Assembly: GCA_024654445.1 (NCBI GenBank)
Contig: JANLHP010000017.1
Location: 1-33,008, forward strand
Length of the DNA: 33,008 nucleotides
Direction: 5' to 3'
Source: Candidatus Curtissbacteria bacterium
Lineage (GTDB): Bacteria; Patescibacteriota; Microgenomatia; Curtissbacterales; GWA2-41-24
Positions 1 through 33,008 of the stretch are shown one piece after another; position 1 is the first letter of the stretch; each line of letters opens with the position of its first letter. Made by a program: the position numbers and the translations under genes. The notes below the pieces were generated by a model, which was given only the letters and a program-made list of their open reading frames with translations, made no database searches and was not told where the DNA came from.

Positions 1-115
1 CGACCCTGAGTGGAATCGAAGGGTCGACTTCGCTCGAATAAGCAAAAGCTTGCGGTCCTCGCCTTACAGGCTGCGGGCCTAAATATTCTTCGAGCGAACG
101 AAGTGGGTCGAGAAG
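1..115. repeat. Inverted-repeat-rich intergenic element
   Basis: No gene is seen in 1-224. The segment contains arms related by inversion: GACTTCGCTCGAATA near 26-40 and a TTCGAGCGAACGAAGT arm near 88-103, each close to a GGGTCG motif. Between them sits a short module (56-83) that recurs at 15129-15157. It lies downstream of the minus-strand SufT-like gene, so it may act as a transcript end or be a dispersed non-coding repeat. No T-run typical of an intrinsic terminator is obvious. Confidence 0.45.
56..83. repeat. Dispersed short repeat, copy 1
   Basis: The pattern TCCTCGCC-(short loop)-GGCTGCGGG-n-CTAAA occurs here and again at 15129-15157 with a different loop (ttaca here, ctttcg there). 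GCC/GGC arms can form a small hairpin. Both copies lie 3' of a minus-strand gene, the SufT-like gene and gltX respectively, which suggests a transcript-end or mobile repeat role. That role is inference. Confidence 0.5.
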
Positions 116-224
116 TTTCCCTTAATACTGAGCACTGTAATTTAGAATTTTGATATTGTTTCTAGCTTTGAAATAAGTCTCGTTTTCTTCGAAAAGCGAT
201 ATTCGGATTTATAACTTTATTGGG

Positions 225-527
225 TTAATTTACGAAGCCAAGAAGGTCTTTTGACTCTTCTGACATTTTTGTTGGGCTCCAAGGAGGTTCAAAGGTAAGT
301 TCCACGGAAACAGTTTTTATCCCCTTTAGTGATTTTAGCCTTGCAGAAATATCTTGGGTAAAGTAAGAATCGAGAGGACAACCTGGAGTCGTTAAGGTCA
401 TAACAACATTAACGTGAGTGTCTTCGATGTTTACAGAGTAAACAAGGCCAAGGTCAACAATGTTAACACCGAGTTCGGGGTCGATGCATTCACGAAGCTT
501 GTCGATTATGAGTTCCTGGGAAATCAT
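225..527 (-). CDS. MIP18/DUF59 family iron-sulfur assembly factor (SufT-like)
   Basis: This 100-aa protein consists of a single DUF59 (MIP18/PaaD/SufT-like) domain, a family that helps mature Fe-S proteins in the cytoplasm. The sequence shows the family's DPELGVNIVDLGLVY segment at about residues 16-30 and LTTPGCPL with the conserved Cys50, followed by the amphipathic C-terminal region with EPPW. Length is normal for a stand-alone member. ATG start at 525-527. It follows the beta-propeller gene at 565 on the same strand with a 37-bp gap. A possible promoter (TTGACT, 18 bp, TAGAGT) overlaps the end of that upstream gene. No suf or isc genes are visible, so the exact client proteins are unknown. 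Confidence 0.85.
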   Translation of the reverse strand: MISQELIIDKLRECIDPELGVNIVDLGLVYSVNIEDTHVNVVMTLTTPGCPLDSYFTQDISARLKSLKGIKTVSVELTFEPPWSPTKMSEESKDLLGFVN

Positions 528-564
528 TATGCAGCCTAACTCTACACTACGAGGGGAATCTAAG

Positions 565-1758
565 TCAATTTTGACGCCAGACGCGGTAGATTACTCCGGC
601 TTTATCGTCAGAAACATATAAATTGCCGCTGTCGTCGAAGATCAAGTCCACTGGTCTGCCGATAGCTTGGCTGCCATTTAAAAATCCAGAAATAAAATCT
701 TCCTCGCCCACTACCTTGTCCCCTTCCACGTTAAGTTTGACGACTTTGTATCCTACGGGGCGTGTGCTGTTCCAAGATCCATGAAGCGAAACTAAAAGAT
801 CTTTTTGCCAACTTTCCGGAAACAATTTGCTTTCGACAAACCGTACGCCGAGAGGGGCACAATGAGCACACAGTTTGTAGACGGGCGGCTCTGTTTGAGA
901 ACAAGATTTGGAACTATCTGATTCAAATTTATTATCGCGGACGCGATCTCCGTAGCAATAAGGCCAGCCGTAATCTTTTTTCTGTTCAATTATGTTGATT
1001 TCGTCTGGGGGCAGATTATCTCCCAAAAAGTCTCTTCCCATTTCGGTTGCCCAGATTTTGTCGCTTTGTGGATGAAAGTCGAAAAATACGCTGTTTCTTA
1101 AGCCTTTTGCGAAAATTTCGGTTTGTTTTGTTTGAGGGTTGTAACTTAGAATTGTCGCTAGTTTTTCGTCGGCTTCGACGCAAACGTCGCAGGTGGAGCC
1201 CACAGAAATGTAAAGTTTGCCACTTTTATCAAACCCCAGGGTTCGCGTTGAGTGTCTGCCGCCTGAAGGAAGAGTCGTTAGTTGTTCACCACTTGTTGGC
1301 TTTAGATTCTCTGGGTCATAGTTGTAGCGAGAGAGCTTTTGAACTTCGGCAACGTACAATTTGCCGTCTCTTTCGGCTAAACCATGAGGACGATCAAGCC
1401 CATCGAGAACTGTAACTGTCGAGTCTGCTTTTCCATCTTTGTTTTTATCAGGAAGCGCAACAACTTTTCCTTCGCCAGGTTGGCTGACTAAAAGAGTTCC
1501 TCCGCTATCAATCATTAGTACTCTTGCGCCTTCTACGCCTTTTGCAAAATAAGAAATGTTAAAGCCATCTGCTATCTGTAGACCTGGTTCGTTGACGGTT
1601 GCTCCTGTATTTTTATTTTCCACTTTGTTTATCAAATCAGCAGGAGATTTGGCGGGAAGCGCAGCCGGAAGCGCGCCGCGGAAGCGAAAAATGGTCAGTG
1701 TTGCGACAGTGATAAAAGCAAGGGAAGCGACTAAAAGAATTTTGGTCCTGATTCTCAT
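565..1758 (-). CDS. PQQ-dependent sugar dehydrogenase-like (glucose/sorbosone dehydrogenase) beta-propeller, membrane-anchored
   Basis: 397 aa. An N-terminal hydrophobic stretch (about residues 6-26) after MRIRTK acts as signal anchor or signal peptide, so the propeller lies outside the membrane. The rest resembles the GSDH family: a DKNKDGKAD calcium-loop-like stretch near 104-112, GGRHS, GLRNSVFFDFHP, YGWPYCYGD and a closing GRPVDLIFDDSGNLYVSD blade. GSDH-family enzymes oxidise sugars using PQQ, but no PQQ genes are here and this lineage is usually auxotrophic, so cofactor and substrate are uncertain. There are several extra cysteines (CDVC, CYGD, CSQ, CAHC) that could form disulfides or bind metal. 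ATG start at 1756-1758; TGA stop. Confidence 0.82.
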   Translation of the reverse strand: MRIRTKILLVASLAFITVATLTIFRFRGALPAALPAKSPADLINKVENKNTGATVNEPGLQIADGFNISYFAKGVEGARVLMIDSGGTLLVSQPGEGKVVALPDKNKDGKADSTVTVLDGLDRPHGLAERDGKLYVAEVQKLSRYNYDPENLKPTSGEQLTTLPSGGRHSTRTLGFDKSGKLYISVGSTCDVCVEADEKLATILSYNPQTKQTEIFAKGLRNSVFFDFHPQSDKIWATEMGRDFLGDNLPPDEINIIEQKKDYGWPYCYGDRVRDNKFESDSSKSCSQTEPPVYKLCAHCAPLGVRFVESKLFPESWQKDLLVSLHGSWNSTRPVGYKVVKLNVEGDKVVGEEDFISGFLNGSQAIGRPVDLIFDDSGNLYVSDDKAGVIYRVWRQN

Positions 1759-1838
1759 TGAAGTGGAGTGCGTGTTTGGTCTATTCTATCATTAGAGGCA
1801 AAAATATCTGAAAATCCGAAGGGGGGTGATTTTTACTT

Positions 1839-2255
1839 ATGGCAAAATTGAATAAGCAGAGTGACCTCATTAAATTCTTAAGTTTATGGCTTGCTGCTAC
1901 CGTTACGCTTCTTGTTCTCGATATGGTTTTGGGTGTATCTGTCGTTTTGGGCAACGCAAATCTTACTGCTCCACTTGCAGCCGCAATTTCCGGCATAGTT
2001 ATTGCTGTTATTGTTTACATTGTTCCAACCGCGGTTAAAACTGTTGGTATGGAAAAAGTGCTCGTGAAAAATGAAAACGCGTGGTACGGAGTATTTCTCC
2101 TAGCTAATATTCTTGGCGTATGGGCTCTTAAAAGGCTAGCAGACGTAACAGGGCTTGGAATTTCAAGCATCGTGTATGTTCTTTTGGTAGCTGTTGTTCT
2201 TACTTTGGAAGTCTGGGCTGTTTCGAGGTTCCTTGGTCCAATTGGAAGGAAGTAG
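1839..2255 (+). CDS. Small multi-pass membrane protein of unknown function
   Basis: 138 aa with about four hydrophobic helices (roughly residues 12-35, 42-65, 80-100 and 108-132), separated by short charged loops, and a basic C-terminus (GPIGRK). I do not recognise a family. The start is supported by a strong purine-rich Shine-Dalgarno sequence (AAGGGGGGTGAT) about 10 nt before the ATG. It is divergent from the beta-propeller gene, and its last 56 bp overlap the 3' end of the opposing SGNH hydrolase gene. Confidence 0.7.
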   Translation: MAKLNKQSDLIKFLSLWLAATVTLLVLDMVLGVSVVLGNANLTAPLAAAISGIVIAVIVYIVPTAVKTVGMEKVLVKNENAWYGVFLLANILGVWALKRLADVTGLGISSIVYVLLVAVVLTLEVWAVSRFLGPIGRK

Positions 2256-3342
2256 TTTTAGCATTAAGGATTGCTTCGACTGCCTCGAAGAGTTTTTGTG
2301 CCGCAATAGCGTGAACTGCCTCGTTTGGGTGTGAATCGAATTTGCTGGCAACTAGAGTTTGTGGATTTTGTCCTTCCAGATCTTCTCTCAAGTCAATTGT
2401 TGTGATTTTATTCTGAGCAAAAAAACTTTTAAGTTCATCGTGCACATTTTGGGCAGGATAGTTTGGCCCAAGCAAGTGTGTGAACGGAAAAATGATTACA
2501 ACAACTTCTTTCTTTTCTTTTTTAAACTCGTCGAGGAATGATTTCATTTCTTTCTTGTGATTTTCGAAAACTTCGACTTTTTGGTATTGGTTAAGATCCG
2601 CGTTTTTCAGCTCTTCAAAAGTTTGTTTGTAGCGGCTCGAATATCTCCAGTAAAGAAAATCGAAAAGAAACGAGCGGTCGGACATGAATTTCACCACTTT
2701 AGCTTGCTGACTGTTTTTGTCAATTATCGGAGTACCGGTACTTTTTTCTTCAGGCTGAATGTCGTTTAAGAAATACTGCCAAACGATAATGTCGAAGTTT
2801 AAATGTTTTACCTTTTCAAAATCTTTTATCTGAGTTTCTGTGTCTGTTCCCGATTTGCCGAGATTGTAGACTTCAACCTTGTAACTTGTGCCTTTTAATT
2901 TCGACTCCAGCAGGTTGGAGAATCTGTCTTCCGGCTTTTCGATCCCTCCACCGAAAGTGATAGAGTCGCCCAAGACTCCGATCCTGATTACTCCAGTTTC
3001 TTTCTCCGTGTTAAAGTTTCGGTCTCTATAAAAATAATTATTTGTGACAACGTGCCTTTGCTGCCATCTGGTATTTGTATTCAGGAAGCCGAGGCCGTCG
3101 GATTCGTCGTAAACGTAACGGAAATAAGCTTCGAGCATACTCGCGGCTAGAATAAAGAGGAAAATCGTGAACAGGAGAGAAATAATGATCTTTTTTGTTT
3201 TTTGAGATTTTTCCGACTTGTATACTTTGAAGCTTCCGAAAATTAGCAAGATGAAGGACAGAAATAATAAAATTAGAAACAAGGAGAAGTCTTTTAGAAA
3301 GTAGCTGAGTCTGGACCAGAGATTAAAGAGCATATGGAACAT
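2200..3342 (-). CDS. SGNH/GDSL hydrolase family protein with N-terminal membrane helices
   Basis: 380 aa. Two hydrophobic segments (about residues 17-40 and 51-70) anchor the protein, and the remainder is an SGNH-type esterase/acyltransferase domain. Visible blocks are the nucleophile block GVLGDSITFGGG (Ser127), an oxyanion Asn in QYFLNDI near residue 190, and the Asp-His block FDSHPNEAVH near 335. SGNH proteins of this architecture often remove or transfer acyl groups on surface polysaccharides; the substrate here is unknown. ATG start at 3340-3342, with an alternative Met at residue 4. The 3' end overlaps the convergent small membrane protein gene by 56 bp, and the last residues (FQLDQGTSKQPRLPK) are encoded in that overlap. 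Confidence 0.82.
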   Translation of the reverse strand: MFHMLFNLWSRLSYFLKDFSLFLILLFLSFILLIFGSFKVYKSEKSQKTKKIIISLLFTIFLFILAASMLEAYFRYVYDESDGLGFLNTNTRWQQRHVVTNNYFYRDRNFNTEKETGVIRIGVLGDSITFGGGIEKPEDRFSNLLESKLKGTSYKVEVYNLGKSGTDTETQIKDFEKVKHLNFDIIVWQYFLNDIQPEEKSTGTPIIDKNSQQAKVVKFMSDRSFLFDFLYWRYSSRYKQTFEELKNADLNQYQKVEVFENHKKEMKSFLDEFKKEKKEVVVIIFPFTHLLGPNYPAQNVHDELKSFFAQNKITTIDLREDLEGQNPQTLVASKFDSHPNEAVHAIAAQKLFEAVEAILNAKTTSFQLDQGTSKQPRLPK

Positions 3343-3360
3343 GTTACCAAAAAGTAAGAC

Positions 3361-3412
3361 GTCATTCTCGACCAGACCCTTGAATCTAGATTCCCGCTTC
3401 CGCGGGAATGAC
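3361..3412. repeat. REP-like palindromic element
   Basis: ATTCCCGC (3390-3397), loop TTCC, GCGGGAAT (3402-3409) form a perfect 8-bp stem. GTCATTC at 3361-3367 also matches the outer GAATGAC at 3406-3412, giving a nested imperfect inverted repeat. This resembles the common bacterial REP-type GTCATTCCCGC palindromes. A run of nine G lies just downstream (3416-3424). It occupies the divergent gap between the SGNH hydrolase gene and the formyl-THF cyclo-ligase gene, which otherwise shows no gene. Confidence 0.65.
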
Positions 3413-3495
3413 AGAGGGGGGGGGCGAGTACGACATGGGAGGGTTTTTGAAATGATAAAATTTATTGCTCATAGGTCAATAAATTACTCACTCGC

Positions 3496-4074
3496 ATGAA
3501 TGCATCAGTAAAACAGCAAAAAGACGATGTAAGAAAAAAGGTTCTTTTGTTAAGGGACAAGTTGACTGATATTGAAGTTGAACAAAAAAGCGATGTTATT
3601 TTTCACAAGGTAACTCGACTGGAAAATCTGGATAGTGCAAAAGTCGTTCTTTGTTATTTATCCTTAGGAAGTGAAGTAAAAACAACTAAAATCGTTCAAT
3701 TCTTGTTGAAAATTGGCAAAAAAGTTGTCGTTCCGGCATATTTTGACGATGGTTATATTTTGGCTGAGTTATCAGATTTAAATAATCTAATTGCGGGTCC
3801 TTATGGAGTGCTGCAGCCAAAAGTTATGCACGAGGTAAATAATAGCTCAGTAGACTTGGCAATTATTCCAGGCGTTGCATTTTCCAAAGATGGCATAAGG
3901 TTGGGTTATGGAAAAGGAGTTTTTGATAAATTACTAGCTGGATCGAAGGCTGTAAAAATAGGTCTGGCTTTCAATTTTCAGGCCGTTGACGAGCTTCCGA
4001 GAGAAAAGCATGATTTAGTTGTCGACATCTTGGTGAACGAGGGGTCTACTTCACTGCCTTTTAAGAACAACTAG
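3496..4074 (+). CDS. 5-formyltetrahydrofolate cyclo-ligase
   Basis: 192 aa, normal length for the family. The enzyme uses ATP to convert 5-formyl-THF to 5,10-methenyl-THF in the cytoplasm, returning a storage or inhibitory folate to the one-carbon pool. The sequence shows the N-terminal basic helix (QQKDDVRKKVLLLRDKL), the LCYLSLGSEVKT strand-helix at 52-63, VVPAYFD at 78-84, and the signature GIRLGYGKGVFDKL at 133-146 preceded by IIPGVAFSKDG. The ATG at 3496 precedes a second Met codon by one triplet-shifted base, so the exact start is slightly uncertain. The last 24 bp overlap the convergent glycosyltransferase gene. Confidence 0.9.
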   Translation: MNASVKQQKDDVRKKVLLLRDKLTDIEVEQKSDVIFHKVTRLENLDSAKVVLCYLSLGSEVKTTKIVQFLLKIGKKVVVPAYFDDGYILAELSDLNNLIAGPYGVLQPKVMHEVNNSSVDLAIIPGVAFSKDGIRLGYGKGVFDKLLAGSKAVKIGLAFNFQAVDELPREKHDLVVDILVNEGSTSLPFKNN

Positions 4075-5670
4075 CTTCGAGTTAATGAACAAACTTTTGA
4101 AAGGAATTTCTTCTAAGATTACCCACTCCCCTTTTAGGTAATTACCTTCCAGGTTTCTCTCTGAAATGATCCAGTACGTTTGTTTGTCGCCCGGTAGCGG
4201 CAACACTGCTTTTTTCTTGTCTCCTCCGGCTTTTTTGATTTCCTCCGCTGCTTTGTTTTCAAAATCGAACCAAATCGACCAGGTGTATTCTAAATTCGGC
4301 AGGATGTCACAATGGCAAATGCCAGAGTTTTTAAGTTCGTAGGCCTTTTGTTGCGCAATGCCGTTTTCATCGTAACGAAGCTTGGCCATTTGAAGTGAGG
4401 AGACAATTAAAAAAATTATAAGTACGTAGCCAATTTTGCCCTCGATTTGTAAATTTTTAGCAGCAAGAGCTGTCGCTAATGCGAAAAACGGGAGGGCAGG
4501 AATAATATATTTGGGGAAGTTGAAGACTGTAACTATTGAAGAAACAGTAATGGCGCAAAAAACTAATATCAAAAACGCGGCAGAGGTTGTGGTTCTTCTC
4601 CATCTAGAAATTCCAATCGACAGGATAATCGCCCAAAAAGGCAGAGATAGACCAACAAGAAATTTCCAGACGTGGGGCCAAGGGATTGGGAAAAGATATT
4701 CATATCTATAGAGAACAAGCGGGAATCCCAGGTAGACTTTTTGGGGGAATAAAATAATATCCAGTCCGTAGATAATCACTACAAGCGCAAGAGAGAAAGA
4801 AACCAGCATTAAATTGTTTTTTACAAAACGTGATATTTTTTTTACGTTTTTAAAATATAAAAGGATAATAATAGGCGAAAATAATCCAAAACCTTGGCTT
4901 AGGAAATTCAACAACCTATGGAAAACTTCAATTAAGTTGAATTCTAGAATTGTCTTTTTTATCTCTGCTGTATAAATAAACCTTGCGATTGTTTGGTTTT
5001 GGGGTTGTTGCGAGTTCCAAAAATAATAACTTCCGGCCATTGCCGGCACTAAAGTTGCGAAAAATACTTTTTTTAAATTATTTTCAATTGTGTGCGGTTT
5101 TCTGCTTGAAAAAAGTACCGCGAGAGCGAAGCAGAGGGGAAGAAGAATACCAATTTGCCTAGTCAAAATAGCACCGGTTGCAAACAATGAACCTAAAGTT
5201 AGATCTTGATACCTGTTTTCCCTTAACCCCTTGAGGTAAAAATAAATCGTGATTACTTCAAGGGTCAAAAAAGGAATTTCTGTTAAAAACGTATATGAAT
5301 ATTGGATTATCCATGGTAGCGACAAAAAGAATAAGGTTAAAAAAAGGCTATTTTCTGTTGAAATTTCAAGCAGGCGTTGTATTTTATATATAACTATTAA
5401 CAATAAGGGGAGTAAGACCAGCGTTGAGATGTGTAGCGTGGAAAAAGAAAAACCTAAGGCTTTTGAAAACATGCCTCCCCAAATAATCGGCATAATTAAT
5501 GACGGGGAACTCCATTCGGATATTTTAATTTGATTCGTTTGTGCAAAAGTCCTTGCGCTTTGGGCGTACGCAAAATCGTCGCCCGCAGTCTGGCTTCTTA
5601 GGGGCAGCATCAAAATTAAAATTGCGGCGCTTGCAAGAAGGATCAAGGCCTGCGCCTTGTAGTCAGACAT
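4051..5670 (-). CDS. Multi-pass membrane glycosyltransferase, GT39/ArnT-like
   Basis: About 539 aa from the ATG at 5668-5670; an in-frame TTG three codons upstream (5677-5679) is a less likely start. The protein has about 10-12 hydrophobic segments, and the first extracytoplasmic loop holds the acidic pair AGDDFAYAQSAR (Asp31-Asp32) typical of lipid-phosphate-sugar-dependent GT-C enzymes (PMT_2/ArnT group). A TRQIG segment near residue 170 fits this group. Such enzymes move a sugar from a polyprenyl carrier to a protein, lipid or glycan outside the membrane. A soluble C-terminal tail follows the last helix. Acceptor and sugar cannot be read from the sequence. It is divergent from the spermidine-synthase-like gene with about 50 bp between. 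Confidence 0.78.
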   Translation of the reverse strand: MSDYKAQALILLASAAILILMLPLRSQTAGDDFAYAQSARTFAQTNQIKISEWSSPSLIMPIIWGGMFSKALGFSFSTLHISTLVLLPLLLIVIYKIQRLLEISTENSLFLTLFFLSLPWIIQYSYTFLTEIPFLTLEVITIYFYLKGLRENRYQDLTLGSLFATGAILTRQIGILLPLCFALAVLFSSRKPHTIENNLKKVFFATLVPAMAGSYYFWNSQQPQNQTIARFIYTAEIKKTILEFNLIEVFHRLLNFLSQGFGLFSPIIILLYFKNVKKISRFVKNNLMLVSFSLALVVIIYGLDIILFPQKVYLGFPLVLYRYEYLFPIPWPHVWKFLVGLSLPFWAIILSIGISRWRRTTTSAAFLILVFCAITVSSIVTVFNFPKYIIPALPFFALATALAAKNLQIEGKIGYVLIIFLIVSSLQMAKLRYDENGIAQQKAYELKNSGICHCDILPNLEYTWSIWFDFENKAAEEIKKAGGDKKKAVLPLPGDKQTYWIISERNLEGNYLKGEWVILEEIPFKSLFINSKLVVLKRQ

Positions 5671-5720
5671 CTTGAACAAATGGTATCATCTTTTTCGTAT
5701 CTTTCACGATATTTCAACTA

Positions 5721-8045
5721 ATGTCATTTAAGCTCGCGTACTTATTGTTTTTCCTTTCAGGAGTTGCCGGTTTAATTTACGAAGTTGTTTGGAGCAGACT
5801 TCTGGTTTTGGTCTTCGGCTCTACAACTAATTCAATAGTTGCGGTGATTTCTGCTTTTTTGGGAGGGCTGGCAATTGGTAGTCTTATATCCGGAAAGATT
5901 GCGGACAGATTGTCATTTGCAAAACTGATTAAAACCTACTCGTGGCTGGAGCTTTTCATAGGTTTAAGCGCTGGGGCGACTTTACTGATTATCCCTGTTA
6001 TCAAAAATTTCTACAGCGTGTTATCGGATGGGACGCAAATTACTCCCGGAATTCTTGCTGTGAAGTTTGCTCTAACTATTTTGGTTCTGATTATCCCGAC
6101 GACTTTAATGGGCGCGACGTTGCCTATTTTGGCACGCTTTTTGGAAGGACAGTACAAGTCTACTACCAGGAGCTTGAGTTATCTCTATGCGGTAAATACG
6201 CTCGGGGGAGTTGTGGGGGTAGTCCTTTCAGCTTTCATTCTAATTGAACTGTTTGGTTTGGTGAGCACACTACTTATCGGCGTTTTACTTAATGTTTTGA
6301 TTTCGGCTTTGGCTGGACGTATTGCCGCTCGCGGGCTAAAAACCATATCAAGAGAAAACCTCAAGTCAAACTTCAGCGCCCTCTTTAGTTTAAATAACGT
6401 TCTGGTCATATCCTTATTTGGAGTTTCCGGCCTAGTTTCTATCGCTTACGAAATACTCTGGACGAGAATCTTTACTCCGACGCTTGGAACCTTTATATAC
6501 GCTTTTGCCAGTGTGCTTGCGATTTATCTTCTGGGTATTGCGCTCGGAAGTCTGGTCTGGGACAAATTTAAAACTTTGGTTGGTGGTCGGAATATGGCTT
6601 TTGCGATCTGTGAGCTGGCAATCGGCTTATTTGCGCTTTTGACTGTCATTTTGACGAGCCGTTATTTTGGGCAAATGTTCGGCGCGGATGAAAATATTCT
6701 GTATCAGGCTAGAGAGGCAGCTTTTAACAGGCGGCAACTAATCGTTCTGATGATAATCCCGGCGACCTTATTTATGGGGCTTACCTTTCCGGCCGTTGTT
6801 GATTTACTCGACAAAAAGCGGCTTTACGGAAGCACTGTCGGTCTTGCTTATTTTGCCAACACTGTCGGTTCTATTTGCGGCGGGTTTTTCGCGAGCTTTT
6901 TTATAATTCCCAAAATAGGCAGTTCGCAGGGTGTAATTTTTCTGGCAGCGATTAATTTGGTGATTGCCGCTATTTTTATTTTCAAAGAGCAAGAAGCCAG
7001 GCAATATTTAAAGCTTTCGGCCACTTTAACGTTGGTGGTTGCCGTAGTACTTTGGGGCTGGCTGTATTCTTCGAGAGGCAATTTTTACACGAGCATTAAT
7101 CAAGCGAGAATTGACTGGGCGAAAAAAAATAATGTGAGTTGGGTGTTCAAAGAAGATCAGGTAGCGTCTGTTTTGGCGTTTGCCGATACTTCGGGCAATC
7201 ACAACCTTTTTATCGATGGCATTCCGACTACAACAAAAGTCAGAGAGACGAAGTTAATGGCCCATATCCCAATCTTTCTACACCCGGACCCTAAAAATAT
7301 TTTGGTGATTGCCTTTGGGATGGGAAGCACTTTCCGTTCAAGTCTTACCCATAATATTGAGGCTGATGTCGTTGAACTTGTACCGTCCGTGCCTCCACTT
7401 ATGAGCTTGTTCTATCCGGATGCCGATGAGGTGCTAAAAAATCCAAAGGGTGCGGTTATCATAAACGATGGCAGAAACTACGTATTTTTGACTAGGGAAA
7501 AATATGACGTTGTGACTATCGATCCGCCCCCGCCTTTTAATGCCGCGGGTACTACCTTATTGTATTCCAGGGAATTTTATGAAGATATTTCAAAAAAACT
7601 TAAGGAGGGAGGGGTCGTTAGTCAATGGGTGTGGTTTGGTTCAAGGGATGACGATATTGCGATGGTCACAAAAAGTTTTGTCGAGGTTTTTCCTTACGTT
7701 TTGGCGATACACGCGCCTGAAAGTAGGGGGCGAGGAGGAATGTTCCTGGAAGGTTCGTTCAGTCCGATTGTAATTGACCGGGACAAAATTGAAAAAAGGT
7801 TGAACGAGAACCCTAGAGCCAGGATGGATCTCAGCGAGAGTTTCTCTGATTTTTCTATCAGCGAACTTGAGGAATTAGTTTTTGCGAACCGTGAAGATCT
7901 GGTCAGATGGACTCAAGGAGTTAATGCAGTTTCGGACCAATACCCGCAAACGGAATATTTTATTCTAAGACACAAATTCACGAAAAGAGAAGACGTTTTT
8001 AAAAACTCCATAGATAGTCTTTTCGCTAAGCGGGAGAGCGATTAG
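5721..8045 (+). CDS. Membrane-fused spermidine synthase-like protein
   Basis: 774 aa. The N-terminal part (about 1-450) is an MFS-like bundle of many helices with an internal repeat: LSGVAGLIYEVVWSRLL near residues 12-28 recurs as GVSGLVSIAYEILWTRIF near 234. The C-terminal part (about 490-770) is a Rossmann methyltransferase-like fold of the spermidine synthase group: NILVIAFGMGS, DVVELVPSV, NDGRNYVFL, YDVVTIDPPPP. The family's Asp-rich polyamine pocket is only partly preserved (TIDPPPPFNAAGTTLLYSREFY). Fused proteins of this kind are common in CPR and other bacteria but their substrate is not established; aminopropyl transfer is an inference. ATG at 5721 is preceded by GATATT 7 nt upstream. 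Confidence 0.8.
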   Translation: MSFKLAYLLFFLSGVAGLIYEVVWSRLLVLVFGSTTNSIVAVISAFLGGLAIGSLISGKIADRLSFAKLIKTYSWLELFIGLSAGATLLIIPVIKNFYSVLSDGTQITPGILAVKFALTILVLIIPTTLMGATLPILARFLEGQYKSTTRSLSYLYAVNTLGGVVGVVLSAFILIELFGLVSTLLIGVLLNVLISALAGRIAARGLKTISRENLKSNFSALFSLNNVLVISLFGVSGLVSIAYEILWTRIFTPTLGTFIYAFASVLAIYLLGIALGSLVWDKFKTLVGGRNMAFAICELAIGLFALLTVILTSRYFGQMFGADENILYQAREAAFNRRQLIVLMIIPATLFMGLTFPAVVDLLDKKRLYGSTVGLAYFANTVGSICGGFFASFFIIPKIGSSQGVIFLAAINLVIAAIFIFKEQEARQYLKLSATLTLVVAVVLWGWLYSSRGNFYTSINQARIDWAKKNNVSWVFKEDQVASVLAFADTSGNHNLFIDGIPTTTKVRETKLMAHIPIFLHPDPKNILVIAFGMGSTFRSSLTHNIEADVVELVPSVPPLMSLFYPDADEVLKNPKGAVIINDGRNYVFLTREKYDVVTIDPPPPFNAAGTTLLYSREFYEDISKKLKEGGVVSQWVWFGSRDDDIAMVTKSFVEVFPYVLAIHAPESRGRGGMFLEGSFSPIVIDRDKIEKRLNENPRARMDLSESFSDFSISELEELVFANREDLVRWTQGVNAVSDQYPQTEYFILRHKFTKREDVFKNSIDSLFAKRESD

Positions 8046-8098
8046 ACCTATTCTACCAATTTCGTCTTTGTGATTGGCCAAGGATTGGTAAAAATCTG

Positions 8099-8104
8099 GT
8101 AAAA
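8099..8104 (+). promoter_or_regulatory. Probable -10 box of tRNA-Gln
   Basis: TAAAAT lies 12 bp before the mature 5' end of the tRNA. No convincing -35 at ideal spacing is seen, so this is a weak call. Confidence 0.35.
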
Positions 8105-8116
8105 TATGCGGAACGA

Positions 8117-8187
8117 TGCGGGATCGTCTAATGGTAGGACGACGGATTCTGGATCCGTCTATCTAGGTTCGAATCCTAGTCCCGCAG
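8117..8187 (+). tRNA. tRNA-Gln (anticodon CTG)
   Basis: A full cloverleaf can be drawn. Acceptor TGCGGGA (8117-8123) pairs with TCCCGCA (8180-8186). The D arm is GTC/GAC with loop TAATGGTAG. The anticodon stem is ACGGA/TCCGT with loop TTCTGGA, giving anticodon CTG at 8149-8151. The T arm is CTAGG/CCTAG with loop TTCGAAT. Discriminator G is at 8187, as in other tRNA-Gln. No CCA is encoded (CAC follows), so the CCA-adding enzyme at 22092-23438 is needed. No GlnRS is in the window; with a bacterial-type GluRS present, Gln-tRNA may be made by transamidation, which is inference. Confidence 0.95.
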
Positions 8188-8309
8188 CACGACTGTGCAC
8201 CCATGTAACCGTACCCTCGGTATTCACACCCTCAAATGCTGAATGGTCTGCCTAATGTTGCAAGAAGCGTCTAGTTATCCACTCAACAATATCTACAATA
8301 ATTCGAATT

Positions 8310-8324
8310 TTTAGCCTCAAAGTG
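8310..8324 (+). repeat. Left copy of island-flanking direct repeat (att-like)
   Basis: TTTAGCCTCAAAGTG matches TTTAGCCTCGAAAGTG at 13976-13991 except for one extra G. Similarity continues weakly: GTAGCACTG here, GTACACTG there. It overlaps the promoter region of the first hydrolase gene, so shared promoter sequence is an alternative explanation. Confidence 0.4.
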
Positions 8325-8325
8325 C

Positions 8326-8331
8326 TAAAGT
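8326..8331 (+). promoter_or_regulatory. -10-like box directly before the hydrolase cassette
   Basis: TAAAGT ends 6 nt before the GTG start at 8338, the same spacing seen before gltX, aspS, cca and secD, suggesting a leaderless transcript. No good -35 is seen. Confidence 0.35.
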
Positions 8332-8337
8332 AGCACT

Positions 8338-9288
8338 GTGAAGATAAGAAATTTTGGTGACTATTTTGACACTGAAAGTGTCATTGAACTGCCAAATTAC
8401 CACAACTCAAGTTGGATAACTTTAAAATCCGAAAGCGGTTTTGTTGAAGGTAAGTTGCATCGACCGGAATTTGGCAGTCAACAGCTAATTATTTTTGAAC
8501 CAGGCTTCCCGGGAGACGCATCAACTCGTCTTGAAAAATTGTGGCTTAATGATCTTCTCAAGAACAACTTTACGGTATTTGCTACACGTCACAATGGAAC
8601 TATTATCAATGGCAAGTATTCCGATAATTACTTGAACTGTCCGGAAAAGCAAGATTGGGCTAAAAAACATCAGCAATTACTCTTGGGAAAGAAAGATTCT
8701 TACACGCTTGCCGATTGGTTAGTTGAACCACTCATTGCACTGGAAGCACTTGAAGATACGTTTGATGGAATTTTTCTAATCGGGCATTCTTTCGGAGGCC
8801 TAGCTGTCTTTTACAGCTTGATTGAGTTTGTTAAAAGGCGACCTGACAAAGCACAAAAAGTACATAGAATAATATCCCTTTCCGGTACATCAGGGAAAAT
8901 TAAAAACCAAGATGATCCAATTCTCAAACAATGGGCAGATTATTTACCAAGAGATTCAGCCGGAGAACGGGTTAATGTTGGAGAACCCACCGAAAATTTA
9001 AAAATCCTCAAAAATGCTTACGAAGAGATTCATGATGAAGCAAAAGTGATACCGGAATCAACAGAAGTAATCTGTGTAATGGTGGAAAACGACGAATTAG
9101 TTCCTATAAAAGAAGCAGAAGAGATTCTTACGACGCTTGGTCGAGGATATTTGGTGATAGATAAAACTGAGAAAGCAGATGAAAATACTGGAAGACTTGC
9201 GCATGACATGGACAATCTACCAGCAGAGAAGTTCCTCGACTTAGTTAATATCGCATGGAAGCCAGAGCAGAAAGTGACCACTTTATAG
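8338..9288 (+). CDS. Alpha/beta hydrolase family protein (island gene 1)
   Basis: 316 aa starting at GTG 8338; no upstream ATG in frame fits better. It shows a typical alpha/beta hydrolase core: a LIIFEPGFPGD oxyanion strand-loop (50-60), nucleophile elbow LIGHSFGG with Ser151, a likely acid in MVENDELVP near residue 249, and a likely catalytic His in RLAHDMDN near 288. The length and the lid-like insertion between the elbow and the acid fit esterase/peptidase-like hydrolases, but the substrate is unknown. No signal peptide, so probably cytoplasmic. One base separates its stop from the next gene, so the three hydrolytic genes form one operon. Foreign origin is suggested by the adjacent recombinase. 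Confidence 0.78.
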   Translation: MKIRNFGDYFDTESVIELPNYHNSSWITLKSESGFVEGKLHRPEFGSQQLIIFEPGFPGDASTRLEKLWLNDLLKNNFTVFATRHNGTIINGKYSDNYLNCPEKQDWAKKHQQLLLGKKDSYTLADWLVEPLIALEALEDTFDGIFLIGHSFGGLAVFYSLIEFVKRRPDKAQKVHRIISLSGTSGKIKNQDDPILKQWADYLPRDSAGERVNVGEPTENLKILKNAYEEIHDEAKVIPESTEVICVMVENDELVPIKEAEEILTTLGRGYLVIDKTEKADENTGRLAHDMDNLPAEKFLDLVNIAWKPEQKVTTL

Positions 9289-9289
9289 A

Positions 9290-9934
9290 ATGGCAATGAT
9301 TGATATGCCTTATGTAAAACAGCCAGATCCAAAATCTTGTGCCTTAGCTTGCTACACAATGGTTGCAAAATACTTTTTTCCAGAGATTACTTTTGAACAA
9401 ATAGCAGAAATATCCAATTGGCAAAAAGGATATGTGGTATGGGCTTTCAAGTTTTGGCTTTGGATTATGGATAAAGGAGTACATGTAAATGAATATGATA
9501 CTCTTGATTATGAAGCCTGGGCAAAAAACGGTCTCATCGGCCTAAAAAACTCAGTACCCGAAAAAGAATTTGAGTATTACTTGGAAAATTCTAAAGACTT
9601 GGAAACATATACATCAGATATTAATAAAGTGTTAAAACATCAAAATTTTACTTTAGTAAAAGAAAAACCGACCTTTGAACTATTGGAAAACGCCGTTAAG
9701 AATGATGGGGTTTGTGAAGTAGTACTCGATTCCAGGACACTCAGAGATCGTGAGGGTTTTTCGCTTCATAGAGTTGTTGTGTTAGGAATAAGTGATGATG
9801 AAGTTATTTTTCATGACCCAGCTTATGCCCCAAACACAAAAGTTTCAAAAGAAAAATTTATGAGTTCTTGGCTTGAAGCAGTGCCTGAGCCTGAGCTTTG
9901 TATTTATAAGACTGGCAATGGAAAAACAAATTAA
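9290..9934 (+). CDS. C39-like (papain-fold) cysteine peptidase domain protein
   Basis: 214 aa. The N-terminus MPYVKQPDPKSCALACYTM places an oxyanion Gln11 and nucleophile Cys17 as in C39/BtrH-like cysteine peptidases. His160 (GFSLHRVVVLG) and Asp176 (EVIFHDPAY) complete a Cys-His-Asp triad in the expected order. C39 domains cut double-glycine leaders of bacteriocins when fused to ABC exporters, but this one stands alone, has no membrane segment, and no leader peptide gene is visible, so it may be a free peptidase or transglutaminase-like enzyme. ATG at 9290 lies 1 nt after the upstream stop; Met at residue 3 or 6 could also serve. It is translationally coupled to both hydrolase neighbours. 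Confidence 0.75.
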   Translation: MAMIDMPYVKQPDPKSCALACYTMVAKYFFPEITFEQIAEISNWQKGYVVWAFKFWLWIMDKGVHVNEYDTLDYEAWAKNGLIGLKNSVPEKEFEYYLENSKDLETYTSDINKVLKHQNFTLVKEKPTFELLENAVKNDGVCEVVLDSRTLRDREGFSLHRVVVLGISDDEVIFHDPAYAPNTKVSKEKFMSSWLEAVPEPELCIYKTGNGKTN

Positions 9935-10637
9935 AATTCCATTAGGAAATAAGAAATATATTTACGGGACACTTCGTGGATCTCTTAATAATCCACTAAT
10001 TATCATAGTTCATGGCTTGGGAGGATTCAAAGATGAACATATACATTTTAACGGTTCGAAGTTTTTTGAAAAAAAAGGATATTCCGTCTTCCGTTTTAAC
10101 TTATATGGTTATGAGAAAGACGCCAGGAAACTGCAGGATTGTACATTGGCAACTCACGCCAAAGATTTAGATACAGTAATAGCTTATTTCAGAAAACAAA
10201 AAGTTAAAAAAATCTATGTCGTCGGACATAGTTACGGAGGGCCGACAATTCTTTCTTCAAAAAATAAAAATTTTGACAAGATAGTCCTTTGGGATCCAAG
10301 CATTGACCCGGAAGATATTATCAAAAAGGAATTCAAGAAACTTGAGGGCACCGATATGTACTATGTAGATTGGGGTTTAGCAGTAATTATGGGCAAGAAA
10401 ATGGCTAAAGAAGATAAAAAGGTTAAACCGCTTGAACTTGTCAAAAAGATTCATGTGCCAATTAAATTCATATTTGCGGGTAAGGGAGACATGAAGAAAA
10501 TAGACTGGGATAGATATTTTAATGCTGCAAATGATCCAAAGAGCAGAGTACTACTTCCCGAAGCTTCTCACAACTTTCATGAAGATGGTATGGAAGAAAG
10601 ACTATTTAATGAAACTCTAAATTGGTTGAATAATTAA
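9918..10637 (+). CDS. Alpha/beta hydrolase family protein (island gene 3)
   Basis: 239 aa from the ATG at 9918, which overlaps the end of the C39 gene by 17 nt. A longer in-frame reading from 9873 would lie entirely inside the upstream gene and is less likely. Motifs: IIIVHGLGGFKDE (28-40), nucleophile elbow VVGHSYGG with Ser105, an acid candidate in FAGKGDMKKIDW near 193, and His in EASHNFHEDG near 218. It is close to the dienelactone hydrolase / S33 serine peptidase-like group. No signal peptide. It ends 2 bp before the convergent recombinase stop. It differs clearly from the first hydrolase of the cassette, so it is not a recent duplicate. Confidence 0.77.
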   Translation: MEKQIKIPLGNKKYIYGTLRGSLNNPLIIIVHGLGGFKDEHIHFNGSKFFEKKGYSVFRFNLYGYEKDARKLQDCTLATHAKDLDTVIAYFRKQKVKKIYVVGHSYGGPTILSSKNKNFDKIVLWDPSIDPEDIIKKEFKKLEGTDMYYVDWGLAVIMGKKMAKEDKKVKPLELVKKIHVPIKFIFAGKGDMKKIDWDRYFNAANDPKSRVLLPEASHNFHEDGMEERLFNETLNWLNN

Positions 10638-10639
10638 CT

Positions 10640-11958
10640 TTAAGAAGGTAACGAGGACGTAACAGTGCGATCTTTTATGTATAGTTGTCTTTCGAATGAC
10701 ATCACAAGATCTCTTTTTTCTTTAACAGTTCCACTGTATAAAATGTATTTCGCAAAATTTACCTCTTCTAGCGGTCTGCTGTTTGGATTAATATCTTGTT
10801 CGTAAAGTACTTCTTCCCTTATTTTTGTGTACGAATCGCTGCTTGTTTTCATTTTGTCTGCAAGCTTTAAAAAACCTGGGTGGGCTATGTTCATGAAATT
10901 GATATATCTTAGTATTTGTTTTATTAGTTTCTCCTCGTCAATGTATGGCTCTTTACAACCTCCAAGCGGTCTGGCGCAGTGGTAATACACGTGTCTTCTT
11001 GGCTCATAGACTTTCCTTTTTCTAAACCTTTCCTCGCCAATCATATTTGATTTGCATCTACCACATCTGAATAATCCCTTAAATATGATTTGTTTGGCTC
11101 CCCATTTTGACTTTGGATAAGTTGCGAGTTTTTTCTGTACCTCATCAAAAAGTGCCTGCGTAACGAACGGCTCATGCTTACCTACATACCAGATTCCGCT
11201 ATTAACTGGGTACTCGAACCTTCCTGTGTAGAATGAGTTTTTTAGTGACAGATATATCTGGCTGAGCGCGACGTGTTTTCCTTGACGGCTTTTAAAGTCA
11301 ATTTTATCGAGCCACCTTTTTATAGTTCTTCCGCTTTCCCTTTTGTAGGCAACCCTTTCGAACATTTCTTTAATAACTGGCGCTCTTTCGGGATCAACTA
11401 TTATGTCTTTTACTCCTCCAAATGCCCTATTAAAATAGCCAAGTGGCGCAACACCTGGCCGCCATCCCTGTTCGCATTTTGCCCTAATACCTCTTTTTAC
11501 GTTGATTCCTTTTTGATCGTTTTCTAGTTTTGCCTGAGAGCATAGAATCATAAGCAGGAATTTCTCGTTAGGGTTGTTGGTAAAAGTCTGGGAAAAAGTC
11601 TTAATTTGTGTAAGTTTTTCCTGATCCATCAAATCGACTAGCATTCCCAAATCTCCTGCATTTCGACTCAGTTGTCGGGAGCCCAGGTTAAAATTCCGGT
11701 AAACATACCAGATCTGATATCCGTCAGTATTTGATTGAAAACTGGCCTTTGTCCTGACATCTTGGCCGAGTGGCTCTCCTGCCTTATTTCCTTTATGAAA
11801 AGCCCTTCACGAATTGCCAGGTCGTTCATCTCTTTGATTTGGGAATCAATAGACATTGTCTGGCGTTCGTCTGACTCGCTGCTTTTTCTCGAATACAGGC
11901 AATATTCTGTTTGTGGTATTTGGTTTAAAGGTAGGGTCGGTAACGCCGTATTGTCCAT
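10640..11958 (-). pseudogene. Large serine recombinase, broken by a single-base frameshift
   Basis: Two frames together give one recombinase of about 439 aa. The 5' part (11958-11668) is the resolvase domain, with YCLYSRKSSES (catalytic Ser in the RKS motif), SIDSQ and GQRPVFNQIL, ending TWAPDN then TGA. In the frame one base away the sequence continues LSRNAGDLGMLVDLMDQ, the expected next block, followed by the recombinase domain (GYFNRAFGG through YTGRFEYP) and a zinc ribbon (CGRC, then YYHC and GGC), stopping at 10640. One base is missing at about 11671-11673, between D and LSR of the D-x-LSRN motif. No other stop interrupts 337 downstream codons, so the lesion is recent, a sequence error, or a recoding site. 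Such enzymes integrate and excise mobile DNA. Confidence 0.85.
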
Positions 11959-11964
11959 GCCAGT

Positions 11965-11977
11965 GGTACAGAGTACC
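11965..11977. promoter_or_regulatory. 13-bp palindrome upstream of the recombinase
   Basis: GGTAC-AGA-GTACC lies 6 nt before the recombinase ATG (11956-11958). Its left flank AGTGGTACA also occurs at the island's right repeat (13988-13996). It could be an operator or a recombination core. Function is inferred. Confidence 0.4.
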
Positions 11978-12010
11978 GCATGGGCTGTGGAAGTCTAGCC
12001 AGGGGAATTT

Positions 12011-12688
12011 TTATAGTCGCTCAGTAAGTTCTTTATAAGCAGTAATAATAAAAGGCATCTGTGGCGTAATTGTTTCCATATCCACTCCAACTAAAGGATT
12101 ATGTGCGGAAGCGTCACCGAGAAATTTTATACCCTGTATTTTTTGAGCAGTCTTAGGCGTTAGAATTGGAACCCCTCGAATTTTCTCTACAGCAGCAACA
12201 TTCAACATCTTCTCGAGTCCAACTAGGCCTCCAGGGGAATTTTTATCTTCAATTTTTGCCCCGATATTATTTCTTGCGAAAACAATATAAACCAACTTTT
12301 CCAAAATTTTTCTTAAAAGGAATGCTGTGCATGTTCCACTATTGCCAAAGTTCAAATTAAGATCTTTAAGTTCTACTCTGAAATCTTTTTTTAATTTTTG
12401 CAGTACCTCTTCCGAGAAAAGGTTCTGTTTCACGGATTCAATTTTCTCGCTTGTTGCACTTATTTTCTGAATGTATTTGAAAGCCAACCTTTTCCCTTTA
12501 CGAATTAAAAATGGAGATTTTGTAAGTGCTTTACTAAGATCTGACGGGGAGAAATTATGATTCCATTCCTTTTTAATTTGGTCCGCAACAACCGATAATG
12601 CGCGCTCCTCATTGAAGAAGCCCTTAATCCATAGCAGTTTTATTGCCCCAGTTGCGCTATTAGTGTCTGCATCATTTTCTTTTTGCAT
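12011..12688 (-). CDS. Winged-helix-like protein fused to a HEPN/DUF4145-like domain
   Basis: 225 aa. Residues about 15-77 (LLWIKGFFNEERALSVVADQ through RLAFKYIQ) follow the same pattern as the winged-helix-like module of the three upstream proteins. Residues about 110-225 resemble DUF4145/HEPN-type helical domains: AFLLRKILEKLVYIVF, then a long linker and KFLGDASAHNPLVGVD. The catalytic R-x4-6-H of HEPN ribonucleases is not seen around the His, so an RNase role is doubtful and a binding or scaffolding role is possible. The start ATG overlaps the preceding gene by 17 nt, making it the last gene of a four-gene operon. It lies 52 bp upstream of the recombinase on the same strand. I do not know a described system with this layout. 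Confidence 0.6.
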   Translation of the reverse strand: MQKENDADTNSATGAIKLLWIKGFFNEERALSVVADQIKKEWNHNFSPSDLSKALTKSPFLIRKGKRLAFKYIQKISATSEKIESVKQNLFSEEVLQKLKKDFRVELKDLNLNFGNSGTCTAFLLRKILEKLVYIVFARNNIGAKIEDKNSPGGLVGLEKMLNVAAVEKIRGVPILTPKTAQKIQGIKFLGDASAHNPLVGVDMETITPQMPFIITAYKELTERL

Positions 12689-13004
12689 ATACTTTCGTTT
12701 TACCTTCTTTCATAGTTGTTAATGGCCCACTTTTTATGGATAACCTATTCAAGGTAGTCTGAATAACTTGGATACTATAGTTATACCCTTGCTCAGCCAT
12801 GGCCGTTTTAACTTGCGGTGCCGTCCGCGGTTTTTCAAAGAAATTTTTATCTATCAAAAGTAAAATTCCACCTTTAGAACCATCGTACTTCTTATTTTGA
12901 GAGTTTGTGACTTTTTCTTGGGCTATGTTATCAAACACTGCGGATTCAAGCTTTTCGAGTCTTTTTTTGATTTGCTGAATTTGTTCTAAAACTTTGTTAC
13001 CCAT
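12672..13004 (-). CDS. Small winged-helix-like protein, paralogue 3 of the island operon
   Basis: 110 aa. An N-terminal coiled-coil-like helix (KVLEQIQQIKKRLEKLESAV) and a short polar linker (about 30-42) precede a compact domain: GGILLLIDKNFFEKPRTAPQ, then a helix ending QTTLNRLSIKSG and a basic wing-like end, GKTKVYAKRK. The pattern L-x-x-L-I-x-x-x-F-F-x-x-P-[KR]-T, recognition-type helix, then K-x-x-Y-x-x-R/K matches its two upstream neighbours at 13009-13332 and 13336-13662. This suggests a DNA-binding winged helix with oligomerisation through the N-terminal helix; that is inferred from pattern, not from a recognised family. It overlaps the HEPN-like gene by 17 nt and lies 4 nt after the previous gene. 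Confidence 0.65.
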   Translation of the reverse strand: MGNKVLEQIQQIKKRLEKLESAVFDNIAQEKVTNSQNKKYDGSKGGILLLIDKNFFEKPRTAPQVKTAMAEQGYNYSIQVIQTTLNRLSIKSGPLTTMKEGKTKVYAKRK

Positions 13005-13008
13005 TAGG

Positions 13009-13332
13009 TTACTTTCTCACTACATACTCCCAGTTTTTTGTTTTTGAGTTTTTTATTCGTACCAAAACTCTTGAGCGTGTTAGATTCAGCAGTCCCATGG
13101 CAACTGTTGACTTTGGATAGTGTCTACCCATCTCTTGGAGTTTATTTATTACTGCGATGAGCGACTGAGGACTATTGAGAAAATCCTCTCCGATCAAAAT
13201 ATTCAACGCACCAACTGTCCCTTTGGTTTCTTTTTTTTGTAATTTTGGAGTAGTTGGACTCCCTGCTATTTCTGCTAGTTCGTAAACTAAAGAAACAATT
13301 TGCCTTGCGATTTCCGATGGATCTTTTTTCAT
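13009..13332 (-). CDS. Small winged-helix-like protein, paralogue 2 of the island operon
   Basis: 107 aa with the same plan as its neighbours: an N-terminal amphipathic helix (PSEIARQIVSLVYELAEIA), a Lys/Thr-rich linker (about 24-38), then VGALNILIGEDFLNSPQSL, a helical stretch ending STVAMGLLNLTRSRVLVR, and a basic end KNWEYVVRK. Relative to the other two copies, the FF pair is FL and P-[KR]-T is replaced by S-P-Q-S, so it is the most divergent copy in that loop. Gaps of 3 and 4 nt to the flanking genes mean co-translation. Function unknown; a small nucleic-acid-binding protein is the best guess. Confidence 0.65.
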   Translation of the reverse strand: MKKDPSEIARQIVSLVYELAEIAGSPTTPKLQKKETKGTVGALNILIGEDFLNSPQSLIAVINKLQEMGRHYPKSTVAMGLLNLTRSRVLVRIKNSKTKNWEYVVRK

Positions 13333-13335
13333 CTT

Positions 13336-13662
13336 TTATCTCATTTGGTATTTAAATTGTCCCTTTTCTGGCCTTTCTCTTTTTAAAGCTTTATTTTTTA
13401 TCAAACTAAGAAGCGGCTTCATAAGAGAAGTCTTTGGTTTATTTATGCCCTCCACTCGAAGCTTTTCATGGATTTCAGAAAGAGTTTTCGGCTGATCAAA
13501 AAAACCTTCTCCAATTAAGCTATGCAGGTCTCCGGCCAGTCCAGTTGATTTCTTTGAACCGGATCTTCTAGAACCACTATGCCCTGAACTTATCGAAGAT
13601 CGGAGTTCTTTTAAAAGACTTTCCAGTTGACTGATAATTGTGAGAGGATCTTTGCTACCCAT
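13336..13662 (-). CDS. Small winged-helix-like protein, paralogue 1 (first gene of the island operon)
   Basis: 108 aa. N-terminal helix (PLTIISQLESLLKELRSSI), a Ser/Gly/Arg/Lys-rich flexible linker (about 25-40), then GDLHSLIGEGFFDQPKTLSE, helix MKPLLSLIKNKALKRE, and GQFKYQMR. The core pattern recurs in the next two genes and in the N-terminal part of the HEPN-like protein, so the operon seems built from one repeated module. The start ATG (13660-13662) lies about 20 nt downstream of a very good sigma70-like promoter. No Shine-Dalgarno is obvious. Not a family I can name. Confidence 0.65.
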   Translation of the reverse strand: MGSKDPLTIISQLESLLKELRSSISSGHSGSRRSGSKKSTGLAGDLHSLIGEGFFDQPKTLSEIHEKLRVEGINKPKTSLMKPLLSLIKNKALKRERPEKGQFKYQMR

Positions 13663-13683
13663 AAGTGTTCAATTATTTTCATT

Positions 13684-13712
13684 ATTCTATTCCAAAGTAT
13701 TTAGTCTGTCAA
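13684..13712 (-). promoter_or_regulatory. Sigma70-like promoter of the winged-helix/HEPN operon
   Basis: On the minus strand a perfect -35 TTGACA (13712-13707) and a -10 TAGAAT (13689-13684) are separated by 17 bp. This is the best promoter match in the island. The predicted transcript start leaves a short leader of about 15 nt before the first ATG. Confidence 0.75.
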
Positions 13713-14102
13713 GGGGGTTTTTGCTTAGCAAAAATTAAACATTACTGTCAATAGCTCTTTTGTTTAATGTCATAATCAAAAGGAAGTTTAATGCTTCTGA
13801 GGCTATAATTAGCCTCTTTCAAGTTTACAATTTTATGTCGTTAAATATTTGATTTATTTTCACCTAAAATAATTCCAGTGCAATTGGGAGATTAAATCCG
13901 AAGAGATTACCTATATTTAACTATATCGTTGTCTTTTTTGAGACAGTCCCTTTTTATAGTGTCCCATTTGTCCCATTTAGCCTCGAAAGTGGTACACTGA
14001 GTTGTTTGAGTTATAGCGACACAAGGGGTCCTGACCGGCATGCTCAGCATTTATCTTTCCTCTGTGCAAGTGTGCATACCTTTTCTTGATATACTTTCTT
14101 AA
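13713..14102. other. Non-coding island edge
   Basis: No gene is seen in this AT-rich stretch. Contents noted: a tandem GTCCCATTT duplication near 13961-13978, two GTTTAATG copies near 13760 and 13787, and the right att-like repeat at 13976-13991. The segment after the repeat (13992-14102) leads to the membrane protein gene. No riboswitch or RNA gene is recognised. Confidence 0.4.
13976..13991 (+). repeat. Right copy of island-flanking direct repeat (att-like)
   Basis: TTTAGCCTCGAAAGTG matches the left copy at 8310-8324 apart from one inserted G. It is followed by GTACACTGAG, resembling the left flank GTAGCACTGTG. The adjacent AGTGGTACA also occurs beside the palindrome at the recombinase start (11962-11970). 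Confidence 0.4.
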
Positions 14103-14113
14103 TATAAGTACGA

Positions 14114-14689
14114 ATGGAAATACTCGGTTTACCGCTTATTATTTTTGCGAGATTAGCGTTTCCCCTCCTTATCCTTAAATTCCCACTTCTTGGTTTTCTC
14201 TGGGCAATAAATTTAGACATTGCTGACTGGCAATTTTACAACGTAGAAAACGAGCAGCAATTTGCTATTTATCAAGCTGTTGACAAAATTCTAGATGCTT
14301 ATTTTATGACTTTCGCGGCCATTGTAGCGCTTAGGTGGAAGGATAAAGTCTCTCGGAATATCGCTCTTGTTGCTTATTTTTATCGGCTAGTCGGTATTCT
14401 GATGTTTTTAATGACCCAGAAAGACTTTGTCTTTTTATTGTTTCCAAACTTTTTCGAAACGTTTTTTATTTTTTACCTTTTGTTCAGGCTTTTCGAGAAA
14501 AAGGAGGACTTATTTAACACTAAGAAGTCTTATTTTGTAATTTTGCCTCTGCTTTTTGTGCCAAAGTTGTTTCAGGAATTTACGCATATTGCAGAAGACT
14601 TCCCTCATAAGTCTTTCGTGATGGCGTTTGCTTATACGACCCTGCCTGGTCTAGCTCTACTTTGGAGACTTTCGAAGAAATTGAAATGA
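14114..14689 (+). CDS. Multi-pass membrane protein of unknown function
   Basis: 191 aa with about six hydrophobic helices (near residues 5-31, 55-75, 83-101, 105-130, 138-152 and 168-186). Conserved-looking polar residues sit at helix ends: LDIADWQ near 35, DKILDAYF near 56, and FTHIAEDFPH near 156. I do not recognise a family. A TATAAG box lies 5 nt upstream of the ATG, suggesting a very short leader. It is followed by a strong terminator at 14710-14747. It sits just outside the inferred island. Confidence 0.68.
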   Translation: MEILGLPLIIFARLAFPLLILKFPLLGFLWAINLDIADWQFYNVENEQQFAIYQAVDKILDAYFMTFAAIVALRWKDKVSRNIALVAYFYRLVGILMFLMTQKDFVFLLFPNFFETFFIFYLLFRLFEKKEDLFNTKKSYFVILPLLFVPKLFQEFTHIAEDFPHKSFVMAFAYTTLPGLALLWRLSKKLK

Positions 14690-14709
14690 AATAACACCTG
14701 CCGACACCA

Positions 14710-14747
14710 TACGAGCTTGCAAACTAGACAGTGCAAGCTCGTATTTT
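14710..14747 (+). terminator. Intrinsic terminator
   Basis: A perfect 12-bp stem, TACGAGCTTGCA (14710-14721) and TGCAAGCTCGTA (14732-14743), with a 10-nt loop, is followed by TTTT and further T-rich sequence. It ends the plus-strand membrane protein gene 20 bp after its stop. Confidence 0.88.
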
Positions 14748-14763
14748 CTACTTTTCACTTTTT

Positions 14764-15024
14764 TTAGACGTGTCGTCCGTGGCCCAAATACCTTCCTACC
14801 ATCAAAAGTAAAAGCGATCCGCCGACAGCTAGAAGGAACGAGCTTAGGTTGAATCCTGTGATTCCGACACCAAATAGCATAGCGCCAATGAGTCCACCCA
14901 CAAATGCGCCTACTATACCTAGAACTACTGCTCCTAGAATTCCTCCGTAAGAAGGCCTTGGGTCAACCATGTTCGCGATTACGCCTGCTATGATGCCAAA
15001 TAATACCCAACCAATGATACTCAT
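14764..15024 (-). CDS. GlsB/YeaQ/YmgE family small membrane protein
   Basis: 86 aa, the standard length. Three hydrophobic glycine-rich helices cover nearly the whole protein: SIIGWVLFGIIAGVIANMV, the GGILGAVVLGIVGAFVGGL block, and SSFLLAVGGSLLLLMVGRYL, ending RHV. This matches the transglycosylase-associated / GlsB family, linked to general stress response and otherwise of unclear biochemical role. A strong Shine-Dalgarno (AAAGGAGGTGAATT) precedes the ATG at 15022-15024. It is convergent with the membrane protein at 14114-14689. Confidence 0.88.
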   Translation of the reverse strand: MSIIGWVLFGIIAGVIANMVDPRPSYGGILGAVVLGIVGAFVGGLIGAMLFGVGITGFNLSSFLLAVGGSLLLLMVGRYLGHGRHV

Positions 15025-15128
15025 AATTCACCTCCTTTCAGTTATTTAAATTCTAGGTATAAAAGGTATTTTTTAAATCAAAATTATGAAAGGAATTAGT
15101 AAGAAAGTTCTGTGAATTTTTATTGTGT

Positions 15129-15157
15129 TCCTCGCCCTTTCGGGCTGCGGGACTAAA
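15129..15157. repeat. Dispersed short repeat, copy 2
   Basis: TCCTCGCC-ctttcg-GGCTGCGGG-a-CTAAA matches the module at 56-83. The GCCC/GGGC arms form a hairpin that, read on the minus strand, lies about 30 nt after the gltX stop and may mark its transcript end. Confidence 0.5.
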
Positions 15158-15186
15158 GAAAAATGAGGCTAAATGGGATGTGTTTA

Positions 15187-16434
15187 TTACTTTTTCTGCG
15201 TGAATTTTTGCAGTCTCTTTACGGTTTCGTCTTTCCCGAGTATTTCCAGTGATTCGTAAAGCGGAGGTGTCACTTCGCGGCCGGAGACGATATTTCTGAT
15301 TGCTTTTATAAGTTCAATTCTATCTACGCCCTCTTCACGAGCTGTCTCGTCTATTGCACCTTTTATGCTCTGCGCTTTCCATTCTTCTAGCTTTTCAAAT
15401 TTAACTACAGCATCTTCTAAAAATTCCGTTGCTATCGAAACAGGCAGAGGTTCTTTGGGTGGTTCAAACAAGAAATCTACAAGAAGTTTAAATTCACTAA
15501 TTTTGTTGATTCTGTCTTTTGTGATTGGGATGAGTTTTTTAGTAACTTCAGCGTCATAACCTGGAAAAGTTTTAAGAATTTTTGCGAGCAGTTCTTTGTC
15601 GGAGAGCTTCCTAATCCATTGACCATTTAGCCAGTTGAGTTTTTCTACGTTAAATATTGGGCTGTTTTTATTAAGACGTTCTAGGGAAAAAATTTTGGTG
15701 AGATCTTCGAGCGAAAAAATTTCTTTATTGTCTTTGGGTGACCAGCCAAGAAGTACCAAGAAGTTTACAAGTGCTTCAGGCAGATAACCTTCTTCCACAT
15801 ATTCCAAGACGGACTTTGCGCCTTCTCTCTTGCTGAGTTTTTTGTGGTCGTTCCCTAATATCGGTGGTACATGGACAAAATTTGGCGGCTTCCACCCTAA
15901 AGACTCGTATAGGAGCAAATGTTTTGGCGTAGAAGAAATCCATTCGTCTCCTCTTATTACATGAGATATTTTCATTTCATGATCGTCAATAACGGATGCG
16001 AAATGATATGTGGGAAACCCGTCGGATTTTATTATTATGAAATCTTCAAGAACTTTAGACGCGAATTCGACTTTGCCATGGACAACATCCTCCCAGGACA
16101 AGATTCCATCTTCGGGAACACGGACACGCCAAGCCCCTTCATCTTCATAGGCGACGTCTTTCTTCTTAAGTTCTTCCAGGTATTTTTTATAAGTATCGAC
16201 TCTTTCGGACTGCCTGTATTGCTCGTCCCAGATCAAGCCTAAAACTTTAAGACTTTCCTCTATTTTCTCTTCAGATCCTTCGACCAATCTTTTTCTGTCG
16301 GTATCTTCTATTCTTAAAATGAACTTTCCGCCTGACGCTTTTGCAAAAAGGTAGTTGTAAAGGGCTGTTCTTATGTTGCCAATATGAGGTATTCCTGTTG
16401 GCGATGGTGCGTAGCGAACGCGTACTTCGGACAT
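15187..16434 (-). CDS. gltX: Glutamate--tRNA ligase (GluRS)
   Basis: 415 aa, shorter than the usual 460-480 aa of bacterial GluRS; the shortening appears to be at the C-terminal anticodon-binding region. Class I signatures are clear: APSPTGIPHIGN with the HIGN variant at 17-20, and DHKKLSKREGAKSV near residue 200. It charges tRNA-Glu with glutamate in the cytoplasm. With tRNA-Gln in the window and no GlnRS seen, it may also mischarge tRNA-Gln for GatCAB transamidation; this is inferred from family knowledge. ATG at 16432-16434 is preceded at 6 nt by TACAAT, with TTGGGT 18 bp further up, predicting a leaderless mRNA. It is divergent from the anchored protein at 16453. Confidence 0.95.
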   Translation of the reverse strand: MSEVRVRYAPSPTGIPHIGNIRTALYNYLFAKASGGKFILRIEDTDRKRLVEGSEEKIEESLKVLGLIWDEQYRQSERVDTYKKYLEELKKKDVAYEDEGAWRVRVPEDGILSWEDVVHGKVEFASKVLEDFIIIKSDGFPTYHFASVIDDHEMKISHVIRGDEWISSTPKHLLLYESLGWKPPNFVHVPPILGNDHKKLSKREGAKSVLEYVEEGYLPEALVNFLVLLGWSPKDNKEIFSLEDLTKIFSLERLNKNSPIFNVEKLNWLNGQWIRKLSDKELLAKILKTFPGYDAEVTKKLIPITKDRINKISEFKLLVDFLFEPPKEPLPVSIATEFLEDAVVKFEKLEEWKAQSIKGAIDETAREEGVDRIELIKAIRNIVSGREVTPPLYESLEILGKDETVKRLQKFTQKK

Positions 16435-16440
16435 GCTAAA

Positions 16441-16470
16441 ATTGTATCATCGATGTCTTCTCTAACCCAA
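16441..16470 (-). promoter_or_regulatory. gltX promoter
   Basis: Minus strand TTGGGT (16470-16465), 18-bp spacer, TACAAT (16446-16441). The -10 ends exactly 6 nt before the gltX ATG. Confidence 0.6.
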
Positions 16471-17481
16471 ACAGCTATATTTTCCCATAAAGCTTTCAGG
16501 TGGGCACTGCTTACTGTTGCCGTTATTGTCTCCTTAATTGTACTTTTTATGATCGGAATGTCTTTGAAGAATTCTTTTTTTCCTTCAGCGCCTCTACCTG
16601 GAACTGTTTCATTTGGAAAAATTCCCAGGATGGATTTAACCTTAGGAATTGCCCCGACACCGGGAACTACATATCAGCTGGAGAATATTAGCGGAGACTT
16701 ACCTGCGCTTTCTCCGTTTTTTAAAGTTTTCGCAATCGCCATGCCTGAACCTTCGTTTGGGGCGCAACAAAGGATTATATCGAGTGCTTTGGGAATTGGC
16801 TTTGGTCAAACACCTCAAGACACTGGCACGTCATTAATATTTAGAGACGACGAGGATCCTTCAAAGATTTTGACCGTAGATATTTTGAGCGGTAATTTTA
16901 CTTTTGACAGTGGTTTCATGAACGACCCGAAGTTGTCGAGTTCCCGGTCAAAGGATGCCGCTTTTGCGATAGCAGAAGCTTCCAGTTTTTTTGGTCGCTG
17001 GGGCATAAGTCTTGAAGATTATCCAGAAGAGCTGGCCCAAACACGAATGCTGAGAATCGAAAACGGGGTATTGGTTGATGCTAATTCGCTTTCACAGTCA
17101 AATGTAGTTGAAGTAACTTTTAGGCCAGGGCCTATAGACAACGCGCCTGTAATTTTGTTGAGGGAAAACGATGCACCGCTCGTCGCTCTTGTTTTTGATG
17201 ACGAGGTTGTTAGGGCGAAAGTAAATATTGTTCCAGTACAAAAATATAAATTTGCAACTTATCCTCTGAAGGGAACTGCCCGGGCGTTTGAAGAATTAAA
17301 AGCAGGAAAAGCTGCTTTCAGTAAAGCTCATGCGGGAAAGATTTCCATACTTGATGTGTCGATTGGATATGTTGTTTCTCAAAATTCCCGAGATTTTTTG
17401 CAACCGGTTTATATATTTGGCGGTGTTGATGGTTTTGCCGCTTATGTACCGGCCGTTTCTAGTGAATGGCTTAAGGATTAA
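16453..17481 (+). CDS. Membrane-anchored protein of unknown function
   Basis: 342 aa from the ATG at 16453; a longer in-frame reading from 16384 would run back through the gltX start and is unlikely. One N-terminal helix (about residues 16-38) after a short polar tail, then a soluble extracytoplasmic region of about 300 aa. That region has mixed beta-rich segments: GTVSFGKIPRMDL, TYQLENISGDLP, ILTVDILSGNFTF and ISILDVSIGYVV. No family recognised and no catalytic motif visible. It may be an envelope assembly factor, which is inference from topology alone. Its 3' end overlaps the convergent carboxypeptidase gene by 11 bp. Confidence 0.72.
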   Translation: MSSLTQTAIFSHKAFRWALLTVAVIVSLIVLFMIGMSLKNSFFPSAPLPGTVSFGKIPRMDLTLGIAPTPGTTYQLENISGDLPALSPFFKVFAIAMPEPSFGAQQRIISSALGIGFGQTPQDTGTSLIFRDDEDPSKILTVDILSGNFTFDSGFMNDPKLSSSRSKDAAFAIAEASSFFGRWGISLEDYPEELAQTRMLRIENGVLVDANSLSQSNVVEVTFRPGPIDNAPVILLRENDAPLVALVFDDEVVRAKVNIVPVQKYKFATYPLKGTARAFEELKAGKAAFSKAHAGKISILDVSIGYVVSQNSRDFLQPVYIFGGVDGFAAYVPAVSSEWLKD

Positions 17482-18376
17482 CCCAATAGTGGTTTTTAAA
17501 CGCCCATTCGATCAGCGCCTTTGATTCAACAAACCTGCTTTCAGATTTTAGAATGACAGTAATTATTGTGTTTCCGTTCCTGGCCGTTTGAGAAAGCAGA
17601 ATTTCCTTAGACCCTTCCGTCTGACCCGTCTTAACACCAATTACCCCTTCGACTTCTTCTAATAATTCGTTGGTGCTTTGCAGAAAATAGGTTTTGTTTC
17701 CGGTAAGATCTGTAACGACTGTGCTTTTTGTCGCAACAATTTTGGCAATTAATGGGTTGGAAACGGAAACTTTAGCAAGTTTTGCAAGATCGCTTGCTGT
17801 ACTAAAGTAAGCAGGATCATCAAAGCCGGCGGGGTTAGTGTAATGAGTATTGTTCATGCCGAGTTCCAAGGCTTTCTGGTTCATTTCGCGAACAAATTCA
17901 CCAATATTATTACTGCAAGAATAAGCGAGTGCGTAAGCGGCGTCGTTACCAGAGACAACGAGCATGCCATAAAGCAGACTTTTAATGGTTACTTTGTCAC
18001 CCTGAGAAAGACCCATGCTGTTTGGTGATTGTTCGATGTAGGTTACTGTAACCACATCGTCTGGAGAACATTTTTCTAAGGCAACGAGCGCTGTCATTAA
18101 TTTTGCGGTTGACGCTGGAAGGAGTCTGAGATGTGGATTTTTCTCAAACAGAACAACGCCGCTCTTGGCGTCGATTATAACCGCTGATTGAGCTGAAATT
18201 TGAGGTGATGGTTGCGGATTTTCAACGGGCAAAGGATAAGGGAATAGTTTCGGTAGATCTTCAGTTTGCAGTGGTTGAGTTTTTTTCTTGACTCGAGTTT
18301 CAACGTTTGGTTTTGTAATTACTAAAAGAAGTGAGGCGAAGATTAAGGCAATTATCAAAAAACGTACGTACTTCAC
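17471..18376 (-). CDS. Serine-type D-alanyl-D-alanine carboxypeptidase (PBP5-like)
   Basis: 301 aa. N-terminal signal anchor (about 5-21), then a penicillin-binding carboxypeptidase domain with all three motifs: STAK at 89-92 (nucleophile Ser89), SGN at 142-144, and KTG at 249-251. It removes the terminal D-Ala of peptidoglycan stem peptides outside the membrane. It lacks the C-terminal beta-domain and amphipathic anchor of PBP5; the N-terminal anchor may replace it. Start is GTG at 18374-18376, one base after the aspS TGA stop, so it is translated by coupling with aspS. The 3' end overlaps the convergent gene by 11 bp. Confidence 0.93.
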   Translation of the reverse strand: MKYVRFLIIALIFASLLLVITKPNVETRVKKKTQPLQTEDLPKLFPYPLPVENPQPSPQISAQSAVIIDAKSGVVLFEKNPHLRLLPASTAKLMTALVALEKCSPDDVVTVTYIEQSPNSMGLSQGDKVTIKSLLYGMLVVSGNDAAYALAYSCSNNIGEFVREMNQKALELGMNNTHYTNPAGFDDPAYFSTASDLAKLAKVSVSNPLIAKIVATKSTVVTDLTGNKTYFLQSTNELLEEVEGVIGVKTGQTEGSKEILLSQTARNGNTIITVILKSESRFVESKALIEWAFKNHYWVNP

Positions 18377-18377
18377 A

Positions 18378-19706
18378 TCATTTTTCTTGAGTCGAAAATC
18401 TTGTGTCGACTCTTTCCATGTCCCTGGGGAAAAGAGAGGCTTCTCTTACATTTTGGAGACCTAAGATGTTCATTGTTATTCTTTCCGATCCGAACGAGAA
18501 ACCCCCTTCTGGCGGCATCCCGTATTTAAAAGCTTGTAAGTATAGTTCGCTTTTGGCCAAATCTACTCCTCTTTCTTTGGCTCTTTTTGTAAGTTCTTCT
18601 AGGTCGTTGACTCTTTGACCGCCTGTGAGCCATTCGACTCCCCTGCCGATAAGATCAAAGCTTAAAGTGTATTCAGAATCCTCCGGGTCGACAAATGTGT
18701 AGAATGGTCTTTTGCTTGTTGGGAAATGAGTAACAAAAACCAGTTCGGAATCTTTCTCTTCTTGCGCCCATTTGTATATTTCTTTTTCGTCTTCGGGAGA
18801 AAGATCCGGTTCTTTCTTGGCTTCTCTTCCTGTTCTCTTGGCAATTATTTCCTGTGCTTCTCTTAGTTTAATTCTTGGTATTTCGCCTTTTACTTTTGGC
18901 AAGCTTGCTTCAAGCAATTTTAGTTCGTCGCCGGCTTCTGATTCTACTTTGTCAAAGATATATTTAATAACATACTCTGCCATGTCTATTATTTCTTCCC
19001 AATTTTCTATAAATCCAAACTCCGCATCGAGCGTTGTTACTTCTGCAAGATGACGGGTTGTAACGCTTGGCTCTGCGCGAAGGGTTTTGTTAACAGCAAA
19101 AACTCTCTCGAAAACGCCAACAAGAATTTGTTTGTAAAATTGAGGGCTTTGAGCAAGAAGTGCTTTGTGGTCGAAATATTTCACCTCGAACATTTCCGAC
19201 CCGCCTTCCGCACCTTGAGGAATAATTACGGGCGATTGGAATTCTGTAAAATCTTTTTCCTTAAGACTTCTTCGGAAAGCGTCGATTATAACTTCTTGAA
19301 CTTTGAAGATCGCTCTGACTTTTGGATGCCTGAGAGTAAGGCTTCGAAAGTCCAACAATGTAGGTAGTTCCAAATCCAGGGTTTCTTGGCCCATGTCAAA
19401 AGGAAGTTCGTGGGCTTGCGATAACACTTCAACTTTTCCGATTTTAAGCTCTACTTCGCCTGTTTTTAGCTTTTTATTGACCATCGCAGGTGGACGTTTT
19501 TGAACTTCGCCTTCGATCTTTACTACGTACTGGGGTTTTAGTGAAACTACATCTTCGCCCGAGCCAACTGCTTGAATAGAACCACTGTAATCGTGAATAT
19601 CGACGAAAGTAATTTTGCCGTGATCTCTTTTGGTGTCGACCCAACCATAAACGGTAACTTTTTCACCTGCTTTGACGGGAGTATCTGCGATCGTTGTTCG
19701 AGGCAT
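18378..19706 (-). CDS. aspS: Aspartate--tRNA ligase, archaeal-type (probably non-discriminating)
   Basis: 442 aa, typical of archaeal/eukaryotic-type AspRS and much shorter than the roughly 590 aa bacterial type with its GAD insertion, which is absent. The N-terminal OB fold contains KVTVYGWVDTKRDHGKI. The class II core follows: EGGSEMFEVKYF, LAQSPQFYKQ, motif 2 around FAVNKTLRAEPSVTTRHLAE, and motif 3 GGFSFGSERITMNILGL through FPRD. This type often also charges tRNA-Asn, with amidation by GatCAB; that specificity is inference. ATG at 19704-19706 lies 6 nt after a TAGAAT -10 box. It heads an operon with the carboxypeptidase. Confidence 0.93.
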   Translation of the reverse strand: MPRTTIADTPVKAGEKVTVYGWVDTKRDHGKITFVDIHDYSGSIQAVGSGEDVVSLKPQYVVKIEGEVQKRPPAMVNKKLKTGEVELKIGKVEVLSQAHELPFDMGQETLDLELPTLLDFRSLTLRHPKVRAIFKVQEVIIDAFRRSLKEKDFTEFQSPVIIPQGAEGGSEMFEVKYFDHKALLAQSPQFYKQILVGVFERVFAVNKTLRAEPSVTTRHLAEVTTLDAEFGFIENWEEIIDMAEYVIKYIFDKVESEAGDELKLLEASLPKVKGEIPRIKLREAQEIIAKRTGREAKKEPDLSPEDEKEIYKWAQEEKDSELVFVTHFPTSKRPFYTFVDPEDSEYTLSFDLIGRGVEWLTGGQRVNDLEELTKRAKERGVDLAKSELYLQAFKYGMPPEGGFSFGSERITMNILGLQNVREASLFPRDMERVDTRFSTQEK

Positions 19707-19712
19707 ATGTAA

Positions 19713-19743
19713 ATTCTAAACTAAATAGATTTGACCCGTCCAA
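19713..19743 (-). promoter_or_regulatory. aspS promoter
   Basis: Minus strand TTGGAC (19743-19738), 19-bp spacer, TAGAAT (19718-19713), ending 6 nt before the ATG. The spacer is long but the -10 position matches other genes in the window. Confidence 0.5.
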
Positions 19744-19747
19744 TCTT

Positions 19748-20034
19748 ACCTTTCGCCTTACTAGATTTCTAGTGCGGTTTAAGGGGCTATTTTGGCCGGG
19801 CTTGCCCCGTTAGGAATATGGTTCACTTGTTATGTGAGATTATTGGGTGAACCCTTAACAGGGCTTGCATTCAAAGCTAAAGTTTGATACATTTTTAGAA
19901 ATGGCTTTGAATTTTGTAGTTGTTACTCTCCTTACACAAGGTCTCTTGCTTGGCAAGAGGCTTCGGGAGGGTATGGCTTAAAATTTTAAAGCCAGTCTTA
20001 CAAAAGATTACCTCCTAAAAGCAGGAGGTTTTTT
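19748..20034 (+). ncRNA. Structured RNA candidate, unassigned family
   Basis: No gene fits 19744-20061, but the segment folds densely. Stems seen: ACTAG/CTAGT near 19760-19773; GGGGC (19783-19787) with GCCCC (19804-19808); GTTAG (19809-19813) with TTAAC (19855-19859), enclosing GGTTCAC/GTGAACC (19820-19826, 19847-19853); TTCAAAGC/GCTTTGAA (19870-19877, 19904-19911); ACTCTCC/GGGAGGGT enclosing CTCTTGC/GCAAGAG (19925-19972); GGCTT/AAGCC (19975-19993). The last hairpin is a terminator. The GCCCC strand has two possible partners, so alternative folds exist. It could be a stand-alone RNA or a leader controlling the 67-aa gene. tmRNA, RNase P and SRP signatures are absent. Confidence 0.5.
20010..20034 (+). 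terminator. Intrinsic terminator (or attenuator)
   Basis: ACCTCCT (20010-20016), loop AAAAGC, AGGAGGT (20023-20029), then a run of six T. It ends the structured RNA and lies 27 bp upstream of the 67-aa gene. The same purine arm resembles a Shine-Dalgarno sequence. Confidence 0.85.
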
Positions 20035-20061
20035 AATGGCTAAAAAGGAGGTGAAACTATT

Positions 20062-20265
20062 ATGTCAGAGAGAGATCAACCGAACAGAGAATTGATTTTC
20101 AGAATGCCGGGCCAGGTTGAAGTCCGGGCTACTAAACCGCAACATTTGGTAGAGCACGGTATTGAAATGCATCCTGACGGTGTTGGAAGAATTTGGGGTC
20201 AAGAGGCAGCCGAGGAATATTCACAAATAAGAAGGGCGACTTCTATCAACGAAGTCATTGACTAG
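20062..20265 (+). CDS. Small acidic protein of unknown function (67 aa)
   Basis: A strong Shine-Dalgarno (AAAAAGGAGGTG) sits 9 nt before the ATG, supporting translation. The 67-aa product has charged and polar composition with no membrane segment: a beta-like opening (RELIFRMPGQVEVRA), GIEMHPDGVGRIWGQEAA in the middle, and a helical end (EEYSQIRRATSINEVID). No family recognised. It follows the structured RNA and terminator, so its expression may depend on read-through of that hairpin. It is convergent with recJ, and a CTTAGTTG/CAACTAAG hairpin (20312-20334) lies at the recJ stop. Confidence 0.6.
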   Translation: MSERDQPNRELIFRMPGQVEVRATKPQHLVEHGIEMHPDGVGRIWGQEAAEEYSQIRRATSINEVID

Positions 20266-20312
20266 GCAAATAGAAGAATTAATCAAAGAGAATTTGTTAA
20301 CAATATGAACGC

Positions 20313-21944
20313 TTAGTTGCTGTTTACAACTAAGTCTCGGATTTTGAGTTGGATTGTACCGTTGCCCGCGTACTTGTCATCTTCGAGTGTGTAGACTAGG
20401 TCTATAAGACTGCCTGGCCTTATTTCTGTTCTCATGTTGCCAATGTTAAATCCAATTGCGCCGATGCCATCTAGCTGGAGTTTTAAGTGGCGGCTTTGAG
20501 GTCCGACTCCTCTCACATCTTCGACGATCATTCTTCTTGTAAGGAATAATGGAAGGGGGTTTGCTATGCCGTAAGGCTCGAATGTTCCGACGGCCTTTAC
20601 ATTCGCCTCCGTCATGTCTTCTTTCTCGAGTTCACACTCAACTTCGATTGTCGGAGTTAAGATTTCTTCTGTAATTTTAGATTCTGCGTACTTTATAATT
20701 TTTTCTTTGAACATTTCGATATGTTTTGTTTCTATTGTGAAGCCTGCTGCCATCGGGTGGCCTCCGCCGTCGACTAAATATTCTGACGATTCCCTGATCG
20801 CTTCCACAATATTAAATCCTGCGATGGAACGCGCGGAACCTTTAGAAAAAGTTACGCCTTTGGAGATGACGATCATTGGTCTGTAATGTGCTTCTACTAG
20901 TCGGGACGCGACAAGACCAATTATTCCTTCGTGCCATTCTTCGTGTGAAATTACACCTATAATGGAACTTTTATCGACCATGCTTATTGCGTGATCTACT
21001 GCTTTGATGGTGAGATCTTGCCTTCTGACGTTTGTTTTACCAAGGAGCTTGGCGAGCGAGTTCGCCTGTTCTTCACTTTTTGCACAAAGAAGTCTTAGCG
21101 CATCAATACCGTGCTCTATTCTACCCATCGCGTTAATCCGGGGGGCAATGATGTGCCCAATTTCGTAGGTTGTAATTGGGCCGTTTATGCGAGATTCGGT
21201 AATTAGTGCTTTAATACCTGGCCTTTTCGTTTTTCTAAGTTTTTCTAAACCCAGTTTTACAACGGCTCTGTTTGCTCCGACGAGAGGCATGAGATCAGCG
21301 ACCGTCGCTATCGCTGCGAGCTCGAGTTTATCAGTCAACTTTTCTTTGTAGTCGGGTTTCAGCGTTTCTATAATCTGCCAGCAGAAGCGCCAGGAAACCC
21401 CGGCCCCGCACAATTCGGTTGTATGGACGAGTGCGTACGATTTTGGTGGAATTTTTGGCAGAACGTGGTGATCCGTTATTACAACGTCTACGCCCAAACT
21501 TTTGGCAAAGTCTACCTGTTCAACTGCTGTTACTCCGTTGTCGACTGTAATTATGAGCTTTACTCCTTCCCTTGCTAATTTTTCTATTCCTGCCTTTGAT
21601 AGGCCGTATCCTTCGGTTATTCTGTGAGGAACGTAGGGGAGAATATTGGCGCCGAGATCGTAAAGTGTTTCCCACATAATGGCTGTCGCGTTAAGACCGT
21701 CGGCGTCGTAATCGGAATAAACAACGCATTTTTCCTTGGCTTTAATGGCTGTAATTACTCTCTTTTTCCCTTTTTCTAAATCGGAAATTTTAACTTCCAA
21801 TATTTGGTCTATCGTGGGATTCAAGAAGTCTTTGATTTTTTTTGGGGTTGTGAGTCCTCTATTTTCCGCGAGTATTTTAAGAAGCCAATCCTTATTTTTC
21901 TTAATGGGAGCCTTACTTTTTACCTTCCAAACGAATTTAGTCAT
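20313..21944 (-). CDS. recJ: Single-stranded-DNA-specific exonuclease RecJ
   Basis: 543 aa, close to the normal length. Motifs of the DHH phosphoesterase superfamily are in order: SDYDADGLNATAI at 77-89, VDNGVTA at 134-140, VVITDHHVLP with the DHH triad at 158-160, and the DHHA1 segment DGGGHPMAAGF near 395. A C-terminal OB-like domain follows (ANVKAVGTFEPYGIANP). RecJ degrades single-stranded DNA 5' to 3' with Mn2+ or Mg2+ in RecF-type recombination and mismatch repair. ATG at 21942-21944, with TAAAAT 7 nt upstream, consistent with the short-leader promoters elsewhere in the window. It is divergent from cca. Confidence 0.95.
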   Translation of the reverse strand: MTKFVWKVKSKAPIKKNKDWLLKILAENRGLTTPKKIKDFLNPTIDQILEVKISDLEKGKKRVITAIKAKEKCVVYSDYDADGLNATAIMWETLYDLGANILPYVPHRITEGYGLSKAGIEKLAREGVKLIITVDNGVTAVEQVDFAKSLGVDVVITDHHVLPKIPPKSYALVHTTELCGAGVSWRFCWQIIETLKPDYKEKLTDKLELAAIATVADLMPLVGANRAVVKLGLEKLRKTKRPGIKALITESRINGPITTYEIGHIIAPRINAMGRIEHGIDALRLLCAKSEEQANSLAKLLGKTNVRRQDLTIKAVDHAISMVDKSSIIGVISHEEWHEGIIGLVASRLVEAHYRPMIVISKGVTFSKGSARSIAGFNIVEAIRESSEYLVDGGGHPMAAGFTIETKHIEMFKEKIIKYAESKITEEILTPTIEVECELEKEDMTEANVKAVGTFEPYGIANPLPLFLTRRMIVEDVRGVGPQSRHLKLQLDGIGAIGFNIGNMRTEIRPGSLIDLVYTLEDDKYAGNGTIQLKIRDLVVNSN

Positions 21945-21985
21945 TTAAAATATTTTAACAAGACATTATATCAGCAGACTTATTC

Positions 21986-22041
21986 ACTGAGCGAGCGATG
22001 CGAGTCGAAGTGTCATAATGTATGACTTCGACAAGCTCAGT
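21986..22041. repeat. Imperfect inverted repeat between recJ and cca
   Basis: ACTGAGC (21986-21992) pairs with GCTCAGT (22035-22041), and GTCGAAGTGTCA (22004-22015) pairs with TGACTTCGAC (22023-22032) with a small bulge. TTCGACAAGCTCAGT-type sequence is a common dispersed repeat in bacterial genomes. It fills most of the divergent intergenic gap. Confidence 0.6.
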
Positions 22042-22079
22042 CAATAATGATCCACGTTATTCTTTGAGCCTCGTTAATA

Positions 22080-22085
22080 TATAAT
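22080..22085 (+). promoter_or_regulatory. cca -10 box
   Basis: A perfect TATAAT ends 6 nt before the cca ATG at 22092. The -35 position (TTATTC at 17 bp) is weak. Predicts a leaderless mRNA. Confidence 0.6.
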
Positions 22086-22091
22086 TTCATT

Positions 22092-23438
22092 ATGGTGGAT
22101 GAAAAAGTAAAAGAAATTATGAATAAACTCGAAAAAGCCGGTTTCGAGGTCGCTGTGGTTGGAGGCGCGGTGCGTGATATTCTGGCCAAAAAGGAACCTG
22201 TGGATTGGGACCTTACGACCAACGCCAAACCGGAGGAAATTTTGAAAATATTTCCGAAGGCTTTTTACAATAATAGGTTCGGCACGGTTGCTATCGGAGA
22301 GGAAGGCAAAAACGTTGTTGAAATTACTACGTACAGAAAAGATGTCGAGTATTCGGATAGCCGTCACCCCGACCGTGTTGAGTGGGGAGAAAAGCTTGAA
22401 GAGGATTTGGCAAGGCGTGATTTTACGATAAATGCTGTTGCTCTTAGATTCAAAGACGGAGAGCTTGATGAGACGCCTATTGATCCGTTCGGGGGAGTTA
22501 GTGACTTTGCGAAAAAGGTGATTAGAACTGTTGGAGACCCAGACAAAAGGTTCAAGGAGGACGCCTTGCGGCTTTTAAGAGCTGTAAGATTCACGGCTAC
22601 TTTGGATTTTGAAATCGAAGAAAAGACGTTCGCGGCGATTGGCAAAAACGCTAAATTACTTTCTAAAATTTCCGGTGAGCGCATACGTGATGAGCTTTTC
22701 AAGATGATCGCGAGCGGTAAAGGGGCAGAAGGAATTCTACTTGCGAGAGACACTGGCTTGTTGGCAGTTTTTATGCCGGAGCTTGAAAAGTGTTTTGCCG
22801 TTGAGCAGAAGAGCCCAAAGAGGCATCACATTTTTGACGTTGGCACTCATTGTGTAATGAGCTTGAAGCACACTCCATCCAATGACACGATAACGAGATT
22901 TGCAACGCTTCTTCACGACATCGGTAAAGCGGAAGTTGCAGATGTTACGGAAGAAGGAGTCAGGACCTTTTATAACCATGAAGTCGTCGGTTCCAGAATC
23001 GCAAATAAAATTTCTGACAGGCTTCATTTGTCGCGCGAACAAAAAGAAAAAGTATTTAAACTTGTGAGGTGGCACCAGTTTAGCGTTAACGAGGAGCAGA
23101 CCGATAAGGCGATAAGACGATTTATTAAAAATGTGGGGTTGGAGAATATTGACGACATGATTGATCTTCGAATTGGGGATAGGCTGGGGGGAGGGCTGGA
23201 GGAAGCAGAAGGATGGCGCCTAAAGCTTTTTAAGCAGAGAATTGCGGATGTTCTTAAAAAACCGTTTACAGTTGCCGATCTTAAGATTAACGGGCGTGAT
23301 GTGATGGAGATTTTAGGGCTTGAACCCGGGCCAAAAGTTGGAGAAATTTTAAATAAATTGTTTGAGGAAGTTTTGGAAGATGATAAGAAAAATAAGAGAG
23401 ACTACTTGATCTCAAGGATTAAAGAATTATCTAGTTGA
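22092..23438 (+). CDS. cca: CCA tRNA nucleotidyltransferase (class II) with HD domain
   Basis: 448 aa. The nucleotidyltransferase head has VVGGAVRD at 22-29 and the metal-binding DWD at 38-40 (VDWDLTT), then RRDFTINAVAL near residue 114 and the RNA-binding DPDKRFKEDALRLLRAVRF segment near 153-171. An HD domain follows with LLHDIGKAEV near 275. The enzyme adds CCA to tRNA 3' ends without a template in the cytoplasm. The tRNA-Gln in this window lacks an encoded CCA, so it needs this activity. The HD part may give phosphatase or phosphodiesterase activity, as in some family members. Poly(A) polymerase is the alternative for this family but context favours CCA addition. Confidence 0.9.
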   Translation: MVDEKVKEIMNKLEKAGFEVAVVGGAVRDILAKKEPVDWDLTTNAKPEEILKIFPKAFYNNRFGTVAIGEEGKNVVEITTYRKDVEYSDSRHPDRVEWGEKLEEDLARRDFTINAVALRFKDGELDETPIDPFGGVSDFAKKVIRTVGDPDKRFKEDALRLLRAVRFTATLDFEIEEKTFAAIGKNAKLLSKISGERIRDELFKMIASGKGAEGILLARDTGLLAVFMPELEKCFAVEQKSPKRHHIFDVGTHCVMSLKHTPSNDTITRFATLLHDIGKAEVADVTEEGVRTFYNHEVVGSRIANKISDRLHLSREQKEKVFKLVRWHQFSVNEEQTDKAIRRFIKNVGLENIDDMIDLRIGDRLGGGLEEAEGWRLKLFKQRIADVLKKPFTVADLKINGRDVMEILGLEPGPKVGEILNKLFEEVLEDDKKNKRDYLISRIKELSS

Positions 23439-23829
23439 CAATTTTTAGTTCTTTTGCTGATACTTGCCCTTCACCTCGTCCGCCTTTTACCAGTAAAGTG
23501 GTTCCAACTTCAATATCCGAAAATTCGGCTTCTTGGCCGTTCTTGTCGGCAATCTCTGTGTCATTAAAAACATAAACGAATTCCGTTCCATTATTGTCAT
23601 TTCTTTTGACCAATATTAATCTGGAATCTTTGTAAGTACCATACTTCTCCTTCTTTATCTCTAATACACCTCATGTGAACTCGGAAATCCACGGGTCGCT
23701 ATTATTGCTTGATGGTGGAGATGATGCTTGAGTTTGCAGTATTTGGCCTGGACTTTTGGCTTTTAAAAGAACTGCCGACAGTATGGCTATTGCAATAACT
23801 AAAGCAATTAGCTTTGGATTTACTTTCAT
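23431..23829 (-). pseudogene. Secreted OB-like (DUF5666-like) protein gene with an in-frame TGA
   Basis: Reading from the ATG at 23827-23829 gives 132 codons to the TAG at 23431, interrupted only by TGA at codon 53 (23671-23673). The start overlaps the secF stop in an ATGA junction, supporting it. Before the TGA: signal anchor (KLIALVIAIAILSAVLL) and a Ser/Pro-rich linker. After it: a small beta-domain (GVLEIKKEKYG, RLILVKRND, DIEVGTTLLVKGG, SAKELKIV) resembling OB-fold DUF5666-type proteins. A CGA-to-TGA or TGG-to-TGA change would explain it, as would a sequence error. No selenocysteine context is recognised. The downstream half is well preserved, so loss is recent or the stop is read through. 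Confidence 0.6.
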
Positions 23830-24725
23830 CTTTTTGATTTTGACCTGATATTATTCCAAACAACTAAAAGTGGCGATGCGATGAAGATGGAAGAATAAGT
23901 TCCGGTTACAACTCCGATTAAAAGAGCGATTATAAAGGGACGAATTGATTCACCGCCAAAGAGCAGCAGGGCGCTAAGAACTATCACAACCGTAAGTGAC
24001 GTGTTTAAGGATCTTGCCAAAGTTTGCAGTATTGAGTGGTTAACAATTTCTTCCAGACTGCTTGCGCTGTGCCTTCTAAGATTTTCGCGAATTCTGTCAA
24101 ATACGACTATGGTGTCGTGAACAGAAAATCCAAGGACAGTAAGAAGCGCAGTTATAAAGAGTGAATCTACTTCTAGGCCTAAGAAGTGACCAAGGATCGA
24201 AAAGGCTCCAATAACAACAACGACATCGTGAACGAGAGCAATAACAGTGCTAACTCCAAAAGCAAGAGATGAGGCTGGTTTTGGAACTTTGCGGAAAGCC
24301 CAAGTAACGTAAATTACAATCGCGCCAATTGTCATTGCTACAGCGTATATGGCTTTTTCTGTCAGCTCTTTTGAAACCGTTGGGCCGACCGTTTCAAGTC
24401 TTACGTCTTCGACTTTTCCATAAGTTTCATTTAGTTTTTGTTTTAGGGTGCTAATTTTTTCCTCTTCTGTCGCTTTCATCCGGACAAGTGCCGAGTTTTC
24501 GGAAGTTCTCGCGATTGAGGATATTTCGGCACCGTTTTCTTCAAAAGTCTTTTCGATTTCTTGAGGGCTTAGGGATGATTTTTCTGTGAGTTTAATTTCC
24601 CACAGAGTACCGCCCGCAAAGTCTATTCCAAGTTTCAGGCCCCAAGCATAAAGCGCGATGAGTCCAGCTAAGGTGATTGCGATAGAAAAAGTGAAAAAGA
24701 TGTTTTTGTGTTTTATGATGTTCAT
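23826..24725 (-). CDS. secF: Protein translocase subunit SecF
   Basis: 299 aa from the ATG at 24723-24725, which overlaps the secD TGA stop in an ATGA junction; a TTG five codons upstream is a less likely start. Six helices are expected: one at 9-28, then the periplasmic domain beginning GIDFAGGTLWEIKL (33-46), followed by five helices containing GFSVHDTIVVFDRIREN, the family signature. With SecD it uses proton motive force to help SecYEG-driven export and to release proteins on the outer face. The C-terminus overlaps the next gene by an ATGA junction. Normal length and motifs. Confidence 0.95.
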   Translation of the reverse strand: MNIIKHKNIFFTFSIAITLAGLIALYAWGLKLGIDFAGGTLWEIKLTEKSSLSPQEIEKTFEENGAEISSIARTSENSALVRMKATEEEKISTLKQKLNETYGKVEDVRLETVGPTVSKELTEKAIYAVAMTIGAIVIYVTWAFRKVPKPASSLAFGVSTVIALVHDVVVVIGAFSILGHFLGLEVDSLFITALLTVLGFSVHDTIVVFDRIRENLRRHSASSLEEIVNHSILQTLARSLNTSLTVVIVLSALLLFGGESIRPFIIALLIGVVTGTYSSIFIASPLLVVWNNIRSKSKR

Positions 24726-26023
24726 TTTTGTCTTACCCAAAATACTCTAAGCAATGTTCGGGTCACCGTTATTGCCGAAAACATTGAAACTAGAATACCG
24801 AGAGCTAAAGTAAGGGCAAAGCCACGGATCGAACCGGTTCCAAAATTGAAAAGTATGGCTGTTGTGATTAGAGATGAAACGTTCGAATCGCGAATAGAAG
24901 ACCATGCTCTGTTGAAGCCCGTGTAAAGAGCTTCGCTTTTTGCCTTACCCCATCTTCTTTCTTCTTTGATCCTTTCAAAAATTAAAATGTTGGCGTCGAC
25001 CGCCATACCAACCGAGAGAATAAACCCTGCAATACCGGCTAGAGTTAGGGTAACAGGAATAAGCTTAAAAACAGCAAAAGTGATTAGGGTGTAGATAATA
25101 AGCGCGACAGTTGCAAAAACTCCAAGAAAGCCGTAGTAGAAGACCATAAAAAGGCTAACGGATGCAATGCCGATTGCAGCTGCTACCAAACTTTTTTCAA
25201 TGTAGCTTGCGCCAAGCGTTGGACCGACTCTTGTTTGACTTTCGATAACAAGCGGAACTGGAAGAGCTCCCGCATTTAAAGCTACAGCTAGTTGTTTTGC
25301 TTCCTGGGAAGTAAAGTTTCCGGTGACCTGAGCGTTACCATCCGAGATGACGCCTTGTACAACGGGCGCAGAAATAATTTCGTTGTCAAGAAACATCGCA
25401 ACGGGTTTGCCCATGTTTGCTTTTGTTATTTCTTCAAACTTTTTTGCTCCTTCTTCGTTAAATTCAAGGTTTACGATGTATCCTGGGTCTTTTGGATCTT
25501 GGCTGGGGGCAGCGGAGGCTCTTTTAAGGTCCGCTCCGGTAAGGTTGGTGGATTCAAATGTCGGCTCTATTGCTTGCGCTGTTGCCTCTGGTGGGACATC
25601 TTTGACCGTTTTAAATTCCAATTGAGCTGTCTTTTTGACAATAGAAATTGCTTGGTCGATATCGGATATCCCTGCTATTTCAACGATGAGTCTGTATTTG
25701 TCGTTTGACTTTGATGCCTGAACTACCGGCTCTGCGACACCGAGCGCGTTTATTCGGTTTTCAACAATATCTTTTGCAGACTCAAGAGCATTGTCTCGAT
25801 CTTCCTGGGGAACGTTTGTCATGTCCGCCGACATCGTAAGTTGCACTCCGCCTGCCAGATCGAGCCCTAGCTTAGGTTCAAGATCACGTTTGAAGATGCT
25901 TGTGTTGATTTGAGGATGAGAAATTTCTCTTCCTTTAATATTAATTAAAGGAAGATTGATAAATATAGCCGCAAGCGTTATCAGGATTATAAAAAGTAAA
26001 GTGAACCTGGGCCTTTTGGGCAT
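24722..26023 (-). CDS. secD: Protein translocase subunit SecD
   Basis: 433 aa, at the short end for SecD. An N-terminal helix (10-27) is followed by the large periplasmic domain, beginning LGLDLAGGVQL (52-62) and containing ENRINALGVAEPVVQ. Five C-terminal helices include the signature GMAVDANILIFERIKEE near residue 340. It partners SecF in the same operon in proton-driven export. ATG at 26021-26023 is preceded at 6 nt by a perfect TATAAT with TTGGAT 17 bp upstream, the clearest leaderless-type promoter here. The upstream nucleotidyltransferase gene is 38 bp away, so secD has its own promoter. Confidence 0.96.
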   Translation of the reverse strand: MPKRPRFTLLFIILITLAAIFINLPLINIKGREISHPQINTSIFKRDLEPKLGLDLAGGVQLTMSADMTNVPQEDRDNALESAKDIVENRINALGVAEPVVQASKSNDKYRLIVEIAGISDIDQAISIVKKTAQLEFKTVKDVPPEATAQAIEPTFESTNLTGADLKRASAAPSQDPKDPGYIVNLEFNEEGAKKFEEITKANMGKPVAMFLDNEIISAPVVQGVISDGNAQVTGNFTSQEAKQLAVALNAGALPVPLVIESQTRVGPTLGASYIEKSLVAAAIGIASVSLFMVFYYGFLGVFATVALIIYTLITFAVFKLIPVTLTLAGIAGFILSVGMAVDANILIFERIKEERRWGKAKSEALYTGFNRAWSSIRDSNVSSLITTAILFNFGTGSIRGFALTLALGILVSMFSAITVTRTLLRVFWVRQK

Positions 26024-26029
26024 AAAGGG

Positions 26030-26058
26030 ATTATATATCAGTGCCAGATGTGATCCAA
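26030..26058 (-). promoter_or_regulatory. secD promoter
   Basis: Minus strand TTGGAT (26058-26053), 17-bp spacer, TATAAT (26035-26030), ending 6 nt before the secD ATG. Lies between the upstream stop (26062) and secD. Confidence 0.8.
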
Positions 26059-26061
26059 GGC

Positions 26062-26640
26062 TTAGAGTTTGACCATTTCCTCTTCATCACCAATTAACAT
26101 GACACGCGGCTTAGAGAGGACGCCCACAACAAAGGGGTCTCTGCGGCTTTTGCGGAAGGCAAATTCTTCTTCTGTCATTGGCGTAAAGTTTATTTCCCTG
26201 TTTCTTCTTGCTTCTTCTTCTCTGACGATTGCTCCAAGTTCAGGAAGAACTATTGTTCCGACAACAAAAAGGTCGACGTCGTTTTGAGCATATGGTTTTC
26301 CTCTTACGAAAGATCCTGAAATCATTGCGTAACGAACTTTTCCAAGTTTAGCTTTATTTTTTAGAATATTGCCGCCGAGGCCGACGGACTTATTGATTAC
26401 CGAAAGTAGTTCGAAGTAAAAGATGTAGTCTTTTCTTGCGCTGTAGTATCTTCTGTTGGCCCTCCACTGAGAGGCTAAGAGTCCTGTCTTTTCGAGCCTT
26501 GCAAGCTCTCGTCTGACGGCATTAATTTCCTCGCCTACTCTCCTTACTATTTCTCGAACATGGTAAGTCTCGTCGGGACTGCCTAGGAAAAGCTCCAGGA
26601 TTTTGACACGGACTTTAGAGATCAAAAGGTCTATTAGCAT
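26062..26640 (-). CDS. Winged-helix plus nucleotidyltransferase-domain protein
   Basis: 192 aa. Residues about 1-70 form a winged-helix DNA-binding domain (KVRVKILELFLGSPDETYHV, a recognition-type helix through VRRELARLEKTGLL, wing RANRRYYSA). Residues about 100-190 have a minimal nucleotidyltransferase core: YAMISGSFVRG (GS at 109-110) and NDVDLFVVG (Asp121, Asp123). This fusion is seen in transcriptional-regulator-like proteins of bacteria and archaea, where the second domain may modify a partner as in MNT-type antitoxins; its target is unknown. No HEPN partner is adjacent. It sits between the DUF3048 gene and secD on the same strand. Confidence 0.78.
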   Translation of the reverse strand: MLIDLLISKVRVKILELFLGSPDETYHVREIVRRVGEEINAVRRELARLEKTGLLASQWRANRRYYSARKDYIFYFELLSVINKSVGLGGNILKNKAKLGKVRYAMISGSFVRGKPYAQNDVDLFVVGTIVLPELGAIVREEEARRNREINFTPMTEEEFAFRKSRRDPFVVGVLSKPRVMLIGDEEEMVKL

Positions 26641-26678
26641 ATTATCAGGCAGAGTTTACGCGGGCTGAGGCAGCAAAT

Positions 26679-27809
26679 TTAATACTTAACAGAATTACCA
26701 ACAGGAATTGTTTCTATCCAAATTCTGCCGCGAGTGAAAGATATTTCTTTCCCGGCTTTATCTGTAAACTTTGTTCTTGCTGTTCTTGATTGTTTGGACC
26801 ACTTTCCCTCGATGACTTTTCCGTCTTGGAAGATTAGGGCATTGCCGGTACCTGTTGTTCCATACAACAGATGTTCATCTGGATAGCCATCATCGGCATT
26901 TCTTTCTATTTGGAACTGCACGACAACATTTTTGGCAGAAAGTGGTTCTTTCGTCAAAGGATCAATTTGGGCTTCTTGGCCATGAGATCTTCTGTAAGTG
27001 TTTGACGTCTTGTCATAATTCCAGGTAACTGTGTAATCTGCCCCTTGCGGCCAAAATGGAACGGTTATTGGTCCTTGATCTTTTCTCTCCTCTAGCTTTG
27101 CCTCATCTTTGAACAGCCATTTGGTGAAATTTTGATCCCATCTGTTTCCGTCCTCGTCTTCAGAACCAAATTTTCTTTTTTCGGCAGCTTCCCAAAGTTT
27201 CTTTGTCGTTGAATGGACGTTGTGAGGAGCTAGTTTATCAGCTCCTCTCCAATAAGTCGGGTAACCTAAACCGAATTGATCCATGTCCCTAATCTCGTAA
27301 TCTCGAATTTGACCAAGGGCATTGGCAGGGCCCGGGGTGTTTGCTCCGCCTACGTGGGCGTAGAGAGCATCGTATTCGGAAACCCAATCGAGAAAGTAAG
27401 TACGAGCGCTTCTTATTGGCGCGATATCACCTGCATCCTGGCAGAGGTAAACGGCCAAATATCTTGTGATTCCGCCTTCCGCCACTGCTTCATAAATGAC
27501 GTCCGCGCGGGTCAATCCAATCACTGGTCTTGCGTCGAGGTGGTTCTCTATCATTACGCCAAGCGGTCTTCTTTTCTCCCACTGGTCTTGTCTGTTTTCG
27601 GTGTGGAGTTCTCCATTAATTGGACATTCTTTATCTTTTGTTCCTTCGTCAGAACCCGAAGTGATGTCTGTAAGGTTACCAAAGGGAGTATTTAAATTGA
27701 GGGGTTTTTCGATAACCGAATTGAAAACGACGTAAGAAATACCCGCCGAAGCAACATACAACACTATGCTTGCGATTAAAATTTTTAATTTCGAATTTAA
27801 TAAAGTCAT
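26679..27809 (-). CDS. DUF3048 domain-containing protein, membrane-anchored (YerB-like)
   Basis: 376 aa. N-terminal anchor helix (about 8-30), then an extracytoplasmic DUF3048 region: RRPLGVMIENHLDARPVIGLTRADVIYEA near 80-110, GGITRYLAVYLCQ, IAPIRSARTYFLDW, and YAHVGGANTPGP. A second part near the C-terminus (DYTVTWNYDKTSNTYRRSHG) fits the DUF3048 C-terminal domain. The family is widespread in Gram-positive bacteria and CPR and its biochemical role is unknown; surface location is supported by the anchor. Its ATG overlaps the stop of the DUF4446 gene as ATGA, so the two are coupled. Confidence 0.88.
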   Translation of the reverse strand: MTLLNSKLKILIASIVLYVASAGISYVVFNSVIEKPLNLNTPFGNLTDITSGSDEGTKDKECPINGELHTENRQDQWEKRRPLGVMIENHLDARPVIGLTRADVIYEAVAEGGITRYLAVYLCQDAGDIAPIRSARTYFLDWVSEYDALYAHVGGANTPGPANALGQIRDYEIRDMDQFGLGYPTYWRGADKLAPHNVHSTTKKLWEAAEKRKFGSEDEDGNRWDQNFTKWLFKDEAKLEERKDQGPITVPFWPQGADYTVTWNYDKTSNTYRRSHGQEAQIDPLTKEPLSAKNVVVQFQIERNADDGYPDEHLLYGTTGTGNALIFQDGKVIEGKWSKQSRTARTKFTDKAGKEISFTRGRIWIETIPVGNSVKY

Positions 27810-28273
27810 TTGTTTGCAGTTGCCTTCTCGACAACTTCTTTTTCTTCTTTAGAAAACTGGTGTGAAGTTGCTTTTCCTTCTATTACCTGTTTTGCGTAAA
27901 CTCTGGTGCCACCTCTCGAATGAAGGGAAGAGAGCACTATGCCATTATTGTTGCCATCTAAGAAGGCCGCGATGAAACTTTGGTCTCCACCCGAATCCTC
28001 GAAAGGGTTATACCTTATTAAAGCATATTTTTGGAAGTTTGACTTGTTCTTTTCCTCGATTTTGTTTACTTCTTTTGCGATCTCAAATAGCCTTTTTTCT
28101 TCGATCTGGACTTTAGAAATTAGACTTTCCAGAACTTGGCTTAGGTTTTGGTTGTTAGCACCCCGAGTTAAGCGCTTGTAAGCGCTCATTATTTTAAACA
28201 GATAAATATTTAAAAGTGCAATCCAAATTCCCAGTCCTATTAGTATAAAGTTCGAAATTTGTAGGCTTTCCAT
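27806..28273 (-). CDS. DUF4446 family protein
   Basis: 155 aa. An N-terminal helix (about 8-28) and a coiled-coil region (about 45-78, ISKVQIEEKRLFEIAKEVNKI) are followed by the conserved DUF4446 segment: ALIRYNPFEDSGGDQSFIAAF, LDGNNNGIVLSSLHSRGGTRVYAK, then an acidic tail. The family is of unknown function and usually single-pass membrane-bound. ATG at 28271-28273; no clear Shine-Dalgarno. First gene of a pair with DUF3048, joined by an ATGA overlap at 27806-27809. Confidence 0.88.
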   Translation of the reverse strand: MESLQISNFILIGLGIWIALLNIYLFKIMSAYKRLTRGANNQNLSQVLESLISKVQIEEKRLFEIAKEVNKIEEKNKSNFQKYALIRYNPFEDSGGDQSFIAAFLDGNNNGIVLSSLHSRGGTRVYAKQVIEGKATSHQFSKEEKEVVEKATANK

Positions 28274-28413
28274 TAAGGAGCTAGGAACTGGGTATTGTCC
28301 TTGGATAAAATTAGTACTCTACTCTTTTACCATGCAGCCTAATTTTTTGTCAATGTGTAGACACTTAACTAATTTGAACTAATATTATTCTATTTTGTGC
28401 TAATATTTGTATC

Positions 28414-28665
28414 ATGCCTTTTAAAACGAAGCGACAAAAAATATCTGCATCTCAGAGAAGATTTACTTTTGAAGGTGCTGCAGAAATTAACTATTCCTCT
28501 AATGTAAAGGCAATTAAGAATCCCGCTATAAAAATTACATCAACAAAAACAGACTCCAAGTCGATTGAAAACCTCGATTATGTTAGATCTGATATTGTCA
28601 AAATTTTGTCAGGTGCGAGTGTCATAATTTTAGCCCAGCTTGGATTTAGCTTGACACTCGCTTAA
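28414..28665 (+). CDS. Small tail-anchored-like protein of unknown function (83 aa)
   Basis: Basic N-terminus (MPFKTKRQKISASQRRF), a polar middle, and a C-terminal hydrophobic segment (IVKILSGASVIILAQLGFSLTLA) that could be a single membrane helix. Family not recognised. TAATAT ends 7 nt before the ATG, consistent with short-leader promoters in this window. The promoter for the next gene (TTGACA at 28651) lies inside its last codons. The reading frame is intact and the coding direction agrees with the zinc-ribbon gene downstream. Confidence 0.6.
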   Translation: MPFKTKRQKISASQRRFTFEGAAEINYSSNVKAIKNPAIKITSTKTDSKSIENLDYVRSDIVKILSGASVIILAQLGFSLTLA

Positions 28666-28680
28666 AATCTGTGCTATCGT
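28651..28680 (+). promoter_or_regulatory. Promoter of the zinc-ribbon gene
   Basis: TTGACA (28651-28656), 18-bp spacer, TATCGT (28675-28680) with an extended TG one base upstream (TGcTATCGT). The start would lie about 28687, giving a leader of roughly 78 nt. Confidence 0.6.
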
Positions 28681-28685
28681 GAGGC

Positions 28686-28764
28686 TACTTGAGGCTAGAC
28701 AGCCTCAGACTGCTAAGCATACAGCTTATGCAAATCTTCACTGCCTGAAGGAGGTGATTAATAT
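28686..28764 (+). promoter_or_regulatory. Folded leader of the zinc-ribbon gene with strong ribosome binding site
   Basis: Hairpins TGAGGCT/AGCCTCA near 28690-28707 and GCATA/TATGC near 28718-28732 are followed by CTTCA/TGAAG near 28737-28750, whose 3' arm abuts the Shine-Dalgarno AAGGAGGTGAT. The arrangement could modulate access to the ribosome site. No known riboswitch class is recognised. Confidence 0.4.
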
Positions 28765-28905
28765 ATGACAGAAATGTATTGTGTTAAGTGCCGCGCAAAA
28801 AGAGACGATCCCAACGCTCAATCAGTTACCATGAAAAATGGCAAACCCGCAAAGAAAGGTAAATGCCCAGTTTGCGGTACAGCCATGTTCAAAATTGGTG
28901 GCTAA
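28765..28905 (+). CDS. Small zinc-ribbon protein (DUF5679-like, 46 aa)
   Basis: 46 aa starting at ATG 28765 behind a strong Shine-Dalgarno (AAGGAGGTGATTAATAT). Two Cys pairs are seen: YCVKCRAK at residues 6-9 and CPVCGTAMF at 34-37, spaced as in a zinc ribbon, with a short strand (SVTMKNGKPAKKGK) between. This matches the DUF5679 type of tiny zinc-ribbon proteins often found in CPR and related bacteria, of unknown function. It is followed by a strong bidirectional terminator. TAA stop at 28903-28905. Confidence 0.8.
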   Translation: MTEMYCVKCRAKRDDPNAQSVTMKNGKPAKKGKCPVCGTAMFKIGG

Positions 28906-28920
28906 TTTCGTTTGGACTCT

Positions 28921-28995
28921 AAAAAACCCCAATTAAAGAGAGTTTATTATTCTCACAAGGTTTGAATAATACTGTCAAGTGTATTGGGGTTTTTT
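28921..28995. terminator. Bidirectional intrinsic terminator
   Basis: AAAAAACCCCAAT (28921-28933) and ATTGGGGTTTTTT (28983-28995) form a perfect 13-bp stem around a 49-nt interior that itself contains GAGA/TCTC. A T-run is present on both strands, so it can serve the plus-strand zinc-ribbon gene and the convergent minus-strand gene at 29014. Confidence 0.88.
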
Positions 28996-29013
28996 CTTCA
29001 GAACGCTAGTCTT

Positions 29014-29631
29014 TTAAACTCCCGCTAGGTCGAGTGTTGTTTTTTGTAAATTAAATAAGATTTTTACAAACCCTTCTGGATATTTATTGAGTCTGCTGTA
29101 TAGATTGTTAAGTTCTTCTGTTTGAGGTCTGTCGACCTCCCAAACGATTCTTGCTGTTTTTTTACTATCAGGCGTAACAAAAACGCTTACGCTTTTGTAG
29201 GTGTCTTGAGGCTCTGGTTTTACTTGCACTTTTTCAGGGTCTTCTGCTGCCTTTTTTGATTTTTCGTCGACTATTAGATGCGGCAGTAGCTTATGGAAAA
29301 TGCTTGGATCCCCATTTTCTTCTTTTTCGAGCGTTATTTTAAGACTGTTGTCGCTTTTTTTGAACCCGTTTTCATATTTTGCAATAACACCGGCAATTTC
29401 CCCCTCCGGAGTTATCATTTGCCAGTAGTAGGCTGTTTCGTTAAAACTTTTTGCAGGAGGAGGAATTTCTTCTGGGATGATTATGATCGTTTGAAATTGT
29501 TCGCGGAGTTTTTGGCTTATTTGGTCGGTCGTGGGCTTTATCACGAAGAGACTGAGAACGAGAGAGCTCAATACTGCTACCGCTCCGGCTATCGTGATGA
29601 GAGCGATAATAATTAATGCCTTTTTCCTCAT
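29014..29631 (-). CDS. Membrane-anchored protein of unknown function
   Basis: 205 aa. One strong N-terminal helix (about 4-31) after MRKKA, then an extracytoplasmic region of mixed alpha/beta character: TIIIIPEEIPPPAKSF, AYYWQMITPEGEIAGVIAKY, DTYKSVSVFVTPDSKKTARIVW, and a helical end PEGFVKILFNLQKTTLDLAGV. No family or catalytic motif recognised. ATG at 29629-29631. It starts 26 bp downstream of the P-type ATPase stop on the same strand, so it may be co-transcribed with the pump. Confidence 0.7.
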   Translation of the reverse strand: MRKKALIIIALITIAGAVAVLSSLVLSLFVIKPTTDQISQKLREQFQTIIIIPEEIPPPAKSFNETAYYWQMITPEGEIAGVIAKYENGFKKSDNSLKITLEKEENGDPSIFHKLLPHLIVDEKSKKAAEDPEKVQVKPEPQDTYKSVSVFVTPDSKKTARIVWEVDRPQTEELNNLYSRLNKYPEGFVKILFNLQKTTLDLAGV

Positions 29632-29657
29632 ATCAGTATTTTAACAAAGAAGGTCTC

Positions 29658-32240
29658 TCAATTCCTGGTTCTGCTGCGGCTTGATAGTTTTCGTATTTCT
29701 TCTGTGATTATGACTGCCGTTGAGGCTAAAAATGCGATTGCCCAATCAGTGAGCGTCAGGGGAGACGTGTGAAGTAGTTGATTGCCTACTGGTGTTTGAA
29801 GTGCTAAGAACTGGAGGATGAAAACTATAACAAATGTGCCAGTTAAATAATGGTTGTTGAAAATGGGAGTTTGGAATACTGATTTTGTTTTTGATCTAAC
29901 ATTAAGCGCGTTAAACCACTGAGTAACTGCGAGTATCAGAAGCGCCATTGAACGGCCTTCAACGATCCCTGATTTTTGATAAACATAGAAAATTGGCAGC
30001 GTGACAAGAATCATGGTCGTGCTCATCAGTATCACTCTTTTGACCATTTCAGGATCAACTAGGGCGTCACTTCTAAGTTCACCTTTTGACATCAGGCCAG
30101 ATTCGGGAGGGTCTTGAGCAAGAGCAACGACAAAAAACCCGTCTGTCACAAAATTTAGCCAAATTATTTGAACCGCAACTAGTGGCAGTGGTAGTCCGAT
30201 CAAAATACTTAGGGTAATTGCCAAAACTTCGCCGACAGTCGTCGAAAATAGATATAGAATTACTTTTTTAAGCGTCAGGTAGATCGCTCTTCCTTCCGCA
30301 ATTGCAGCTACGATTGTTTTAAAATTATCGTTTGTGAGAATAATATCCGAGGCATCCTTTGCGACTTGAGTTCCGGAGCCAAGTCCTATTCCTAAACTTG
30401 CTGCCTGGAGGGCAGGGCCATCGTTTACTCCATCCCCTGTCATTGCGGTTATACGACCATTCTTATTTAGAGCATTTACTATTTTTAGTTTATGTACGGG
30501 GGATATTCTTGCAAATACCGTTACATTCCTTACTTTTTCGCGCAACTGTTCCATCGTTAAATTTTCTATAACTTTACCGGTTAAAACCTCATCGCCGTCT
30601 TTGAAAATTCCGACCTTTTTTGCTATTGTCTTTGCCGTTTCTTCAAAATCGCCCGTAATCATTGCTACTTTGAAGTCTGCCGCTTTGGCTTCTTCTATTG
30701 ATTTTTCTACATTTTTTCTTATCTCCTCGTCTATTGCCAAAAGGGCGTAAGAAAACAGTTTCTTTTTAGGTCCAAAAATAGCAACGCCAATTACCCTTAA
30801 ACCTTCTTGTGCCAGGTGATGATAATTGCTAGAGAGATTGTGATCAATTTTTAAGTCACGACTTAAAAATTCTGGCGCGCCAATGTATACTTTCCATATC
30901 TCTTCCCCTTTTTCGAATTCTGCTTCGATATATCTTTTCTTTGAATCAAAAGGGCTTACTTTGATCGTTTTGTACTCTTTTTCCAGGACAACTTTTTTGA
31001 GAGATACTTTTCTGGCCAGCACGGCTACCGCGACTTCTGTTGGATCACCTGTTGGTTTCCAGCGGCCATCAAGCTTTACAACGTCTGCCTTAAGTGAAAG
31101 GTATGTGAGCCCCATGATTTTTTTAAGAAGATGCTCATCTTTTTGGTTAATTTCTTTTACGATTCCCTTTGGTTTATAACCCTCGCCTGTGACTTCGTAC
31201 GCCTTTTCGTTAATCAATATTTTTCTAATTACCATTTTGCCTGTCGTTATTGTGCCCGTTTTATCAACAAGTAAAGTGTCCGCGTTACCCATTGCTTCTA
31301 CTGCTGCCATTTGCCTTACGATAGCTTTCGCTTTTGCCATGCGCCACACCCCTTTAGCAAGAACTATGGTGACCGCAACGGGGAGTCCTTCGGGGACGAT
31401 TGAAACAGTTAGACCAATTACGGAAGTAAGAATTTCAGATAGTTCCATGCCGCGGACAAAGCCGACTATGAGGACAAAAATTGAAACTCCAATCGCGGCT
31501 TTTGCAACGAAGTGGGTAAGCTGTGTGACTTTTTTGGCAAGAGGAAGTGGAACGTTAGATGTTTCAAGCAGACCTTTTGATATCTTCCCTAATTCGCTGT
31601 TGAACCCTGTCGCGACAACTACTGCCTCAGCGTATCCGGAAACCACGTTGGTTCCGGTGAAAAGCATGTTCTTCTGGTCTCCAACTGTAAGGTTCTGTTT
31701 TTCTTGAGTGCCAGAGGTTTTTTCTACGGCATAAGCTTCACCAGTTAAAACAGACTCATCTACTTTAAGACTTTCAGCTATGATTATTCTTGAGTCTGCA
31801 GAAATTCTGTCTCCTTCGTGAATTATAAGAATATCGCCGGGCACTACTTCTTCCGAAGAAACCAGAATTTCTTCCGAATCCCGCCGCACTAGTGCTTTAT
31901 GCCGAGTTAGGCTTTGAAGTTTTTCGAGAGAGTTTTTCGCTTTCCCTTCTTGAATCGTGCCAACTACGGCATTTATCGTTATTACCAGAATAATAACGAT
32001 CGCGTCTATCGCTTTCCCGAAAAACGAAACTAAAATCGCTGCAAAAATTAGAATGTAGATTAACGGACTTTTAAATTGCCTTAAAAATATATCTGCGAGC
32101 GTTTCTTTTTTCTTGGACGCCAGGATGTTTGAGCCGAACGTTCTGAGACGAGAAGCGGCTTGGTCGTAAGAAAGACCGCCGTCTTGGGATGTTGAGAGTT
32201 CATCCAAAACGTCTCTTGTACTTTTCTGGTAGTAATTCAT
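29658..32240 (-). CDS. Cation-transporting P-type ATPase (P2A, Ca2+-ATPase-like)
   Basis: 860 aa, full length for the group. Actuator loop with VLTGEAY (TGE at 166-168), PEGLPV at 283-288 in helix M4, and the phosphorylation motif LLVDKTGTIT with Asp326. The ATP-binding domain follows, then TGDGVNDGPAL near residue 610 with the family's GSGTQVAKDASD stretch. Helix M6 reads WLNFVTDGFF, keeping the Asn-x-x-Thr-Asp ligands of Ca2+ pumps. This points to Ca2+ (possibly Mn2+) export driven by ATP; substrate is inferred from these residues. ATG at 32238-32240, with TATAAT about 14 nt upstream on the minus strand. Divergent from the YibE/F-like gene. Confidence 0.93.
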   Translation of the reverse strand: MNYYQKSTRDVLDELSTSQDGGLSYDQAASRLRTFGSNILASKKKETLADIFLRQFKSPLIYILIFAAILVSFFGKAIDAIVIILVITINAVVGTIQEGKAKNSLEKLQSLTRHKALVRRDSEEILVSSEEVVPGDILIIHEGDRISADSRIIIAESLKVDESVLTGEAYAVEKTSGTQEKQNLTVGDQKNMLFTGTNVVSGYAEAVVVATGFNSELGKISKGLLETSNVPLPLAKKVTQLTHFVAKAAIGVSIFVLIVGFVRGMELSEILTSVIGLTVSIVPEGLPVAVTIVLAKGVWRMAKAKAIVRQMAAVEAMGNADTLLVDKTGTITTGKMVIRKILINEKAYEVTGEGYKPKGIVKEINQKDEHLLKKIMGLTYLSLKADVVKLDGRWKPTGDPTEVAVAVLARKVSLKKVVLEKEYKTIKVSPFDSKKRYIEAEFEKGEEIWKVYIGAPEFLSRDLKIDHNLSSNYHHLAQEGLRVIGVAIFGPKKKLFSYALLAIDEEIRKNVEKSIEEAKAADFKVAMITGDFEETAKTIAKKVGIFKDGDEVLTGKVIENLTMEQLREKVRNVTVFARISPVHKLKIVNALNKNGRITAMTGDGVNDGPALQAASLGIGLGSGTQVAKDASDIILTNDNFKTIVAAIAEGRAIYLTLKKVILYLFSTTVGEVLAITLSILIGLPLPLVAVQIIWLNFVTDGFFVVALAQDPPESGLMSKGELRSDALVDPEMVKRVILMSTTMILVTLPIFYVYQKSGIVEGRSMALLILAVTQWFNALNVRSKTKSVFQTPIFNNHYLTGTFVIVFILQFLALQTPVGNQLLHTSPLTLTDWAIAFLASTAVIITEEIRKLSSRSRTRN

Positions 32241-32273
32241 CGGGCAGTAGAATCATTATACTTGGTTTTTATG

Positions 32274-32279
32274 TATAAT
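32274..32279 (+). promoter_or_regulatory. -10 box of the YibE/F-like gene
   Basis: TATAAT ends 9 nt before the ATG at 32289, giving a predicted leader of about 3 nt. No clear -35 at normal spacing. Confidence 0.45.
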
Positions 32280-32288
32280 TATTGACGG

Positions 32289-33008
32289 ATGCCAAGGTTA
32301 ATTTTTAAACTTTTCGTCTCCTTCTTTGCTTTATTACTTCTGGTTTTCTCGACTACAAATAGTGTTTATGCGCAGGACCAAAACCAGCAACCGCTTGTTC
32401 CTCCTTCGCAAGAGGAAATCTCGACGGCAAAAATTGTCGAGGTTTTAGAGGAGGGTGAAAAGGAAATTGTCGGCAATAAATATCCGTACCAAATAGTGAA
32501 AGTTAAATTTTTGGATGGGTCGGAAAAGGATCGCGAGACGACACTTGACCATGGTAAAAAGTTTTCGATAAGTCGGAATCAGACGGTAGAAGAAGGACAA
32601 AAGGTTGTCGTTATTAAAAGTAGTATCGAAGGCATTGGGACGGAATACCACATTATAGACAAGTACCGACTAGATAAGGTAATTGCGATTGTTTTGGCTT
32701 TTTTTGTTCTAGTCGTTGGACTCGCAAGGCTTAAAGGGTTGGGTTCTATTGTTGGGCTCGTGATTAGCCTCGCTGTAATTGTTAAATTAATCGTTCCTCA
32801 AATTTTAGCTGGGCGTGACCCGCTTGTTGTCAGCATCGCGGGTTCATTCGTTATTATGATCAGTACTATCTATCTTGCACACGGATTTTCCAAAAGGACT
32901 ACCATCGCGGTTTCCTCAACACTTGTGACGCTTATATTTTCGGGCATTCTTTCGCTGATATTCGTTAATCTTTCACAGCTTACTGGGGGAGGAAGTGAAG
33001 ACGCTTAT
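32289..33008 (+). CDS. YibE/F family multi-pass membrane protein (5' part; cut by window end)
   Basis: The first 240 codons are present, and the frame is open at the window edge. A signal peptide (MPRLIFKLFVSFFALLLLVF, then a likely cut after VYA) leads to an extracytoplasmic beta domain of about 90 aa (TAKIVEVLEEGEKE, YQIVKVKFLDG, QKVVVIKSS). Helices then begin: VIAIVLAFFVLVVGLARL, GSIVGLVISLAVIVKLIVPQIL, DPLVVSIAGSFVIMISTIYLAHGFSKRTT. This order matches the YibE/F family, of unclear transport role. ATG at 32289 with a -10 box 9 nt upstream. Confidence 0.85.
   Translation, partial: MPRLIFKLFVSFFALLLLVFSTTNSVYAQDQNQQPLVPPSQEEISTAKIVEVLEEGEKEIVGNKYPYQIVKVKFLDGSEKDRETTLDHGKKFSISRNQTVEEGQKVVVIKSSIEGIGTEYHIIDKYRLDKVIAIVLAFFVLVVGLARLKGLGSIVGLVISLAVIVKLIVPQILAGRDPLVVSIAGSFVIMISTIYLAHGFSKRTTIAVSSTLVTLIFSGILSLIFVNLSQLTGGGSEDAY

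Follow-up and report, generated by a model that had tools for sequence, protein, structure and literature searches.

The operon, its promoter and the adjacent recombinase

The window analysed here is a 33,008-nucleotide stretch of a Candidatus Curtissbacteria genome (1.04 Mb, 97% complete) of the Patescibacteria (CPR), from a class that also includes a Ca. Gottesmanbacteria genome. Four minus-strand genes, running from 13662 to 12011, encode products of 108, 107, 110 and 225 aa in that order. The features of the locus are listed below.

13718..13734, no strand: palindrome TTTTTGCTTAGCAAAAA with 8-bp arms, just upstream of the -35 element, a candidate operator
13684..13712, minus strand: sigma-70-type promoter TTGACA-17-TAGAAT, matching 11/12 consensus bases
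13336..13662, minus strand: P0004, 108-aa predicted wHTH protein, homologous to P0003 (E 1.6e-9), clustering with L016_140 and L018_135
13009..13332, minus strand: P0003, 107-aa wHTH protein as predicted by AlphaFold2, 39% identical to L040_117
12672..13004, minus strand: P0002, 110-aa predicted wHTH protein with a short N-terminal coiled-coil-like helix, clustering with L015_113 and L040_115 (99-100% support)
12011..12688, minus strand: P0001, 225-aa fusion of a predicted wHTH (about residues 9-78) with a probable c2405/DUF4145-like HEPN domain (about 86-225), 53% identical to L015_230; its C-terminus matches that of an AbiTii protein
11668..11958, minus strand: N-terminal part of a serine recombinase (Resolvase, PF00239, E 3e-6)
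10640..11650, minus strand: C-terminal part of the serine recombinase (Recombinase, PF07508, E 2e-13; Zn ribbon, PF13408, E 9e-10)

The initial annotation had described tight gene spacing and a near-perfect promoter, and both are confirmed by the coordinates: the gaps are 3 nt (108/107-aa genes) and 4 nt (107/110-aa genes), the 110- and 225-aa genes overlap by 17 nt, and the promoter is the top site of the region, ending 21 nt upstream of the 108-aa gene. The roughly 210 bp preceding the first gene contain three short palindromes, where the window as a whole has about one in each kb; they may serve as operators for the operon. Chance ORFs were ruled out by the paralogy of the products and by homologues in other genomes. 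An exact 16-nt direct repeat, CCAGGGGAATTTTTAT, occurs at 11999-12014, at the fusion gene's stop, and within that gene at 12231-12246. The membrane protein encoded at 14114-14689 has two more paralogues in the same genome (C13 and C17:251257) and no match in 12 relatives.

The recombinase starts 52 nt downstream of the operon on the same strand, so that the reported position of the operon directly upstream of a serine recombinase stands with one refinement: the recombinase is frame-shifted and is present as two ORFs in different frames. The frame is broken at 11650-11668, while its relatives at L017, L018 and in genome G008 are single intact frames; the window copy could be a pseudogene or reflect an assembly error. 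It is the only copy in its genome at E 1e-10. Recombinases of this type occur about once per genome, yet related ones adjoin the operon in both the window and L017; at L018 the recombinase is separated by 5 kb and intervening housekeeping genes and was not counted as adjacent. The nearest relative of the window recombinase (G008; L055:9114-14650), 53% identical, adjoins genes for Fic and for a primase-helicase of the AEP-TOTE type (E 3e-70), surroundings that possibly represent a small defence-carrying element.

Domains of the four proteins

Sequence comparison indicates that all four window proteins carry one homologous wHTH module. A search of the genome with P0004 recovered P0003 (33% identity, E 1.6e-9) and P0002 (27%, E 1.1e-3), while in a 30-sequence set the N-terminal region of P0001 matched L040_117, L025_205 and L017_224 with E-values between 5e-5 and 6e-4. 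A module profile recovers all four window modules, which are themselves among its seed rows. The AlphaFold2 model of P0003 is a winged helix (pLDDT >90 over residues 40-107) with the H1-S1-H2-H3-S2-S3 arrangement of the wHTH fold, and matches the wHTHs of Fur, MarR and MecI with a Foldseek probability of 1.00 but an E-value of 3.5e-3 at best. For P0001 the helices of the same fold are modelled over residues 11-57 at pLDDT 73-85, the remainder of the model being poor. The repeated winged-helix-like module proposed by the initial annotation is thus borne out by significant mutual matches and by the predicted fold of P0003, and a common fold is predicted wherever the models are good.

The closest solved-structure sequence match of the module is the penicillinase repressor BlaI (1p6r, E 8e-4, 15-row module profile against the PDB). 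In contrast to BlaI/MecI systems, the window operon has no BlaR1-type sensor and its proteins fall under the Pfam family cut-off; for Penicillinase_R the best E-value among module members was 0.13. DpnI was absent among the top Foldseek fold matches listed, and the PDB profile search likewise led to BlaI and not to DpnI. No family in Pfam, NCBIfam, PADLOC or PHROGs was matched above cut-off by any of the four proteins, and PADLOC models gave zero matches to them even at E 1.

The C-terminal domain of P0001 is probably HEPN-like and, among DUF4145-like HEPN domains, appears nearest to the c2405-type branch linked to AbiTii. Its match is to the C-terminus of one AbiTii protein, L026_315, with 23% identity over 123 aa (E 3.6e-4 by profile in G445 and 3e-5 by blastp in the 30-sequence set). 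This 315-aa protein of another Patescibacterium matches PF18864 at E 5e-36, and its C-terminus was called c2405 from the AbiTii fusion and a His-without-Arg motif rather than from comparison with the original c2405 set. The c2405 family consists of DUF4145-like HEPN domains, with the His kept and the Arg missing, fused to AbiTii (Anantharaman et al., PMC3710099). Both P0001 and L026_315 keep D-x-A-x-H and lack the HEPN Arg; in P0001, H196 sits in GDASAHN and R-x4-6-H is absent from the entire protein. Because this Arg is missing, RNase activity of P0001 is doubtful and its identity as a canonical HEPN RNase, which the domain probably is not, was rejected as unsupported. The R-x4-6-H motif is intact in L017_224, L025_205 and L018_259, unlike P0001. 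The proposed HEPN/DUF4145-like fusion is supported, with a probable c2405-type affinity as a refinement; DUF4145 itself (PF13643) stays below its curated Pfam cut-off (13.8 versus 23.1 bits; E 0.06). P0001 has no match to the N-terminal AbiTii domain (PF18864), carrying the wHTH there instead, or to Ymh (PF09509), for which a profile comparison was likewise negative, and the AlphaFold2 model of its C-terminus was too poor to give a usable structure. The AbiTii protein is encoded (L026:8557-9504) within a type I-like restriction-modification (R-M) gene group.

Related loci, paralogue lineages and gene neighbourhoods

Profile searches covered 374 genomes of the host's class and, in a second, overlapping draw, 380 genomes from the phylum. 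Among the 374, the window genome and four more had clear module matches, as did a further four of the 380 (about 1%), so that eight other Patescibacteria genomes among the several hundred scanned contain the module. Weak matches in G343, G115, G294, G361 and G043 were left uncounted; that in G343 proved to be a BlaI-type repressor of the ordinary kind, encoded next to an M56-like gene. Such an operon was not found in G420, G442 or G476, and profiles from two other small-protein types (A9 and A10) recovered almost nothing new. The judged loci outside the window are as follows.

L015 (Ca. Gottesmanbacteria), 14492-16476: proteins of 141, 185, 113 and 230 aa, the 113- and 230-aa ones being homologous to the 110- and 225-aa proteins of the window operon
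L016: 158 and 140 aa plus a PLD protein
L017: 274 aa plus wHTH-Ymh, flanked by a recombinase gene and a terminase gene
L018: five small genes plus a 259-aa HEPN-like protein
L025: small-wHTH-type protein plus wHTH-Ymh
L040: 117, 115, 71 and 104 aa plus a 261-aa HEPN-like protein
L042: 133 aa plus wHTH-PLD

At 8/8 judgeable loci (the window, L015-L018, L025, L040 and L042) a HEPN-like or PLD gene comes after one or more small wHTH genes, the HEPN call being weak for the L018 and L040 effectors; a ninth locus, L041, ends at a contig edge and was left out of the judged set. Conservation extends to gene pairs: the 107-110 pair of the window matches 117-115 in L040, where a 17-nt overlap is also present, and the 110-225 pair matches 113-230 in L015, again with a 17-nt overlap when counted from the aligned Met. 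Homologues are thus found grouped in L015 and L040, contrary to the possibility that they never occur together. The L015 operon is embedded in a cluster of ribosomal-protein and fusA genes.

In module trees the 110-aa type clusters with L015_113 and L040_115 with supports of 100/98 and 99/99. Because this type groups across genomes, the paralogues predate these loci, and local tandem duplication is ruled out. The effector-linked wHTH modules form one clade at 93/97, which falls to 66/88 once two long rows are dropped; a single clade of such modules is therefore suggested by the trees. The effector types found across the relatives are c2405-like HEPN, Ymh HEPN, another HEPN-like domain and PLD nuclease. 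Among the relatives' effectors there are matches to PADLOC PD-Lambda-3_B (down to E 1e-16), Aga_HEPN and PDC-S05 (down to 2e-23). The firm case of effector swapping is that of L025 (Ymh) and L042 (PLD): the N-terminal wHTHs of L025_205 and L042_222 are 42% identical over 60 aa (E 1e-10) and form sister rows (96/95), and their C-termini are unrelated.

Genes of R-M systems lie beside or near four loci: NgoBV and a C5 MTase at L025; Tsp45I, an Eco57I MTase and a SIR2-like gene at L040; and Eco57I MTases near L042 and, 7 kb off, L017. Nine Eco57I matches occur in total in 26 related genomes, and the presence of this MTase near 3/9 loci is far above a random expectation roughly estimated at ~1% per locus. 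L016 adjoins RhuM. No defence gene flanks the window copy, and L015 has ribosomal genes around it and no defence neighbour. These neighbourhood patterns are correlations from nine loci, a small sample. The initial annotation had left a defence role as inference; it gains comparative support from the swapped effectors, the R-M neighbours and the AbiTii link.

Viral contigs, phages and plasmids contained no related genes except a distant HEPN-like homologue of L040_261, an archaeal protein with an R-x6-H motif (E 2e-3) encoded on Natronomonas plasmid PL131 (L046:3980-4852). No longer repeats were found upstream of the L015 and L040 operons, and in the comparison for an empty integration site the flanking genes were not syntenic in relatives. 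Such a layout was not found in text searches of open-access papers, preprints and subscription papers being largely outside their scope. The wHTH module and the gene layout are new to the libraries tested; the effectors fall in defence families that are already known, as is effector swapping.

A possible conflict module and its alternatives

Several described systems share parts of this organization. AbiTii proteins with a C-terminal c2405 HEPN domain (PMC3710099) resemble P0001 in a homologous C-terminal domain with D-x-A-x-H and no Arg, in the logic of a small N-terminal module joined to an effector and, at L026, in R-M surroundings; the window differs from them in lacking the AbiTii domain and in having an N-terminal wHTH and three further wHTH genes in the operon. 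The terminal effectors of L017 and L025 belong to the Ymh/TIGR02391 HEPN group (PADLOC PD-Lambda-3_B, Aga_HEPN) with R-x4-H intact, whereas the window effector is not Ymh and the published descriptions consulted do not include tandem wHTH genes. AbiJ-NTD-type proteins (PMC3710099) likewise join one N-terminal module to varied effectors (HEPN, PLD, REase), but theirs is a different N-terminal domain in single proteins rather than a multi-gene set. Winged-helix–nuclease fusions of the DpnI/HhiV4I type (PMC11037411), PLD included, differ from the window in that it has no sequence match to the DpnI winged helix, separate adaptor genes and a HEPN-like effector.

We put at roughly 0.5 the probability that this operon represents a small, mobile Patescibacteria conflict module, either for phage defence or of the toxin-antitoxin type, whose wHTH adaptors govern an exchangeable effector. 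This reading draws on the pairing of wHTH and HEPN-like or PLD genes at every judgeable locus, the effector swap and PADLOC matches of the relatives' effectors, the AbiTii-like C-terminus of P0001 (as in c2405 HEPN domains; PMC3710099), the R-M neighbours and cross-genome paralogue lineages, and the proximity of the G008 recombinase to Fic and TOTE conflict genes. The modules are homologous and one of them has a confidently predicted wHTH fold, their partnership with an effector gene is kept, effectors are swapped, and R-M and recombinase genes lie close by. Counted against a conflict module are the lack of defence neighbours in the window, the missing HEPN Arg, the frame-shifted recombinase, the position of L015 among ribosomal genes, the small number of loci and the weaker support (66/88) of the effector-linked clade. 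Under such a model the three wHTH proteins, distinct from one another and oligomerising through N-terminal helices, would bind DNA and/or each other to form an adaptor complex, on which P0001 would dock through its wHTH of the same family, bringing the effector domain. At rest the complex would repress its own promoter and hold the effector quiet; a disturbance of the complex, by foreign nucleic acid or by an attack directed at it, would release the effector, which would act on nucleic acids so that growth or the invader is stopped.

The same genes could instead form a multi-antitoxin toxin-antitoxin module that mainly stabilises a small recombinase element, the wHTHs being autoregulating antitoxins and the HEPN fusion a toxin with no antiviral role. 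The operon's own strong promoter and candidate operator palindromes, the adjacent recombinase, the HEPN and PLD effectors and the conflict genes carried by the same recombinase lineage in G008 would all fit; three to five antitoxin-like genes per effector would be unusual, however, the effector itself carries a wHTH, and four loci lie in or near R-M gene groups and not on a recombinase element alone. We place this explanation on the unlikely side. We regard as distinctly less probable a cassette of transcription factors that governs the recombinase or excision of the element, in which the HEPN-like domain would serve dimerisation or ligand binding and have no effector activity. Resemblance of the fold to Fur/MarR/BlaI-type regulators, the downstream recombinase on the same strand and a possibly non-catalytic His-only HEPN domain agree with it, yet most homologous loci lack an adjacent recombinase and the exchange of terminal domains with Ymh and PLD types is a better fit to effectors than to ligand sensors. 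Very improbable, finally, is a reader of DNA modification whose wHTHs sense methylated DNA, like the winged helices of DpnI and of winged-helix–nuclease type IV enzymes, and direct the effector: wHTH-PLD and wHTH-HEPN relatives do adjoin methyltransferases, and winged-helix fusions to PLD and other nucleases are reported to be 6mA-dependent (PMC11037411), but both the solved-structure profile search, which gave BlaI, and the fold matches listed point away from DpnI.

Returning to the conflict module, a more specific form can be proposed only tentatively: a modular immune system, so far in Patescibacteria, in which non-identical wHTH adaptors recognise invading DNA and license a swappable HEPN/PLD effector, often with its own wHTH. 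The His-only effector of P0001 raises the question of the role of AbiTii-linked HEPN domains. Recurrence of distinct adaptor lineages together with interchangeable effectors is a pattern seen in conflict systems and, if this reading is true, would give bacteria of very small genome size a further defence or toxin module.
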